Shown: one piece after another, positions 1-64,000 of the stretch
Position numbering within the stretch: the stretch's first letter is position 1
Layout of the letters: every line of letters starts with the position of its first letter
NCBI RefSeq assembly: GCF_000025705.1
Contig: NC_013959.1
Location: forward strand, 670,001 to 734,000
Length of the DNA stretch: 64,000 bases
Direction of reading: 5' to 3'
Origin: Sideroxydans lithotrophicus ES-1
GTDB lineage: Bacteria; Pseudomonadota; Gammaproteobacteria; Burkholderiales; Gallionellaceae
Translations under genes and position numbers: made by a program
Notes under the pieces: generated by a model
What the model saw: the letters and a program-made list of their open reading frames with translations, nothing else
Databases searched by the model: none
Told to the model about the DNA's origin: nothing

Positions 1-149
1 TTCGAAGCCTGTTTGCTGTCATTGAGTCGTGCGGAATGCAATGCGCGAACTGGCCACACACTACCATAAACCTACTTCGTTGACATGGAGTCGCTCGGGC
101 GCCCAGGATTTTGCGCCGTGGAAGAGGGCTGGGCGTTTACAATGGCGCG

Positions 150-392
150 ATGGATCCGGAACAACTGCAATTACTCGTCACTCGCGTCATGCCCTACGGC
201 AAATACAAGGGGCGCGTGATCGCCGACTTGCCGGGGAATTACCTGAATTGGTTCGCGCGCAAAGGCTTCCCGCCCGGGGAGATCGGCAGGCTGCTGGCAT
301 TGATGCAGGAGATCGATCACAACGGCCTTGCCGCCCTGCTAAAGCCGCTGCGAGATCGCCATGCAGCCGGACTTGATTCAGTTGCGAGATAG
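150..392 (+). CDS. DUF3820 family protein
   Basis: A small cytoplasmic protein of 80 residues. The stretch VMPYGKYKGR near residue 11, followed by LPxxYLxWFxRKGFPxGE, matches the DUF3820 family as I know it (sometimes labelled putative quorum-sensing-regulated virulence factor); no biochemical role is established. I start it at the ATG at 150 because the family begins just before the PYGKYKG motif; an in-frame upstream start at 111 would add 13 unconserved residues. It precedes a metallohydrolase gene on the same strand with a 38-base gap, so the two may be cotranscribed. Confidence 0.75.
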   Translation: MDPEQLQLLVTRVMPYGKYKGRVIADLPGNYLNWFARKGFPPGEIGRLLALMQEIDHNGLAALLKPLRDRHAAGLDSVAR

Positions 393-430
393 CGTTCTAC
401 CATCGAGCCACATTCCTTATCCGACCACTC

Positions 431-964
431 ATGCACCCGAAGCTTCCGTCGAATTATCTGGCCGGCTATCCTCTTCCCTTGGTCGAACAGGTGCGGCAAT
501 CGATCGAACAAGGTCGACTGGCCGGTCTGTTGCGGCAGAAATATCCGCTGGCGCACGATGTACGCACCGACAAGGCGCTGTACGACTATGCGCTGCAACT
601 GAAGAGCGCCTATTTGCGTAACGCCGGACAACTGAGCAAAGTGGCGTTCGACAGCAAGCTGCATGTGATCAGGAACGCGCTGGGGATGCACACCAGCATC
701 TCGCGCGTGCAGGGCGGCAACCTCAAAGCCAAGCGCGAGATCCGCATCGCAGTCATGTTCAAGGAGATGCCGGAGGAATTCCTGCGCATGATCGTGGTGC
801 ACGAACTTGCGCACATGAAGCAGCGCGAACACGACAAGGCTTTCTATCAACTGTGCATGCACATGGAGCCGGACTATGCGCAGCTGGAGTTCGATCTGCG
901 CGCCTATCTGATGTATCTGGATGCCGGCGGTACGAGGTTATGGGGTGGAGTCGATGGGAATTGA
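431..964 (+). CDS. YgjP-like M48-type metallohydrolase
   Basis: A 177-residue protein with a zinc-binding HELAH motif at about residues 124-128 and a further His at 134 in HxxxxxHDKAFY, followed by CMHMEPDY. This is the arrangement of the YgjP/DUF45 metal-dependent hydrolase family (gluzincin-like). The region before it (residues 60-115) has the beta-rich pattern that precedes the helix in this family. No signal peptide is visible, so it should be cytoplasmic. Substrate unknown. It lies just downstream of the DUF3820 gene on the same strand. Confidence 0.75.
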   Translation: MHPKLPSNYLAGYPLPLVEQVRQSIEQGRLAGLLRQKYPLAHDVRTDKALYDYALQLKSAYLRNAGQLSKVAFDSKLHVIRNALGMHTSISRVQGGNLKAKREIRIAVMFKEMPEEFLRMIVVHELAHMKQREHDKAFYQLCMHMEPDYAQLEFDLRAYLMYLDAGGTRLWGGVDGN

Positions 965-1134
965 ATTGTCCGAGAGCGGACAGCAGCGACTGTTGCCACC
1001 AATTCTTTCCAGTCGTTCAACTTTTCTTCTATGCCTTCATTCGATCTGTTACAGAGTATACGCGTTAGCGGCATTGCCATCCAATATTCATACCGGAAGT
1101 GATAATCTTCTCAGGAAACCAACAGGAGCTTGCC

Positions 1135-1464
1135 ATGAAATTTTCAAAAAGAATGCTGGCTATCATTGCCATAGTGTCGCTGTTTGCCGGCTTGAGTGGA
1201 TGTGCAAACAACATCTTCATCGGCGTTCGAGAAGGAGCCGATCGAGTGGTTCTGGCGGAAGCAAACCAGGTTGGCAGCTGTCAGTCCAAAGGGGCGATCA
1301 TCATTAGCGTCTTTGCCAAATTTCGAATTGAAAAAGACGTGGAGGCAAATATGTATCAAATGGCGCGCAATGAGGCTGTTGATGCAGGTGCAGATACGGT
1401 CGTGAAGGGTGACTCGCCTGAATTCGGCAAGCGAACTTTTAAATTGTACAAATGCCGACCCTGA
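1135..1464 (+). CDS. DUF4156-type lipoprotein
   Basis: A 109-residue predicted lipoprotein. The N terminus has a Lys/Arg region, a hydrophobic stretch (MLAIIAIVSLFAG) and a lipobox LSGC with Cys near residue 21. The rest (residues 30-109) contains VxLAxxxQVGSCQxKG and a C-terminal KLYKC, as in the DUF4156 family of small outer-membrane or periplasmic lipoproteins. Start chosen at 1135 because an AGGAG-like ribosome site lies just upstream and the signal peptide begins there. It is separated by about 170 bases from the preceding gene and probably has its own promoter. Function unknown. Confidence 0.75.
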   Translation: MKFSKRMLAIIAIVSLFAGLSGCANNIFIGVREGADRVVLAEANQVGSCQSKGAIIISVFAKFRIEKDVEANMYQMARNEAVDAGADTVVKGDSPEFGKRTFKLYKCRP

Positions 1465-1608
1465 TTGGATGATTCTGATGATCTTCCATCACTACCGAAT
1501 GCCCTCCGCATGAAACTGATTGCCCGTTGCTGGCCGATGGCAGAGGTCCACCCATAATCTCTCAATGCCGGGAGCCATTCGCGCCTATCCTTATTCAGCC
1601 GTGAAAGC

Positions 1609-3036
1609 TCAATCTTCCAGCGCGCGCACCTTCACCGTCTTGCCTTTCACTTTTCCTGCCGACAATCGCTTCACTGCCTCGCGCGCGATGTTGCGCGCGA
1701 CGGCAACGTAAGTGGACATATCTGTCACGGTGATCTTGCCGACCTGTTCGCGGGTGAATCCGGCTTCGCCGGTCAAGGCGCCCAGCACATCGCCGGGGCG
1801 GATCTTTTCCTTGCGGCCGCCGAGGATCTGCAGCGTCACCATCGGCGGGATCAGCGGTTTGTCGTTTGCGCGCTTCACCGATTCCAGCGTGTGCCACTCC
1901 GGTTCGCTGCCCACCATCTTGGCGATGTTGGAGATGCGGTGCATGTCGGCCGGGCTGGCCAGGCTCAGCGCCCAACCCTCTGCGTCGGCGCGTCCGGTGC
2001 GGCCGATGCGGTGGATGTGGATCTCCGGATCGGGCGTGACGTCGACATTGATGACGGCTTCGAGTTGCGCGATGTCGAGGCCACGTGCGGCCACGTCCGT
2101 GGCGACCAGCACCGAGCAGCTGCGGTTGGCGAACTGGATCAGCACCTGGTCGCGTTCGCGCTGTTCCATGTCGCCGTTCAGCGTCAGCGCATGTATGCCT
2201 TCGGCATGCAGCACGTCGAGCAGATCGCGACATTGCTGCTTGGTGTTGCAAAAGGCCAGCGTACTGACTGGGCGGTAATGCTTGAGCAGGGTGGCGACGG
2301 CCTGCAGGCGCTCTTCGTGTTTCACCTCGTAGAAGCGCTGGCGGATCTTGCTGCCCTCGTGCTGTTCCGGCAGTTTCACCTCCTGCGGCTTGCGCATGAA
2401 TTTCTGCGCCAGCCGCGCGATGCCTTCCGGGTAGGTCGCCGAGAACAGCATGGTCTGGCGCTGGGCCGGGCAGTGCTTCACCACGAAGGCGATGTCGTCG
2501 TAGAAGCCCATGTCCAGCATGCGATCCGCTTCGTCCAGCACCAGCGTATTGAGTGCATCCAGTTTGAGGCTGCCGCGTTCGAGGTGATCCATGATGCGGC
2601 CCGGCGTGCCGACGACGATGTGCGCACCGTGCTCCAGGCTGTCGCGCTGCGGGCGCATGGTGCTGCCGCCGACCAGCGACAATATCTTGATGTTGTCGGC
2701 GAAGCGCGCCAGCCGGCGCAGCTCCTGCGTCACTTGGTCGGCCAGCTCGCGCGTGGGGCACAGCACCATGGCCTGCACGGCGAAGCGACGCGGGTTGAGG
2801 TTGGTGAGCAGCGGCAGGGCGAACGCGGCGGTCTTGCCGCTGCCGGTCTTGGCCTGCGCGATGAGGTCGTTCCCGGCCAGCGTGATCGGCAGGCTCTCGG
2901 CCTGGATCGGCGTCATCGTGCGGTATTCGAGCTGCTGCAGGTTCGCCAGCAACGCGGGCGACAGCGGCAGTTCGTTGAAGGGGCGGCCGGTCGCGGCGGC
3001 GGCGGGTGTTGGGGCGGGTGGGGTAGTTTTATTCAT
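1609..3036 (-). CDS. dbpA: ATP-dependent RNA helicase DbpA
   Basis: A DEAD-box RNA helicase of 475 residues. From the N terminus: Q motif around residues 20-48, Walker A AKTGSGKT at 62-69, a PTRELADQ motif, the DEAD box in VLDEADRMLDMGF near 165, SAT in LFSATYP, then the second RecA domain with ARGLDI and HRIGRTGR. The C terminus (about 400-475, IRPGDVLGALTGEAG...) is the DbpA RNA-binding domain, which in E. coli recognises 23S rRNA helix 92, so a role in large-subunit assembly is expected. ATG at 3036 is preferred over a TTG two codons earlier. Confidence 0.92.
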   Translation of the reverse strand: MNKTTPPAPTPAAAATGRPFNELPLSPALLANLQQLEYRTMTPIQAESLPITLAGNDLIAQAKTGSGKTAAFALPLLTNLNPRRFAVQAMVLCPTRELADQVTQELRRLARFADNIKILSLVGGSTMRPQRDSLEHGAHIVVGTPGRIMDHLERGSLKLDALNTLVLDEADRMLDMGFYDDIAFVVKHCPAQRQTMLFSATYPEGIARLAQKFMRKPQEVKLPEQHEGSKIRQRFYEVKHEERLQAVATLLKHYRPVSTLAFCNTKQQCRDLLDVLHAEGIHALTLNGDMEQRERDQVLIQFANRSCSVLVATDVAARGLDIAQLEAVINVDVTPDPEIHIHRIGRTGRADAEGWALSLASPADMHRISNIAKMVGSEPEWHTLESVKRANDKPLIPPMVTLQILGGRKEKIRPGDVLGALTGEAGFTREQVGKITVTDMSTYVAVARNIAREAVKRLSAGKVKGKTVKVRALED

Positions 3037-3369
3037 GCGCAATTATCCCCGCCTGCAGCGCGGAGCGCCTGAAAATTTGAATCACGCGCGGGGTGAATTA
3101 CGCATTGGGTCGCTAAATCCTCAAGCGTGCAGGCAATGCCTGCAGGTTTGTATCTTTGGGCGTATATCCCGAGAAGGCCATTAGTGCTAGATTCTTGTCA
3201 ACGCATCGGTCTTTCCCCACGTTCATGGGAGATGAATGTGCATCGCATCCAGTTCGGGGGCGGGAAGGATCGTTGAATCATCCTGATTTTCGGGCAGCGT
3301 GCAGCTCCGTTTCACGATCACTTTAATTTTGTTCTTTGGGAATTAATTAAATGTAGAGGAGAAGTCACT
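3037..3369. other. Intergenic region, divergent 5' ends
   Basis: About 330 bases between the divergent dbpA and the small gene at 3370. It must hold both promoters. I see a short palindrome TGCAGGCAATGCCTGCA at 3128-3144 and an AT-rich stretch just before the ribosome site of the downstream gene (about 3318-3352). No open frame, tRNA or known riboswitch pattern was recognised. Confidence 0.4.
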
Positions 3370-3663
3370 ATGGCAATCAAGATTGCTGTCCCGAAGGCGC
3401 GAAGTGCCCCTGCATTGCCGCCCGGTCTCGCAAGCGATTTTTCACTGGTCAGGGAGCAATTCCCGAAAATCGCCGACAAGATCACTGCGTTATGGGGGTC
3501 CGTCGTCCTGCAGGAATATCTCAGCAAGACCATCTTCGACGAACGGGGCGGGCGTCAGGGTTTCCCCATGCCAGTCGTCTCTGCATTGATGAGGATATTC
3601 GATTATCACGGTACGCTGATGCCCGAAAACAAAACGGAGGATAACTGGGGACATGTCGTATGA
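3370..3663 (+). CDS. Small hypothetical protein
   Basis: A 97-residue soluble protein that I do not recognise. A good ribosome site (GAGGAG) lies just upstream of the ATG and the codon use resembles its neighbours, so it is probably real. It has a Pro/Ala-rich N terminus, a central mixed alpha/beta composition and no signal peptide or membrane segment. It stands alone between divergent dbpA and convergent lpxH. Function unknown. Confidence 0.55.
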   Translation: MAIKIAVPKARSAPALPPGLASDFSLVREQFPKIADKITALWGSVVLQEYLSKTIFDERGGRQGFPMPVVSALMRIFDYHGTLMPENKTEDNWGHVV

Positions 3664-3770
3664 ATGGCCCCGGCAGGGATTGCCCTGCGCATCATGACCG
3701 TAAATCCGGGTCTTGCGCTTCCTGTATTGCTCCTTGAACAGCTCGTCGATCGGTAGCCCGGAGCCGGAAG

Positions 3771-4496
3771 CTATACGTACACCCATGCAAGGCCATGCTC
3801 GTCGCAACGCAGGGTGGCCGTCTTGCCGCTGTCCCAGTCTCCCAGCACCCAGCGCTCGCAAGCATGCCCATCCACGTGATGCAGGTGCTTTGCCGGACGG
3901 TGTGTGTGGCCATGGATGAGGCGCGGGTAGTGCTGCTGGCGCAACAGTTCGTTCACCGCATCGCAATTCACATCCATGATGTCCGTCGCTTTGAGCCGTT
4001 TTTCGCTTTCACTTTGCATCCGCAGTTGTTCGATCAATTCCTTGCGCTGTGCCAGGGGCTGCGCAAGAAATCGCGTTTGCCAGTCACGGTTGCGCACCAT
4101 GTTGCGGAAATCCTGATAGCCGGTATCGTCGGTGCACAGCGCATCGCCGTGCGTGAGCAGGGTAGGCGTGCCGTACAGGTCGAGCAGTGTCGGGTCGTCG
4201 AGCAATGTCGCATTGCAGGCAGAGCAGAGTTCTTCATCCATCAGAAAATCGCGGTTGCCGTGCATGATGTAGATGCGCGTGCCATGTGCAGCCAGTTTGC
4301 GCAAGGTGTCGGTGACGCGCAGATGGAACGGGTCGCCCAGATCGTCGTCGCCCGCCCAATACTCGAACAGGTCACCCAGGATATAGAGTGCTTCGGCTGC
4401 GGGCGCGATGTCGGCGGCAAAACGCAGGAACAGCTCCGCGCTATGCGGATGTTCGCGGCTCAAGTGCAGATCGGAAATGAACAGGGAGTGAGGCAT
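3771..4496 (-). CDS. lpxH: UDP-2,3-diacylglucosamine diphosphatase LpxH
   Basis: A 241-residue calcineurin-like metallophosphoesterase that makes lipid X from UDP-2,3-diacylglucosamine in lipid A biosynthesis, peripheral to the inner membrane. Metal-binding motifs are visible: SDLHLS at residues 8-13, GDLFEYW near 41, MHGNRDF near 79, THGD near 115 and HGHTHRPA near 196. Length fits the family. It lies downstream of the cyclophilin gene, separated by a strong minus-strand terminator, a pairing often seen in beta- and gammaproteobacteria. Confidence 0.93.
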   Translation of the reverse strand: MPHSLFISDLHLSREHPHSAELFLRFAADIAPAAEALYILGDLFEYWAGDDDLGDPFHLRVTDTLRKLAAHGTRIYIMHGNRDFLMDEELCSACNATLLDDPTLLDLYGTPTLLTHGDALCTDDTGYQDFRNMVRNRDWQTRFLAQPLAQRKELIEQLRMQSESEKRLKATDIMDVNCDAVNELLRQQHYPRLIHGHTHRPAKHLHHVDGHACERWVLGDWDSGKTATLRCDEHGLAWVYV

Positions 4497-4497
4497 G

Positions 4498-4524
4498 AAA
4501 CAAAACGGCGCCGAGGCGCCGTTT
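4498..4524 (-). terminator. Rho-independent terminator after the cyclophilin gene
   Basis: Perfect 10-bp arms AAACGGCGCC (4503-4512) and GGCGCCGTTT (4515-4524) with a 2-base tip. On the minus strand the hairpin is followed by a T-rich run. It lies between the cyclophilin stop and the lpxH start and should reduce read-through into lpxH. Confidence 0.7.
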
Positions 4525-4528
4525 GCTG

Positions 4529-5116
4529 TTATTTCACCACTTCCGCCTTGAGGATGACGACGTCCTCTTTCGGGACATCCTGGAAGAAACCGCTGCTGCC
4601 GGTCTTTACCTTGCCTATGGCGTCGACCACTTCCTTGCCTTCCACGACCTTGCCGAACACGCAGTAGCCCCAGCCATCCTGTCCCGGATAGTCGAGGAAG
4701 CTGTTGTTCTTGGTGTTGATGAAGAACTGGGCAGTGGCAGAATGCGGGTCGCCGGTACGCGCCATGGCGATGGTGTAGATGTCGTTCTTCAGGCCGTTGG
4801 CTGCCTCGTTCTTGATCGGTGCCTTGGTCGGCTTTTGTTTCATGCCGGGTTCGAAGCCGCCGCCCTGGATCATGAAGTTGGGGATCACGCGATGGAAGAT
4901 CGTGTTGCTGTAGAAGCCGCTGTTCACGTATTCGAGAAAGTTCGCGACGGTGACGGGGGCTTTCTCGGCATCGAGTTGCAGGGTGATGTCGCCGAGGTTG
5001 GTGTGCAGTTTTACCATGTTCATTTTTCCTTTGGTTGCGTGTGTTGATTTGGCTTGAGCGGGCAGGACGCAGAGTCCGGCCAGCAGTAATGCGAGAACGA
5101 TACGGATCATTTTCAT
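4529..5116 (-). CDS. Periplasmic peptidyl-prolyl cis-trans isomerase (cyclophilin)
   Basis: A cyclophilin-type PPIase of 195 residues. The start at 5116 has a GGAGG ribosome site upstream and begins a signal peptide ([22 protein letters not shown]), giving periplasmic export as for PpiA; the frame also extends ten codons further upstream. The fold core is clear: [14 protein letters not shown], FLEYVxSGFY, [13 protein letters not shown] (catalytic Arg region), [17 protein letters not shown] and [13 protein letters not shown]. An internal Met just before VKLHTN could give a cytoplasmic form similar to PpiB, but nothing shows that it is used. Confidence 0.88.
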
Positions 5117-5129
5117 TTGGATGCCTCCA

Positions 5130-6296
5130 TTATGCCGCCCCTTCATAGACGATCTGCCAGTGACCGTTGCGTTTCATCCAGTATTGGCGCTTGTTCATGT
5201 GATTGTTGAGGTTGTTGCTTTCGTAATCCTGCTCGAAGTTGACCACCACCAGGTCCGGCTGGCTGGGATAGGGGAACATGCTGACGTTCGACATCTTGAC
5301 CTTGATCCAGGTCTTGCCGGAATTGACCAGGCGTTTTTGCTGGGCAAATGCGGGCAGCTTCATGCTGCCGGTAGAGAAATCCGGGGCGTAATGCGAGAGA
5401 TAGGCATCGGTGTCGCGGCTGGCCCAGTCGCTGCGCCATTGCTCGACCGCTTTCAGCAACTCGGCGTGTTCCTTGTTGTCCTCGTCGTTAACCCAGTCGA
5501 TCTTGCTGGCGATGATGACCGGAGTGATGCCGATCTGCAGATGGCTGCCGAGATAGTTGAGGTCATTGTTGGCCAGCACCACACAACCATTGCTGGCACG
5601 CGGAGGGCGGCTAAAGGTGTCGGGAGGCGTGCCGTGCAGCCAGATGCCGTGTCCATCATGGCCTTCGCGCTTGTCCCATTCGTTGGGGTAGCTCAGCGGA
5701 TATGCGCTGGGTCCGTAGAAGTCGGTGATCTTGTCCTTGCCCAGGTGGCCATTGACGAAATATACGCCCAGCGGCGTCTTCTGGTCACCCTCGGATACTT
5801 TGTCCGCGCCCTTCTTGCCGACGCTGATGTAAAAATCGGACACATAGCGCGGTTCGCCATTCACATTCTCGAACAGGTAGAGCGTGGACTTGCTGGTGTC
5901 TACCACCACGGCATAACGTTGCTGGGGCGAGAGCTGCCACAGGTACTTGGGTACGCCGATGGGCTGCTGTTCCTGCGCGCGCTGCAAACGGACGTTCGCC
6001 TCTTCGCGCAGATCCTGTACCAGATTGGGCGGCGCGTTGGGGGCGTCGCCAAAGCTGCTGATCGGTTTTGAGCGCGCCAACAGCAGGTCGCCCTTCACCA
6101 GTTGGGCCAGTTTGAAATTGGGATTGATCTTGAGCAGCGAATCGACCTCGTTCAGCGCCACATCAAGGTGGTTCTCGCCGATCGCGCGCAAGCTCTTGGC
6201 CATGCCGATTTCCAGTTCGCGTGAAACGGATTCGCCCGCCATTGCGGGGGCAGCGAGCAGGGGAAGCAGCAGAAGCGCGAGCAGGCGAGCAGTCAT
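5130..6296 (-). CDS. L,D-transpeptidase (YkuD family) with C-terminal Cds6/SnoaL-like domain
   Basis: A 388-residue exported enzyme with signal peptide [20 protein letters not shown]. The YkuD domain occupies about residues 125-260 and carries the catalytic signature with IWLHG and SNGCVVL (Cys nucleophile), so it should catalyse 3-3 peptidoglycan cross-links or attach proteins to peptidoglycan. The C-terminal 100 residues ([21 protein letters not shown]...) form a SnoaL/NTF2-like (Cds6) domain that also ends the neighbouring TPR protein. The genes are 2 bases apart, so they form an operon and probably work together at the envelope. Confidence 0.87.
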
Positions 6297-6298
6297 GC

Positions 6299-7336
6299 TT
6301 ATCTACCCGAGCGCTCTTCAGCGATCAGCCATTGCCCGTCGACGTTAAGCCAGTCGATCGTCTTGATGGAAACGACGTTCAGGCGGGTAGCGTGATAAGT
6401 CTGTCTGAAGGTGATGCTGGCGTGTTTCGCATCCGCCACTTTGACCTTGGGGTCATGTATCTCGACGCGGATCGATTTGGGGGCGGCGATACGTGCCTTG
6501 CGCTGCGCTTCCCATGCCTTGCGGCTGCCGCCGGGCACTTTGAATTCCTTGGCGTAGAACGCGAGGTATTTCCTGCTGTTCTTGGCAGACCAGGCCGCTG
6601 CCCATTCTTTGGTGGATTTCAGCACTTCTGCGCTGGGGTCTGCGCTGGGGGCGGTAACTGCAACTGCAGGTTTGGGCGGTTCAGCCGGCTTCGCCGCCGG
6701 AGTGACGGCGGCGACGGTAGACGCAGCCGGCGGTGTGACGGCAGGTACCGCTGGTGTTGTGGCTGGCGGAGCGATCTCGGCCATGGCGGTGTTCGTCGGT
6801 TTGCCGGCGGTGCGTGTGTTCTTGCCGAACAGTTCATGGATCAGCGCCAGTTTGGTTTTGGTGTTGGAGTTGGTATTGCTCTTCTCCAGTTGCAAAGCCC
6901 GGTCATAGGCCTGGCTGGCCATCTTGGCGTAGATGTCGCCGAGGTTCTCGTGCGCGGTGGCGTAACTGGGATTGGTGCGGATGGCCATTTCCAGCTCTTC
7001 CTTGGCTTTCTCGTATTGGCCCTGGCCGGCGTAGAGCACCGCGAGGTTGTTGTAGGGTTCGGGCAGCTCCGGATAATCCTGGGTGAGGTTGTTGAAGACC
7101 GTGATCGCATCTGTCGTGTTGCCCTGTTCGGCGAAGATCAGTCCTTTGAGGAAGCGTGCCTGCGCATCCTTGGGCTTGGTTGCGAGGTAGGCGTTCACCT
7201 TCTCCATCGCTTGCGCATGTTCGCCTTGCTTGAACAGTTTGTTGGCGTCTTGCAGGTCATCTGCCTGAGCGGGGATGGTGAGCGCTAACAGGATGCCCAG
7301 TGCGGCAGCACTGCTGAACAGTTTAAGCATATTCAT
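6299..7336 (-). CDS. TPR-repeat protein with C-terminal Cds6/SnoaL-like domain
   Basis: A 345-residue exported protein: signal peptide through about residue 25 (ALTIPAQA), three to four tetratricopeptide repeats (about 27-165), an Ala/Pro/Val-rich linker (190-245), then a C-terminal domain ([21 protein letters not shown]...) similar to the tail of the adjacent L,D-transpeptidase. The linker and shared domain suggest a periplasmic scaffold that works with the transpeptidase; this is inferred from the neighbourhood. It is the first gene of the minus-strand pair and shares a 150-base divergent promoter region with glnS. Confidence 0.8.
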
Positions 7337-7415
7337 CGTCTGGTTTGTTCCGGGAAAGTTGCCAATTCAAAGAGGTGGCGATTCTACCAAATAAGTGGCG
7401 TCCTTACACGGTTTG

Positions 7416-7451
7416 CACCAAGTCTTGGTGGGGCCTGTTTTCGGGTAGAAT
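7416..7451 (+). promoter_or_regulatory. Candidate glnS promoter with overlapping inverted repeat
   Basis: A perfect inverted repeat CACCAAG-T-CTTGGTG (7416-7430) lies 15 bases upstream of a -10-like TAGAAT (7446-7451), about 40 bases before glnS. The repeat would overlap the -35 region, so it could be an operator. Evidence is pattern only. Confidence 0.35.
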
Positions 7452-7486
7452 CCCGCCACTTCATTGCCGATACTTTTTTAACAAAA

Positions 7487-9166
7487 ATGAGCAGCAACAC
7501 TCCCGTTTCCGCCGCACCCGTTTCCAATTTCATCCGCACCATCATCGATGGCGACCTGGCCAGCGGCAAACACAGCAGCATCGTCACCCGTTTTCCGCCT
7601 GAGCCGAACGGTTATCTGCATGTCGGCCACGCCAAATCCATCTGCCTGAACTTTGGCCTGGCAAAGGATTACAACGGCAAATGCAACCTGCGTTTCGACG
7701 ACACCAACCCGGAAAAGGAAAATGCGGAATACGCCCAGTCCATTCAGGACGACGTGCGCTGGCTGGGCTTCCAGTGGAACGGCGAAGTGCGCTGGGCATC
7801 GGACTATTTCGACGCGCTGTACGATTTCGCCGTGGAACTCATCAACAAGGGGCTGGCCTATGTGGACGACCTGACGCCGGAGCAGATGCGCGAATATCGC
7901 GGTACGCTGACCCAACCCGGCAGGAACAGCCCGAACCGCGACCGCTCTGTTGCAGAGAACCTCGATCTGTTCAGACGCATGAAGGCGGGCGAATTCGCCG
8001 ACGGCGCCATGGTGCTGCGTGCCAAGATCGACATGAGCTCGCCCAACATCAACCTGCGCGACCCGGTGATCTACCGCATCAAGCGCGCCCACCACATCCG
8101 CACCGGCGACAAGTGGTGCATCTACCCGATGTACGACTACACGCATTGCATCTCCGACGCGCTGGAAGGCATCACTCATTCCATTTGCACGCTGGAGTTC
8201 GAGGATCACCGCCCGTTGTACGACTGGGTGCTGGACAACATCACCATCCCCTGCCACCCGCGCCAGTACGAGTTTTCGCGGCTGGAACTGCACTACACCA
8301 TCACCAGCAAGCGCAAGTTGCTGCAGCTGGTGAACGAGAAGAAGGTGAGCGGCTGGGACGACCCGCGCATGCCCACCATCAGCGGCATGCGCCGGCGCGG
8401 CTATACACCGGAAGGCATCCGCGAATTCGCCAAGCGCATCGGTGTTTCCAAGAGCGAGAACATCGTCGACATGGCGATCATGGAAGGCGCGATCCGCGAA
8501 GATCTGGAACTGCGCGCCCCGCGCGTGATGGCGATCATCAATCCGCTCAAGGTCACGATCACGAATGCCGACGGCGCGCAGACGCGCGAGGCGGATTTTC
8601 ACCCCAACATGCCGGAACTCGGTAAACGCGTGGTGCCGTTCAGCAAAGATTTGTTCATCGAAGCCGACGACTTCGCCGAGGTGCCGCCCGCAGGCTGGAA
8701 GCGCCTGACGCTCGGCGGCGAGATCCGCCTGCGCCACAGCTATGTGATGCGCTGCGACGAAGCGGTGAAGGATGCAACGGGCAAGGTCGTCGAACTCAAG
8801 TGCAGCATCGACCATGACACGCTGGGCAAGAACCCGGAAGGCCGCAAGGTGAAGGGTGTCATCCATTTCTTGTCGAAAGAACACGCGCTGCCCGCCGAGA
8901 TTCGCCTGTATGACCGGCTATTCACCGTGCCGGAACCGGATGCCGATCGCGACGTGGATTTCTGCACGCACCTGAATCCGGCTTCGCTCACCGTGGTGCA
9001 AGGCTGGGTGGAGGCTGCCGTGCGCGATGCTGCGCCGGAAACGCGCTACCAGTTCGAGCGCCTGGGCTATTTCGTGACCGACCGCCGCGACCACCAACCG
9101 GGCGGCAAGCTGGTGTTCAACCGCACCGTGACGCTGCGCGACTCCTGGGCGAAAGAACAAGCATGA
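7487..9166 (+). CDS. glnS: Glutaminyl-tRNA synthetase
   Basis: Class I aminoacyl-tRNA synthetase of 559 residues that charges tRNA-Gln with glutamine in the cytoplasm. The HIGH-type signature appears as [16 protein letters not shown] near residues 37-52 and the KMSKS counterpart as TSKRKL near 277. The C-terminal anticodon-binding beta barrels include [18 protein letters not shown]. Length fits bacterial GlnRS. It overlaps the next gene by four bases (ATGA), so translation is coupled to the DUF4870 protein. No strong Shine-Dalgarno sequence is visible before the ATG. Confidence 0.95.
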
Positions 9167-9513
9167 GCGAAGAATTCAACGTGCCGGATGGGGAGAAGAT
9201 CAGCTCCCTCAAAAGCCTTACGCAGGTCGTGTATGTGCTATATGCGCTGTCTTACTTCACCGGCGTCACCGCCATCGTCGGCATCATCATCAACTACGTG
9301 AAAAAGGACGATGCCGCCGGAACCTGGCTGGAGAGCCATTTCCGCTGGCAGATACGCACCTTCTGGTTCGGGCTGTTGTGGGCCGTGATCGGTGCGGCGA
9401 CCATGGTCCTGGTGATCGGAATGGCGATCCTGTTCGCCAACTTCTGCTGGATCATTTACCGCATCGTCAAAGGCTGGCTCAACCTCAACGACAACAAACC
9501 CATGATGTTCTGA
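9163..9513 (+). CDS. DUF4870-type small membrane protein
   Basis: A 116-residue inner-membrane protein with three hydrophobic segments (about residues 22-45, 65-82, 84-102). The pattern [21 protein letters not shown], then [11 protein letters not shown], is typical of the DUF4870 (Tic20-like) family. Its ATG overlaps the glnS stop, and cysS starts 7 bases after it, so it sits inside a glnS-cysS operon. Function unknown. Confidence 0.75.
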
Positions 9514-9520
9514 TTCATCC

Positions 9521-10996
9521 ATGCTGAAAATCTATAACACCCTCGCTCGCGACAAGCAGGAATTCAAACCCATCATCCCCAACACCGTGCGCATGTATGT
9601 GTGCGGCATGACGGTGTACGACTACTGCCACCTCGGTCATGCCCGGGTGATGGTGGTGTTCGACATGGTGTACCGCTGGCTCAAGGCTTCCGGCTACGAC
9701 GTGACTTACGTGCGCAACATCACCGACATCGACGACAAGATCATCAAGCGCGCGGCAGAGAACAAGGAATCCATCCATGCGCTGACGCAGCGCTTCATCG
9801 ACGCGATGCACGAAGACGCCGATACGCTCGGGGTGCAGCGTCCGGACCACGAGCCGCGCGCCACCCAGTATGTGCCGCAGATGCTGGAGATGGTCGCGCA
9901 ACTGGAACAGAACGGGCTGGCCTACCAGGCGGCGGATGGCGACGTGAACTATGCCGTGCGCAAGTTCGATGGCTACGGCAAGCTTTCCGGCAAGTCATTG
10001 GAAGACCTGCGTGCCGGCGAACGCGTTGAAGTCGTCAGCGACAAGCACGACCCGCTCGACTTCGTGCTGTGGAAACACGCCAAGGACGGCGAAGCGGACG
10101 AGGTGAAATGGGACTCGAAGTGGGGGAAGGGCCGTCCCGGCTGGCACCTCGAATGCTCGGCCATGGCTTCGGACATCCTCGGCAACCATTTCGACATCCA
10201 CGGCGGCGGCGCCGACCTGCAGTTCCCGCACCACGAGAACGAGATCGCGCAGAGCGAAGGCGCCCACCGGTGCCAGTACGTGAACTACTGGATGCACAAC
10301 GGCTTTGTGCGCGTGGACAACGAAAAGATGTCCAAGAGCCTGGGCAACTTCTTCACGATTCGTGAGGTTCTCAAGAAATACGATGCTGAAGTGGTGCGCT
10401 TCTTCATCCTGCGCGCGCACTATCGCAGTCCGCTGAATTATTCCGATGTGCATCTGGACGATGCCAAGGGTGCGCTGACGCGGCTTTATACTGCATTGAA
10501 GAGTGCTCCCTCATCCTCGATCCTTCCCCCAGAGGGGGAAGGAAGTGAATTCCCCTCGCCCTCTGGGAGAGGGGCTAGGGGTGAGGGTGTCATTGATTGG
10601 GACACTCCCCATGCCGCCCGCTTCAAATCCGCCATGGATGACGACTTCAATACACCGGAAGCCATCGCCGTGCTGTTCGATCTCGCCAACGAAGTGAACC
10701 GCAGTCAATCGGTAACAGCCGCAGCAGAACTCAAGACATTGGCCGGTGTGCTTGGCCTGTTGCAACGCGACCCGCAGGATTTTCTGCAAGGCAGAGCTTC
10801 TATGAATTTGACAGTGCCAACTCCCACACTTGAGGCTAGCGGGGGGGCTTTGGACATTGATGCTTTGATCGAAGCCCGCATCGCAGCTAAGAAGTCAAAG
10901 AATTTCGCCGAGGCAGATCGCATCCGCAAAGAATTACTGGGAGCGGGAATCGTGCTGGAAGACACGCCACAGGGCACGACGTGGAGGCGCGCCTAG
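9521..10996 (+). CDS. cysS: Cysteinyl-tRNA synthetase with in-frame palindrome-encoded insertion
   Basis: Class I synthetase of 491 residues charging tRNA-Cys. The zinc/HIGH region is [15 protein letters not shown] (residues 27-41) and the KMSKS loop is [10 protein letters not shown] near 267. Between the catalytic core and the anticodon-binding region, about 30 residues ([17 protein letters not shown]...) are encoded by a palindromic repeat at 10508-10588; the frame stays open on both sides, so the enzyme is probably functional with an extra loop. The last 119 bases are repeated, in degraded form, at 11716-11833 beyond a toxin-antitoxin pair. Confidence 0.94.
10508..10588. repeat. Composite palindromic repeat inside cysS
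   Basis: Outer arms CCCTCA (10508) and TGAGGG (10582-10587) enclose two hairpins: CCTTCCCCC-AGA-GGGGGAAGG (10522-10542) and a CCCTCTGGGAGAGGG-type one (about 10553-10576). This looks like an intergenic REP-type element, but it lies in the cysS reading frame without breaking it. Similar G/C-tract palindromes occur at 30188-30250, 46925-46972 and 48388-48447. Confidence 0.75.
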
Positions 10997-11074
10997 TTGC
11001 AGGAGCGCAAATTATTGCGTGAGTGTTGTGCGATTCATACGAGAGGCAGGGGATGACGGGGCGCGAGGCCTGAA

Positions 11075-11404
11075 TCAGGTAATCTCAATCAGCTTTTCTC
11101 CTGCTTCGATCTCGGAGATGATTCGCGCCATCATCGGTTCTATCCAGGTCAGCAAGGCCTGTTTGCCAATATTTCCAACGCGTACCCAAACTATCGGCGG
11201 CGCGTCCGCACTGGTGCCGACCATGCTGACGAAGTCCTCGTCTTTGGTGAAGATGGCAGCGTGATTTGAGACGGCGTAGTTCCAGATGATCCTGTCGCTT
11301 GCTGCCGCCAATCCTATGTCATAGACGTGCTCTGCCTGATGTCCTGCGCTACTGAGGTAGCGCGCCAGCGCGGGCGGAAGCTGCGCATCGACAAGAAATC
11401 TCAT
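11075..11404 (-). CDS. DUF5615 PIN-like toxin candidate
   Basis: A 109-residue protein beginning MRFLVDAQLPPALARYL and carrying IFTKDEDFVSM near residue 72: the acidic residues and spacing of the DUF5615 PIN-like family, which is usually paired with DUF433 proteins in putative toxin-antitoxin modules. A PIN fold implies RNase activity; that is inferred from the family. Its start lies 2 bases after the stop of the DUF433 gene on the minus strand, so the pair is an operon with antitoxin first. The module lies between the two copies of the cysS 3' end. Confidence 0.8.
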   Translation of the reverse strand: MRFLVDAQLPPALARYLSSAGHQAEHVYDIGLAAASDRIIWNYAVSNHAAIFTKDEDFVSMVGTSADAPPIVWVRVGNIGKQALLTWIEPMMARIISEIEAGEKLIEIT

Positions 11405-11406
11405 TT

Positions 11407-11631
11407 TCAGGCTGCTTGCAGTATTGGGTGGTCTACTTGCATGGCAGCATATTCAAGTGTGGCAGTAATATCCTCGGTTTCAAGATAAGGGAAATCTTTG
11501 AGAATTTCTTCTCTGGTCATGCCGGATGCCAGCATTTCCAGTACGTCTTTTACACGTACCCGTAGACCGCGAATACAAGGCCTGCCACCGCACATATTCG
11601 GGTCAACGGTGATTCTGGTGACTTGTCCCAT
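11407..11631 (-). CDS. DUF433 antitoxin candidate
   Basis: A 74-residue protein with the DUF433 hallmark ITVDPNMCGGRPCIRGLRV near residue 6 and ASGMTREEILKDFPYLE. These small winged-helix proteins commonly precede DUF5615 PIN-like toxins and are presumed to be the antitoxin and autorepressor. Start chosen at the ATG at 11631, which has GGAGGG a few bases upstream; the frame also opens at 11658. It is the first gene of the two-gene minus-strand module. Confidence 0.8.
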   Translation of the reverse strand: MGQVTRITVDPNMCGGRPCIRGLRVRVKDVLEMLASGMTREEILKDFPYLETEDITATLEYAAMQVDHPILQAA

Positions 11632-11715
11632 GATTTTTCCCTCCGATGAAAGTGGCAACGATTATGGCATATACCGGATTGGGTCGGTTAAAGCACTATC
11701 CGATGCGCAGGAGTA

Positions 11716-11833
11716 GCATCGCCGCCAAGAAAGCCAAAAACTTCGCCGAGGCAGACCGCATTCGCAAGAATTGCTGGGAGCAGGCATCGTGCTGGAAGAC
11801 ACGCCGCAGGGCTCGACCTGGCGCAGGGCTTAG
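11716..11833 (+). pseudogene. Decayed duplicate of the cysS 3' end
   Basis: These 118 bases align with the last 119 bases of cysS (10878-10996), with roughly 17 mismatches by eye and one missing base (CGCAAG-AATT against CGCAAAGAATT) that would break the frame. The shared text includes CTTCGCCGAGGCAGA and GTGCTGGAAGACACGCC. The copy ends with a TAG at 11831-11833 that overlaps the stop of the convergent pilin-like gene, as a native convergent gene end would. The two copies bracket the DUF433/DUF5615 module. Confidence 0.85.
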
Positions 11834-12507
11834 GGCAGCTTGCCGGCCGTCACCAGACGGTTGAATAGCGTGTTGGGAGAGACCCAGACCACCATGTCAT
11901 CAAAGGTCGGCGACATGTCGTGGCTGACGAAGGTGAGTGTTCCGCTGGTCGAGTTTGTCGCTTCATCAGCATCAGTGCTCACAGCCAACTGATTGCCCTC
12001 CGGCATCCACGCTCCGGAACCATTCACCCCGTGCGAGACAATGACAGCCGGCATGTTGGCTGCGATAGTGGTACCGGTTGTTGATGTCTTTACATTCAGG
12101 TTGCCAGTTGAAGTAAGTGCAACCGAAGAGGCAAAAACAGCAGTCACTGAATAAGTAAATCGCCGTCCCCAGGCATCCGTCTCATTTGTTCCCAATGTGA
12201 CCCATGGCAGCACACCCGAAGTGATGGTGCATACTCCCCCGGTTCGAGCCTCCACGCCTGCATTCACAGTGCCGGTTGGAATTGAGGGGCTGGCCGGGCA
12301 GGGGAGCTTTGGGGGAGTTTGGCTGGTGGCGTATCCGATCAGGGCGCCGCGGATATCATCAAGCTGCTTGCGTGTCTCGGTGCGGCGTTGCTGCTCCATC
12401 TGGCTGGAGATCATGGGCAGCAATCCCGCCAACAAGAGCGAGATGATGACGAGCACGATCGCCATTTCGACCAGGCTGAAACCTGCAGTAATCAATCTTT
12501 TGTTCAT
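11830..12507 (-). CDS. Type IV pilin-like protein, last gene of the MSHA-type cluster
   Basis: A 225-residue prepilin: short basic leader ending in Gly, then FSLVEMAIVLVIISLLLAGLLP (prepilin peptidase site G/F, Glu at mature position 5). After the helix come GYATSQTPPKLPCP, a GVLPW motif and DAWGRRFTYSVTAVF. The ATG at 12507 overlaps the stop of the preceding gene (ATGA), so translation is coupled. It may be a minor or the main pseudopilin of this system. It resembles the preceding long protein in its LPW...W...Y module and not classical MshA. Confidence 0.75.
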   Translation of the reverse strand: MNKRLITAGFSLVEMAIVLVIISLLLAGLLPMISSQMEQQRRTETRKQLDDIRGALIGYATSQTPPKLPCPASPSIPTGTVNAGVEARTGGVCTITSGVLPWVTLGTNETDAWGRRFTYSVTAVFASSVALTSTGNLNVKTSTTGTTIAANMPAVIVSHGVNGSGAWMPEGNQLAVSTDADEATNSTSGTLTFVSHDMSPTFDDMVVWVSPNTLFNRLVTAGKLP

Positions 12508-14291
12508 GGGCAATTGTTCTTTCCGTCTACGCATAGCACCAGGTCGTTGACCGTCGAGTAATTGGTTGTGTCGGAGGATTTATAGGTGATGAAATCGGTT
12601 GCAGGTGTGGCACCTGCAACCGACTGATGTGCGTTGGAGTTGCTCCCGGAGGTCTCGAGGTAAGTGGAGGGAGGATTGTTCTGGTTGCGCGGGCTCTGAC
12701 CTGTCAGCATCTTGCCTGCGATAATGACCGTTGCACGGTATGTGCCGCTATCTACGTTCGTATTTCCTGAACCGCTGATGTGCAATGGAGTGAATGTTCC
12801 ACTTGCGCCCGTTTGGGGTTGATAACCAGCGGCCACCTGGTAGAAAACCAGATCACGCCAATCCGGCCAGTAAGCCGATGTCAGGATCAATTTATTGCAA
12901 CTAGGGATCCCCGCCCAGCTGCTGGGCATTGTATTGTCGTTCGTGGCTCCGGTTGGAATGGCATTCAAAGCGGTCTGGACCTGGGTGGTGAGCGTACCTG
13001 TGCAGGACATGCCGGAACAATTGTCGGCAGTGTTGCCGGCTGCGCGGGCCGGGTCGGTAGGTGCCTGGAAATATGGACTGGCCGCAGCAAAGTCCTTTAG
13101 TGTGTCCCCTTTGTTCCTCAGTGTCCCGAGATTTGAAAAGGTTGGGTTATTAATGTAATTGATCAAAGCGGTCTGAACATCGATGATCTTCTGCTGGAGT
13201 GCCAGATCGGAAGGCGAAGGTGTACCGCCGCTTGATGTGGCATTGCCGGGGATATCGGAAACCCTGCCGAAGAATACGTTGTAAGTGCCGGTCCGGTTCG
13301 GGTAGGCAGTCGTATCACTCACTTGCGTAGCCCACGGGTAGCGGTGGTATATGTTGGTCAACTCGACAGCATAGTCGTCCAGACAGGATTTCACTTCGCG
13401 TGCGATGCGTTTTTCGATGAGCGGCATCAGGTCGTCGATGGTGACATAGAGCAACTTGTCGTTGAAATGATAAGTTGGGTCTTCAATTTGTTTGCCCGGA
13501 TTTGCAGGGTCATCTATCCAGCGGTGCTCGTCGCCCATGATGAAATCGTCATCCATGTCGGCGTTGCTGTAGGTACCCGGCACACAAGGCGCAGCACAGG
13601 TCGCAGGAACGGTGATGCTGTCGAGATACTGGTTCGCGCCACCGAGTCCTGGCCCGCCCTGGGCAGTAGAGAGCGGGCGCGATTGACCGGGCAGCGCGGC
13701 ACCCGGGATGAAAATGATGAGGGCAACGCGAGGACTGAGTATATTACCCTTCATGTCGCGCACGGTCAGCCATGGGTGCGGCGCGGAATTCAACAACTCG
13801 GAATTAAATGGGGTAGTACCGGTATCGACCATATTGGCGGAGATGGCGTACCAGGGCATAAAGCCCGTAGGGTCGTTCTCCGAAGGGGAGGCGATGGGCA
13901 TATTGAACACCTTCCATGGGAGTCGCCCAAGGCAGCGCATATTCGCACCGCTACTTATTGGGGGAAGTCCATTGGCTTGTGCTGCATTAAGGCAACCGCC
14001 CTCGGTGTTTCCATCATAGTTTGGAGGCGTTTCGCTCAGTACGTCCGGGTAAAGCAGCTCGCCGGGATATTGGGAGCTGGCTGTATTGTTGAGCGCATAC
14101 CCAACGACTATTTCTTTTACCTGCGCCAGCATATCGCTGCTTTGCCGCTGTTGTTCGGTATGCAATGAGACCTTGCTCAGCGCACTGACCAGGAAAGCCG
14201 CCACGCCCACGACCAGGATGACCAGCATTACGATGAACGCGGCACCGCGTTGTCGCTGCAGAGAAGTGTGAGTTGTGCGCGAGGAGTGCAT
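12504..14291 (-). CDS. Large pilin-like protein of the MSHA-type cluster
   Basis: A 595-residue protein with a PilX-like N terminus: QRQRGAAFIVMLVILVVGVAAFLVSALSKV around residues 13-43, i.e. a basic leader then a single hydrophobic helix, without a canonical Glu5. The body is large, with several Cys pairs (for example CAAPC) and a LGRLPW...PWYAISANM module near residues 110-145 reminiscent of the next gene. It is far longer than typical minor pilins, so it may be an exposed tip or adhesive subunit; that is inference. It lies 14 bases after the MshK-like gene. Confidence 0.6.
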   Translation of the reverse strand: MHSSRTTHTSLQRQRGAAFIVMLVILVVGVAAFLVSALSKVSLHTEQQRQSSDMLAQVKEIVVGYALNNTASSQYPGELLYPDVLSETPPNYDGNTEGGCLNAAQANGLPPISSGANMRCLGRLPWKVFNMPIASPSENDPTGFMPWYAISANMVDTGTTPFNSELLNSAPHPWLTVRDMKGNILSPRVALIIFIPGAALPGQSRPLSTAQGGPGLGGANQYLDSITVPATCAAPCVPGTYSNADMDDDFIMGDEHRWIDDPANPGKQIEDPTYHFNDKLLYVTIDDLMPLIEKRIAREVKSCLDDYAVELTNIYHRYPWATQVSDTTAYPNRTGTYNVFFGRVSDIPGNATSSGGTPSPSDLALQQKIIDVQTALINYINNPTFSNLGTLRNKGDTLKDFAAASPYFQAPTDPARAAGNTADNCSGMSCTGTLTTQVQTALNAIPTGATNDNTMPSSWAGIPSCNKLILTSAYWPDWRDLVFYQVAAGYQPQTGASGTFTPLHISGSGNTNVDSGTYRATVIIAGKMLTGQSPRNQNNPPSTYLETSGSNSNAHQSVAGATPATDFITYKSSDTTNYSTVNDLVLCVDGKNNCP

Positions 14292-14305
14292 GGTGCGCGG
14301 CCTGG

Positions 14306-14674
14306 TTATTTATCTGCTTCAGGTGCGGACGCCGGAGCTTCGAGCGGAAGTTTCTGCCCGACCTTGAGTTTTACGGGATGCGATTTTCCCGGCACATTGA
14401 CGGTTTCGACGGTTGGGTTCCTGTCGTAGCCACGTTCAGCGGCCTGTGCAGCGCCGTTGATCCACACGGTTCGGTTGCCACCTTGTTTCTGTACGACACC
14501 ATTGACGATGATGTAGTTGCGTTGCCCGCCAACAGCACTGCGGCCGCCAGCTTGCTGGGAATCCAGTTGCTGGCGCTGTTGCGGGGTGAAGAACAGGCGT
14601 CCGAGTTCGTCTGCCTGCACCGCAGCAGGCAGGCAGGACATGGTCAGCAGCAGGGATAATGCGTATCTGTTCAT
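14306..14674 (-). CDS. MshK-like small periplasmic pilus biogenesis protein
   Basis: A 122-residue exported protein (signal peptide MNRYALSLLLTMSCLPAAVQA). It has a TPQQRQQLDSQQ stretch, then YIIVNGVVQKQGGNRTVWINGA, the short beta-strand pattern of MshK/PilP-like proteins, and ends Pro/Ala rich. The ATG at 14674 overlaps the stop of the MshJ-like gene. Position directly after the I and J homologues is the main support for the MshK assignment; sequence similarity alone would be weak. Confidence 0.55.
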   Translation of the reverse strand: MNRYALSLLLTMSCLPAAVQADELGRLFFTPQQRQQLDSQQAGGRSAVGGQRNYIIVNGVVQKQGGNRTVWINGAAQAAERGYDRNPTVETVNVPGKSHPVKLKVGQKLPLEAPASAPEADK

Positions 14675-15267
14675 GGCGCGTTTCTGTTCTTCATGGTGAA
14701 CCAGCCGCCCGTGCAATCCGCCTTGAGCGGGGCTAAGTCGTCAGTCGGATCAGTCCGGGAAATACTGCAGCCGTCGAGCATGAACCAGCCGCTCAGTTGC
14801 TGTTTCATCTTGCTGAAGAGCTGGAGCAGCTGTTCTTCATGCAGCAGGTCGATCTGCAGTGTCATGTTGCTGCGGTTGAGTTGAAAATTGCCCGCATCCA
14901 GCGCCGGTTTTGGGGCATAGGGCTGCTGCGGGGAGATCGTGTATTTGAAGTCGAGTACGATATTCTGCTGGCGCAGCTTGTCCAATCCTTCCAGCCAATC
15001 CAGGCGCTGCTCGTTGCCGATGACCTTTTGTCCGAGCAGGGAGTTGTACTCCAGGGCGTAGGCTGCCATGTTCTCCTGGTCGCTTTGTGCGGCGACGAGC
15101 TGAGTGCGCGCATCGGTGAGCTGTTTTTGCGCGGTTTCGCGATCCTTCAGCGATTGCGCCAGAAAATGTTCGCTCAGAGAGATGAGTCCGCCGGCCAGCG
15201 CCAGACTGAGCAAGAAAGCTCCCAGGCTCCATTTGAGGAATGGCAGGTCGTCTTTGGAGACTTTCAT
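14671..15267 (-). CDS. mshJ: MshJ/PilO-like inner-membrane pilus assembly protein
   Basis: A 198-residue bitopic protein: short cytoplasmic N terminus, one membrane helix (about residues 13-33), a coiled-coil region (35-75, LKDRETAQKQLTDARTQLVA), then a periplasmic ferredoxin-like domain, as in PilO/MshJ. Its partner upstream is the MshI-like protein with which it overlaps by four bases (ATGA), and the MshK-like gene follows with the same overlap. Together I-J-K would form the inner-membrane alignment complex linking the motor platform to the secretin. Confidence 0.65.
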   Translation of the reverse strand: MKVSKDDLPFLKWSLGAFLLSLALAGGLISLSEHFLAQSLKDRETAQKQLTDARTQLVAAQSDQENMAAYALEYNSLLGQKVIGNEQRLDWLEGLDKLRQQNIVLDFKYTISPQQPYAPKPALDAGNFQLNRSNMTLQIDLLHEEQLLQLFSKMKQQLSGWFMLDGCSISRTDPTDDLAPLKADCTGGWFTMKNRNAP

Positions 15268-16745
15268 TGCTTTTCTCTCCAGATGATCTTCAGCGTGAAC
15301 TGGGCGGAGTTGCTGTCGTTCTTCTCGGCATCTCCGCTGATGCTGCCTTTGGAGCTGACATCCAGCGGCTGTTTCAGCACGGTGACAGTATATCCCTGCT
15401 GCGTCAGCGTTTGTTGGAAGCGATCGAGGTAGTTGAGTGCATTCCGGTATTCGCTGCCGAAGCCCAGCAGGCTGCCATCGAAGTTGATGACTTGCGCAGG
15501 ATAGGCGGAGGGAGCTGCATCCGCCGCACTGGCCTGCCAGGAGATCTTGTCGACTTTGACCTGGGTGAATTTATCCAGCACGAGCGTCAGTTCGCGCAGG
15601 ATGTCCTCCGGTTCCGGCGAGTACATGTCCAGTTTGCGCGCCAGCAGCACCGCAGTCTTCATGTCTGCCGCGGGCACGGTGCTATTGGCAAAGCTGCTTA
15701 TGATTTGCTGTGTCTGCTGTTTGATCTGCTGTGTCTGGGCGATAAGCGGATCGGTCTGGGCGACATAGTCGCGCCCTTGCAAGAACTCGGTGCCGCTCAA
15801 TAGTATGCTGAACAGGGCGGTTGCGCCGGCGAGGCCGAACAGGATGCGCCGCAACTGCCATAGCCAATAGTAATGGGTATGATTGGAGTTGGCGTAATGG
15901 CTGCTCGGCACTTTGCTGGCGAGCAGGTGCAGGAACAGCGGTGTGGCATCCGAGTCGACGTAATCGTTCCTGGCTTTGCAGCGTTTGCCCAATGCCTGGA
16001 TATCCAGATAGGTGTAGTGCAGCTCGTTGTCACCTTCGAGACGCTTTTGCAATTCGAGTTTGTCGTTGGCGTCGCAGATGATGTAGACATCCAGCGTTTC
16101 GCCGGGGGGCGGCAGGCTCAGGCTCTTCAGGTATTGCTGGGTGCGCGGCGTTTCGTCGGCGACGGATTCGCTGAAGGAGCTGTTGCCGCTGATCGGGATC
16201 AGGCGCGAGAAGTGCAAACGCTTGTTGTTGAAATAGGTCTGCCGCAGCCCGGAATCCTTTTCCCACGACAGCAGCAGCACATGATCCGAGGGGATCTCCT
16301 TGATCAGCGGTGCACTGATGTTGGGCAACGAATAGATGCCAATCAGCGGGATGCGGTTCGCCAGCAGCGTATCCAGCCAGGGCGAGATGCGCTGCGGATT
16401 GGTCAGCGCCGAGAACATCATCTCGTCGTCGCGGCGCCCCTCGGTCTGGCGCTGCAACAGGGTGGCCTGATGGAACGGTGTGCCGCGGTAGAACTGTTCG
16501 AATTTGCGCGCCAGCAGATCCTTGCGGGCAGAGCCGGAGAGATGGGGCACGGTCTCCAGCCGGAAATCCTCTTCGATGACGTCCACCAGCAGGCAGGCGG
16601 GGTCGCGATGCTGCTGTAGGAAAGCTGAGAAGTTCTCGCGCCCGTTGCTGTCGTTGGAGAAATATTGCGCCGGGCCCAGCTTGCCGCCATTCCAGATGGA
16701 AGCGTGGAAGCTGTCGGCGCTGAGGAAGAGTAGGGTGCGGGCCAT
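15264..16745 (-). CDS. mshI: MshI-like protein (PilM/PilN-type fusion)
   Basis: A 493-residue protein. The first 270 residues are cytoplasmic with an actin-like PilM/GspL pattern, then a membrane helix (RRILFGLAGATALFSILLSG, about 296-315) and a PilN-like periplasmic part with coiled coil (TQTQQIKQQTQQI-type) and a beta domain. This corresponds to MshI, which combines the roles that PilM and PilN play separately in type IV pili. It overlaps the MshJ-like gene by four bases and lies directly after the platform gene, so it is part of the same transcript. Confidence 0.7.
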   Translation of the reverse strand: MARTLLFLSADSFHASIWNGGKLGPAQYFSNDSNGRENFSAFLQQHRDPACLLVDVIEEDFRLETVPHLSGSARKDLLARKFEQFYRGTPFHQATLLQRQTEGRRDDEMMFSALTNPQRISPWLDTLLANRIPLIGIYSLPNISAPLIKEIPSDHVLLLSWEKDSGLRQTYFNNKRLHFSRLIPISGNSSFSESVADETPRTQQYLKSLSLPPPGETLDVYIICDANDKLELQKRLEGDNELHYTYLDIQALGKRCKARNDYVDSDATPLFLHLLASKVPSSHYANSNHTHYYWLWQLRRILFGLAGATALFSILLSGTEFLQGRDYVAQTDPLIAQTQQIKQQTQQIISSFANSTVPAADMKTAVLLARKLDMYSPEPEDILRELTLVLDKFTQVKVDKISWQASAADAAPSAYPAQVINFDGSLLGFGSEYRNALNYLDRFQQTLTQQGYTVTVLKQPLDVSSKGSISGDAEKNDSNSAQFTLKIIWREKQ

Positions 16746-17948
16746 TTACATTTTCACCTTGCTGATGATGTCGTAGATGGGCGACAGCACGGACAGCATC
16801 ACCCATCCCAGCAGTGCACCCAGGACGATGGTCATGGTCGGTTCGATCAATGCCTGTACTTTTTTGATCGAATCCTTCACATCGCGGTCGTAGAAATAAC
16901 TGACATTGAGCAGCGCCTGGTCGAGTTGTCCGGTGGCTTCGCCGACCTTCAACATGCGCACCACGAGCGGCGGGAAGATGCCGGTCTGCTGGAAGCTTTG
17001 TGTCAGGTTCTTGCCTGCTTCGATCTCGCGCATCACGTTTTGCAGGCTGTTCGCGATGACCTGGTTGTTGACCAGGTCGCGCGAGTTGGCGATGCAGTCG
17101 AGGATGGTGATGCCCGAGCTGTACATCATGGCGAAGGTGTTGGCAAAGCGCGCCAGGATGATCTTGCGCAGGATCGGGCCGGTCGGCCAGATGTGTAATT
17201 TCAGATTGTCCACGTGATATTGCAGGCCGGGGTTGCTGATGAGGGCGACCTTGTAGGTGCCGAACAAGACCGGCGGCGTCAGCAGGAGAACATACCAGTA
17301 GTGAACGAAAAAGGAGGAAGTCGCCAGCAGCATGCGCGTCTGGATCGGGATGTCCTGTCCCATGCCCTTGATGAAGCTCACCAGTTGCGGCACCAGGTAG
17401 ATCATCAGGAAGAACGTGATCGCCAGCACCACGGTGCCGACGAAGGCCGGGTAGATCATCATGGTCTTGGTCTGCGAGGCCATCTCGTCCTGCCACTTGA
17501 GCGATTCGGTGAGGTGGGCGAACACCTCGACCAGGCGGCCGCTGTCCTCGCCGGCGCGGGTCAGGCTGACGGTGATCTTGTCGAAGGCATTGGGGTGTTC
17601 CGCCATCGCCTGCGAGAGTTTCTTGCCGCTCTCGATGGATTCCACCATGCTGGCGATGATCTCGCGGAACGTGGCTTCTTCCATGGTGTCGCGCAGGTCG
17701 CCCAGGCATTCCAGCAGAGGCACGCCGGCACGGACCAATTGTTCGAGGTTGAAGAAGAAGGTGATGAGATCGGTACGTTTGATCTTGCTGCTGCCGAAGC
17801 TGGCCCTGTTTTCTTCTTCCTTGCCGCTGATGAGGTCCAGCCCCGCGCGTTTCAGGCGCTGTTCGAGGTCGATCAGGTTGGCGGCGTCCTGCAGTCCCTT
17901 GGCGGATTTGCCGGCGCTGTCGATGGCTTTGTAGGAATAGAGTGCCAT
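16746..17948 (-). CDS. mshG: MshG/GspF-type platform protein
   Basis: A 400-residue polytopic inner-membrane protein of the PilC/GspF family. It starts MALYSYKAIDSAGK, has two T2SSF domains (about residues 65-190 and 270-390), and the typical FFNLEQLVRAGVPLLECL and FANTFAMMYSSGITILDCI repeats, with three hydrophobic segments including AFVGTVVLAITFFLMIYLV. It anchors the extension ATPase and helps lift pilins from the membrane. It begins 8 bases after the ATPase gene stop and ends next to the MshI-like start. Confidence 0.88.
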   Translation of the reverse strand: MALYSYKAIDSAGKSAKGLQDAANLIDLEQRLKRAGLDLISGKEEENRASFGSSKIKRTDLITFFFNLEQLVRAGVPLLECLGDLRDTMEEATFREIIASMVESIESGKKLSQAMAEHPNAFDKITVSLTRAGEDSGRLVEVFAHLTESLKWQDEMASQTKTMMIYPAFVGTVVLAITFFLMIYLVPQLVSFIKGMGQDIPIQTRMLLATSSFFVHYWYVLLLTPPVLFGTYKVALISNPGLQYHVDNLKLHIWPTGPILRKIILARFANTFAMMYSSGITILDCIANSRDLVNNQVIANSLQNVMREIEAGKNLTQSFQQTGIFPPLVVRMLKVGEATGQLDQALLNVSYFYDRDVKDSIKKVQALIEPTMTIVLGALLGWVMLSVLSPIYDIISKVKM

Positions 17949-17956
17949 GGGTCTGG

Positions 17957-19663
17957 TTACATCCGGTCGGTCAGGTCGACGACGCGGGCGACTTCGGCGA
18001 TGGAGGTCACGCCTTGCAGGATGCGGCGGATGCCGTCCTGGGCCAGCGGACGGAAGCCGCGCTCCAGTGCGTTGTTCTTCAGGTCGCGTATGCTGGCGCG
18101 ACGGGCGATCAGGTCGTCCATGTCGCTGTCCATCCTGAGTATCTCCATGATCGCCTGACGTCCGGTATAGCCCTGATGCTGGCAGATGTCGCAGCCGGCG
18201 GCGCGATAGATGGTGATGTTCTCGTCATGGCGCACGCCGAGCATCTTGCATTCGGTATGGTCCGGGTGGTATGGATATTTGCAGTGGCGGCACAGCAGGC
18301 GTATCAGCCGCTGGGCGACGATGCCGATGATGTTGCCCGCCATGATGTCGGGCAGGATGCCGATGTCGAGCAGGCGCGGGATCGCGCCGATGGCGGAGTT
18401 GGTGTGCAGCGTCGAATAGACCTGGTGGCCGGTCATGGCGGCGCGGAACGCCATCTCGGCGGTCGGATGATCGCGGATCTCGCCGACCAGGATGATGTCC
18501 GGGTCCTGGCGCATCAGGGAACGGATACCGCTGACGAAATCCAGCTTCGCCGCTTCGTTCACCGAGCTCTGGCGGATCAGCGGGATCGGATATTCCACCG
18601 GGTCTTCCAGGGTCATGATGTTCACCGACTCGGTGTTGACATGGTTCAGCACCGAATACAACGTGGTCGTCTTGCCGCTGCCGGTGGGGCCGGTCACCAG
18701 CACGATGCCTTCCGGCTTGGCGATGATGGTCTTGAGTGTGTTGAGTGCGGTCTCGTCCAGGCCGATCTGGTTGATCGGCACGATGCCCTTTTGCCGGTCG
18801 AGGATACGCAGCACCAGGTTTTCGCCATACGACGTCGGGTGCGAGGCGACGCGGAAATCGATCGGGCGGCCGGATAGCCGCAGCGAGATACGTCCGTCCT
18901 GCGGCGCGCGCGTTTCGGCGATGTTCATGCCGCTCATCACTTTCAGGCGCACCACCATGGCGGGCCAGAAACTCTTGTGCAGGCTGCGCACCTGGCGCAG
19001 CACGCCGTCGACACGATAACGGATGCGCAGGAAGCTGCTTTCAGGCTCGAAGTGGATGTCGGAAGCGCCCGTTTGCACGGCCTCGGTGAGCAACGCGTCG
19101 ATCAGGCGTACCACCGGCTGGCTGAATTCGTTCACGCCCTGCTGGAGGTTCTGGTGATCCATTTCCCCCGGTTCGATCTCGTGCAGGATGCCGTCGATGG
19201 ACAGCTCGAAGCCGTAGTATTGGTCGATGGCGCGGAGGATGTCCGATTCGCTGGCGAGTTGCGTGACCAGGCGGTATTCGTCGCGCAGCAATGCGCGTAC
19301 CTGGTCGAGCGCGATGATGTTGTCCGGGTCGGCGATCGCGATGGTCGGTATCTTGTTGGCTGCATCGACCGACAGCGGCAACAGGATGTAACGGCGGGCG
19401 ATCTCTTTGGGGACCAGTCCGATCGCGGCGGGATCGACCAGAACGTTGGTCAGGTCTACGCTTTCCTGGCCGAGATTCTCGGACAATACATCGCGTATGG
19501 TCGCTTCAGACAGGAAGCCGAGACGGACCAGCAGACGGCCCAGCGGTTGCGGCGTCTTGTTCTGCTCCTGGGTGGCGATGCGAAGCTGGTCCTCGCTGAT
19601 CACCCCCTTGGCTATCAGCAGGTGCCCGATGGGCTGCTGGGTCTGTTGTTGCGGTGCAGCCAT
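17957..19663 (-). CDS. mshE: MshE-type pilus extension ATPase
   Basis: A 568-residue GspE/PilB-family hexameric ATPase. The N terminus (residues 10-65) has two MshEN-like motifs, IGHLLIAKGVISEDQL and LGRLLVRLGFLSEATI, each the LGxxL...G..(I/L)....L pattern that binds cyclic di-GMP in MshE homologues. Then come Walker A GPTGSGKT at 325-332, the Asp and His boxes (VGEIRDHPTAEMA, GHQVYSTLHTN) and a CxxC...CxxC zinc element near 460-500. It should power pilus or pseudopilus extension, with c-di-GMP as likely input. Located between the MshN-like and MshG genes. Confidence 0.9.
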   Translation of the reverse strand: MAAPQQQTQQPIGHLLIAKGVISEDQLRIATQEQNKTPQPLGRLLVRLGFLSEATIRDVLSENLGQESVDLTNVLVDPAAIGLVPKEIARRYILLPLSVDAANKIPTIAIADPDNIIALDQVRALLRDEYRLVTQLASESDILRAIDQYYGFELSIDGILHEIEPGEMDHQNLQQGVNEFSQPVVRLIDALLTEAVQTGASDIHFEPESSFLRIRYRVDGVLRQVRSLHKSFWPAMVVRLKVMSGMNIAETRAPQDGRISLRLSGRPIDFRVASHPTSYGENLVLRILDRQKGIVPINQIGLDETALNTLKTIIAKPEGIVLVTGPTGSGKTTTLYSVLNHVNTESVNIMTLEDPVEYPIPLIRQSSVNEAAKLDFVSGIRSLMRQDPDIILVGEIRDHPTAEMAFRAAMTGHQVYSTLHTNSAIGAIPRLLDIGILPDIMAGNIIGIVAQRLIRLLCRHCKYPYHPDHTECKMLGVRHDENITIYRAAGCDICQHQGYTGRQAIMEILRMDSDMDDLIARRASIRDLKNNALERGFRPLAQDGIRRILQGVTSIAEVARVVDLTDRM

Positions 19664-19672
19664 CTCTGTTCC

Positions 19673-20797
19673 TTAATGGGCAGGATTCAATTCATCCAGA
19701 CGCTGTTGTGCTTGTGCGTGATCGAAACCGGAATGGCCGGAAACGTCGAGCTGCAACGCCTGTTGGTAATACTGCGCAGCGAGTTTGCGTTTCCCGAGAT
19801 GGTCCAGGCTTACCGCCAGATTGAAGGTGAACTGTGCGTTGGTCGGCTCCAGCGTGTGTGCGTTGAAGTAATACTGTTGCGCATCGCCCCAGCTCGATAT
19901 ATCAGCGTAATAGTTGCCGAGAGAGAAATTCAAAGTGCCGGAACGAGGCTGCTCGGCCAGCAACGACTTGAGGCGACTTTCCGTATTGCCTGCATCGGGC
20001 GCGTATGCCATCAACGCCGATTCAGCTATCGGATCCTTGGGGTCGAGCACCAGCAATTGGCGGTAATAATGCTGTGCTGCGTCCTCCTGGCCCTGTTGCT
20101 GGGCGATCGCAGCCAGGCCAAGCAGGGCGTCGCGATTGCGTGCATCCTTGGCCAACACTTCGCGATAAGCCTGTGTCGCAGTGGTGTAGTCCCCGCGCTG
20201 ATAGGCCTGATACGCGCCGAGCAGGGCTGGTGTGACGCTATCCGTCTCCACCTTGCGTTTGACGGAGATACCTGTCGACTGTGCTCTGCTGTAATGGCGT
20301 TCTGCTGTCCTGTTGCGCGGCGTGTCGAAGTCGTCGTTGCGCGCGGTGACCGCGGGTTGTTCCGGCTGCGCAGGAGCTGCTTTTTCCGGTTGCGGCGGGG
20401 CGGGCTGTTCTTGTGGCGGCATGAACGGAACCAACGCAGGTGCGGCAGCTGCGACCGGTGCGACGGGAGCAGGCGGCGGGGCAATTCGTTGGGCGACCTT
20501 GGGCGGGGCAGGTGGTTGTATCTGCAACCAGACGTAATAACCATAGCCCGAGCCGAACACAAGGGCGATCAATAAGGTCGTGGGAACCAGCCCCAGATTC
20601 CAGCGGAAGCCGCCGGACGACTTTTTCTTTTTGGCAGCAAACATGGTTTCACCTGCAGCACGGTTCGATGAGCTCGTCGACGCGGAAGAGGATGACGCAG
20701 CAGTCCGTGAAGGAGCAGGGTCTTCCAGCGTCAGGTTGGACAGTCCGGTTCCCTGTTTATCGCCAGACTTCTTGAGTGCATCGAGTAGCAGGCTCAT
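19673..20797 (-). CDS. mshN: MshN-like TPR protein
   Basis: A 374-residue protein: Ser/Thr-rich cytoplasmic N terminus beginning MSLLLDALKKS, one membrane helix (TTLLIALVFGSGYGYYVWL near residue 80), a Pro/Ala/Gln-rich periplasmic linker (95-165), and four or more TPR repeats (about 190-370). This is the MshN architecture, thought to connect the inner-membrane assembly to the secretin. The ATG overlaps the stop of the MshL gene and the MshE gene follows 9 bases later. Confidence 0.78.
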   Translation of the reverse strand: MSLLLDALKKSGDKQGTGLSNLTLEDPAPSRTAASSSSASTSSSNRAAGETMFAAKKKKSSGGFRWNLGLVPTTLLIALVFGSGYGYYVWLQIQPPAPPKVAQRIAPPPAPVAPVAAAAPALVPFMPPQEQPAPPQPEKAAPAQPEQPAVTARNDDFDTPRNRTAERHYSRAQSTGISVKRKVETDSVTPALLGAYQAYQRGDYTTATQAYREVLAKDARNRDALLGLAAIAQQQGQEDAAQHYYRQLLVLDPKDPIAESALMAYAPDAGNTESRLKSLLAEQPRSGTLNFSLGNYYADISSWGDAQQYYFNAHTLEPTNAQFTFNLAVSLDHLGKRKLAAQYYQQALQLDVSGHSGFDHAQAQQRLDELNPAH

Positions 20798-22638
20798 GGT
20801 GTCGTCTTCTCGCTTTCAGGCTTGAGGAAGTCAGTCCCCGGCAAGTTGCTGCGGAAGGAGTTGAAATCGCCGTCAAGGCTTGCATCCTTGATGATGACGG
20901 GGCGCAGGAAGATGACCAGCTCGGTCTTGGTCTTGGTGTCATTGCGGTTCTTGAACAGGCTGCCGATGCCGGGAATCTCGTCCAGCAGCGGAACGCCGTC
21001 AGATTGATTGTTGATCTCGTCTTGCATCAGACCGCCCAAAACGGCGATCTGTCCGCTGCTCACACGAATGATGGATTCCATTTCGCGGGTCCGGATCTCC
21101 GGAACCCTGTTCACGATGGCCGCGACCGCGCAGCTAGTCACGCCGGTGCCGCACGGGTTGGCCAGATTCGGGTTGGGGTCGTTCACGTAGTCGATGATGC
21201 GCGTGATCGTCGGACGGACATTGATGGTCACATAATCGGAATCGTTGATCTCGGGGGTCACGTTCATGGTGAAGCCGACCGCGACCGGCACTGCTGTGGT
21301 CGAGAAAGTGGGCGGCGTAACGATCGTTCCGTTGGTGGAGCCTGGGGTGACTGTGATCGTGAAGTAAACCTTGTTATCCACCACCTTGAGAGTGGCGGTC
21401 TGGTTGTTCATCACGCTCAGCTTGGGGCTGGACAGAACTTTCACATCGCCGAAGGAGTCAAGCAACTGAACCGCGCCGCTTAAATTTCCAACCTTGGAGG
21501 TGGCATTGTTGTATGCGAGCGTGACCATGCTGCCGGTATTGGAGGAAGGGAGGCCGGCGGTTGCCAGCTGCGTCAGGGAAAAGCCCTTTCCGCCCAAAGC
21601 CAGCGCAGACCAGTTGATGCCTTGCTGATAATTCCTGCTGAGTGTGACTTCGGCGATGGTCGCCTCGATCAGTACCTGGCGGCGTGCCGCCGTCATGACC
21701 TTGTCGATGAATTCCTGGATCTTTTTGTGCTGGCGGGCCGTGGCACGCACGATCAGCACGCCGGTTTCCTTGTTGGCATTGACGTTGACGGCAGGCTCGT
21801 ATTTTCCTGTCTGTTGCACGGTAGAGGCCTGGCTTGAAACGTCTTCGTTGCCGCTTCCGGTCGCGCCGCCGCCCGTTTTGCTGGATTGCCCTTTGCCGCC
21901 ACCCGAACCTGATGCGATGCTGCTGCTTGCGGATGCGCTTCCCGTTCCTCGCGCCGCGGCGGCAATTTCATTGCGCAGTTCGGTTCGTTCCGTATATCTT
22001 ATCCGGTCGTCGTCCGCGAGGATGGCCTTGACGTTGTCAATCAGGCTGTTCATCAGGTCGTTCTTGGTATCGCTGGTTATGGAGGTCGAGGCGGTGTTTC
22101 CGCCTGCCGCGCTTCCGGTTGCCCCGGCCGCTCCCGTTGCCCCACCTATCTGGCTGCTGGTGAATATCTTGCTATTCACCGTGCGCGACATATTGATGAA
22201 ATCGATCTTGTATGTCTTCAGGAAAGGCTTGTCCGCTTCCACGAACAGGTTGCCGTTTTCGATCGTATAGCGCATATCGACTTGCTTCGAGATTCGATCC
22301 AGGATCTGTGGCAAGGTCTGGTCGATGGCGTTGAGCGTGACGATACCTTCGATCCCCGGGCCGATGTCGATGTTGATCTTGGCATCGCGAGCCAGCGCGA
22401 ACAGTATTTCCCGCGCCGGGACACTGGTGACGACCACGCTGTAGGTTTCGACTTTTGCTGCAGGTTTCGGAGGGGGAAGGACGACGGAGAGTTTGCTGGG
22501 TTCGGGGATGTTGCCTGCTACGATGGGGGCCGAGCTACTCTGCTGGATATGCTGGTCGGACATTGTGAACGACTTGTCAGTTTGGCATGCGACGAGCGAG
22601 ATGCTTGCCAGACACAGTAGTACGCGCGTGAACTTCAT
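20794..22638 (-). CDS. mshL: MshL-type secretin lipoprotein
   Basis: A 614-residue outer-membrane secretin. It starts at 22638, where GGGGGAG precedes the ATG, and has a lipoprotein signal (LCLASISLVAC). Domains in order: STN/N0 domain (ILFALARDAKINIDIGPGIEG), a Gly/Ala/Ser-rich low-complexity loop (about 180-290), N1-type domain (TGVLIVRATARQHKKIQEFIDKV) and the secretin barrel with VPLLDEIPGIGSLFKN near the C terminus. It forms the pore through which the pilus or a substrate leaves. It overlaps the MshN-like gene by four bases. Confidence 0.88.
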   Translation of the reverse strand: MKFTRVLLCLASISLVACQTDKSFTMSDQHIQQSSSAPIVAGNIPEPSKLSVVLPPPKPAAKVETYSVVVTSVPAREILFALARDAKINIDIGPGIEGIVTLNAIDQTLPQILDRISKQVDMRYTIENGNLFVEADKPFLKTYKIDFINMSRTVNSKIFTSSQIGGATGAAGATGSAAGGNTASTSITSDTKNDLMNSLIDNVKAILADDDRIRYTERTELRNEIAAAARGTGSASASSSIASGSGGGKGQSSKTGGGATGSGNEDVSSQASTVQQTGKYEPAVNVNANKETGVLIVRATARQHKKIQEFIDKVMTAARRQVLIEATIAEVTLSRNYQQGINWSALALGGKGFSLTQLATAGLPSSNTGSMVTLAYNNATSKVGNLSGAVQLLDSFGDVKVLSSPKLSVMNNQTATLKVVDNKVYFTITVTPGSTNGTIVTPPTFSTTAVPVAVGFTMNVTPEINDSDYVTINVRPTITRIIDYVNDPNPNLANPCGTGVTSCAVAAIVNRVPEIRTREMESIIRVSSGQIAVLGGLMQDEINNQSDGVPLLDEIPGIGSLFKNRNDTKTKTELVIFLRPVIIKDASLDGDFNSFRSNLPGTDFLKPESEKTTP

Positions 22639-22722
22639 TTTGTTGTTCTCCCCCTTGACGTGGCGCAAAGTAACATCATTTCCCGAGTAGGGCAATATGT
22701 CATTTGGTCTATATACAATCGC

Positions 22723-24276
22723 TTAGGGCGGATTCTGCGAGCCATCTAGCATGAATAAAGTCGGGGCAAAAGCCTCTTTATAGCGCTCCGGAAGGTTTTC
22801 CATGCCCGCACGGGCCTCGTCGTTGCTGGCATAGAGCCCATATAACACGCGGTATCCGTCCTTGCCGTTCAATTTGATCGGCACGATGTATAGATCGGCA
22901 AGTACGCCCAATTTTTTAGCCCGCATCAGGAAGCGTTCCATCCGCTCTGGGCGAACGTCGTCGGTATAAAACAGCTGGATGCTGACATCGCCGTGCTTGG
23001 GGGAGGCCAGCATGCCGTGTGCCGCGTCGATTCGCTGTTGCAGCAACGAAGTCCCCTTGTTCGGTGAAGATGGTTCTGCCTTGGCGGACTCGCGTGTTTT
23101 ATGCGATGCGGTTTGCTTCCTGGGAGTTGCAGCCGACTCGGCAGGCAGGGTCAGTGTCTTGTCGAGAGGCAGCAGCGTGAGGTTGGAGGTGTCGGTGACC
23201 GCTGAGGCCGCTTCGCTTTCGGGCGGCGCAGCCACCGATGAGCTCGCAGCCAGGGAAGCGGGGGCTGCTACCGATGATGAGGCTGCCACTGACTGGGGCG
23301 GTGTGCCCTCTATGGTGATGGGCAGTGTTGGCGTTGCCCGTTGTATTTCGGTTTCGCCCAGGTGCCTGGAGTTCTGCCCCACGAACCAGCCTGCGCCTGC
23401 CAGTGTGGCGGCGAACAGGGTGATGCCGCCCACCATGGAGATGATCTTGCGGTTGAGCCAGTTGCGCATGGGCACCATCTCGCTGTCGCGGATGGCGGCC
23501 TGGACATGGCGCACCTCGATCTTGTGCGTGTTCTCCACGAAGGCGGCGAGCAATGCCTTGTCGGCGAGGATGTTGACGCGGCGCATCAAACCTTGCGAAG
23601 CCTTGCCGATGAGCAGCACGGAGGCAGGGGAGAAGATGTCGGGACCTTTGTATCCGGCCGCGCGCATGCGGAACATCAGGTAGTCGTCGATCACTTTGCG
23701 CGAGATCGGCAGGATGCTGAAGTGGTGCACGATGCGGTCCTTCAGCTGGCGCATGTTGCTCTGGTCCAGTTTCTGGTCCAGTTCGGGTTGTCCGAACAAT
23801 ACGATCTGAATCAGCTTGTGCTTGCCGACCTGCAGGTTGTAGAGCAGGCGCAGCTCTTCCAGGGTGTCCAGCGGCATGGCATGCGCCTCATCCACCAGGA
23901 CCACGCAGCGCTCGCCGCGCTCGTACATGGCTTCGAGCTGATTTTGCAGGGTCTGCAGGATGACGTTGACGCGCTTTCCTTCGAGGCTGAGGTCGAGGCG
24001 GTCGGCGATGGCATACAGCAGCTCGTCCCGCGACATGCTCGGGTTGGCGAGATAGATGGCCTTGATGTTGGATGGAAGCCGATCCAGCAGCATGCGGCAT
24101 AGCATGGTCTTGCCGCTGCCTACTTCGCCGCTGATCTTGACGATGCCTTCGCCATCCGTGATGGCGTAGATGAGTGCGTCGAGGATCTCGCCGCGGTTGG
24201 CGCCGGAGAAAAAGAATTCGGTGACGGGTGTGATCTTGAAGGGCGGTTCGGTCAAGCCGAAATGTTCCAGATACAT
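22723..24276 (-). CDS. mshM: MshM/ExeA-type AAA ATPase with SPOR-like C terminus
   Basis: A 517-residue protein beginning MYLEHFGLTEPPF, the ExeA/MshM signature. Walker A GEVGSGKT lies at 50-57 and Walker B VVLVDEAHAMP near 125. A membrane helix follows (IISMVGGITLFAATLAGAGWFVG, about 278-300), then a long Ala/Ser/Pro-rich periplasmic linker and a C-terminal SPOR-like domain (VSIQLFYTDD...GYRVLYGLY) expected to bind peptidoglycan. In ExeA-type systems this helps insert the secretin through the cell wall. It lies 84 bases upstream of mshL. Confidence 0.85.
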   Translation of the reverse strand: MYLEHFGLTEPPFKITPVTEFFFSGANRGEILDALIYAITDGEGIVKISGEVGSGKTMLCRMLLDRLPSNIKAIYLANPSMSRDELLYAIADRLDLSLEGKRVNVILQTLQNQLEAMYERGERCVVLVDEAHAMPLDTLEELRLLYNLQVGKHKLIQIVLFGQPELDQKLDQSNMRQLKDRIVHHFSILPISRKVIDDYLMFRMRAAGYKGPDIFSPASVLLIGKASQGLMRRVNILADKALLAAFVENTHKIEVRHVQAAIRDSEMVPMRNWLNRKIISMVGGITLFAATLAGAGWFVGQNSRHLGETEIQRATPTLPITIEGTPPQSVAASSSVAAPASLAASSSVAAPPESEAASAVTDTSNLTLLPLDKTLTLPAESAATPRKQTASHKTRESAKAEPSSPNKGTSLLQQRIDAAHGMLASPKHGDVSIQLFYTDDVRPERMERFLMRAKKLGVLADLYIVPIKLNGKDGYRVLYGLYASNDEARAGMENLPERYKEAFAPTLFMLDGSQNPP

Positions 24277-24289
24277 CTTGTTGTCCCCT

Positions 24290-25729
24290 TTATTGTACTT
24301 TCTGCGCTTTGTGTTTTTGTATCGCTTCCATGCGGCTGTAAAGCGTGGTTCGAGCGATTCCCAACAGTTTGGCGGCTTCGCTGACGTTGCCGTGCGCGAG
24401 TTCCATGGCGGTGTCGATGTAGCGGGCAGTATAGCCCATCAACATGTCGTCCAGATCGAATCCGCCCTGCAGCAGGATCTGCCGCACTTCGCTGGACGGA
24501 TCGGTTTGCGTACTTCCGGTTGTCTCGGGTTGCGGGTCGAATTCGGATTCCAGTTGACGCACGTTGACCTCGGCACCAGGGTACTTGGTGGTCAACCGGA
24601 TGACGATGTTGCGCAATTCGCGGGTGTTTCCGGGGAAGGAATAACGTTTCCAGGCTTCCAGCGCGGCGGGATCGAGCTTGAATGCCGGGCGTTGTGCTTG
24701 CGAGGCATAGAACCCCTGGAAATGTTCCAGCAGCAGTAGTTTGTCCTCGCCCAGGTTGCGCAGCGGCGGAACCTGGATCGTAAAGATGCTCAGTCGATGA
24801 AAGAGGTCGTTGCGGAAGGCTCCGTTGCGCACGGCCAACTTAAGGTCGCGGTTGGTGGCGGCAATGATGCGGGCATTGCTCTTGCGCGTGGTCGCTTCGC
24901 CGACGCGCTGGTATTCGCCGTTCTCCAGCACGCGCAGCAATTTGGCCTGCAGTTCCTGCGGCATTTCGCCAATCTCGTCGAGGAACAGCGTACCGTTCTC
25001 GGCCCTCTCGAAAAAGCCGCTTTGCGCGTTGGTCGCGCCGGTGAAGGCGCCTTTTGCATGGCCGAACAAGGTCGATTCCAGCAGGTTGGGCGATATGGCT
25101 GCACAATTGAGAATGACATATGAGGCATCGGGTTTGCCGCTCAGGCGTTGCAACGCCGCGGCAACCAATTCTTTGCCGCTGCCAGACTCGCCCTCGATCA
25201 GTACCGGATAGGGTGTCTGGGCATACAGTTCGATCTGGCTGCGCATCGCCTGGATGGGCTGGCTGTTGCCGATGATGCCGAACAGGGATTTGCTGTCTGC
25301 AAGTTCGGTCTGTTCGCTTTGCTGTATGCGCAGGGCGTCGCGCAGCAGGGCGCGCAATGTCTCCGGCCCGCAGGGTTTGGCAACGAACTCGAAGGCGCCA
25401 AGGGTGCGCGCATGCCGTGCATTGCTTTCCTCGTTTTGTCCCGATAGCGTGATGACCTTGATGTTTGGTGAATGCGCCAGCAGTTCGGTGATCAGGCGGA
25501 ATCCTTCTTCCGGCCGGTGCGGCGTGGGCGGCAGGCCAAGGTCGACCAGCGCCAGTTGCGGCGGGCTCGCCATGTCGCGCAACAGGCGAATTGCCTGCGG
25601 GCGGTCTTCGGCAAGATGGATGTCGAATTCGTCGGCCAAAATGAGCCGCAGGGAATCTCGGATGAGCGGATCGTCATCAACGATGAGCAAAGCTGGGAGT
25701 GTCACGTTGTTGTCCTGAAATATAACCAT
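24290..25729 (-). CDS. Sigma-54-dependent response regulator
   Basis: A 479-residue NtrC-family activator: receiver domain (LLIVDDDP, phospho-acceptor Asp near 63 in LVDLGLPP, Lys in FVAKPCGP), AAA+ domain with GESGSGKE Walker A and the sigma-54 contact GAFTGA, and a Fis-type helix-turn-helix at the end (AAKLLGIARTTLYSRM). The receiver resembles the PEP-CTERM-box PrsR group. The start is uncertain: ATG at 25729 was chosen, but a GTG eight codons later has a better AGGA site. It lies 13 bases upstream of mshM, so it probably heads the pilus operon. Confidence 0.8.
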   Translation of the reverse strand: MVIFQDNNVTLPALLIVDDDPLIRDSLRLILADEFDIHLAEDRPQAIRLLRDMASPPQLALVDLGLPPTPHRPEEGFRLITELLAHSPNIKVITLSGQNEESNARHARTLGAFEFVAKPCGPETLRALLRDALRIQQSEQTELADSKSLFGIIGNSQPIQAMRSQIELYAQTPYPVLIEGESGSGKELVAAALQRLSGKPDASYVILNCAAISPNLLESTLFGHAKGAFTGATNAQSGFFERAENGTLFLDEIGEMPQELQAKLLRVLENGEYQRVGEATTRKSNARIIAATNRDLKLAVRNGAFRNDLFHRLSIFTIQVPPLRNLGEDKLLLLEHFQGFYASQAQRPAFKLDPAALEAWKRYSFPGNTRELRNIVIRLTTKYPGAEVNVRQLESEFDPQPETTGSTQTDPSSEVRQILLQGGFDLDDMLMGYTARYIDTAMELAHGNVSEAAKLLGIARTTLYSRMEAIQKHKAQKVQ

Positions 25730-25851
25730 GGTGATATCGAGTGTCGCGCGCAGGATAGCCCGCATTCGCGCCAAGCTCAAGTTAGGCTTGTTTCCAAGTT
25801 GCGGCGGCGTGGTTTAGAATGCGCCCCTCTGCAACAAGCGAAGGTTCTTAA

Positions 25852-26652
25852 GTGTCCGCACCTCTGGTAGAAGTCCGCGACGTCAATTTCGCCTACGACA
25901 GCCGTCCTATCCTGAAGGGAATCAATATGTCCTTTCCGAAAGGCAAGCTGATCGCCATCATGGGCCTGAGCGGTTGCGGCAAGACGACCATCTTGCGCCA
26001 TATCGGCGGGGTGCTGAAGCCGACTCAAGGGTACGTGAAGGTGGACGGACAGGTGATCAGCGAGCTGGATCAGCAGGGGTTGTATGCGATGCGCCGCAAG
26101 ATGGGGATGCTGTTCCAGTTCGGTGCGCTGTTCACCGACATGACGGTGTTCGATAACGTGGCATTCCAGATGCGCGAACACACAGACCTGCCGGAGGAGA
26201 TCATCCGCGACCTGGTGATGATGAAGTTGCACGCGGTGGGGCTGTATGGCACGCAGGATCTGATGCCCGGCGAGCTTTCCGGCGGCATGGCACGGCGCGT
26301 GGCGCTGGCGCGCACGATCGCGCTGGACCCGATGTTGATCATGTACGACGAGCCGTTCGCCGGCCTGGACCCGATCTCGCTGACGGTGGTGGGCGAGCTG
26401 ATCCGCAAGCTGAACGAAGCGCTGGGGGCGACTTCCATTATAGTTACGCACGATGTGCAGGAGTCGCTGAAGATCGTGGACTACGTCTATTTTGTGGCGG
26501 ACGGAGCCATCATCGCGGAAGGTTCGGCGGACGATATTCGCGCTTCCGGTGAGGCATTCGTCAAGCAGTTCGTGCATGGCGAGATGGACGGTCCTCTCCC
26601 GTTCCATTATCCCGGCAATGATTTCAACACCGATCTGGGGGTACACGCCTGA
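25852..26652 (+). CDS. mlaF: Phospholipid transport ABC ATPase MlaF
   Basis: A 266-residue ATPase of the Mla retrograde phospholipid transporter at the inner membrane. Walker A GLSGCGKTT near residue 39-47, signature LSGGMARRVALAR near 143, Walker B MLIMYDEPFAGLDP near 163. GTG start at 25852. It overlaps mlaE by one base and heads mlaFEDCB. A TAGAAT (25815-25820) upstream is a plausible -10. It is divergent from the sigma-54 regulator. Confidence 0.94.
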   Translation: MSAPLVEVRDVNFAYDSRPILKGINMSFPKGKLIAIMGLSGCGKTTILRHIGGVLKPTQGYVKVDGQVISELDQQGLYAMRRKMGMLFQFGALFTDMTVFDNVAFQMREHTDLPEEIIRDLVMMKLHAVGLYGTQDLMPGELSGGMARRVALARTIALDPMLIMYDEPFAGLDPISLTVVGELIRKLNEALGATSIIVTHDVQESLKIVDYVYFVADGAIIAEGSADDIRASGEAFVKQFVHGEMDGPLPFHYPGNDFNTDLGVHA

Positions 26653-27440
26653 TGGCAATAGTGAGCGGTTTACGGGGTATCGGAAAACGCGTGGTGAATG
26701 CCATCTGGCGCACCGGTTATGGCGCGCGTTTCTTCCTGATGACGTTGCTTTATTCAGGCATGAGTTTCAAGCGCTTTCGTCTCACGGTGCGCGAGATATT
26801 CTTTTCCGGCGTGATGTCGCTGATCATCATTCTGGTGGCAGGCATGTTCGTCGGCATGGTGTTGGGTCTGCAGGGATACGAAACGCTCAAGCGCTACGGC
26901 TCGGAATCGGCACTGGGTTCGCTGGTGGCGTTGAGTCTGGTACGCGAATTAGGGCCGGTGCTGGCCGCACTGTTGTTCGCCAGCCGCGCCGGATCGGCGA
27001 TGACCGCCGAGATCGGCCTGATGAAGGCCACCGAGCAGATCTCCGCGATGGAGTTGATGGCGGTCAATCCCATCGCACGCGTGGTGGCACCGCGTTTCTG
27101 GGCGGGGGTGATCTCCATGCCGTTGCTGGCGGCATTATTCTCGGCAATGGGCGTGTTTGGCGGCTACGTGGTCGGCGTGGTGAATATCGGAGTGGACGAA
27201 GGTTCGTTCTGGTCGCAGATGCAAGCGTCGGTGGATTTTCAGCATGACATACTGAACGGCGTGATCAAGAGTCTGGTATTCGGATTGGCCGTCACGGCCA
27301 TCGCCCTGTTCGAAGGTTACGATGCACCGCCCACGGCTGAGGGTGTGTCAGGTGCGACTACGCGTACAGTGGTGGAGTCCTCGCTGGCGATATTGATGCT
27401 GGATTTCATTTTGACCGCATTCATGTTTCAAGGAGCTTAG
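26652..27440 (+). CDS. mlaE: Phospholipid transport permease MlaE
   Basis: A 262-residue permease with the MlaE/YrbE pattern: FFSGVMSLIIILVAGMFVGMVLGLQGYETL, then LVRELGPVLAALLFASRAGSAMTAEIG, MKATEQISAMELMAVNP, and five to six hydrophobic helices. It forms the membrane dimer contacted by MlaF and by the MlaD hexamer. Start overlaps mlaF by one base; mlaD follows after 4 bases. Confidence 0.94.
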   Translation: MAIVSGLRGIGKRVVNAIWRTGYGARFFLMTLLYSGMSFKRFRLTVREIFFSGVMSLIIILVAGMFVGMVLGLQGYETLKRYGSESALGSLVALSLVRELGPVLAALLFASRAGSAMTAEIGLMKATEQISAMELMAVNPIARVVAPRFWAGVISMPLLAALFSAMGVFGGYVVGVVNIGVDEGSFWSQMQASVDFQHDILNGVIKSLVFGLAVTAIALFEGYDAPPTAEGVSGATTRTVVESSLAILMLDFILTAFMFQGA

Positions 27441-27444
27441 GGTT

Positions 27445-27906
27445 ATGGAACGTACGACATTGGATCTATGGGTAGGCGTTTTTGTGGTGGCAGGCATCGC
27501 GGCGCTGGTGGTGCTGGCACTCAAGGTGGGGAACCTGAGTACCTACAACGTGTCGGAGTCGTATCAGTTGCAGGCTCATTTCACCAATGTCGGCGGTTTG
27601 AAGCCCACCGCTTCGGTGCGCAGCGCCGGCGTACTGGTGGGGCGGGTGACCAGCATCGTGCTGGACACCAATAGCTACGAAGCCAGGGTGACCATGAGCA
27701 TCGACAAGCGTTACCAGTTCCCCAAGGATACTTTTGCCAATATCCTGACTTCGGGTTTGCTGGGCGAGCAATACATCGGTCTGGTTCCGGGCGGGGACGA
27801 CAAGATGTTGCAGAATGGCGAAGAGTTCAAGAAGACGCAGTCCGCAGTTGTGCTGGAGGACTTGATCGGCAAGTTCCTGTACAACAGCTCCAGTTCCAAG
27901 AATTAG
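27445..27906 (+). CDS. mlaD: Periplasmic MCE-domain protein MlaD
   Basis: A 153-residue protein with one N-terminal membrane anchor (VGVFVVAGIAALVVLALKVG) and a single MCE domain (about 38-117: YQLQAHFTNVGGLKPTASVRSAGVLVGRV...). It forms the hexameric ring that passes phospholipid between MlaC and MlaE. Length is typical. It lies between mlaE and mlaC in the operon. Confidence 0.93.
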   Translation: MERTTLDLWVGVFVVAGIAALVVLALKVGNLSTYNVSESYQLQAHFTNVGGLKPTASVRSAGVLVGRVTSIVLDTNSYEARVTMSIDKRYQFPKDTFANILTSGLLGEQYIGLVPGGDDKMLQNGEEFKKTQSAVVLEDLIGKFLYNSSSSKN

Positions 27907-27930
27907 GCCATAGAACGAAAAGAGAAAGCG

Positions 27931-28578
27931 ATGAAGAAGATACTAGTGCTGCTGTCCGGTGTGATATTGCTGAACCTGTCGCTTGGCGCTCGAGCCGATG
28001 TGCCCGATCCGGATGCGCTCATCAGGAATACCGTGGATGAGGTGCTGAATATCGTGCGCAAAGACAAGGATCTGCGCTCCGGCAACCAGAAGAAGATGCT
28101 GGAACTGGTGGATGCGAAAGTCCTGCCGCATTTCAATTTCGAGCATATGACGAAACTTGCGGTGGGCAGAGCATGGCGCACAGCGACACCTGAACAGAAG
28201 AAGGCGCTGATGAACGAGTTTCGTATCATGCTGGTGCGCACTTATACCAAGGCATTCACTTCATATCGCGACCAGGTCGTCGAGATCAAGCCATTCAAGC
28301 TGGAGAGCGGCGCGACCGATGTGACTGTCAAGACTTCCATCGTCAAGCCGGGTTCGCAACAGCCGATACTGGTGGATTACGACATGGAAAAAAGTCCGGA
28401 TGGCTGGAAAGTATATGACTTGACGGTAGAGGGGGTGAGCCTGGTGACCAGTTATCGTGGCACGTTCGCCGACCAGATCCAGCAAGTAGGTATCGACGGC
28501 CTGATCAAGACTCTGGTGGAAAAGAATCAATCTGCCGCGAACAATGCCGCTCTGGCTGAAAAATCGGGGTCCAAGTGA
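27931..28578 (+). CDS. mlaC: Periplasmic phospholipid carrier MlaC
   Basis: A 215-residue exported protein (signal peptide MKKILVLLSGVILLNLSLGARA). The MlaC/Ttg2D fold is shown by FNFEHMTKLAVGRAWRTATPEQK, FRIMLVRTYTKAFTSY and the C-terminal VYDLTVEGVSLVTSYRGTF. It shuttles phospholipid between the outer-membrane MlaA complex and MlaFEDB. Its stop overlaps the GTG start of mlaB. Confidence 0.93.
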   Translation: MKKILVLLSGVILLNLSLGARADVPDPDALIRNTVDEVLNIVRKDKDLRSGNQKKMLELVDAKVLPHFNFEHMTKLAVGRAWRTATPEQKKALMNEFRIMLVRTYTKAFTSYRDQVVEIKPFKLESGATDVTVKTSIVKPGSQQPILVDYDMEKSPDGWKVYDLTVEGVSLVTSYRGTFADQIQQVGIDGLIKTLVEKNQSAANNAALAEKSGSK

Positions 28579-28865
28579 TCCGGCGCGACGGTAATTGTCT
28601 GCGGGTTTCCGGTTCTCTGACCATGGCTACCATAGGCGCTTCGTTTGCCGAGGCCATGCAGCCTCTGGAGGGGAAAGACTGGACGGTCGATCTGGCGCAA
28701 GTTGAGGCAGCAGATTCTGCAGCGGTGGGTTTGCTGCTGGGCTGGTTGCGCAACGCCCAGCGTCACGAGGCTAAACTGGTCTTCGTCAACGTTCCGGACA
28801 ATCTGCGCAGTCTTGCCGACCTCTACGGGGTGGCCGACGCGCTGCCATTGAGTCACTCATCATAA
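28575..28865 (+). CDS. mlaB: STAS-domain protein MlaB
   Basis: A 96-residue STAS protein, the cytoplasmic accessory subunit that stabilises MlaF. VDLAQVEAADSAAVGLLLGWLRNA is the typical STAS helix region, with the Ser of DSAAV. GTG start overlaps the mlaC stop (GTGA), so it is translationally coupled. Its usual downstream neighbour in many proteobacteria (a BolA-like gene) is missing; murA follows directly. Confidence 0.88.
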   Translation: MIRRDGNCLRVSGSLTMATIGASFAEAMQPLEGKDWTVDLAQVEAADSAAVGLLLGWLRNAQRHEAKLVFVNVPDNLRSLADLYGVADALPLSHSS

Positions 28866-30149
<1,284 letters not shown>

Positions 30150-30187
30150 ACGTATTCGGGCGGCACAAGCGCCGCTTGAAATGAATA

Positions 30188-30250
30188 CCCTCTCCCGGCG
30201 CTCACGCGCCACCCTCTCTCGCTTGCGGGTGAGGGGGCGGGGGAGAGGGG
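30188..30250. repeat. G/C-tract palindromic repeat between murA and hisG
   Basis: The arms CCCTCTCCC (30188-30196) and GGGGGAGAGGG (about 30238-30249) enclose smaller hairpins (GGCGCTCACGCGCC, CCCTCTCTCGC...GGGTGAGGG). It has the same design as the repeats inside cysS and addA, here in the more usual intergenic position just before the hisG ribosome site. Confidence 0.7.
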
Positions 30251-30265
30251 GAAGAAAGAGAAAAT

Positions 30266-30904
30266 ATGATCACCATCGCCTTATCCAAGGGACGCATCTT
30301 CGAAGAAACCATGCCGTTGCTGCAGGCAGCTGGCGTCACCGCGCTGGAAGATCCCGAGTCTTCGCGCAAGCTGATCCTGCCGACCAATCGCGACGACGTG
30401 CGGCTGATCATCGTGCGCGCATCCGATGTGCCGACCTATGTGCAGTACGGTGCCGCCGATCTCGGCGTAGCGGGCAAGGATGTGCTCAATGAACACGGCG
30501 GCGAGGGCTTGTACCAGCCGCTGGACCTCAACATCGCCAAGTGCCGCATGATGGTCGCGGTGCGCAATGACTTCGATTACGAGTCGGCGGTGAAGCAGGG
30601 CGCGCGTCTGCGCGTGGCGACCAAGTATGTGAAGACTGCACGCGAACACTTCGCCTCCAAAGGTGTGCACGTCGACCTTATCAAGTTATATGGGTCGATG
30701 GAACTGGCGCCGCTGGTCGGCCTGTCCGATGCCATCGTCGACCTGGTGAGCAGCGGTGCCACATTGAAGGCCAACAACCTCAAGGCAGTAGAAGAGATCG
30801 CGCCGATTTCTTCGCGTCTGGTGGTGAATCAGGCTTCGTTGAAGCTCAAGCGCGCCACGATTCAGCCGATGCTGGATGCGTTTGCGGGAGCAGTAAAATC
30901 ATAA
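30266..30904 (+). CDS. hisG: ATP phosphoribosyltransferase catalytic subunit (short form)
   Basis: A 212-residue short-form HisG, the first step of histidine synthesis (ATP plus PRPP). It begins [19 protein letters not shown] and has [22 protein letters not shown] and [15 protein letters not shown] (PRPP-binding). The short form lacks the C-terminal regulatory domain, so a HisZ partner should exist elsewhere in the genome; none is in this window. hisD follows on the same strand. Confidence 0.94.
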
Positions 30905-30906
30905 AC

Positions 30907-30934
30907 CGTCATTCCGGCCTGCGCCGGAATGACG
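30907..30934. repeat. 12-bp-arm palindromic repeat between hisG and hisD
   Basis: Perfect inverted repeat CGTCATTCCGGC (30907-30918), 4-base loop CTGC, GCCGGAATGACG (30923-30934). It begins 2 bases after the hisG stop. This GTCATTCC...GGAATGAC motif is a common interspersed hairpin family in proteobacteria and is distinct from the G/C-tract repeats. It has no T-run, so it is more likely an mRNA-stabilising or repeat element than a terminator. Confidence 0.7.
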
Positions 30935-30950
30935 AACAGACAGGTGGCAA

Positions 30951-32249
30951 ATGAACATTACGAGACTATCCACACAACAAGCCGATTTCGACGCCAAGCT
31001 GGGCAAACTGCTGGCCTTTGAAGAGACCGCAGATGAAAAGCTGGAAGCCACAGTCGCCGCCATCATCGCCGATGTAAAAGGTCGCGGCGATGCTGCCGTG
31101 CTGGAATACACCCGCAAGTTCGACCGTTTGCCGCTCGCCGATGCGGCTGCGATGGAATTGCCGAAGTCCGAACTGAAAGCGGCTTTCGAGGGGCTGCCTG
31201 CCGACCAGAAGAATGCGCTGCAACAAGCGGCGCAGCGCGTGACTTCATATCACAAGAAGCAGGTCCAGGTTTCCTGGAATTACCTTGACGACGACGGCAC
31301 CATGCTCGGCCAGCAAGTCACGCCGCTGGATCGCGTCGGCCTCTATGTGCCAGGCGGCAAAGCGGCCTATCCATCGTCGGTGCTGATGAATGCCCTGCCT
31401 GCCAAAGTGGCGGGTGTCGCCGAGCTCATCATGGTCGTCCCCACACCGGAGGGCGTGAAGAATCCACTGGTGCTGGCGGCGGCCTATCTGTCGGGCGTTG
31501 ATCGCGTGTTCACCATCGGCGGCGCACAGGCGGTGGCGGCGCTTGCCTACGGTACGGAGACCATACCCAAAGTGGACAAGGTCGTTGGCCCGGGCAACGC
31601 CTACGTCGCCTCCGCCAAGCGTCGCGTGTTCGGCGTGTGCGGCATCGACATGATCGCCGGGCCTTCCGAGATATTGGTCATCTGCGACGGCAAGACCGAT
31701 CCGGACTGGGTGGCGATGGACCTGTTCTCGCAGGCCGAGCACGACGAGTTGGCGCAGGCCATTTTGCTCTCGCCGGATGCCGCTTTCATCGAGGCTGTGG
31801 CATCGAGTGCCAACAAACTGCTGGAACGGATGCCGCGCAAGGACATCATCAAGACTGCGCTGGAGAATCGCGGTGCGCTGATCCACGTCGCCGATATGGA
31901 CGAAGCCTGCCGCATCAGCAACCGCATCGCACCCGAACATCTGGAACTGTCCGTTGGCGACCCGCAGACCTGGCTGCCCAAGCTCAAGCACGCCGGCGCC
32001 ATCTTCATGGGCCGCTATACATCGGAATCGCTGGGCGATTACTGCGCCGGCCCCAATCACGTCCTGCCTACCTCGGGCACGGCACGGTTTTCCTCGCCAT
32101 TGGGCGTGTACGACTTCCAGAAACGCAGCAGCCTGATCCAGGTTTCGCCCAAAGGTGCCCAAAAATTAGGCGAAATTGCCTCTGTATTGGCTTTTGGCGA
32201 GGGTTTGCAGGCGCATGCCCAATCCGCGCTCTACCGGAAGGGGCAGTGA
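30951..32249 (+). CDS. hisD: Histidinol dehydrogenase
   Basis: A 432-residue zinc enzyme catalysing the last two steps of histidine synthesis, L-histidinol to L-histidine with NAD+. The family signature is visible: [29 protein letters not shown] (zinc ligands Gln and His) and the C-terminal EHLEL and [19 protein letters not shown]. It is 46 bases downstream of hisG. The next genes in the usual his order (hisC, hisB) are absent; rpmB follows. Confidence 0.95.
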
Positions 32250-32257
32250 AATTTGGG

Positions 32258-32286
32258 TTGTGTCTTTGCGGGCGTTTATGTAGAAT
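32258..32286 (+). promoter_or_regulatory. Sigma-70-type promoter for rpmB-rpmG
   Basis: TTGTGT (32258-32263), a 17-base spacer, TAGAAT (32281-32286), 35 bases before the rpmB ATG. Spacing is ideal and the position fits a new transcription unit after hisD. Confidence 0.6.
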
Positions 32287-32321
32287 CGCGCCTCTTTGAA
32301 AAACTGGTTGGGGAAATTGTC

Positions 32322-32558
32322 ATGGCACGCGTCTGTCAAGTAACTGGGAAAAAGCCCATGGTGGGCAACAACATCTCCCACGCGAACAATAAAACCAAGC
32401 GCCGTTTCTTGCCGAATCTGCAACGCCGCCGCTTGTGGGTAGAATCTGAGAATCGTTGGGTGTCTTTGCGCCTGACCAATGCCGCATTGCGCACCATCGA
32501 CAAGAACGGCATCGACGCCGTCCTGTTCGAGATGCGTGCCCGCGGCGAGAAGGTATAA
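32322..32558 (+). CDS. rpmB: 50S ribosomal protein L28
   Basis: A 78-residue ribosomal protein beginning [32 protein letters not shown], the L28 signature, and ending in the conserved [13 protein letters not shown] region. Start set at 32322, which gives the family length; the frame is open further upstream. It is followed 12 bases later by rpmG, the usual order. Confidence 0.96.
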
Positions 32559-32570
32559 AGGAGAACGACT

Positions 32571-32738
32571 GTGGCAAAAGGCGCACGCGAAAAGATCAAG
32601 CTGGAATCCTCCGCAGGTACGGGGCACTTCTATACCACCAACAAGAACAAGCGCACCACCCCGGAAAAACTCGAATTCATGAAGTTCGACCCGGTGGCGC
32701 GCAAGCATGTCGCATACAAGGAAACGAAGTTGAAGTGA
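32571..32738 (+). CDS. rpmG: 50S ribosomal protein L33
   Basis: A 55-residue protein, GTG start with AAGGAG upstream. Translation begins [20 protein letters not shown] and continues [21 protein letters not shown], typical L33. It lacks the CxxC pairs, so it is the zinc-independent form. Cotranscribed with rpmB and followed by a strong terminator. Confidence 0.95.
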
Positions 32739-32764
32739 TTCGGCAGGACAACGATATGCAAAAG

Positions 32765-32791
32765 AAAGCCCGCAGAAATGCGGGCTTTTTT
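32765..32791 (+). terminator. Rho-independent terminator after rpmG
   Basis: AAAGCCCGCA (32765-32774), loop GAAA, TGCGGGCTTT (32779-32788), running into a T-run through 32791. A 10-bp perfect stem, 27 bases after the rpmG stop. Confidence 0.9.
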
Positions 32792-32798
32792 GTTGTGG

Positions 32799-33158
32799 TC
32801 ACTCGCTGCGGGGATGAGGCTTCGGCTTATTGAAAGAATCGATGAATTGCTGCCTGATGGCATTCAGGTAACCCTTGCTGCAAGTGCCCTGATACTCCAG
32901 CCAGTGAACGGTGTTGTTGGTGAGGACGATGCTGCCAGAGATGATCACGCTGCCTGCCGAAACGGTCAGCATCACAGCGAGACATTCGTTATAGCTTCCG
33001 CAGTTCGGATTGATTTGAACCGTCTTGAGCGACATGCTTTTTGTGTAGGTCCTGCAGGAAGAGGGGGAGGCCTCTTCCTGATCCACTACCGGTACGGCAA
33101 CACAGGCCGACAGGGAAATTGCCAGAAGGATGACGGAGAGTGTTTCCGGTATCCTCAT
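32799..33158 (-). CDS. Small lipoprotein, unknown function
   Basis: A 119-residue predicted lipoprotein. The signal MRIPETLSVILLAISLSAC has a lipobox LSAC with Cys at residue 19. The mature part has five further Cys (SCRTY, NCGSYNEC, GTCSKG), which suggests disulfides, and a hydrophobic beta stretch AVMLTVSAGSVIISGSIVL. Family not recognised. It lies 16 bases after the SpoIIAA-like gene on the minus strand, so it may be the last gene of that unit. Confidence 0.55.
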   Translation of the reverse strand: MRIPETLSVILLAISLSACVAVPVVDQEEASPSSCRTYTKSMSLKTVQINPNCGSYNECLAVMLTVSAGSVIISGSIVLTNNTVHWLEYQGTCSKGYLNAIRQQFIDSFNKPKPHPRSE

Positions 33159-33174
33159 CTGGCTCTGGCTGCGG

Positions 33175-33522
33175 TCACTGCTGAGCCCAGATCTGCGCCT
33201 CGCTGTAATCGTTGAACACCCGGATATCGGCATCGACGAACAGGCGCGATAGCCATGCCTGCCAGGTGAGCCACTGGTTGTCGGTGACGACGGCGATCCT
33301 GTTGAAATCGTGGTTATGTTCGCGACGGAAGAATTTGATCTCCTCCCATGCGACATCCGGCGTGTAGGCGAGCATGCCGCGCAGGTCGAACAGCAGGTTG
33401 ATCTTGCCGGGCGCCTTGAGTTTGTACAGCGCGTGTTCCTCGAACTGCTTGAAGTCGGCGATCGTGAATTCGCCCATGACGGCGATATTGACCAGGTTGT
33501 TCTTTTCTTCGATGGTGATCAT
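33175..33522 (-). CDS. SpoIIAA-like STAS/CRAL-TRIO-type protein
   Basis: A 115-residue protein: [20 protein letters not shown], then LLFDLRGMLAYTPDVAWEEIKF and RIAVVTDNQWLTWQAWLSRLF. This is the SpoIIAA-like (DUF3478) pattern, a STAS-related fold of unknown ligand. The ATG at 33522 overlaps the stop of the EamA transporter gene (ATGA), so the two are translationally coupled. Confidence 0.78.
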   Translation of the reverse strand: MITIEEKNNLVNIAVMGEFTIADFKQFEEHALYKLKAPGKINLLFDLRGMLAYTPDVAWEEIKFFRREHNHDFNRIAVVTDNQWLTWQAWLSRLFVDADIRVFNDYSEAQIWAQQ

Positions 33523-34373
33523 TTTATTGCCCCTGCATTGGTTGGTGCCAGACGCAAGCTTAACATGCCGCTGGCGATGATGAGTGCGATGCCGAGCCAC
33601 GCGCTCAAACTCAGCAGTTCGTGCCAGAACAGCAAGCCGAACAATGCCGAGAATACGATGGTGCTATAGGCCAGACTGCCTACCACCAAAGCCTGGCCGG
33701 TGCGATGGGCACGGGTCAGGGCAAGTTGCGCGAAAGTGGCTGCAGCGCCGATGCCGACAAGCAATGGCAGGTCGTTCAGGGAGATTGCATGCAGCTGGTC
33801 TTGCAGCATCCAGGCACCGCTGGCGAGGGTGGCAATCAGGTTGAAATAGAACACTACGCGCATGCCGGGCTCGCCCAGCGCACCCAGTTGACGCACATTG
33901 AGCAAGGCCACTGCGGCAAGCAGGCCCGAGAGCAGGCCCAGCAAACCGTCCAATAAGCGATCATGCTCGAACGTCGGGTGCAACAGCAGCACCACGCCGG
34001 CAAAGCCGACAGCCAGGGCGCTGCTCAGGGGTGCGTGGAACGCCTCCTTCAGCACCAGTAAGGTCAATGCGGAAAGGAACAGGGAGGAGGTGTAGTTGAG
34101 CGTGATCGCGGTCGCCAGCGGCAGGGTGCCGATGCAATAGAAGAACAGCATCATGGCGACCGTGCCGGACAGTCCGCGCCAGAGGTGGCTGCGCCAGTGG
34201 CGCGTGGCTAGCACGACCTTTGCGCGGTGCAGCATCGCATACACGATGAGCAGGCCAAAGAAAGAGCGGTAGAACACCAGTTCGCTGGCGGAGAAATGCG
34301 ACGAGCCGTATTTGACCAGCACACCCATGCAGGCGAACAGCAGGCCGGCTACCAGCATCCACAAAGCGCCCAC
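33519..34373 (-). CDS. EamA/DMT-superfamily transporter
   Basis: A 284-residue inner-membrane protein with about ten hydrophobic segments in two EamA halves. Typical features: [36 protein letters not shown] at the start and the second-half repeat beginning near residue 150. Probably an exporter of small metabolites; substrate not predictable. It starts 6 bases after the Rieske oxygenase stop and is followed by the overlapping SpoIIAA-like gene. Confidence 0.85.
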
Positions 34374-34379
34374 GGGAAC

Positions 34380-35486
34380 TTACTTCAGGTGCGGTTCGAT
34401 GTTGCGGCGCAGGAACTCGTGGAAGTGCAGCATGCCGTCCTCGGTTGGCGACTGGTACGGGCCGACTTCTTCGATGCCCTGCCTGTACAAGGCCCGGCGG
34501 CCCTGATGCATGCGCAGGCAGATGATGTCGTCCTCCACTGCCGTTTCGCGGTAAGCCTTCTTTTCGGCCTCGATGTAGTCGCGCTCGAACAGCACGATGT
34601 CTTCGGGATAATAGAACTCGACGATATTGGTGCAGGCATCCGTGCCGCGCGGTACCACAGTGCTTACCACCAGCGTGTTCGGATACCACTCGACCGTGAT
34701 GTTGGGGTAGTAGGTCAGCCAGATCGCGCCGTATCGCGGGAGCTTGCCATTGTTGTAGCGCATCACCTGCGCCGCCCACTTTTCGTAGACCGGGCTGCCC
34801 GCCTTGCGTTGCAGGTTATTGATACCCACAGTCTGTACGCTGAAGTGTTCGCCGAAGGTCCACTTGAGGTCGTCGCAATTGACCATCTGTCCCAAACCCG
34901 GATGGAATGGCACGACGTGATAGTCTTCCTGATAGACCTCGATGAAGGTCTTCCAGTTGAAGTCGTATTCGTCCACTTCAACGCGATCCAGCATGTAGCC
35001 GGAGAAATCGATCTCATCGAATTCGGGCATGCCCGCCAGATCCCTGGCGATGTCGCGCTGTCCCGCGAACAACAGGCCTTTCCAGTTCTGCAGCGGTGTC
35101 TTGTTCAGGTGCAGGCAGGGATTGTTGGGGAAGTGCGGCGCTCCGATCAGCTCGCCGCTGGTCTTGTAAGTCCAGCGATGCAGCGGGCACACGATATTCT
35201 TTGCGGTACCGCGGCCTTCCAGCATGGTGGCCTGGCGATGGCGGCAGATATTGGAAAGCAGTTCAACGCCGTTCTCATTGCGTACCAGCATCTTGGCTTT
35301 ATCCATCCACTCGATCACGTGATAGTCGCCAAGGTTGGGCACCATCAGTTCGTGCCCTACATATTTGGGACCGGCATCGAGCAGCACGCGCTGCTCGATC
35401 TCCAGTACTTGCGGATCGAAATACCAGCGCAAAGGCGGTTGTGCGGATACCGGGTTGAATTGCTTGAACTTGGCGACTTCGGACAT
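34380..35486 (-). CDS. Rieske non-heme iron oxygenase, alpha-subunit type
   Basis: A 368-residue protein with an N-terminal Rieske [2Fe-2S] domain, CRHRQATML...CPLHRW near residues 80-105, and a C-terminal catalytic domain in which the ExYxEDYHVxxxHP motif ([15 protein letters not shown]) supplies mononuclear iron ligands. This is a ring-hydroxylating oxygenase alpha-subunit architecture. No reductase or beta subunit is nearby, so its substrate and electron partner are unknown. Start at 35486 because the preceding in-frame extension is low-quality and Pro/Arg rich. Confidence 0.85.
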
Positions 35487-35559
35487 ACCCACTCTTTCTG
35501 TGAATACGATTTTCAGGGTCTCGGATTGTCCCCGAAAACAGCAGGTGGGGCAATAAAAA

Positions 35560-35589
35560 TTGGCTCTGCGTCTGGTGCTTAGGTAAAAT
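35560..35589 (+). promoter_or_regulatory. Candidate promoter for xseB-ispA-dxs
   Basis: TTGGCT (35560-35565), 18-base spacer, TAAAAT (35584-35589), 37 bases before the xseB ATG and divergent from the Rieske gene. Confidence 0.5.
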
Positions 35590-35626
35590 GCCGCCCTTAC
35601 GCAAAATTGACGTGCAGGGAATCGAG

Positions 35627-35872
35627 ATGGCGGCAAAGCCCAACAAGATACTGAGTTTCGAAGCCGCACTGGCAGAGCTGGAACAGGTGGTGGCAGACAT
35701 GGAGTCCGGCAAGCTGGCGCTGGAAGATTCATTGGTTTCCTACAAGCGCGGCGCGGAATTGTTGTCATTCTGCCGTTCCCGTCTGGATGACGCGCAACAG
35801 CAGGTGCGTATGCTGGAAGAAGGCTCACTCAAGGATTTCACTGCGTCTGGCGACACGAACGCAGATAGATAA
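35627..35872 (+). CDS. xseB: Exodeoxyribonuclease VII small subunit
   Basis: An 81-residue helical protein: LSFEAALAELEQVVADMESGKLALEDSLVSYKRG is the XseB signature. It forms exonuclease VII with XseA (not in the window). Start at 35627 gives the family length. Its TAA overlaps the ispA ATG by one base, and xseB-ispA-dxs is a common conserved operon. Confidence 0.93.
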   Translation: MAAKPNKILSFEAALAELEQVVADMESGKLALEDSLVSYKRGAELLSFCRSRLDDAQQQVRMLEEGSLKDFTASGDTNADR

Positions 35873-36759
35873 TGTCCGATTTCCTGTCCTGGGTTTCCAT
35901 CCACCAATCCCGTTTTGAAGATGCGGTGGGGCGCTTGCTGCCTCAGACCGATGTTTTGCCGCAACGGTTGCATGCCGCGATGCGCTATAGCGTACTCGAA
36001 GGCGGCAAGCGTGTGCGCCCGTTGCTTGCCTATGCGGCAGGCGAACTTGCAGGTGCGCCGATCGAACGCGTCGAGATTGCCGCCGCCGCCGTCGAACTCA
36101 TTCACGCCTATTCGCTGGTGCATGACGATATGCCTTGCATGGATGACGATGTATTGCGCCGGGGCAAACCGACCTGCCATATCGAATACGATGAAGCTAC
36201 TGCATTGCTGGTGGGGGATGCGCTGCAAAGCCTGGCGTTCCAGTTGTTGTCCGAGCACCGACTGAGCGACGATCCATCCAGGCAATTGCAGATGGTGAGA
36301 TTGCTGGCTGCAGCTTCCGGCTCGCGCGGAATGGCGGGCGGACAGGCGATCGACCTCGCAAGCGTGGGAAAACAGCTGGCGATGCCTGAGCTTGAGCAGA
36401 TGCATATCTACAAGACTGGCGCGCTGATCCGCGCGGCGATCCTGCTTGGTGCGCACTGTGGCAAGCTGGATCAGGCGCAACTCGACAAGCTCGACCGTTA
36501 CGGCAAATGCATCGGACTGGCGTTCCAGGTGGTGGACGATGTGCTGGACAGCGAGGCCGATACCGCGACCTTGGGCAAGACGGCGGGCAAGGATAAAGAC
36601 AACGACAAACCCACCTATGTGACTTTGCTCGGCGTGCAAGCAGCAAAGCGGATGGCTGCGACTCTGCATCAGGAAGCACTAGATACCCTGAAAGAGTTTG
36701 GCGCATCAGCGCAGCGCCTGCATGATTTGGCCGATTTCATCGTGATGAGAAAATTCTGA
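35872..36759 (+). CDS. ispA: Polyprenyl (farnesyl) diphosphate synthase
   Basis: A 295-residue short-chain prenyltransferase condensing IPP with DMAPP/GPP. First aspartate-rich motif [10 protein letters not shown] near residues 84-93 and second FQVVDDVLD near 221-229; GGKRVRP at 43-49. It overlaps xseB and dxs by one base each, consistent with cotranslation and a role in isoprenoid supply. Confidence 0.94.
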
Positions 36760-38603
36760 TGTACCCACTGCTCCATACCATCGACACTCCGGATGATCTG
36801 CGCAAACTGGAACGGGCGCAGCTGCCGCAACTGGCGGATGAACTGCGTGCCTTCCTGATCGAATCGGTGAGCAAGACCGGCGGCCATCTGTCCTCGAATC
36901 TCGGCACGGTTGAATTGACCATTGCGCTCCATTACATATACGACACGCCGGAGGACCGGCTGGTATGGGATGTCGGCCATCAGACCTATGCCCACAAGAT
37001 ACTCACCGGACGCCGCGCGGCGATGGGCGGTCTGCGCATGGCACACGGCATCTCCGGCTTTCCAAAGCGCAACGAGAGCCGGTATGACGCCTTTGGTACC
37101 GGGCATTCCAGCACTTCCATTTCGGCAGCGCTGGGGATGGCGGTGGCAGCCCGGCTGGCGGGCAAGGACAATCGCTCGGTTGCCATCATCGGCGATGGCG
37201 CGATGTCGGGGGGCATGGCATTCGAGGCGCTGAATAACGCGGGTGCCATGGATGCCAATCTGCTGGTCATCCTCAACGACAACGACATGTCCATATCGCG
37301 CCCGGTCGGCGCGCTCAACAACTATCTGGCGAAATTGATGTCCGGTCGTTTCTATGCGGCGATGCGGCGCGGCAGCGAGAAGATCCTGAAAGGCATGCCA
37401 CCGGTACTGGAGTTTGCCAAGCGTGCAGAAGAGCACGTCAAGGGCATGGTCACGCCGGGCACGCTGTTCGAAGAGTTCGGCTTCAACTACATCGGTCCGA
37501 TTGATGGCCACGATCTGGATGTGCTGGTCGAGACTCTGGGCAATATCCGCAAGCTGGAAGGCCCGCAGTTCCTGCACATCGTCACGCAAAAGGGTAAAGG
37601 TTACGCCCATGCCGAAGACGATTGCGTGCTGTATCACGGCGTCGGCAAATTCGATCCCAGCCATGGCATCACGGCCAAACCCAGTACCAAGCCCACCTAC
37701 ACACAAGTGTTCGGCGAGTGGTTGTGCGACATGGCGGCACAGGATGCGCGTCTGGTCGGTATTACACCTGCGATGTGCGAGGGTTCCGGCATGGTCGAGT
37801 TCGCCGAGAAGTTCCCCCAGCGTTATTTCGATGTCGGCATCGCCGAGCAGCATGCGCTGACCTTTGCTGCAGGCTTGGCCTGCGACGGCTTCAAGCCGGT
37901 GGTGGCGATCTACTCGACCTTCCTGCAACGAGGATATGATCAGCTCATTCACGACATCGCCATCCAGAATCTGCCCGTGGTGTTGGCCATCGACCGCGGT
38001 GGCCTGGTTGGGGCGGACGGTGCGACCCATGCCGGGAGTTTCGATCTTTCCTATTTGCGTAGTGTGCCCAACATGACAGTGATGGCGCCGGCTGACGAGA
38101 AAGAATGCCGGCAGATGCTGAGCACTGCCTTCCACCTCGATACGCCGAGTGCCGTGCGTTATCCGCGCGGTACCGGGCCTGGGGTAATGGTACAGAAGGA
38201 CTTGCAGGCCATACCTGTGGGCAAAGGCGAAGTGCGCCGGGAAGGTGGCAAGGTTGCCATCCTCGCCTTCGGTTCGATGCTTGCTCCTGCGTTGGAGGCT
38301 GCCGGGCAACTCGATGCCACCGTCGCCAACATGCGCTTCGTCAAGCCGCTGGACGAAGAGCTGGTGCTGAAGCTGGCGCGCGAGCATGCGCTACTGGTCA
38401 CAGTGGAAGAGAACACCCTGCAGGGCGGGGCCGGCAGCGCGGTAGCGGAATGTCTGGCTCGACGCGGTATCGTCGTGCCCATGTTGCATCTGGGCTTGCC
38501 GGATGCATTCCTGGAACAGGGCGACCCCGTGCAGATGCTGGCCGATTGCGGCCTGGATGCGAATGGAATCGCACGTTCTATCAGCAAAAAGTTGGCTGGT
38601 TGA
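36759..38603 (+). CDS. dxs: 1-deoxy-D-xylulose-5-phosphate synthase
   Basis: A 614-residue thiamine-diphosphate enzyme starting the MEP isoprenoid pathway from pyruvate and glyceraldehyde 3-phosphate. TPP-binding motif [18 protein letters not shown] near 146-163, transketolase features [17 protein letters not shown], and the C-terminal domain with [14 protein letters not shown]. Length is typical. It is the last gene of xseB-ispA-dxs. Confidence 0.95.
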
Positions 38604-38624
38604 GATTGTCCGACAAGAACAGTC

Positions 38625-38645
38625 GGGTAATGGGTATAATTGCCC
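38625..38645 (+). promoter_or_regulatory. -10 element and inverted repeat upstream of folE2
   Basis: A TATAAT (38635-38640) is embedded in an imperfect inverted repeat GGGTAAT-N7-ATTGCCC (38625-38645), about 24 bases upstream of folE2. The repeat could be an operator; folE2 genes are often under zinc control, but the sequence does not match the classical gamma-proteobacterial Zur box. Confidence 0.35.
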
Positions 38646-38668
38646 CAAGACTTTTCTGAAAGCTAATC

Positions 38669-39466
38669 ATGAATTCAATAGAAACCATCGCTGATGTACA
38701 AAACAGTGCCGATACCCGCCAGCTGGCGATCAACAAGGTGGGCATCAAGAGCATCCGCCATCCGGTCGTGGTCAAGGACAAGAGCGAGGGCGTGCAGCAC
38801 ACCATCGCCACATTCAACATGTACGTGCATCTGCCGCACAATTTCAAGGGCACGCATATGTCCCGTTTCGTGCAGATACTCAATCAGCACGGCCGCGAGA
38901 TATCGGTCGAATCGTTCGAGGGTATCCTGCGCGAGATGACGGAAAAGCTGGAAGCGAAATCCGGCTATATCGAGATGTCGTTCCCCTATTTCGTCAACAA
39001 GACCGCGCCGATCTCCGAAGTGCAAAGTCTGCTGGATTACGACGTCACCTTCATCGGCGAGATCGTCGACGGCAACTATCGTTTCAACATGAAGGTGCAG
39101 ATCCCGGTGACCAGCCTGTGCCCGTGCTCCAAGGAGATATCGGAGCGCGGTGCGCATAACCAGCGTTCGCACGTCACCATCACCGTGCGTACCAGACGTT
39201 CGGTGTGGATCGAGGAAGTGGTGCGCTTCGCCGAAGAGCAGGCATCGAGCGAGTTGTACGGCTTGCTGAAACGTCCCGATGAGAAGTTCGTCACCGAACG
39301 CGCTTACGATAATCCCAAGTTCGTCGAAGACATGGTGCGCGATGTGGCGGCAGTGCTGAATGCGGACGAGCGAATCGAGGCATATATCGTCGAGTCGGAA
39401 AATTTTGAATCGATTCATAATCACTCAGCTTATGCGCTTATCGAGCGGGATAAAACCAAGGATTGA
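38669..39466 (+). CDS. folE2: GTP cyclohydrolase FolE2 (type IB)
   Basis: A 265-residue zinc-flexible GTP cyclohydrolase that makes 7,8-dihydroneopterin triphosphate for folate. The [20 protein letters not shown] region near residues 147-166 is diagnostic and contains the catalytic Cys; [14 protein letters not shown] precedes it. It is the alternative to FolE that works with metals other than zinc. It stands alone between dxs and a repeat element before htpG. Confidence 0.94.
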
Positions 39467-39473
39467 GGAACTG

Positions 39474-39548
39474 GGATTTAGGATTTAGCAAACCCGCGCT
39501 CAGTATTACGTGAGCGGTGTCCCACTAATTCCTAAATCCAAAATCCCA
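39474..39548. repeat. Palindromic repeat between folE2 and htpG
   Basis: Left arm GGGATTTAGGATTTAG (39474-39489) and right arm CTAAATCCAAAATCCC (39533-39548) match at 15 of 16 positions; a smaller hairpin GCTCA...TGAGC lies in the loop. It begins 7 bases after the folE2 stop. It is a third repeat style in the window, AT-rich in the arms. Confidence 0.75.
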
Positions 39549-39561
39549 AATCCTCGCCCCC

Positions 39562-39590
39562 TTGAAAAGAGGCATCCCATCCCCAAATAC
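39562..39590 (+). promoter_or_regulatory. Sigma-32 heat-shock promoter of htpG
   Basis: CTTGAAA (39562-39568), 13-base spacer, CCCCAAATA (39582-39590), preceded by CTCGCCC. This is close to the RpoH consensus (CTTGAA, 13-15 bases, CCCCAT-T) and lies 29 bases before the htpG ATG. Expected role: heat induction. Confidence 0.8.
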
Positions 39591-39618
39591 CCCCCACACT
39601 ATTTCCAAGGAGGGATTT

Positions 39619-41520
39619 ATGTCCGCTAGCACCACTGCCAGCCGCGAGACGCTGGGATTCCAGACCGAAGTCAAACAGCTGCTGCACCTGATGATCCACT
39701 CGCTGTATTCCAACCGCGAGATTTTCCTGAGAGAACTGATTTCCAACGCGTCCGACGCCTGCGACAAGCTGCGCTTCGAGGCGCTGCACAACGACGCGCT
39801 GTACGAGAACCAGTCCGACCTCAACATCCGCATCAGCTTCGACAAGGAGGCACGCACGCTGACCATTGCCGACAACGGAATCGGCATGAGCCGCGACGAA
39901 GTGATCGCCAACCTCGGCACCATCGCCAAGTCCGGCACGCGCGATTTCTTCAGCAAACTCTCCGGCGACCAGAAGAAGGATGCCAATCTCATCGGCCAGT
40001 TCGGTGTGGGCTTCTATTCCGCCTTCATCGTGGCCGACAAGGTCTCCGTGCTGACGCGCCGCGCGGGCGAAAAGGCCGATCAGGGCGTGCGCTGGGAATC
40101 CGATGGCGGCGGCGAGTTCTCCATCGAGATGGTGGAGAAGGCTGCGCGCGGCACCGAGATCACCCTGCACCTGCGCGAAGGCCAGGACGACCTGCTGGCT
40201 GGCTACAAGCTGCGCGAGATCATCAAGAAGTATTCCAACCACATCGTGCAACCCATCCTGATGCAGAAAGAGGAGTGGAAGGACGGCAAGTACGAAACGC
40301 TTGAAGAGGACGAGACCGTCAATCAGGCCTCCGCGCTGTGGGCCAAGTCCAAGAACGACATCACCGAAGAGCAGTACAAGGAATTCTACAAACACGTCGG
40401 CCACGACTTCAGCGACCCGCTGGCGTGGACCCATGCACGCGTCGAAGGCAAGCAGGAATACACGCAACTGCTGTACATCCCCGGCCGCGCGCCGTTCGAC
40501 CTGTACGACCGCCAGGCGCGCCACGGTATCAAGCTCTACGTGCGCCGCGTGTTCATCATGGACGATGCCGAACAATTGATGCCGCAATACATGCGCTTCG
40601 TGCGCGGGGTGGTGGATTCCGCCGACCTGCCGCTCAACGTGTCGCGCGAGATCCTGCAGGAATCGAAGGACATCGAAGCGATCCGCAAGGGCTGTACCGG
40701 CAAGGTACTGGGCCTGCTGTCGGACCTGGCCGAGAACGACAAGGAGAAGTTTGCCAAATTCTGGGGCGAGTTCGGCCAGGTGCTGAAAGAGGGCATCGGC
40801 GAAGACTTCGTCAACAAGGACAAGATCGCAGCACTCTTGCGCTTCGCCACCACCAAGGCCGACACCGCGGAACAGATCGTGTCGCTGCAGGACTACATCG
40901 GCCGCATGAAAGACGGACAGGAAAAGATCTATTACGTCACCGCCGAAACTTTCAATGCCGCCAGGAACAGTCCGCACCTGGAAGTGTTCCGCAAGAAGGG
41001 CATCGAAGTGCTGCTGCTGTCTGACCGTGTGGACGAGTGGGTGGTGAGCAACCTGCATGAATTCGAAGGCAAGCAACTGGTCTCCGTCGCCAAGGGGGGC
41101 CTGGATCTGGGCGCGCTGGAAGACGAAGCCGAGAAGAAGGAGCAGGAGAAGCAGGTCGACGAGTTCAAGCCACTGGTCGAGAGGATCAAGAGCAGTCTGG
41201 CTGATCGCGTCAAGGAAGTGCGCGTCACCCACCGTCTCACCGACAGCCCAGCCTGTCTGGTCGCGGATGAGCACGACATGAGCGGCAATCTGGCGCGTTT
41301 GCTCAAGGCCTCGGGCCAGAAGATGCCAAACATGCAGCCCATCCTCGAGATCAACCCGGGGCATCCGGTGGTGTCGCGTTTGCAGAAAGAGGAAGCGCAC
41401 TTCGACGACTGGGCAGCCGTGCTGTTCGACCAGGCGTTGCTTGCCGAAGGCGGGCAGCTTGACGATCCAGCGAGTTTCGTCAAACGCATCAACCAGCTGA
41501 TGCTGGAGATGGGCAAATAA
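39619..41520 (+). CDS. htpG: Molecular chaperone HtpG (Hsp90)
   Basis: A 633-residue Hsp90 homologue, cytoplasmic ATP-dependent chaperone. N-terminal ATPase motifs: [28 protein letters not shown], and [17 protein letters not shown]. Middle and C-terminal domains follow ([23 protein letters not shown]). Start at 39619, with AAGGAGGG upstream; the frame extends 19 codons further without conservation. Driven by the sigma-32-type promoter directly upstream. Confidence 0.96.
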
Positions 41521-41587
41521 ACTCAACAGAGCCAGGAGAGCGGGAGGGTAGAATCCACCCGCTTTCCCTTAACCTTCCGCAATCGAT

Positions 41588-42295
41588 ATGAAGCCAGTCG
41601 CCATCTTCCGCCATTCACCTACCGAGGGTGCAGGGCACTTTGCCCAGTTCCTCAATCAACACGTCATACCCTGGCATATGATCCACATCGACCAGGGCGA
41701 GGCGGTGCCGGCGGATGCCGGTGCGTTCTCGGGGCTCGTGTTCATGGGCGGACCGATGAGCGTGAACGACGAGCTGCCGTGGATACCACCAGTGTTGGCG
41801 CTGATCCGCGATGCCTATGCCAGGGATATCCCGTTGCTGGGCCACTGTCTCGGCGGACAGCTCATCACCAAGGCGCTGGGCGGTGTGGTGGGCAGGAATC
41901 CGGCAAAGGAACTGGGCTGGGGCAAGGTGCATGTGTCGGACAATGACACGGCGCGTGCGTGGTTCGGCAATATCGAACAGTTCGACTCGTTCCATTGGCA
42001 CGGCGAAACCTTCAGCCTGCCGCCGGGCGCGGTACATCTGCTGTCCAGTGCGCATTGCAAGAATCAGGCTTACGCTATCGGCAAGCATCTGGCAATGCAG
42101 TGCCATGTCGAGATGACCGAGCAGATGATTCGCGACTGGTGCACTGCCGGTGCGGACGAGATTGCTGCCAGTGTGGGCAGTCCGGCAGTACAATCTGCGG
42201 AGGCGATGCAGCAACAGATGCACGACAAGTTGCCGGAGCTGCAACGTGTGGCATCACAACTTTATCGGCACTGGATGCACGGTTTGGTCCATTAA
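41588..42295 (+). CDS. Class I glutamine amidotransferase-like protein
   Basis: A 235-residue protein of the GMP-synthase-like GATase family. Nucleophile elbow GHCLGGQ near residue 82-88, His in QCHVEMTEQ near 175. The catalytic residues look intact. It is a stand-alone amidotransferase, so it may act on a small amide substrate such as gamma-glutamyl compounds; substrate unknown. fdxA follows 17 bases later. Confidence 0.82.
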
Positions 42296-42312
42296 TCACC
42301 GGGGAGGTAAAA

Positions 42313-42636
42313 ATGGCTTACGTGGTTACCGAGAACTGCATCAAATGCAAATACACCGACTGCGTCGACGTATGTCCGGTGGACTGTTTTCACGAAGGCC
42401 CGAATTTCCTGGTGATCGATCCGGGAGAATGCATCGACTGCACGCTGTGCGTGGCGGAGTGCCCGGCGAATGCGATCTTTGCTGAAGACGACGTGCCGGT
42501 GGATCAGCGCCAGTTCATTGCGCTCAATGCCGAACTGGCGAAGCAATGGAAAGTCATCGTCGAGAAGAAAGCTGCGCCGGCCGATGCGGATGAATGGCGC
42601 GATGTGAAAGATAAATTACGCCTGCTTGAACGTTGA
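42313..42636 (+). CDS. fdxA: Ferredoxin FdxA (7Fe type)
   Basis: A 107-residue ferredoxin. [23 protein letters not shown] then [12 protein letters not shown] are the FdxA pattern for one [3Fe-4S] and one [4Fe-4S] cluster. Ribosome site GGGGAGG lies just before the ATG. Its stop overlaps the TTG start of the AddB-like gene by 3 bases. Confidence 0.92.
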
Positions 42637-45242
42637 GTCCTCCAGCAGCATTATTCGACCGCATCGCCCTGCGCATCCTTGCTGCGCACCCCGCGCCCGA
42701 TCTGCGCGATATCACTGTCCTCCTTCCCAATTACCACGTTGTGCAGCCATTGGCGCAGGCGCTGATGCGCGCGGCGCAGCGCCCCGCATTATTGCTGCCG
42801 CAGATGGTAACGTTGAACGAGTGGGCGCAAGGCATCGCGCTCGAATCGCCAGTCGCCGCCGATAGTCAGCGCAGCGCCCTGCTGTACCAGCAGTTGCGCA
42901 AGCAGAAATGGTTCGAACAGGCCGACCTGTGGAGCATGACGCAGGAGTTGCTGGTGCTCTTCGACGAGCTGACACATTCACTTGCCGACTTGCCGGGCGA
43001 TGCGGATGCATTCGCTGCCGCAGTGCAACAGGCGTATCAGGCACGGAAGAACAGTACGTTGCAACTGGAAGCGCGGCTGGTGTTTGAACTCTGGCATGCC
43101 ATGCAGAGCGGTGAGGAACTGGACGCGGGGCGCGCCTATCAGCAACGTCTGGCAAAGCTGGCGGAGCAGGCAAGGCAGCCACTATTCGTATTGCGCACGT
43201 CGGACTGGTGCGCGCTGGAACAGCGTTTCCTCGACGAGTATGCCGGGCGCGCCGCGGTGGAGGTGTTCGACCTGCGCAAGATGGATGCGCAGTGGGGCAG
43301 TTTGCTGCACGAGTCGTCCGCGGGACTGCGCTCGCAAAGCATTGCTTCGCTTGGGGGCAAGCTGGGTTTCTTCGCAGCCACCAGCCTGGAGCAGGAAGCC
43401 CGAGCCGCCGCCATGCAAGTGCGCCTGTGGCTGCAAGCCGGCAAACGCGACATCGCCATCGTCGCCCAGGATCGTGTGGTGGCCCGGCGCATGCGCGCCT
43501 TGCTGGAACGAGCCGAGATAATGGTGGCGGACGAGACCGGCTGGACCTTTGCCACGCTGTCGGTGAGCACGGTGCTGGATCGCTGGCTCACCGCGCTGCA
43601 AAGCGATTTCTACCATCACGACCTGCTCGATCTGCTCAAGTCGCCATTCATTTTCGCCGACATGACGGCGAGCGAGCGCAAGTCGGCCGTTTACCAGCTG
43701 GAGCAACTGCTGCGCAAACAGGGAGTGGTGGCCGGGCTAGAAAAATTCAGCGCGCTGGTCGAGCACGAAACCGTATTGCATCAACCTCTGGCGCGCCTGC
43801 GCCAGGCAGCTGCGTTGCTGGAACAGCACAAGAAAAGGACGCTGGCGGAATGGCTCGCGGCCTTGCGCGAGAGTTTGCAGGTGCTGAGTATCGACAGCGG
43901 CCTGCTACAGGATGATGCGGGCATGCAATTGCTGGGCGCACTGGAAACCTGGCAGCAGGAGTTGACGGCTGACGAGGGTCGCTACCGTTTCCCCGAATGG
44001 CGGCGCTGGCTGGCACAGCAGCTGGACACCCAGACCTACCGCGACAACAGCATAGATAGCCAGGTGCGCTTCACCCACCTTGCGGCGACGCGCTGGCGTG
44101 CTTTCGATGCGGTGTTGCTGCTGGGTTGCGATGCCGACCATCTGCCCAGCGTGGCGGACGGCGGGCGCTGGTTCAACGATGCCGTGCGCAGCAGCCTGAA
44201 CTTGCCGACGCGCGCCATCAATGCCGAGCGGCAACGCGACGATCTGCTGTCCTTGCTGGCGTTGAACGATTGCGTGCTGGTCACCTGGCAGAAAGACAGG
44301 AACGGCGAAGCAGGGCTGCTCAGTCCGTATCTGGAGATACTGCGCGATCTTCACTTGTTGACCTGGGGTGACGATCTCGCAGAATCGGAATTGCCTGCGT
44401 ATCTTGCGGCAGAAGAGGCACGTGCCGTCGAGCTGCCGCAATCGGCGCAACCTGCGCCGGTTGTGCAGAAGGAGATCATTCCGACAGGCGTCTCGATCAG
44501 TGCCTATAACAGCCTGGTTGCCTGTCCCTACCAGTTCTATGCGCGCCATATCCTGCGGTTGAATGAACTGGATGAAGTGCAGGAAGGTATCGAGAAGCGC
44601 GATTACGGCGAGCGGGTGCACGCAATCCTGCAGCGTTTCCACGAACGCTATCCGCGCGTGAGCGAACATTCCCGCGATACGATGGAGGTTGCACTGCGCC
44701 AGATCAGCGAGGAAGTGTTCGCCGACCTGCTGCAGCAGGATTTCGAGGCACGTGCGTGGCTGGCTCGCTGGTTCAAGGCGCTGCCTGCCTACATCGAATG
44801 GCAGATGGTGAACGAAGCGCAGGGCTGGCGCTACGTGGAGTCGGAGAGTGCATTCGATTGGGAGCTGGAAGGTGTACGCCTGCGCGGACGCATAGATAGG
44901 CTGGATATGAATGGGCAACAGAAGCGAGTCCTCGATTACAAGACACAGAGCGACCAGGTACTGCGCAACAAATTGCGCGAACCGGGAGAAGATGTGCAGC
45001 TGGCCTGTTACGCCTACGCGCATGAAGCGGCGGATGCCGCATTCCTCAGCATCGAGAGCGGGAAAGTGAAGTCGGTCGAACCCGAAGGCGATGTTCCATT
45101 GCTGGCGCAACTCAATGCCGAGCGCCTGGTGCAGGTCATGGGAAAAATACGCGGCGGTACTGGATTGCCCGCGAACGGTATCGACCAGGTATGTATCCAT
45201 TGCGAAATGCGGGGTGTGTGCCGCAAAGGGGAATGGGTATGA
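42633..45242 (+). CDS. addB: AddB-like nuclease subunit (PD-(D/E)XK)
   Basis: An 869-residue protein of the AddB/RexB type for double-strand-break repair. The N terminus has no Walker A motif. The C-terminal nuclease domain carries LRGRIDRLD and VLDYKTQSD, and the Fe-S cluster cysteines CPYQFYA near 631 and [10 protein letters not shown] near 855 are present. TTG start overlaps fdxA. Its partner addA follows after a 156-base spacer; the pair acts as helicase-nuclease replacing RecBCD. Confidence 0.85.
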
Positions 45243-45398
45243 GCATAAGCCCATCCAACCTGCTGCGCATTCAATCTGCTGCGCTGCGTGCCCGCTCACT
45301 ACTCGCCTACTACCCACGGTATGTCTCGTCGTTCGCTGCGCGGCAGCTTGCATCTCGAATTGCTCGCGACGGTTATATGAGCTTCTGCCGAGGCTGTC

Positions 45399-48300
45399 AT
45401 GTCTAATCAATTGGCCCTCGACCCCAAGCACAGTATCGTCGTCGAAGCCTGCGCCGGCAGCGGCAAGACCTGGCTGCTGGTGTCGCGCATCGTGCGTTTG
45501 CTGCTGGATGGCGCGCAGCCCTCGCAGATCCTGGCCATCACCTTTACCCGCAAAGCGGCGCAGGAGATGCAGGCGCGTCTGCAACTATGGCTGCGCGATC
45601 TGGCGATGGCTGACGATGCCGCAGTTCGCAAGTTCTTCGCCGAGCGTGGGTTGGAAAGCCTGAGCGAGTCGCAACTGCAGCGTGCCCGCAGCCTCTACGG
45701 CAGTGTGCTGCTGGCACAACCCGGCATCACCATCAGCACCTTTCATGGCTGGTTCATGCAAGTCATGCAGCGTGCGCCGTTGAATGCCGACGTGATGCTG
45801 GGCATGAGTCTGCTGGAGCGTGCGGGAAGCGAGCAGGAAGAAGCGTGGGAGGAACTGCTGGAGCAGATGCGCAAGCAGCCGGATGGGGCTCTGGCGCAGT
45901 ACATGCAGTGGCTATTCGGCGAATGCGGCCTGTTCAATACGCGCAAGCTGCTGTTCAACTTCCTCGGCAAACGTGCCGAATGGTGGGCTTATACCCAGGG
46001 CCAGACCGATGTGCTTGCCTTTGCACTGGATAAGCTGCGTGCCGATCTGGCCGTGGACATGGACTTCGATCCGGTCGCCGATTGGGGCATGTGCGGCAAC
46101 AGCGAAGAGGTGTTTTTCGCTTTCGTGCGACAACTGGCGAACGATGGCACGGGGACGCAGAAGAGCAAGGCGAGCGAGCTGGAACTTGCCTGGACAGACT
46201 CGAGGCCGGAAGAACGCTTTGCGAAGGTTCAGCCATCGCTTTTTACTCAGGCAGGCGAACCCCGCAGTTTCAAACCGACCAAGCAACAGGATGCTGAAGC
46301 GTTTCTGGTAACGCGCGAGGCGTTGTTCGGCAGCCTGCAAGAAGTGCGCGACACGCTTGCCGAACAGCAGGCCTATCGCCTGAATGAGGCTGTGCTGCAT
46401 TGCGGCGTGGCTTTCCTTGAACGCTACCAGGCACTCAAGGCGCAGAAGCAGCAGATGGATTTCTCCGATTTGGAATGGCAGTTGTGCAGACTGCTGCAAC
46501 AGAGCGAACATGCCGAGACCATGCAATACAAGCTCGACAGCCGCTATCGCCATGTGTTGCTGGACGAGTTCCAGGACACCAACCCGCTGCAATGGCAGAT
46601 CCTGCGGGCGTGGTTCGATGCATCGGTGGCCGTGGATTCGCAGCCTACCGTTTTTGTCGTCGGCGATCCCAAGCAATCCATCTATCGCTTCCGTCGTGCC
46701 GATGCGAGACTGTTCGGTGTGGCGCGTGAATACCTGCAGGAATATTTCTCGGCCCAGACACAGGGCAACAGCCTCACGCGTCGCAACTCGCAACCGGTGG
46801 TCGATGCGGTGAATGCTGTGTTTCATGAGCAGCCGGATGGGTTCGAGTTCGTTGAGCACCAGACGCACCAGAAAGAACTGCCAGGGTATGTGCTGGTGCT
46901 GCCTTTGGCAGTCGCCGAAGTTATCCCCTCTCCCAATGGGGGCGGGGATATTAACGGGGCTGGGGGAGAAGGCGAAGAGTTGCGCCTGCGCGATCCGCTG
47001 ACGACGCCACGAGACGAAGCGGAAGAGGGTGCGCGTCAGATCGAAGCCGCACAGTTCGCCGAGATGCTGCAAACCATCGCTCGTGATTGGTCGGTGAACG
47101 AGGGAGGTCAGGAACGTCGCGCTACATATGGCGACATCATGGTGCTGGTGCGCAGCCGCACTCACCTCACGGTGTACGAAGAAGCCCTGCGTGCGCGACA
47201 CATCCCTTTCATCAGCTCGCGCCGCGGCGGCCTGCTCGACACGCTGGAAGCGGAAGACGTGCAGGCGCTGCTGATGTTCCTCATCACTCCGTTCGCCGAC
47301 CTTGCGCTGGCGCAAGTGTTGCGCACCCCCATCTTTGCCTGCAGCGATGCGGATCTGATGCGCCTGGCGCAAAATAGTGCCGAGTACGGAGCGACAAGTA
47401 GCGAGGGCGGCGCAGAGATTTCTGCTCAGCGCTCAGCACTCGGCACTCGAACTTCATGGTGGCAGCGCCTGCAGCATCTCGGCGACCCGTCGCCCGCACT
47501 GCGCCGTGCCACCGGGTTGCTACAACGCTGGCTTGCCCTTGCCGACAAACTCCCCGTGCACGACCTGCTCGACCGTATCTATTTCGAGGGCGATGTGCTG
47601 GCACGTTATGCCGCCGTGCTGCCGCCCGAGATGCGCGCCAAGGTCGCCGCCAATCTGCATGCCTTCATGGAGATCGCACTGAGCGTGGATGCGGGCCGCT
47701 ACCCCAGTTTGCCGCGCTTCCTGCAAGAACTGCGCGAACTGCGCGACAGCAAAGATGATGCGCCGGACGAAGGCAAGCTCGGCTCGGCAGGTGATGCCGT
47801 ACGCATCTACACAGTACATGAGTCGAAAGGTCTGGAAGCGCCCATCGTCTGGCTGCTGGATGCGAACGCGGAAAAGAGGAGCATGGCTGGCAACGATGTC
47901 CTGCTCGACTGGCCTACGCAAGAACCACAACCATCGCATTTCTCGTTGTATGCCGACCAAGCCTCGCGCGGTAAGAAACGCGCCCACTTGTTTGAGCAGG
48001 ACGCCGCACAGCAGGCCCGAGAAGAGATGAATCTGCTCTATGTCGCCATGACCCGCGCGCAACAGGCGCTCATTGTCAGCGGCAACAAGGGCGGCAAGGA
48101 AAATCGCTCTACCACGTGGTATGAGCGCATCGCGGCAGTGGCGAGAGATCAGGAGAACCCGCTGCGCAAGGCAGTGCCATCCGCTGTGGAAAAACAGGGT
48201 GCAGCAGGACTGGTTACCTTGCCCGCCATTGAACCTGCCGGAAAACGTGCCGCACGCAACACGATGCAGCAGCAACGCGGTATCTGGCTGCACGCGTTGC

Positions 48301-48803
48301 TGCAACACCTTTCGGAAACTTCTCCTGATGTAACTACTAGCCATTCGACTAAGTCCGCAAGCGGGCAAGTCGCTGGTTTTCGCCCGCCCCTCACCCCACG
48401 CCCTCTCCCGGCGGGAGAGGGCGCTTTTACGGGGCCAGGGGAGAGGGAGATGCTGCAGCAACGCCTCGGTATTCCTTTCGCGGAATTCGAATCATTGCTG
48501 CAGCAGGCACAGCACCTGCTTACCCTGCCGCAACTAGTACGCTTCTTCGACGACCGGCAATACCGCAATGCCTGCAATGAGATGCCCTACATCAACGCCA
48601 GGGGCGAATTGAAACGCATCGACCGTCTGGTCGAATTCGACGACGAAGTGTGGGTGGTGGATTACAAGCTGGGTGACAGTGAAGATGCCGACCGTTACCG
48701 CCAGCAGATGCAGGAATATCGGGCGGCGATGAAATCGGTGTATGCGGGCAAGGTAGTGCGCTGCGCGCTGGTGTTTGCGGATGGGGTATTGAGCGAGGTG
48801 TAG
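45399..48803 (+). CDS. addA: AddA-like helicase-nuclease with three in-frame repeat insertions
   Basis: A 1134-residue UvrD-family helicase/nuclease. Walker A ACAGSGKTW near residues 18-26, VLLDEFQDTN (motif II), GDPKQSIYRFRRAD, TVHESKGLEAPIVWLLDA and LLYVAMTRAQQAL. The C-terminal nuclease has GELKRIDRLVEF and VVDYKLGD. Three segments (about residues 508-526, 660-682 and 995-1018) are encoded by palindromic repeats at 46925, 47376 and 48388 without frame loss. A decayed copy of the 3' end lies at 50150-50426, beyond a catalase gene. The 156-base spacer from addB is unusually long and has no clear gene. Confidence 0.85.
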   Translation: MSNQLALDPKHSIVVEACAGSGKTWLLVSRIVRLLLDGAQPSQILAITFTRKAAQEMQARLQLWLRDLAMADDAAVRKFFAERGLESLSESQLQRARSLYGSVLLAQPGITISTFHGWFMQVMQRAPLNADVMLGMSLLERAGSEQEEAWEELLEQMRKQPDGALAQYMQWLFGECGLFNTRKLLFNFLGKRAEWWAYTQGQTDVLAFALDKLRADLAVDMDFDPVADWGMCGNSEEVFFAFVRQLANDGTGTQKSKASELELAWTDSRPEERFAKVQPSLFTQAGEPRSFKPTKQQDAEAFLVTREALFGSLQEVRDTLAEQQAYRLNEAVLHCGVAFLERYQALKAQKQQMDFSDLEWQLCRLLQQSEHAETMQYKLDSRYRHVLLDEFQDTNPLQWQILRAWFDASVAVDSQPTVFVVGDPKQSIYRFRRADARLFGVAREYLQEYFSAQTQGNSLTRRNSQPVVDAVNAVFHEQPDGFEFVEHQTHQKELPGYVLVLPLAVAEVIPSPNGGGDINGAGGEGEELRLRDPLTTPRDEAEEGARQIEAAQFAEMLQTIARDWSVNEGGQERRATYGDIMVLVRSRTHLTVYEEALRARHIPFISSRRGGLLDTLEAEDVQALLMFLITPFADLALAQVLRTPIFACSDADLMRLAQNSAEYGATSSEGGAEISAQRSALGTRTSWWQRLQHLGDPSPALRRATGLLQRWLALADKLPVHDLLDRIYFEGDVLARYAAVLPPEMRAKVAANLHAFMEIALSVDAGRYPSLPRFLQELRELRDSKDDAPDEGKLGSAGDAVRIYTVHESKGLEAPIVWLLDANAEKRSMAGNDVLLDWPTQEPQPSHFSLYADQASRGKKRAHLFEQDAAQQAREEMNLLYVAMTRAQQALIVSGNKGGKENRSTTWYERIAAVARDQENPLRKAVPSAVEKQGAAGLVTLPAIEPAGKRAARNTMQQQRGIWLHALLQHLSETSPDVTTSHSTKSASGQVAGFRPPLTPRPLPAGEGAFTGPGEREMLQQRLGIPFAEFESLLQQAQHLLTLPQLVRFFDDRQYRNACNEMPYINARGELKRIDRLVEFDDEVWVVDYKLGDSEDADRYRQQMQEYRAAMKSVYAGKVVRCALVFADGVLSEV
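46925..46972. repeat. Palindromic repeat in addA, copy 1
   Basis: CCCTCTCCC (starting about 46926) pairs with GGGGGAGA (about 46962); an inner GGGGGCGGGG tract is present. It encodes SPNGGGDINGAGGEGE in the AddA frame. It is the same family style as the cysS and murA-hisG repeats. Confidence 0.6.
47376..47447. repeat. Palindromic repeat in addA, copy 2 (different family)
   Basis: Arms AGTGCCGAGTAC (47376-47387) and GCACTCGGCACT (47436-47447) pair with one mismatch; an inner hairpin GCAGA-GATT-TCTGC lies at 47411-47424. It encodes SAEYGATSSEGGAEISAQRS in AddA. It differs from the G/C-tract repeats. Confidence 0.6.
48388..48447. repeat. Palindromic repeat in addA, copy 3
   Basis: A 10-bp perfect hairpin GCCCTCTCCC-GGC-GGGAGAGGGC (48400-48422) inside outer arms CCCTCACCCC (48388) and GGGGAGAGGG (48438-48447). 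It encodes a PLTPRPLPAGEGAF-type peptide in AddA. It is the canonical form of the family and close to the copy before hisG. Confidence 0.75.
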
Positions 48804-48932
48804 GATACACACCTTTCGAGAGCACCACCTGTGTTGTGCTTTAACGCCGCACACTCTGGCATGTTCCGCAGCAAGTACCAACCCGCCGGATTTTTCCTTG
48901 CGCATCAGGATCAGTCGGGAGCTTGTCGTCTG

Positions 48933-49955
48933 CTATATCCCGCCCATCCGTTTGGCGAATGAGAACGCGTATGCCGGCGAGCGGAAAAGCAGAATCGGGT
49001 CATTCGTCGGTTCAATGCCGTCCGACATCACCAGCGGATCGAAGTTGATCTTTTCACATTCGGCGCCCTTCTGCGGCATGGCCGAAGAAATCGTCAGCGT
49101 TCCAAACTTGATTGTCTTGCGGTTGTCGGGCCAGGCGATGGTCGGGTTGTCCTCGGTGTCGCCCGGCTCGCCTATGGAAACCAGCATGTCCCAACGTATC
49201 GGACCTTGTTTCGTGCGCTTGATCAGCGCCTCCTCGAGGAAGTTCGGCGGAGACGTTTTCAGTTGCTCATTAGTCAGCCTCTTTTCCCCATCCTGCGGAA
49301 CGAACCGCCAGCGCACATACGTGATCTTGTTGTCGCTATTAATGAACTTGAACGTGTGAATGCCAAAAAAGGCGCTGTTGGCATAGCTTGGCGGCGGGTT
49401 GTTCTTGGCGAGAAACGTGGCCTGTGCCAGATTGTCGGGATGACTTGTCTGGAATGCCTTGATCTTCTCGGGATCGGGTTTGCCCGTCGCCGGGTCGGGC
49501 CTGGAGGCGATGATCATGTCCACAAATGTCTGGGGTTTGGCCGCGCCGAATATGGGCGTGTTCAGCATCGTTATGTGTTGGAGGTTGTCACCAGGCAGCC
49601 TGAACTCCAGGGCCATGCCTCGCGCGGACTTCGCCGTGTCAGGTGCCTTGGGATTGCCGCCGGCCAGCGAGAAACGAGCGACGACTGGCACTGGTTTCCC
49701 TGAAAACAACGCCGAACGCGAATAGGGTGCAGCCGCTGCCGTGCCGACAAATTCACCCGCAGCACAGGTTCCCTTGGTGTGATTGCGTCGTTCTCCGGGG
49801 GTTACCCCAAAAGTATTTTCGAGGGCTGTCACCGCCTGTTCGGCAGTCACTCCGTTTGTTTCCGCCCTGCTGCAGGGCGTAGTTAAGGTAAGGGTGGCAG
49901 TTAGCAAGCATGTTGTCAGAGAAATTGATTTGGTGTCCATGTCAGCGTCTTTCAT
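48933..49955 (-). CDS. Exported catalase-family peroxidase (SrpA-like)
   Basis: A 340-residue protein with signal peptide ending near PCSRA, so exported, unlike cytoplasmic catalases. The small catalase fold is shown by RRNHTKGTCAAGEF (His region), VPVVARFSLAGGNP, ARGMALEFRLP, and FGIHTFKFINS with WRFVPQDGEKRL. Probably a heme peroxidase rather than true catalase, as for SrpA-type proteins. The start may be 49955 or 49940. It lies between addA and the decayed addA tail copy, on the opposite strand, as if inserted there. Confidence 0.82.
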   Translation of the reverse strand: MKDADMDTKSISLTTCLLTATLTLTTPCSRAETNGVTAEQAVTALENTFGVTPGERRNHTKGTCAAGEFVGTAAAAPYSRSALFSGKPVPVVARFSLAGGNPKAPDTAKSARGMALEFRLPGDNLQHITMLNTPIFGAAKPQTFVDMIIASRPDPATGKPDPEKIKAFQTSHPDNLAQATFLAKNNPPPSYANSAFFGIHTFKFINSDNKITYVRWRFVPQDGEKRLTNEQLKTSPPNFLEEALIKRTKQGPIRWDMLVSIGEPGDTEDNPTIAWPDNRKTIKFGTLTISSAMPQKGAECEKINFDPLVMSDGIEPTNDPILLFRSPAYAFSFAKRMGGI

Positions 49956-50149
49956 CAGGTTGAAGAACTTCTAAGCGATATCAAGCGTTAGGCGATTACG
50001 ACCGGGGCGGTATCGCGGCAATAACTGCTGTGGTGCACAGTGGATAAGTAGACTCCCTAAAATGTGCTGCTGCAATACGCTCAACACCGTAGATACACCT
50101 CGCACATTCATGGAATCGAGAATCTTCGCAGCATTGTCTTCTGCGCAAA

Positions 50150-50426
50150 TGGCTGGCATGCGCAAACTTACCCACGTCCTGGATGCACTGCGATATCGTG
50201 GCGCCTGCAGCGAGATGCCCGTCATTCATGCCAAGGGAGAATTGAAACGCATCGACCGTCTGGCCGAACTCGACGACGAAGTATGGGGAGATTGCAAACT
50301 GGACGATAGCGAGGACGGCAGCTACCGTACGCAGATACGGTAGCATTAAACGTCGGTGCAACCGGTATATACAGGCAAAGCAGTGAACTGGTGTTTGCCG
50401 ATGGAGTGCTGGATGCTGTGGTGTAG
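50150..50426 (+). pseudogene. Decayed duplicate of the addA 3' end
   Basis: The translation around 50200-50330 (SEMPVIHAKGELKRIDRLAEL, then DDEVWG) matches the AddA C terminus (NEMPYINARGELKRIDRLVEF, DDEVWV). After gaps, the text again matches to the end (VFADGV and a GTGTAG stop at about 50426). Nuclease motif DYK is damaged (GDCK) and the frame is broken. The copy lies about 1.4 kb downstream of the true addA end, with the catalase gene between. Confidence 0.85.
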
Positions 50427-50462
50427 AGGAGCAATTTTAAGGTCGCTTCGATCGGCCTTCCT

Positions 50463-50502
50463 GCCTTCCAGGTGCATTGCATAGACAATGCACCTGGAAG
50501 GC
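50463..50502. repeat. Perfect 17-bp inverted repeat
   Basis: Arms GCCTTCCAGGTGCATTG (50463-50479) and CAATGCACCTGGAAGGC (50486-50502) with a 6-base loop CATAGA. There is no T-run, so it is not a typical terminator. It lies 37 bases after the addA remnant and could be a regulatory hairpin, a protein site or the relic of a mobile element end. Confidence 0.8.
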
Positions 50503-50555
50503 TTCAGTAAGGCCTCGAACCAGTACATCCGCAAGGATTGCCAGAAAATACCCAT

Positions 50556-50602
50556 ACTTATGATAAGTAATAGTTCAAGGTATATGCACTTTGGCATATA
50601 CC
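50556..50602. promoter_or_regulatory. Two short inverted repeats upstream of 50710
   Basis: ACTTA-TGA-TAAGT (50556-50568) and GGTATATGC-N6-GCATATACC (50579-50602) lie about 110-150 bases before the small gene at 50710. The symmetric, AT-rich second repeat resembles an operator for a dimeric regulator. Pattern only. Confidence 0.35.
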
Positions 50603-50709
50603 AATGCGCTCTGCCTGCTGATAGCCTGAAGTGCAAATCCGAAGAATATTCTGCGATTGAACAGCGCGTTGCCGGGTGCATTCGAAGTTCAAGCTGCAAG
50701 GGAGTCGTT

Positions 50710-51096
50710 ATGGAAGTTGCACTGCCTGATATCACTTACAATCTTTCCAACCCTCGCCATGAAAGGTATCGGAGCATTGAAGTGAATGGAGAAGTGATTC
50801 ACTGGATAGAGGATATCGACAAGTTTTATCAAATATTCGGCTATTCTGCCGACATGAGAAAAGCAGGTGTTCTCCCGGAAGAGTTTGTCTGGAACGAATA
50901 CACCAAAAAAAATCCATTTGATTTCACTGCCTGCAAATTGATTCAGATCATCGAGTATCTGCGAATCCACTCGCAAGCGTTCTTGCAAAAATATGGCAAA
51001 GAATGTGAAACCTGGTTGGCGGATTTGGTAAAAGTGCGTGCAGCCAGGCATGAGGTGTGTGCGGCCTGCAAAATGAAACCGGTTTGCTCAAATTAA
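50710..51096 (+). CDS. Hypothetical protein
   Basis: A 128-residue soluble protein not recognised. AAGGGAG lies 6 bases before the ATG at 50710; the frame opens upstream at 50488 but that part is poor. It has an aromatic-rich centre (HWIEDIDKFYQIFGY) and two C-terminal Cys pairs (VCAACKMKPVC), which might bind a metal. Base composition is lower in G+C than most neighbours. It lies in the accessory patch after the addA remnant. Confidence 0.55.
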   Translation: MEVALPDITYNLSNPRHERYRSIEVNGEVIHWIEDIDKFYQIFGYSADMRKAGVLPEEFVWNEYTKKNPFDFTACKLIQIIEYLRIHSQAFLQKYGKECETWLADLVKVRAARHEVCAACKMKPVCSN

Positions 51097-51314
51097 TTTG
51101 AGTAGTTCACCTTGAACTGACAGCCGGTGTCTGGCTTTACTTTATCAAGTCTATCCATACGATAATAGCCGATGGCTGCCTGTGGCTTGAATAGCTACGG
51201 GGTCACTTCCGAAACCTGCTACAACCTGACGTTCGCCGAACCCATGAATTTTCATGACTTGAAATTATTTTGGTTTGGATCATGTGAAGAGAAAGAATCC
51301 TCACGGAGGCTAAA

Positions 51315-51686
51315 ATGAAGATTCGGTACAATAAAAACGAAGTTATTGCAGCAGCCAGATATGTTGTGGAGAACAAACCAAGTTCAAAAATACCATCGAT
51401 GATTCCTTATACTGATCGAGGTTATCTACCGGAACGCGGAGCAGTGGATGAAATTCTAAGAAATATACGGACTCTGGCCAGAGAAAATAAGGAAGTATTC
51501 GAGGCTGTTCGACAAAAACTTGCTTTTGGTGATACGAAAGTTGAACCACTTTTGCAGAAGTGGGTTGAAGTATTGGGAGTAGGTGGATATTGGATTATTG
51601 CCGAGATAGAAGGCGATACTGTAATTTTTTCAGTTGCGGTATCGCCTTGGTTCGGCGACTTTCGCGTTATCGAAGAAGAGATTTAA
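51315..51686 (+). CDS. Hypothetical protein
   Basis: A 123-residue soluble protein, not recognised. A good ribosome site (GGAGG) precedes the ATG. The sequence is Lys/Glu/Ile rich with lower G+C than the surrounding genes, suggesting horizontal acquisition. It has an N-terminal helical region and a C-terminal beta part (GYWIIAEIEGDTVIFSVAVSP). It converges on the GNAT gene. Confidence 0.6.
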   Translation: MKIRYNKNEVIAAARYVVENKPSSKIPSMIPYTDRGYLPERGAVDEILRNIRTLARENKEVFEAVRQKLAFGDTKVEPLLQKWVEVLGVGGYWIIAEIEGDTVIFSVAVSPWFGDFRVIEEEI

Positions 51687-51776
51687 TTGAAAAATCCGGA
51701 ATTGACGATTTCCGGCCGTTGTCTGTGCATGATCGCATCTTGTTATGGTGCAACTCGGATGCGGTGTTGGCAGACA

Positions 51777-52286
51777 TCAATCCAAACATTTGCGTAGCAA
51801 TATCTCATCGTATTCCGGTGTCACCAACCCCTGGATCGGGCCGATCGGTTGGAAGCCAAGGCCCTGATAGAAATCCAGGGCCTGGTGATTGAACGACGAA
51901 GCCACAACCCACAGGTTCCTGGCTTCGCGACGCGCTTCTGATTCGGTCCAGGCCAGTATCTGTTTGCCGATACCTTGTCCCCGGTGATCCTGGGATAGGC
52001 CCAGTAGTTCGATGTAGGGACCGCGCAGCCAGGGATAGCGCACGCAAATGACTCCAGCCAATTTGCCATCAACAGAAACCGCGTATCGGTATAGCGAGGT
52101 GTCATCGCGCATCAAATATTTCGCCAATGCTGCGGCGGAGAATTTCAGGGTTTTCCACGGCTCTGAAATCGAAAGCATCTCTGCTATTGCCAGGGCCTGC
52201 TCATCGGTCAACGGGCTGGTCAATCGGCAGTTGGCAAGGTTCTCTGTGGTTTTACCAAACGTTTTTTGCGGTGCGTGTTTGCTCAT
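51777..52286 (-). CDS. GNAT-family N-acetyltransferase
   Basis: A roughly 170-residue acetyltransferase. The acetyl-CoA-binding motif A appears as LLGLSQDHRGQGIGKQIL and motif B as NLWVVASSFNHQALDFYQGLGF, typical of GNAT proteins. Substrate unknown. The ATG at 52286 is used; a GTG at 52340 is possible and would overlap the upstream gene by 26 bases. It follows the DUF4442 gene on the minus strand. Confidence 0.8.
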   Translation of the reverse strand: MSKHAPQKTFGKTTENLANCRLTSPLTDEQALAIAEMLSISEPWKTLKFSAAALAKYLMRDDTSLYRYAVSVDGKLAGVICVRYPWLRGPYIELLGLSQDHRGQGIGKQILAWTESEARREARNLWVVASSFNHQALDFYQGLGFQPIGPIQGLVTPEYDEILLRKCLD

Positions 52287-52314
52287 CGATTTTTCTGCCT
52301 GATATTTTTCAATT

Positions 52315-52842
52315 TCAACTTGCTGCGATAGCTTGTCCACTTTGTCCGGGCTTGGCCCGTTTCTTCAGCGAGAGCGTCAATTTGAATCTGGCAACCGGTT
52401 CAAGGCCTGATGACGGGACGGTGGCAATGACCTCGACCTGCCGCTCGACCCGCTCATCAGATGCTGCAGCCTGGGCGACCAGATCGGCGATCTCCTTGCC
52501 CTGACTACAGCAAAATTCCACTTCACCCTCGGCGCGCTTGAGGAACCCAGCATTGAAATCCTTGAACACGAGCGCGATGTGTTCCGGTTGCCGCCTGATC
52601 AGGTACATGGCGAGCGCTCCGGCTGCGCAGTCGGCACCGACACATAACACGCCGAAGTACATGGAGCCGAGGTGATTCCTGGTCCTGCGCCGCAGTGGGA
52701 TCCTGACCACCATCCGCTCAGGCGAAACTTCCGCGACTGAAATGCCAACATAGGACAGCAGGGGGATCTTGGTGAGCCCGAACCAGCGCAGCGAGAAGCT
52801 CTCCCGTGTTCTTTCAGTGAACAGTTTGCGTAACCGATTCAT
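52315..52842 (-). CDS. DUF4442 (hotdog-fold thioesterase-like) protein
   Basis: A 175-residue protein with a hotdog-fold pattern: LSYVGISVAEVSPERMVVRIPLRRRTRNHLGSMYFGVLCVGADCAAGALA. This resembles the DUF4442/YiiD C-terminal family of acyl-thioester hydrolase-like proteins. Start at 52842, or 52869 with nine more residues. Probably cotranscribed with the GNAT gene 29 bases downstream. Confidence 0.75.
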   Translation of the reverse strand: MNRLRKLFTERTRESFSLRWFGLTKIPLLSYVGISVAEVSPERMVVRIPLRRRTRNHLGSMYFGVLCVGADCAAGALAMYLIRRQPEHIALVFKDFNAGFLKRAEGEVEFCCSQGKEIADLVAQAAASDERVERQVEVIATVPSSGLEPVARFKLTLSLKKRAKPGQSGQAIAAS

Positions 52843-53094
52843 TGATTGGACGGGTGGGCTGACATGCAAAAAGGCCGGTGCGGAATTTGTTCGCTCATGG
52901 CGTTCACTCTAAACACTCCCTGAATCGAGCGCAACACTCGAAGGCATTCGCCGCTACGACAAGTGGCGATGTTTGGTCGAGTGAAGTTGAATCAGCGCCC
53001 CTCATGCCCATTTGACAATGCCTCTCTTGACGCCATATAGTTGCGACAGAACGAACGTTCTGAGTCGATTGGGGGAGTCGAAAGAGCGTTGGCA

Positions 53095-54183
53095 ATGATG
53101 CGAGTGGACTGGGATCGAATGAAACATGAAGTGGCAAAAGGCCGGGGTGCGACGCTGCAGATCGAGGGGCGTTTCGAGAGTGCGGTGCGCGAGCGTATCG
53201 ACGACGGCTGGAGTGCTGCAGACGAAGAGTTGCCGCCATTCAGAACGACAGTGACAGTGGAGCGCGCAAAGAGCGTGATCCAGCGCCACGATTCGCCGGA
53301 CCTGCCGCTCGACCATACGCTCAATGCCTATCGCGGCTGCGAGCACGGCTGTATCTATTGTTATGCGCGGCCTTCGCATGGTTACCTGAACCTTTCGCCC
53401 GGACTGGATTTCGAGACCAGACTGTTCGCCAAGCCCGATGCGCCGAAGCTATTGCGCGCTGAACTGGCGAAGCCTTCCTATCGATGTTCGCCCATCGCGC
53501 TGGGTTCGAATACCGATCCTTACCAGCCGATCGAACGCGAGTGGAAGATCACGCGACAGATACTGGAGGTGCTGGCAGAGTGCAGGCATCCGCTCTCCAT
53601 CGTGACCAAGTCGGCGCTGATCGAGAGAGATCTTGATTTGCTGGCGCAACTGGCGCAAGACGGCCTGGTGCAAGTGTTCATCTCCGTCACCACGCTGAAC
53701 GCAGAGCTGGCGCGCAAGCTGGAACCGCGCGCAGTTTCGCCGCGTCGCAGATTGCAGGCTATCGAGCGCCTCAACCTGGCGGGCGTGCCGTGCGGCGTGA
53801 TGGTCGCGCCGGTGATCCCTTTCCTGACCGATACGGAAATGGAGAATGTGCTGCAGGCGGCATACGACCACGGTGCGCGCTCAACGGCCTATACCTTGCT
53901 GCGTTTGCCCTATGAGCTGAAAGACCTGTTCAAGGATTGGCTTGCTACGCATTACCCGCTGAAAGCGGAACATGTGATGAGCCGCTTGCGCGAGATGCGC
54001 GGCGGTCGCGAGAACGATCCGGAGTTCGGCACGCGCTTTACCGGAAATGGGTTGTTTTCGCAGCTGCTGTCCAGGCGTTTTGACCTTGCATGCGAGCGCT
54101 TGGGATTCAATCGCGGGCAGCTGGCGCTGGATACGACGCGCTTCATCAAGCCGAATCGGCATGGGCAGCGTAACTTGTTTTAG
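53095..54183 (+). CDS. PA0069-type radical SAM protein
   Basis: A 362-residue radical SAM protein. YRGCEHGCIYCYARPSHGYL supplies the CxxxCxxC cluster motif, and the N terminus has the KGRGA...EGRFE motif that marks the PA0069/SplB-related family. It then has the TIM-barrel pattern (IALGSNTDPYQPIERE, PLSIVTKSALIERD). The reaction is not known; related SplB repairs spore photoproducts. I start at 53095, since the conserved KGRG lies near residue 17; a TTG at 53041 is possible. Confidence 0.83.
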   Translation: MMRVDWDRMKHEVAKGRGATLQIEGRFESAVRERIDDGWSAADEELPPFRTTVTVERAKSVIQRHDSPDLPLDHTLNAYRGCEHGCIYCYARPSHGYLNLSPGLDFETRLFAKPDAPKLLRAELAKPSYRCSPIALGSNTDPYQPIEREWKITRQILEVLAECRHPLSIVTKSALIERDLDLLAQLAQDGLVQVFISVTTLNAELARKLEPRAVSPRRRLQAIERLNLAGVPCGVMVAPVIPFLTDTEMENVLQAAYDHGARSTAYTLLRLPYELKDLFKDWLATHYPLKAEHVMSRLREMRGGRENDPEFGTRFTGNGLFSQLLSRRFDLACERLGFNRGQLALDTTRFIKPNRHGQRNLF

Positions 54184-54370
54184 CAGAAGCAGGGGCGTGA
54201 TTAAAAGTGGAGCGGCATTCTTGTTTTATCAGCTTGGCGGGGTGAAGCGAAAATACCACCACACTAGTTCGACGGGTTGATCGAGTCGGCTATGGTGATC
54301 GCGGCGATCATGGGCATGGTTCTTTCGATCAGCCAATAGAAAACCTCAGCTACTCTTGATTTCGGTGCCT

Positions 54371-54658
54371 TCATTTTTCACCTTGGATGGGCATTTCTTT
54401 TAGCGCTTTTCCCGGCTTGAATCGCGGATGGTATTTGGCAGCAACCTCAATCTTCGCGCCAGTCTTCGGATTGCGACCATTGCGCGGTTTTCGGTAATTC
54501 AGGCCGAAGCTGCCAAAACCGCGGATCTCCACGCGATTGCCTTTCGAGATGGTCGTTGCCAATTTATCCAGGATGACCCTCACCCCAAGCTCGACATCTT
54601 TTGCCTGCAGGTTCGGCGTTTGTTCGGCCAACTTGGAGATCAGGTCGCTGCGATTCAT
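54371..54658 (-). CDS. ihfB: Integration host factor beta subunit
   Basis: A 95-residue HU/IHF-family DNA-bending protein. MNRSDLISKLAEQTPNLQAKDVE, RGFGSFGLNYRKPRNGRNPKTG and KYHPRFKPGK match IHF-beta better than HU. It stands alone here, not next to rpsA as in many proteobacteria. A hairpin with a T-run lies just upstream in its 5' region (54680-54706). Start at 54658 gives the normal length. Confidence 0.85.
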   Translation of the reverse strand: MNRSDLISKLAEQTPNLQAKDVELGVRVILDKLATTISKGNRVEIRGFGSFGLNYRKPRNGRNPKTGAKIEVAAKYHPRFKPGKALKEMPIQGEK

Positions 54659-54679
54659 GGAAGTGTCTTTCATCCTGTG

Positions 54680-54706
54680 AAAAAGTGGGCATCCCGGAGG
54701 ATGCCC
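54680..54706 (-). terminator. Hairpin plus T-run upstream of ihfB
   Basis: GGGCATCC-TCCG-GGATGCCC on the minus strand (54706 down to 54687), then CACTTTTTC. It could end the ABC/lipB transcript about 220 bases downstream of its last gene, or act as an attenuator in the ihfB leader because it lies only about 20 bases before the ihfB start. Confidence 0.55.
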
Positions 54707-54926
54707 AAATGGGTGGGAGAAACATGAAAGTAGCAGAACACTGATCTGCAGCACTTTCAGTTGATCAGTCAGCAAACACTGTGCCAAGATATGTGCCACT
54801 ATTTATCAATAGCTTAGCTTGGTAGTGGAGGGCAGGCAGGGAAATGGCCGCACCAAGAAGCGGCCTGGCGCACAGCTTTGGTGAACAATTCAGATATGGA
54901 AGCAGGGTGGCTCTGGATCGGCGCCG

Positions 54927-55934
54927 TCATTCCCACTTGAACACATACGCGCCGATGGCCATGAAGATCGCGCTCATGACGGTGAGCGTCCAGATCTGCG
55001 GCATCACCTGGGACAGCGTGGCGCCCTCGTTCATGATCGCGCGTGCAGCAGTGATCATGTGGGTCAGCGGGAAGATCAGCGACAGCTTCTGTACCCAGAC
55101 CTGGGCTCCTTCCAGCGAGAACCAGGCGCCCGACAACAGCATCATCGGCCAGGTCACGATATTGAGGATGCCGCCGGCCAGTTCTTCGCTGGCAGTGCGC
55201 GCCGCAATGAGCAGGCCGATGGAGATCATGCACATCGCGCCCAGTGTCGCGACCAGCAACAGCGTCCAATAGGAGCCCTGCATGTTGAACCGGATGAAGA
55301 GGTTGCAGCCGCCATAGACGATGGTGGTGACCAGCATGATCAACAGCAGGCGCGAGACCAGCTGCGCGAACAGGAACTGGAAGGCTCCCAGCGGGGTCGC
55401 TTTCAGGCGTTTGAGGAAGCCGTTCTTGCGGTAGCGCACGATCACGAAGCCGACGCCGAACAGGCAGGCGAACATCATGTTCATCCCCAGGATGCCGGGC
55501 AGGAACCAGTCTACATAGCGTATCTCCGCGCCTTCCACGGTCTGGCGTTCGAAACGGTGCCCATCCGTACCCCAGACGATGCGTTCGAGCAGGTAGCCGT
55601 TGGGGGAGCTCGAATTGATCCAGTATTTCGGCGCACCGCTGACGTCGATCAACATGTCCATCTGATGGTGTTCGACCTTGCCGACGGCGACATGCAGGTC
55701 GTCGTAGGGAATGTACTGGATGAACTTCGTCGACTGCAGTGCCGGGGCGACGCTGTGCAATCTGTCGAGCCCGCCCACGACGCCGATCTTGTAGATCTCC
55801 TTGTTGTTGCCGGAGAAGGTAAATGCCAGGCCGATCACCAGCATGAACGGCATGGCCAGGTTCCATGCCAGCGCGGAACGGTCGCGCAGGAATTCCATGT
55901 TGCGGGCGTGCAATACGGCGAGGAACTTCTTCAT
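54927..55934 (-). CDS. ABC-2 type exporter permease
   Basis: A 335-residue permease with an N-terminal helix (ALAWNLAMPFMLVIGLAF), a large extracytoplasmic loop (about 45-150) and five C-terminal membrane segments ending SAIFMAIGAYVFKWE. It has the ABC-2/DrrB/YhhJ layout. The ATG overlaps the ATPase stop (ATGA). Substrate unknown; drug, lipid or polysaccharide export are all possible. Confidence 0.82.
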   Translation of the reverse strand: MKKFLAVLHARNMEFLRDRSALAWNLAMPFMLVIGLAFTFSGNNKEIYKIGVVGGLDRLHSVAPALQSTKFIQYIPYDDLHVAVGKVEHHQMDMLIDVSGAPKYWINSSSPNGYLLERIVWGTDGHRFERQTVEGAEIRYVDWFLPGILGMNMMFACLFGVGFVIVRYRKNGFLKRLKATPLGAFQFLFAQLVSRLLLIMLVTTIVYGGCNLFIRFNMQGSYWTLLLVATLGAMCMISIGLLIAARTASEELAGGILNIVTWPMMLLSGAWFSLEGAQVWVQKLSLIFPLTHMITAARAIMNEGATLSQVMPQIWTLTVMSAIFMAIGAYVFKWE

Positions 55935-56815
55935 GGGCTGACCTTCTTTCCGGTCACGTTGATGAACAGGTCTTCCAGCGTCCATGCGCGGATGCGCAGG
56001 TGATCGAGATTGACGCCGTTTTCGATCAGTTGCTGCAGTGTGTGGTGCAGGCGGTTGGTCCTGATCTCGTGCATGTCGCCGGCCTGGATAGCGCTCAGAC
56101 CCAATCCGCCAAGCTTGCCTGCCGCGTCGGTATCCGGGATCTGCAGTATCACGTCGCCAAAATGTTCGGACAGCAGATGCTGTGGCGTACCCTGCGAGAC
56201 GATACGCCCCTTGTCCATGATGGCGATCTCGTCGCAAAGCGCATAAGCCTCTTCCATGTAGTGCGTGGTCAGTACGATGGTCTTGTTGCGCGACTTGACC
56301 AGTTTGACCAGGTCCCAGAAATTGCGCCGCGCTTGCGGGTCGAGTCCGGTCGTGGGTTCATCCAGGAAGATCAGCTCGGGATCGTTGATCAGGGCCAGGG
56401 CGAGCAGCAGGCGTTGCCGCTGTCCGCCGGAGATCTTGCGGGTGTCGCGATCAAGGATATCCGCCAGCGAGCAGAGTTCGATCAGTTCGGCAATCGGCAC
56501 GGTGCGGTGATAGAGCCGTTCGAACAGCTCCAGCGTCTCGCGCACCGTCAGGAACTCCTGCAGCGCAGTGTGCTGGAACTGTATGCCTACCTCTTCGCGA
56601 TACCTTGCCCCCAGTGGTTCGCCTTTGTACAGCACCGTCCCGCTGGTCGGAAGGTGGATGCCTTCCAGTATCTCGATGGTCGTGGTCTTGCCCGCGCCGT
56701 TGGGGCCGAGCAGACCGAAACAGATGCCGGTGGGTATGGCAAGGTCGATATGGTCTACAGCAAGGACGCCGGGGTATTGCTTGACCAGATCGGTGGCGGT
56801 GATTATGGGAGGCAT
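55931..56815 (-). CDS. ABC-2 type exporter ATPase
   Basis: A 294-residue ATP-binding subunit: Walker A GPNGAGKTTT near residue 38-47, signature ISGGQRQRLLLA near 128, Walker B LIFLDEPTTGLDPQARR near 150, H-loop LTTHYMEEA. It forms an exporter with the permease that follows and overlaps it. It lies 25 bases downstream of lipB on the same strand. Confidence 0.88.
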   Translation of the reverse strand: MPPIITATDLVKQYPGVLAVDHIDLAIPTGICFGLLGPNGAGKTTTIEILEGIHLPTSGTVLYKGEPLGARYREEVGIQFQHTALQEFLTVRETLELFERLYHRTVPIAELIELCSLADILDRDTRKISGGQRQRLLLALALINDPELIFLDEPTTGLDPQARRNFWDLVKLVKSRNKTIVLTTHYMEEAYALCDEIAIMDKGRIVSQGTPQHLLSEHFGDVILQIPDTDAAGKLGGLGLSAIQAGDMHEIRTNRLHHTLQQLIENGVNLDHLRIRAWTLEDLFINVTGKKVSP

Positions 56816-56840
56816 GTCGCAATGGTCCGGCTGTTGAGAG

Positions 56841-57488
56841 TCACTGTTCGAGCAAACGTTTTTTGTCCAGGTGCCGCTGCAGGCCGTGCACCAGATTCTG
56901 GGTCAGTTGCGCCTGCAGTTCTTCCCATGGCACGGTGATGCCGAGTTCGATGGCCTGGGTGACGCGCAATCCTTCGTAGCCGCAGGGATTGATGTTGTCG
57001 AACGGAGACAGGTCCATGTCCACGTTGAACGACAAGCCATGGTAGCTGCAACCCTTCTTGATCTTGAGCCCCAGCGCGGCGATCTTGGCATCGCCGACAT
57101 ACACGCCGGGCGCATCCTCGCGGCCTTCCGCTTGTGCTCCATATTCCGCCAGCAGGTCGATCACGGCTCGCTCCATCAGGCGTACCAGTTCGCGCACGTT
57201 GATCTTCCAGCGGTGCAGGTCGAGCAGCAGGTAGGCGACGATCTGGCCGGGGCCGTGGTAGGTGATCTGGCCGCCGCGGTCGATCTTCACCACCGGGATG
57301 TCGGTTGGATTAAGCAGGTGCTCCGGCTTGCCTGCCTGGCCTTGCGTGTAGGTGGGCGGGTGCTGCACCAGCCATATCTCGTCCACGGTGTCGGCGCTGC
57401 GCTCGGCAGTGAAGCGCTGCATGGCGCGCCAGGTCGGTTCGTAGTCGACCATGCCCAGTGCTTTGATGTGGATTAATGGGTGTTGCAT
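56841..57488 (-). CDS. lipB: Octanoyl-[ACP]-protein N-octanoyltransferase
   Basis: A 215-residue LipB that moves octanoyl from ACP to lipoyl domains. [20 protein letters not shown] and the catalytic Cys in NPCGYEGL near residue 168-175 with the Lys of [10 protein letters not shown] are visible. lipA, the usual next gene, is not here; an ABC exporter follows instead. Upstream (minus strand) are DUF493, dat and the DacA-type gene, a conserved cluster. Confidence 0.92.
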
Positions 57489-57567
57489 GGAGCATTCCTC
57501 CTCTTTACCTCCTTACCAAGCCTTATCCGCTTTGGGGGGAAAGGGTTGGCGAGGAAGGCAATGTCTA

Positions 57568-57837
57568 TTACAGCACCATTTTGACCATCGGGTGCGAAGT
57601 CAGATCGCGATACAGATTGTCGAGCTGTTCGCGCGAGGTGGCGCGGATGACGCAGGTAAGGCTGATATATCTGGCATTGCTGCTGCTGCGCATCTCGATG
57701 GTCGCGCTGTCGAAGTCGGGCGCATGCGCCTGCACAACTGCGGCGACGGCTTGCGCAAAGCCTTGCTGCGCTTCCCCGAACACCTTGAGCGGGAAATCGC
57801 AGGGATATTCGATGAGGGATTCTTTGGGGTCGATCAT
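57568..57837 (-). CDS. YbeD/DUF493 family protein
   Basis: An 89-residue ferredoxin-fold protein beginning MIDPKESLIEYPCDFPLKVFG and containing SSNARYISLTCVIRATSREQLDNLYRDL, typical of YbeD (DUF493). Such genes sit between dacA and lipB in many proteobacteria; function is unsettled. Its ATG overlaps the stop of the aminotransferase gene. Confidence 0.88.
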   Translation of the reverse strand: MIDPKESLIEYPCDFPLKVFGEAQQGFAQAVAAVVQAHAPDFDSATIEMRSSSNARYISLTCVIRATSREQLDNLYRDLTSHPMVKMVL

Positions 57838-58688
57838 TTGCGCATCACGTCCCGTTTGAAAGCCTGGTAGAGCGGATGCAGTCTGGCGAACATCGCGCCG
57901 GGCCTGCCGTTGCCCACGGGTTTACCATCGAGTGTGGTGACGGCAAGCACTTCCTTGGTGCTGGAGGTGAGCAGCAGTTCGTCGGCGCCGAACACCTCTG
58001 TTTTCGTTATGCGCCGCACCTCATACGGGATGCTGTTGGCGGCAGCGAGCTCAAGGATGACATCATAGGTGATGCCGGGCAGCATCAGGTTGTCCTTGGG
58101 CGGCGCCAGCAGTTTGCCGTTCTTCACCACGAAGATGTTGCTGGCGGCGCCTTCGGTGAGGAAGGCGTCGTCGCGGATCAGGATGGCTTCGGCACAGCCC
58201 GCCTCGACAGCAGCCTGCCGCAGCAAGACGTTGGGCAGCAGCGCGATGGACTTGATGTCGCAGCGCAGCCAGCGATTGTCGGCAACGGTGATGCAGGCGA
58301 TGCCGCTTTGCAGCAGTTCCGCAGGAGGCGTGGTGAGCGGGTTGCTCAGCGCGAATACGGTCGGCGGTACCGGCGGGTTCGGGAAAGCGTGATCGCGCTT
58401 GGCGACGCCGCGGGTGATGTGCAGGTAAATGTATTGGTCATCCGGCTCGTTGCGGGCGATGAGTTCGTAGAGGACGTCTGCCCACTTGTTCTCGCTGTGC
58501 GGGTTCTTCAGCTTGATGCCGTCGAGACTGTGCTGCAGGCGCTGCAGGTGCTCCGCAAGGCGGAAAGGGCGGCGCGAATACACCGGGATGACTTCGTAGA
58601 CTCCGTCGCCGAAGATGAAGCCGCGGTCCAGTACCGACACCCTGGCTTCTTCGATCGGCATGAATGAACCATTGAGGTAAATGGTCAT
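57834..58688 (-). CDS. dat: D-amino acid aminotransferase (class IV)
   Basis: A 284-residue PLP enzyme of fold type IV. FIFGDGVYEVIPVYSRRPFRLAEHLQRL near the start, RGVAKRDHAFP near 100 and DIKSIALLPNVLL with the PLP Lys near 146 match D-alanine transaminases more than BCATs. It would interconvert D-Ala and D-Glu for peptidoglycan. It lies 10 bases after the DacA-type gene, fitting D-Ala metabolism. Confidence 0.85.
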   Translation of the reverse strand: MTIYLNGSFMPIEEARVSVLDRGFIFGDGVYEVIPVYSRRPFRLAEHLQRLQHSLDGIKLKNPHSENKWADVLYELIARNEPDDQYIYLHITRGVAKRDHAFPNPPVPPTVFALSNPLTTPPAELLQSGIACITVADNRWLRCDIKSIALLPNVLLRQAAVEAGCAEAILIRDDAFLTEGAASNIFVVKNGKLLAPPKDNLMLPGITYDVILELAAANSIPYEVRRITKTEVFGADELLLTSSTKEVLAVTTLDGKPVGNGRPGAMFARLHPLYQAFKRDVMRK

Positions 58689-58698
58689 GCTTACTCCT

Positions 58699-59838
58699 TT
58701 ACTGGAACAGCAACCGGATGTTGTCCACTCCGCGCGAGAATACGTTCGCCAATGGTATATCTTCCAGCGCGACCACGGGCAGGTCGAGGAAGGGTTTGTC
58801 GCTCAGGGTCAGGTGCAAGGTGCCGATCTGCTGGCCGCGGTCGATCGGTGCAAGTATCGGTTGCTTTGTCTCCAGCGTGGCTTTGAGCGCATCGCGTCGG
58901 CCTTTGGGTATGGTGATGTAGCGATCCGCACGAAAGCCGATCTCGACTTCTTTTGCGGTGCCTTTCCAGACATATTTGCTGCTGACCAATTGATCCTTGG
59001 CATAGAGCCTGATCGCTTCGAAATCCTGGAAACCGTAGTTCAACAGGCGCTGGCTTTCGCTGCTGCGCAGCTTCTCGGTTGCGGTGCCGATCACCACCGA
59101 GATCAGGCGCCGTTCGTCGCGTTTGGCCGAGGCGACCATGTAGAATTCCTCGGATTCGTTATTGCCTGTCGCCAGCCCGTCCACAAAGGGGTCCATCCAT
59201 AGCAGACGATTGCGGTTGAACTGGTTGATGCCGTTGTATTGATATTCACGCTGCGAGTAGATGTGGTAGTACTCGGGGAAATCTCGCACCAGCGCGGCAG
59301 CGATCAAGGCCAGATCGTGCGCACTGCTGTAGTGCTGTGCATCGGGGGTGCCGGTGGCATTGACGAAATGCGTATCCTTCAGCCCCAGCTGCTGCGCCTC
59401 GTTGTTCATCGCGTCGGCCAGCGCCATTTCATGATTGGCGAGAGTCTCCGCCAGCACCCGTGCAGCATCGTTGGCGGACTGCACGATCAATCCGCGCAGC
59501 AATTCTTCAACTGACACCTCCTTGCCGGCAGTCAGGTACATGCGCGGCTCATCATTTTGCATGCGCGTGGCATAAGCCGATGGCAACAGTTTCCGGGTAA
59601 GCGATAACTTGCCCTGCTTGATCGCGCTGAACACGACATAGGCCGTCATCAGTTTGGTCAATTGGGCTGGCGGGATATGCGCGTTGGCGTTCTGTTCCAC
59701 CAGGAATTGCCCGCTGGTGTAGTCGTACAGTGCGTAAGAATTGGCAGCGAGGATGGGTGGAGAGGATGACTGCTCTTGCTCTTGCGAAAATGCCAGCGTC
59801 GGCAACAGTGCGAATAGAAATATCAGGGCGCGTTTCAT
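58699..59838 (-). CDS. DacA/PBP5-type protein lacking catalytic residues
   Basis: A 379-residue exported homologue of D-Ala-D-Ala carboxypeptidases (signal MKRALIFLFALLPTLAFS). The SxxK motif of the family (PASLTK) reads PAQLTK here, so residue 59 is Gln, not Ser; the SxN motif is kept (SANDA, 121-123); the KTG motif reads ATG at 223-225 (DGLATGNN). With the nucleophile and KTG Lys gone it should not act as carboxypeptidase or bind penicillin covalently. The C-terminal PBP5 domain is kept. It heads the dat-DUF493-lipB operon and may be a structural or regulatory relative. Confidence 0.85.
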   Translation of the reverse strand: MKRALIFLFALLPTLAFSQEQEQSSSPPILAANSYALYDYTSGQFLVEQNANAHIPPAQLTKLMTAYVVFSAIKQGKLSLTRKLLPSAYATRMQNDEPRMYLTAGKEVSVEELLRGLIVQSANDAARVLAETLANHEMALADAMNNEAQQLGLKDTHFVNATGTPDAQHYSSAHDLALIAAALVRDFPEYYHIYSQREYQYNGINQFNRNRLLWMDPFVDGLATGNNESEEFYMVASAKRDERRLISVVIGTATEKLRSSESQRLLNYGFQDFEAIRLYAKDQLVSSKYVWKGTAKEVEIGFRADRYITIPKGRRDALKATLETKQPILAPIDRGQQIGTLHLTLSDKPFLDLPVVALEDIPLANVFSRGVDNIRLLFQ

Positions 59839-60022
59839 GGAATCTGGTCGGATAGCTATGGGCGGATTATAGCAAGCACGGGCCTTGGCTGGCGGCGGAC
59901 TAGGGATGGCATAGATATTTTCCGGCGGGATATAGGTACGGTCTAGTCCGTATGGCATATTGCCCTTGCTTTTTGCCGGAGATAAAAAGGTCGCCCCCAC
60001 AGTGATGGTCAAGGAGAACAGG

Positions 60023-60478
60023 ATGCAACTAATCAGCGAAAGACTCGGCCAGGAAATCGGCAAACTGCCCAACCGGATCGATCAGGCGCACGCTCCATCT
60101 TTCATCGGGATAGATTTCGTGGAAGTCGCTGAGTCCCATGTGCTGTTCTTCGGGCGGGTCAAGGATTTCGTGCATGGTGAATTGCCTGAGACAAAAGCCG
60201 ATCTGGATGAACTGGGACAGAGTTGCAAGCTGGAAGAATGGTTGCAAGGGTTCGGCGCATCGCGCTTCGGGCAGTTGACAGCCTTTGGCCGCCTGCACGA
60301 TGCCCATGCTGAATTTCACCGCCACGCCACTGATGTGCTGGAACTGATACATGCAGGGAGCTGGATCGCCGCCGAGCATTTGCGCAAGAGCGAATTGGCC
60401 CAGGCGCTGCGCAGGGTATTGATCACGCTCACAGAACTGAATGAGTCGATCAAAAAGCAGGCATGGGGCGTCAGCTGA
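60023..60478 (+). CDS. Stand-alone CZB (chemoreceptor zinc-binding) domain protein
   Basis: A 151-residue protein with the CZB ligand pattern: His at 51 (DFVHGELPE), Cys at 68 (SCKLEEWL), His at 95 and 99 (AHAEFHRHA). CZB usually occurs at the ends of chemoreceptors or diguanylate cyclases; here it is alone. AAGGAG lies before the ATG at 60023. It converges on the HDOD gene, with ends overlapping by 8 bases. It may respond to zinc or hypochlorite as in other CZB proteins, but that is inference. Confidence 0.7.
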   Translation: MQLISERLGQEIGKLPNRIDQAHAPSFIGIDFVEVAESHVLFFGRVKDFVHGELPETKADLDELGQSCKLEEWLQGFGASRFGQLTAFGRLHDAHAEFHRHATDVLELIHAGSWIAAEHLRKSELAQALRRVLITLTELNESIKKQAWGVS

Positions 60479-61334
60479 ACGAGTTGGTGAACTGCGCAGC
60501 CTGATTTGCCTGTTCCACTACCTGTTCCGTGATTTCGTCAGCCCGGTCCGGGTCTATGCCCAGCGCCTCCCATTCCTCGGGGGCGACATAATTTCCCACA
60601 TACTCGCGTACACCCAGCTGGGGGAGCAGCCTTTCGGTGATGTTGACGATGCGCACCAGCGGTTGTCCCTCGGCCGCTTCTGCGACATCCGGTGTGTGGT
60701 GGTAACGCAGCACGGCGACGACTTCGCTCGGCAGGTTCCAATGTTTGGCCAGCTCCGCACCCAATTCGTCGTGCGTCATTTCCAGCAATTCGCGCTCCAC
60801 TTCGATGGCAAGCCTGTCCGGCTCGATGACGAATCGCGTATGCAGATCGTCGCTGCGTTGTGTGTCCAGATGCGCCAGCGCCAGATAACCGATGTCGTGC
60901 AGCATACCGGCCAGAAATATCTGGTCGTCTTGCGGCCGGTTCCTGGCGGGCATGGCGCGCACCACCGGCAGCATGCCGAAAGCCACGCCCATGTTATGCA
61001 GCCAAAGTTCCTGCGGGTCGAACCGGCCGATGGGTTTGCTCACCAGCGACATGACCGCGATGCCGGTGGCAACCGACTTTACCCGAGTCAAGCCAAGCAG
61101 CATGGCCGCATCCTTGACGGCGGCAATCTTGCGGGTGGTGCCGAGCAGCGGGGAGTTCGCCAAACCGATGATCTTGGCTGAGATCATCGGGTCCTGCGAG
61201 ATCAATAGCATCATCTCCCTTTCGCCTTCATCGCTATCCAGTTTGAGCGCCATCAGTTTTTGCGCGATGACGGGCATCGCGGGGAGCGAATTCAGGTTGC
61301 GGACGGCTTGGCGGAGGTCTATGGGTGCGTTCAT
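60471..61334 (-). CDS. HDOD-domain protein
   Basis: A 287-residue HDOD signal-transduction protein: LNSLPAMPVIAQKLMAL, ISQDPMISAKIIGLANSP, and the HD-like motif MLHDIGYLALAH near residue 142. Such proteins regulate through unknown effectors, often near two-component genes. It lies downstream of regA (95-base gap) on the same strand, so it may be in the same operon. Confidence 0.85.
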   Translation of the reverse strand: MNAPIDLRQAVRNLNSLPAMPVIAQKLMALKLDSDEGEREMMLLISQDPMISAKIIGLANSPLLGTTRKIAAVKDAAMLLGLTRVKSVATGIAVMSLVSKPIGRFDPQELWLHNMGVAFGMLPVVRAMPARNRPQDDQIFLAGMLHDIGYLALAHLDTQRSDDLHTRFVIEPDRLAIEVERELLEMTHDELGAELAKHWNLPSEVVAVLRYHHTPDVAEAAEGQPLVRIVNITERLLPQLGVREYVGNYVAPEEWEALGIDPDRADEITEQVVEQANQAAQFTNSFS

Positions 61335-61428
61335 ATGTTATGTGCCTGGTTCTTGGCTGATCTAATGTCTGCGGGTCTGGAAGCCATTCTAACCCGAACC
61401 GGACGGTGCATGCAGTCCGGAACCACTG

Positions 61429-61968
61429 CTAGAGGCCGATCGGCCGTTTCGACAGCTTGCGTTGCAGGGTGCGGCGGTGCATGTTGAGGACGCGTGCAGT
61501 GGCGGAGATGTTGTCGCCGTTCTCGTGCAGTATCCGCTGGATGTGTTCCCATTCGAGGCGTTCGACCGAGGCGGGATGTGCCTCGAGCGGTACGTCGGTG
61601 CTGGGGTTGTGGCCGAAGGCGGCCACGATCTCGTCGGCATTGGCGGGTTTGGAAAGGTACTGCGTCGCGCCCAGCTTGATCGCTTCCACGGCAGTGGCGA
61701 TGCTGGCGTAACCGGTCAACACCACGATGCGCGTGGCCGCGTCGAGTTCGTGCAGCTTCTGTACCAGCACCAGCCCCGAAGCGCCGTCCATCTTCAGGTC
61801 CAATACCGCGTATTCCGGGGGATTGGCGCTGGCGAGCGGCAGCGCCTGCTCGACGCTGTCTGCGGTCGTCACCGCGAAGCCGCGCTTCTCCAGCGCGCGC
61901 GAAAGCACGCTGCGGAACGTCGCATCGTCGTCTACCAGCAGCAATGAAGGCATTTCGGACAGATTCAT
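61429..61968 (-). CDS. regA: RegA-type response regulator
   Basis: A 179-residue response regulator: receiver with phospho-acceptor Asp near 57 (VLDLKMDGASG), Lys in LSKPAN, then a Fis-type helix-turn-helix SVERLEWEHIQRILHENGDNISATARVLNMHRRTLQRKL, the RegA/PrrA/ActR signature. RegA controls redox-dependent genes. Its start overlaps the regB stop by four bases. Confidence 0.9.
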   Translation of the reverse strand: MNLSEMPSLLLVDDDATFRSVLSRALEKRGFAVTTADSVEQALPLASANPPEYAVLDLKMDGASGLVLVQKLHELDAATRIVVLTGYASIATAVEAIKLGATQYLSKPANADEIVAAFGHNPSTDVPLEAHPASVERLEWEHIQRILHENGDNISATARVLNMHRRTLQRKLSKRPIGL

Positions 61969-63272
61969 GCTGACAGCTTCCTTAACGGCAGGATCACTTC
62001 CGTAGTTGCGCCGCCGCCTTCGCGATTGGACAGGCGCACGCTGCCGCCCAGCCGCTCCAGCGTGGCGTTGGCGAGGAACAAGCCCAGTCCTCGCCCCTCC
62101 TGCTTGGTGGTGAAGAATGCCGAGCCGGCGCGCGCGGCTGCTTCCGATGTAAGACCCGGCCCCTGGTCATGTATCTCCAGCGTGATGTTCGCATCATCCC
62201 ATCGCAGCAGGATATCCATCTCGTCCGGCGAAGCATCGGCGGCATTGTTCAGCAGATTCAACAGGGCCGAGCGCAATGCCAGGTCGGCGCGCAACCTGGG
62301 TGAAGGTTGCGCGCCACTGACTTGGAACCGGTAATGCACGGTCGGCCGCAGTAACTGCCATTCGTCGAGCACGTTGCGGATGAACTCCTCCAGCGACAAT
62401 TCGCTGCTGGTCTCGCGGGCGTGCGAGAGCAGGGTGTCGAGGATGCGTTTGCAGTTCCTGACCTGTTCGTCGAGGATGATCAGGTTGTCCTGTTGCTCGG
62501 GCGAGGTGCACTCGTTGCGCATCTCGCCGATGACGACCGACATGGTGGAAAGCGGTGTGCCGAGTTCGTGTGCGGCCCCTGCCGCCTGTGTGCCCAGTGC
62601 CACGATGCGCTCGTTGCGCAAGGTCTCTTCCCGCACCCTGTTGAGCTGTGCATCGCGAATGCGTACTGCGCGGGCCATCTCGACAACAAAATATGCCACC
62701 ACCAGCGCACTGATGACGAATCCCAGCCACATGCCGAGGACGTGTTCGTTGAATGCATTCTGCATGGGGGACGCGGTCGGCATATCGTGATGCATGTGAT
62801 CCATGCCTTGCATCGCAACGGACATGGATTGACTTCCCGGGATCGGCACATACCACACCATCAGCAGGCTGTAGCACGCCAGCGTCAGCGAGGCCATGCC
62901 CCAGGTGAAGCGGCGGGGCAGCGTCGCGGCGGCGATCACCAGCGGCAACAGATAGAGCGAAACCAGGGGGTTGGTCGAGCCGCCGCCGTAATAGAGCAGC
63001 ACTGTCAGGACCAGCACATCCACACTCAGTTGCAGGAACAATTCCAGGTTTCCCACCGGAAAATTGAACGACAGCCGCCACCAGGTCAACGTGTTCACCA
63101 CGGCCAGAAAACACACTGCAGACAGCATCGGCATCCAGGCGAAATCATGGCTGATGAAGCGATGGATCAGGATCAGTGTGGCGAACTGCGCAATGATGGC
63201 GCCGTAGCGCAGCAGGATCAGTCTGCGCAGATGCGTATGACCAGTCTGGGCGGCGAGCAGAGAAGAATTCAT
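61965..63272 (-). CDS. regB: RegB-type membrane histidine kinase
   Basis: A 435-residue kinase with about six membrane helices. The H-box AGAAHELGTPLSTM has phospho-His near 235. The quinone-related GGxxNPF motif appears as GGGSTNPL (residues 96-103). A Met/His-rich loop (M150, M154, M157, H159, M160, H161, H162, M164, M170) lies between helices. Catalytic domain ends with GAGLGLF-like GRGLGLFLANATLERLGG. The pair regA/regB overlaps by four bases; a copper receptor gene is divergent. Confidence 0.87.
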   Translation of the reverse strand: MNSSLLAAQTGHTHLRRLILLRYGAIIAQFATLILIHRFISHDFAWMPMLSAVCFLAVVNTLTWWRLSFNFPVGNLELFLQLSVDVLVLTVLLYYGGGSTNPLVSLYLLPLVIAAATLPRRFTWGMASLTLACYSLLMVWYVPIPGSQSMSVAMQGMDHMHHDMPTASPMQNAFNEHVLGMWLGFVISALVVAYFVVEMARAVRIRDAQLNRVREETLRNERIVALGTQAAGAAHELGTPLSTMSVVIGEMRNECTSPEQQDNLIILDEQVRNCKRILDTLLSHARETSSELSLEEFIRNVLDEWQLLRPTVHYRFQVSGAQPSPRLRADLALRSALLNLLNNAADASPDEMDILLRWDDANITLEIHDQGPGLTSEAAARAGSAFFTTKQEGRGLGLFLANATLERLGGSVRLSNREGGGATTEVILPLRKLSA

Positions 63273-63398
63273 GGGGCTGGATTCTACCGGAGTCCCCGTG
63301 CACGAGGGGTGCGGCAATATGCCGCAGGGATGGCGCGAAATTAATTCTTACAATCCGCGCCGGTTTTACCTCTGGTCAATCTTATGGAGATTCTTGCA

Positions 63399-64000
63399 AT
63401 GAACTTGAAGCTGAAAATGAGTGTGGCCGCTGTCGCACTGGCGATGGGTAGTGCAGCACAGGCCGCCGAAACTGCCGCCTTGGACGAGGTGGTGGTGACC
63501 GCCCCCCAGAGCGCGGAGCCGCTGACCGTGAAGACCAACCCAAAGAAGCCGCGCCAGCCGGTTCCGGCGCATGATGGCGCGGATTACCTCAAGACCATCC
63601 CCGGTTTCTCGGTCATCCGCAAGGGCGGCACCGACGGCGATCCGGTGTTCCGCGGCATGGCGGGTTCGCGCCTCAATATCCTGCTGGATGGCGAGCAGAT
63701 ACTGGGTGGCTGCGGCGGCCGCATGGACCCGCCGACAGCCTACGTCTTTCCCGCTTCCTATGACCGCATCACCTTGCTGAAAGGCCCGCAGACTGTGTTG
63801 TACGGACCTGGCAGCTCGGCGGGTACGGTGCTGTTCGAGCGTATTGTGGATCGTGCCGTGCAGGCTGAAACGCATGCTCACGCTTCGCTCATGCTGGGCA
63901 GCTTCGGGCGCAATGACGAGATGCTGGATGCGCAGACCGGCAGCTCCAGCTATTACCTGCGTGCAGGTGCCACCCGTTCGCATTCCAACGATTACCAGGA
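63399..64000 (+). CDS. TonB-dependent copper receptor (OprC/NosA-like), partial
   Basis: The first 200 codons of an outer-membrane receptor, cut by the window edge. Signal peptide ends in AQAAE; TonB box-like EVVVTAP; plug domain with TIPGFSVIRKGGTDGDPVFRGMAGSRLNILLDG, CGGRMDPPTAYVFPASYDRITLLKGPQTVLYG. The GGCGGRMDPPT stretch is typical of OprC/NosA copper receptors. Ribosome site GGAG 8 bases before the ATG at 63399. It is divergent from regB with a 126-base gap. Confidence 0.87.
   Translation, partial: MNLKLKMSVAAVALAMGSAAQAAETAALDEVVVTAPQSAEPLTVKTNPKKPRQPVPAHDGADYLKTIPGFSVIRKGGTDGDPVFRGMAGSRLNILLDGEQILGGCGGRMDPPTAYVFPASYDRITLLKGPQTVLYGPGSSAGTVLFERIVDRAVQAETHAHASLMLGSFGRNDEMLDAQTGSSSYYLRAGATRSHSNDYQ

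What the first reader, a model, noticed from the sequence alone, without database searches (positions are those of the whole stretch)
48530..50426. addA 3' end duplicated around a catalase gene
A decayed copy of the AddA C-terminal nuclease region (shared GELKRIDRL, DDEVW, VFADGV) lies 1.4 kb downstream of the true end, with an exported catalase-like gene on the opposite strand between. The layout is the same as at cysS: gene, accessory cargo, decayed gene tail.
Basis: partly seen in the sequence, partly recalled or inferred. Interest (0 to 1): 0.8.

Follow-up and report, generated by a model that had tools for sequence, protein, structure and literature searches.

The report
Displaced gene tails beside imported genes
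In this iron-oxidising bacterium two housekeeping genes seem to have received a new rear end together with a foreign gene, and the old rear ends were pushed downstream and are decaying; relatives show the same thing repeatedly, often with toxin-antitoxin pairs as the passengers.

Summary
A decayed addA 3' end (confident match 50165-50414; its stop at 50426) lies behind a convergent catalase-like gene, 1.4 kb past the true stop. cysS, in the same window, has the same layout. Relatives: G025 has an addA tail behind a transaldolase; L212 has one behind a related catalase-like gene and HicAB; a short second cysS tail occurs in 9 of 137 family genomes with a match, mostly behind toxin-antitoxin modules. 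For cysS the order of events is readable: in 19 loci without a displaced tail, cysS ends 3 nt from a convergent pilin-like gene; here the displaced tail, not the intact gene, holds that place, and it resembles relatives better than the intact tail does. So the resident tail was pushed aside by incoming DNA carrying its own gene end plus cargo. Most likely mechanism (inferred): homologous recombination in the gene body, illegitimate join in the resident tail, as proposed for Rhs/T6SS C-terminal displacement. For addA the direction is by analogy; trees were not decisive. New variant of a known kind, in housekeeping genes.

The parts
45399..48803 (+). addA, intact helicase-nuclease gene (1134 aa)
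   Evidence: UvrD-helicase, PDDEXK_1; TIGR02784 matched below its cut-off
48331..48450 (+). expanded hypervariable linker inside addA, read in frame, with repeat-like DNA (CCCTCTCCCGGCGGGAGAGGG)
   Evidence: sequence; alignment of relatives
48451..48803 (+). current addA 3' end, under the favoured reading the incoming one (inferred for addA)
48933..49955 (-). cargo: small catalase-fold protein gene, convergent with addA
   Evidence: nearest solved structure 3e4w; related genes next to addA in L212 and L251
49956..50084 (.). upstream region of the catalase-like gene, shared with L212 and L251 up to the junction
50066..50426 (+). displaced, decayed addA 3' end; confident from 50165, probable start near 50066 (GCTGCTGCAATACGCTC, like addA ...HALLQHL)
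9521..10996 (+). cysS, intact, second case in the window
   Evidence: TIGR00435, 573.6 bits
10997..11052 (.). stretch after cysS that resembles the flank of the RAYT-type transposase gene next to cysS in G011 and G005 (87-88% over about 50 nt)
11075..11404 (-). cargo: DUF5615 (PIN-like) gene, presumed toxin
   Evidence: PF18480 E 1.2e-25
11410..11631 (-). cargo: DUF433 gene, presumed antitoxin
   Evidence: PF04255 E 2.5e-26
11716..11833 (+). displaced resident cysS 3' end, stop overlapping the stop of the pilin-like gene as in empty-site relatives
11830..12534 (-). native right-hand neighbour of cysS, pilin-like gene

Best explanation
The addA-catalase-tail stretch is the footprint of a one-sided import. 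DNA from a related bacterium that carried the 3' part of addA and, behind it, a foreign gene paired with the resident addA body and recombined there (homologous side). Result: the working addA consists of resident body plus incoming tail, the cargo follows, and the resident tail is left downstream without a start, so it decays. The same happened at cysS, where a toxin-antitoxin pair is the cargo. Shown: the layout, its recurrence in relatives with different cargo, and, for cysS, that the displaced tail is the resident one. Inferred: the import route (natural transformation or another way of taking up linear DNA), the join type, and the direction of events at addA.
For: Layout and similarity. 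Recurrence at addA: G025 (= L204, Sideroxydans sp. GS37) has addA, transaldolase (PF00923), a truncated EAL fragment and a decayed addA tail; L212 has addA, catalase-like gene, HicA/HicB, addA tail; L217 has a 38-bp piece (DNA profile E 8.7e-8). Recurrence at cysS: 11 of 137 family genomes with a match have more than one; in 9 the extra one is a short tail (G000, G005, G011, G012, G073, G091, G109, G120, G143), 8 of them on the contig of the intact gene. Direction at cysS: 19 loci without displaced tail have cysS 3 nt from the pilin-like gene; in G000 the displaced tail has that distance and the intact gene is 840 nt away; G109 16 nt, G120 14 nt. The G000 cysS remnant is 90.4% identical to G024's tail and 82.6% to its own intact tail (rank 20 of 28 genomes), while the intact tail reaches at most 82.1% with any other genome. 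Cargo carries no integrase in any case examined. The gene behind addA differs in nearly every relative. ComEC- and DprA-family genes are present.
Against: The addA remnant is about equally distant from all relatives (62.8-74.3%) and from its own tail (69.1%, rank 25 of 33); the AU test does not reject a sister relation with its own tail (p 0.416). For cysS too, the AU test does not reject sister relations for G000 (p 0.30), G011 (0.18) and G005 (0.19), and in G012 the remnant does group with its own tail (97/91), which fits a local copy or a donor of the same species. The simple prediction that G000's addA tail should be closest to those of the catalase carriers failed: L212 ranks 18 and L251 27 of 49. 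Break points cluster more than a random join would suggest. ComEC and DprA families also ring in 10 and 11 of 14 control genomes, so they say little about competence. In G005, G011, G012 and G073 the displaced tail is 883 to 3267 nt from the pilin-like gene, so the native spot is not visible there.
Confidence: 0.6

Rival explanations
1. Circular intermediate: a small circle holding a fragment of the gene's 3' end plus cargo integrated by a single homologous crossover in the gene end, as proposed for Rhs tips. The remnant starts where the circle was closed.
For: Gives the same layout without any illegitimate join in the recipient; proposed in print for Rhs C-terminal displacement (PMC2935791, passages). 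One closed circle would give the same remnant start wherever the crossover fell, which fits the clustering of starts.
Against: No circle or excision product is known here; different cargo with similar remnant starts would need several circles closed at nearly the same place. The present data cannot tell this from the favoured model.
Confidence: 0.2
2. Site-specific integration: small cassettes insert at preferred codons in the ends of cysS and addA through a recombinase supplied from elsewhere, restoring the gene end as tRNA- or gene-end-targeting islands do.
For: Starts of cysS remnants in a 129-position profile: 4, 14, 15, 15 (G073 and G109, one event), 15, 19, 39, 50, 54, 66; none is longer than 126 bp. 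At addA the G025 remnant starts at profile position 26, and L251 and L212 show weak matches starting at 20 and 23 right where their catalase block ends (E 0.07 and 0.016).
Against: Starts spread over more than 60 bp at cysS; addA in L212 has a second break far downstream; no shared core between the addA and cysS sites was seen by eye; no integrase in the cargo; the match in L251 and L212 is statistically weak and may reflect one old event shared by three lineages.
Confidence: 0.1
3. Local tandem duplication of the gene end, followed by insertion of cargo between the copies.
For: AU tests do not exclude it for addA; in G012 the cysS remnant groups with its own tail.
Against: At cysS in G000 the remnant is closer to other species than to its own tail; needs two events each time and does not explain why different cargo recurs between the copies.
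Confidence: 0.07

Closest known systems
C-terminal displacement at rhs loci (PMC2935791; passages read)
   Same: A new gene end plus passenger arrives, the old end is left downstream; successive layers; limited to close relatives.
   Different: There the swapped end is a toxin tip and is itself the variable part under selection; here the end of a housekeeping gene is restored with the same function and the passenger is unrelated.
Displacement of T6SS effector-immunity modules in Vibrio cholerae, with homology-facilitated illegitimate recombination suggested (PMC5361080; passages read)
   Same: One homologous anchor upstream, illegitimate join downstream, resident parts shifted back.
   Different: Anchors are T6SS genes; retained parts are useful immunity genes; here the retained part is a decaying fragment.
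Integrase-free hotspots with recombination at flanking core genes (PMC5635113; passages read)
   Same: Accessory genes turn over next to core genes without mobile elements.
   Different: The published model uses recombination in both flanking core genes and leaves no displaced gene end.
Minimal mobile elements of Neisseria (definition recalled; only a search listing seen)
   Same: Different small gene sets between conserved genes.
   Different: Two homologous arms; no displaced tail recalled.
Genomic islands that integrate in gene or tRNA 3' ends (recalled)
   Same: Gene end restored by the element, old end displaced.
   Different: Carry an integrase and fixed attachment sites; none found here.

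Membership tests
Homology-facilitated illegitimate recombination product | one homologous junction in a shared gene | tested here: inconclusive
   Intact genes are hybrid candidates; cysS tail of G000 is unusual among relatives, but no crossover point was mapped.
Homology-facilitated illegitimate recombination product | other junction without homology, variable between events | tested here: inconclusive
   Junctions differ between events but cluster; donor far ends unknown, so microhomology was not scored.
Homology-facilitated illegitimate recombination product | host takes up linear DNA | not testable with these tools
   ComEC- and DprA-family genes present, which is not proof of competence.
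C-terminal displacement (Rhs-like topology) | intact gene, passenger, orphan 3' end of the same gene in the same orientation | tested here: met
C-terminal displacement (Rhs-like topology) | orphan end is the older, resident one | tested here: met
   for cysS in G000 by native 3-nt neighbour distance; for addA inconclusive
Integrase-bearing island in a gene 3' end | integrase gene in the element | tested here: not met
   none among the cargo ORFs scanned; a Y1-type RAYT gene occurs in G005 and, by 83% DNA similarity, in G011
Integrase-bearing island in a gene 3' end | fixed attachment core repeated at both ends | tested here: inconclusive
   clustered remnant starts, weak repeat of the addA LLQHL codons
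Catalase (PF00199) | matches the family above its cut-off | tested here: met
   142.5 bits against cut-off 25; activity not tested, and the short form is nearest to 3e4w

The most novel reading that the evidence does not exclude
The ends of cysS and addA act as preferred landing sites for a class of tiny, integrase-free cassettes, mainly toxin-antitoxin pairs, that carry a functional copy of the target gene's end, so that each arrival repairs the gene it enters and pushes the previous end back; the clustered break points would then mark a recombinase acting from elsewhere.
Probability: 0.12. Interest if true: 0.85.

Novelty: new variant of a known kind. Interest (0 to 1): 0.55.

Why it matters
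It gives a readable fossil of how small accessory genes enter a chromosome without any mobile-element machinery: the displaced gene end records that something came in, from which side, and roughly how long ago. If it holds, gene-end remnants next to housekeeping genes can be used to count and date such imports, and the recurrent toxin-antitoxin cargo behind cysS suggests how addiction modules settle in chromosomes: beside a gene that is presumably essential and that they arrive with.

Tried and rejected
Independent nuclease gene: rejected, the remnant matches only the AddA tail, has stops and ends at the homologous stop. Chance similarity: rejected. Mosaic analysis of the addA body to find the crossover: no clear switch of nearest relative. 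Prediction that G000's addA tail groups with the other catalase carriers: failed. Tail trees for addA and cysS: short and poorly resolved, AU tests reject nothing. Origin of the catalase-like gene: close relatives (68-76%) in G026, G050, G023 and G004 have no shared upstream region; in G026, G050 and G004 they lie on another contig or far from addA, in G023 this could not be judged. Genome-wide frequency: in 464 kb of G000 (450 ORFs) 6 ORFs had a downstream same-strand tail match; 3 are paralog-like, cysS and addA are clear, one is weak (36%); in 400 kb of G024 (386 ORFs) 8 matches, of which 4 partial and weak, none like these two; in 400 kb of G051, a more distant control (327 ORFs), 7 matches, one clear partial (43 aa at 79%, 6.7 kb away). 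The same search for displaced 5' ends gave 6, 14 and 5 matches, mostly paralog-like and none a clear counterpart. Paper searches listed nothing that describes displaced tails of addA or cysS; that is no proof of absence.

Full report
What is there. The addA gene runs 45399-48803. A catalase-like gene lies on the other strand at 48933-49955. Behind it is a second, decayed addA 3' end that stops at 50426, just as the true gene stops at 48803. The DNA match is 72% over about 210 bases and the protein match 51% with one TAG and one TAA. A profile of relatives' tails gives 152.6 bits; 200 mononucleotide shuffles give at most -1.0. The genome is one contig of 3,003,656 bases; its size fits Sideroxydans lithotrophicus ES-1 (identity inferred: size recalled, 3.00 Mb in PMC3770913, abstract start and passages). 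[quoted passage not shown] that Slit_0713 is this gene is my inference. By sequence the nearest solved structure is 3e4w, a catalase-fold protein listed as uncharacterized.

The same thing at cysS. In the window cysS (9521-10996) is followed by a DUF5615/DUF433 pair on the other strand and a second cysS tail at 11716-11833. In a stretch of 464 kb with 450 ORFs, addA and cysS were the only clear cases of a gene tail repeated downstream.

Relatives, addA. All 34 genomes of the genus held were searched with the addA tail; 32 have a match, and a second one occurs in G000, G025 and G003. G025 is a second case with other cargo: transaldolase, then a truncated EAL gene, then the tail. G003's extra match lies on a short contig, is 52% identical and part of a longer AddA-like frame, so I do not count it. 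A scan of named genomes gave 59 addA loci, 54 with the tail, 2 to 3 with a displaced one: L204 (which is G025), L212, and 38 bp in L217; downstream sequence ranged from 150 to 7000 bases, so misses are possible. L212 and L251 have a related catalase-like gene (83 and 81%) directly behind addA. The block they share with G000 ends at the same place in all three, at a string that resembles the addA codons HALLQHL; the profile match to addA there is weak (E 0.016 and 0.07). The simplest reading is one old arrival of the catalase-like gene with a remnant starting at those codons, followed by loss or replacement of the remnant in L251 and L212. The remnant in G025, with other cargo, starts within about 6 bases of the same place.

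Relatives, cysS. Of 158 family genomes searched with a 43-aa consensus tail, 137 have a match and 11 more than one; 9 of these are short second tails. The other two are G111, where the second match is in a long open frame on another contig, and G153, with a weak match on another contig. Regions were taken for the displaced cases and for a choice of others. Of 8 genomes with both pieces on one contig, 7 carry a toxin-antitoxin module between them: DUF5615/DUF433 (G000, G073, G109), PIN plus Phd/YefM (G012, G120), PIN_3 plus Phd/YefM (G005), HTH plus HipA (G143); G011 has a RAYT-like gene. G073 and G109 share one cassette (95% DNA), and G000's is related to it (75%). G091 has DUF433 behind cysS on one contig and the tail on another. 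G030 carries the same kind of module as G120 without a detectable displaced tail. In G005 and G011 further short tail pieces may lie behind the RAYT gene, which would be layers of successive events, but the matches are weak (E 8e-4, E 1.3).

Which copy is old. 49 sequences downstream of cysS were searched for the native neighbour, a convergent pilin-like gene; 37 have it in range. Among them, 19 without displaced tail have a distance of 3 nt, two more 5-6 nt, and eight 655-3158 nt. In G000 the displaced tail is at 3 nt and the intact gene at 840. The other displaced cases are at 14 (G120), 16 (G109), 81 (G091), 883 (G005), 1360 (G011), 1468 (G073) and 3267 nt (G012). By sequence the G000 remnant is 74.8-90.4% identical to the tails of other genomes and 82.6% to its own, whereas the intact tail is at most 82.1% identical to any other. 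So in G000 the displaced tail is the resident. For addA the surroundings vary too much for this test and the remnant is too decayed for a tree.

Mechanism. Incoming DNA with a homologous gene end and a non-homologous passenger, recombining in the gene body and joined at its far end to the resident tail, gives every case seen. It is the scheme suggested for T6SS effector arrays (PMC5361080, passages); for rhs tips a circle was proposed instead (PMC2935791, passages). The two cannot be separated here. Clustering of remnant starts (profile positions 4 to 66, five of ten entries at 14-19, two of those from one event) keeps a site-specific variant open. Facts that do not fit the simplest form are the distance of G000's addA tail from those of the other catalase carriers and the G012 remnant, which groups with its own tail.

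Verdict. The finding is confirmed and extends to a recurrent pattern. It is a new variant of C-terminal displacement, with housekeeping genes as anchors and small addiction modules or enzymes as passengers. Overall confidence in import with displaced resident tail by one-sided recombination is 0.6.

Noticed in passing
48331-48450; relatives: AddA has two hypervariable linkers that in many relatives contain repeat-derived peptides read in frame (such as TLTPCPLPEGEG, LDSRLRGNDG), as if palindromic repeats had been inserted into a coding gene.
   Followed up: partly
L173 (G011) and L175 (G005), downstream of cysS: A RAYT-like (Y1_Tnp) gene flanked by REP-like inverted repeats sits directly behind cysS; G000 keeps about 50 nt that resemble its flank behind its own cysS.
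   Followed up: partly
50460-50505: A near-perfect palindrome (CCTTCCAGGTGCATTG...CAATGCACCTGGAAGG) right behind the addA remnant, possible terminator or repeat (one search lists it as an inverted match).
   Followed up: no
G003:C16:1888-3000 (L072): A second AddA-like partial frame (377 aa, 48-52%) on a 3-kb contig of a draft genome; paralog or foreign contig.
   Followed up: no
G051:C1:1234692-1242852: In a more distant genome of the same order a 427-aa gene has its last 43 aa repeated at 79% 6.7 kb downstream, the layout of an island in a gene end.
   Followed up: no
L212:11860-12440: HicA/HicB-like pair between two REP-like repeats, between the catalase-like gene and the displaced addA tail (HicB by eye only).
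   Followed up: partly
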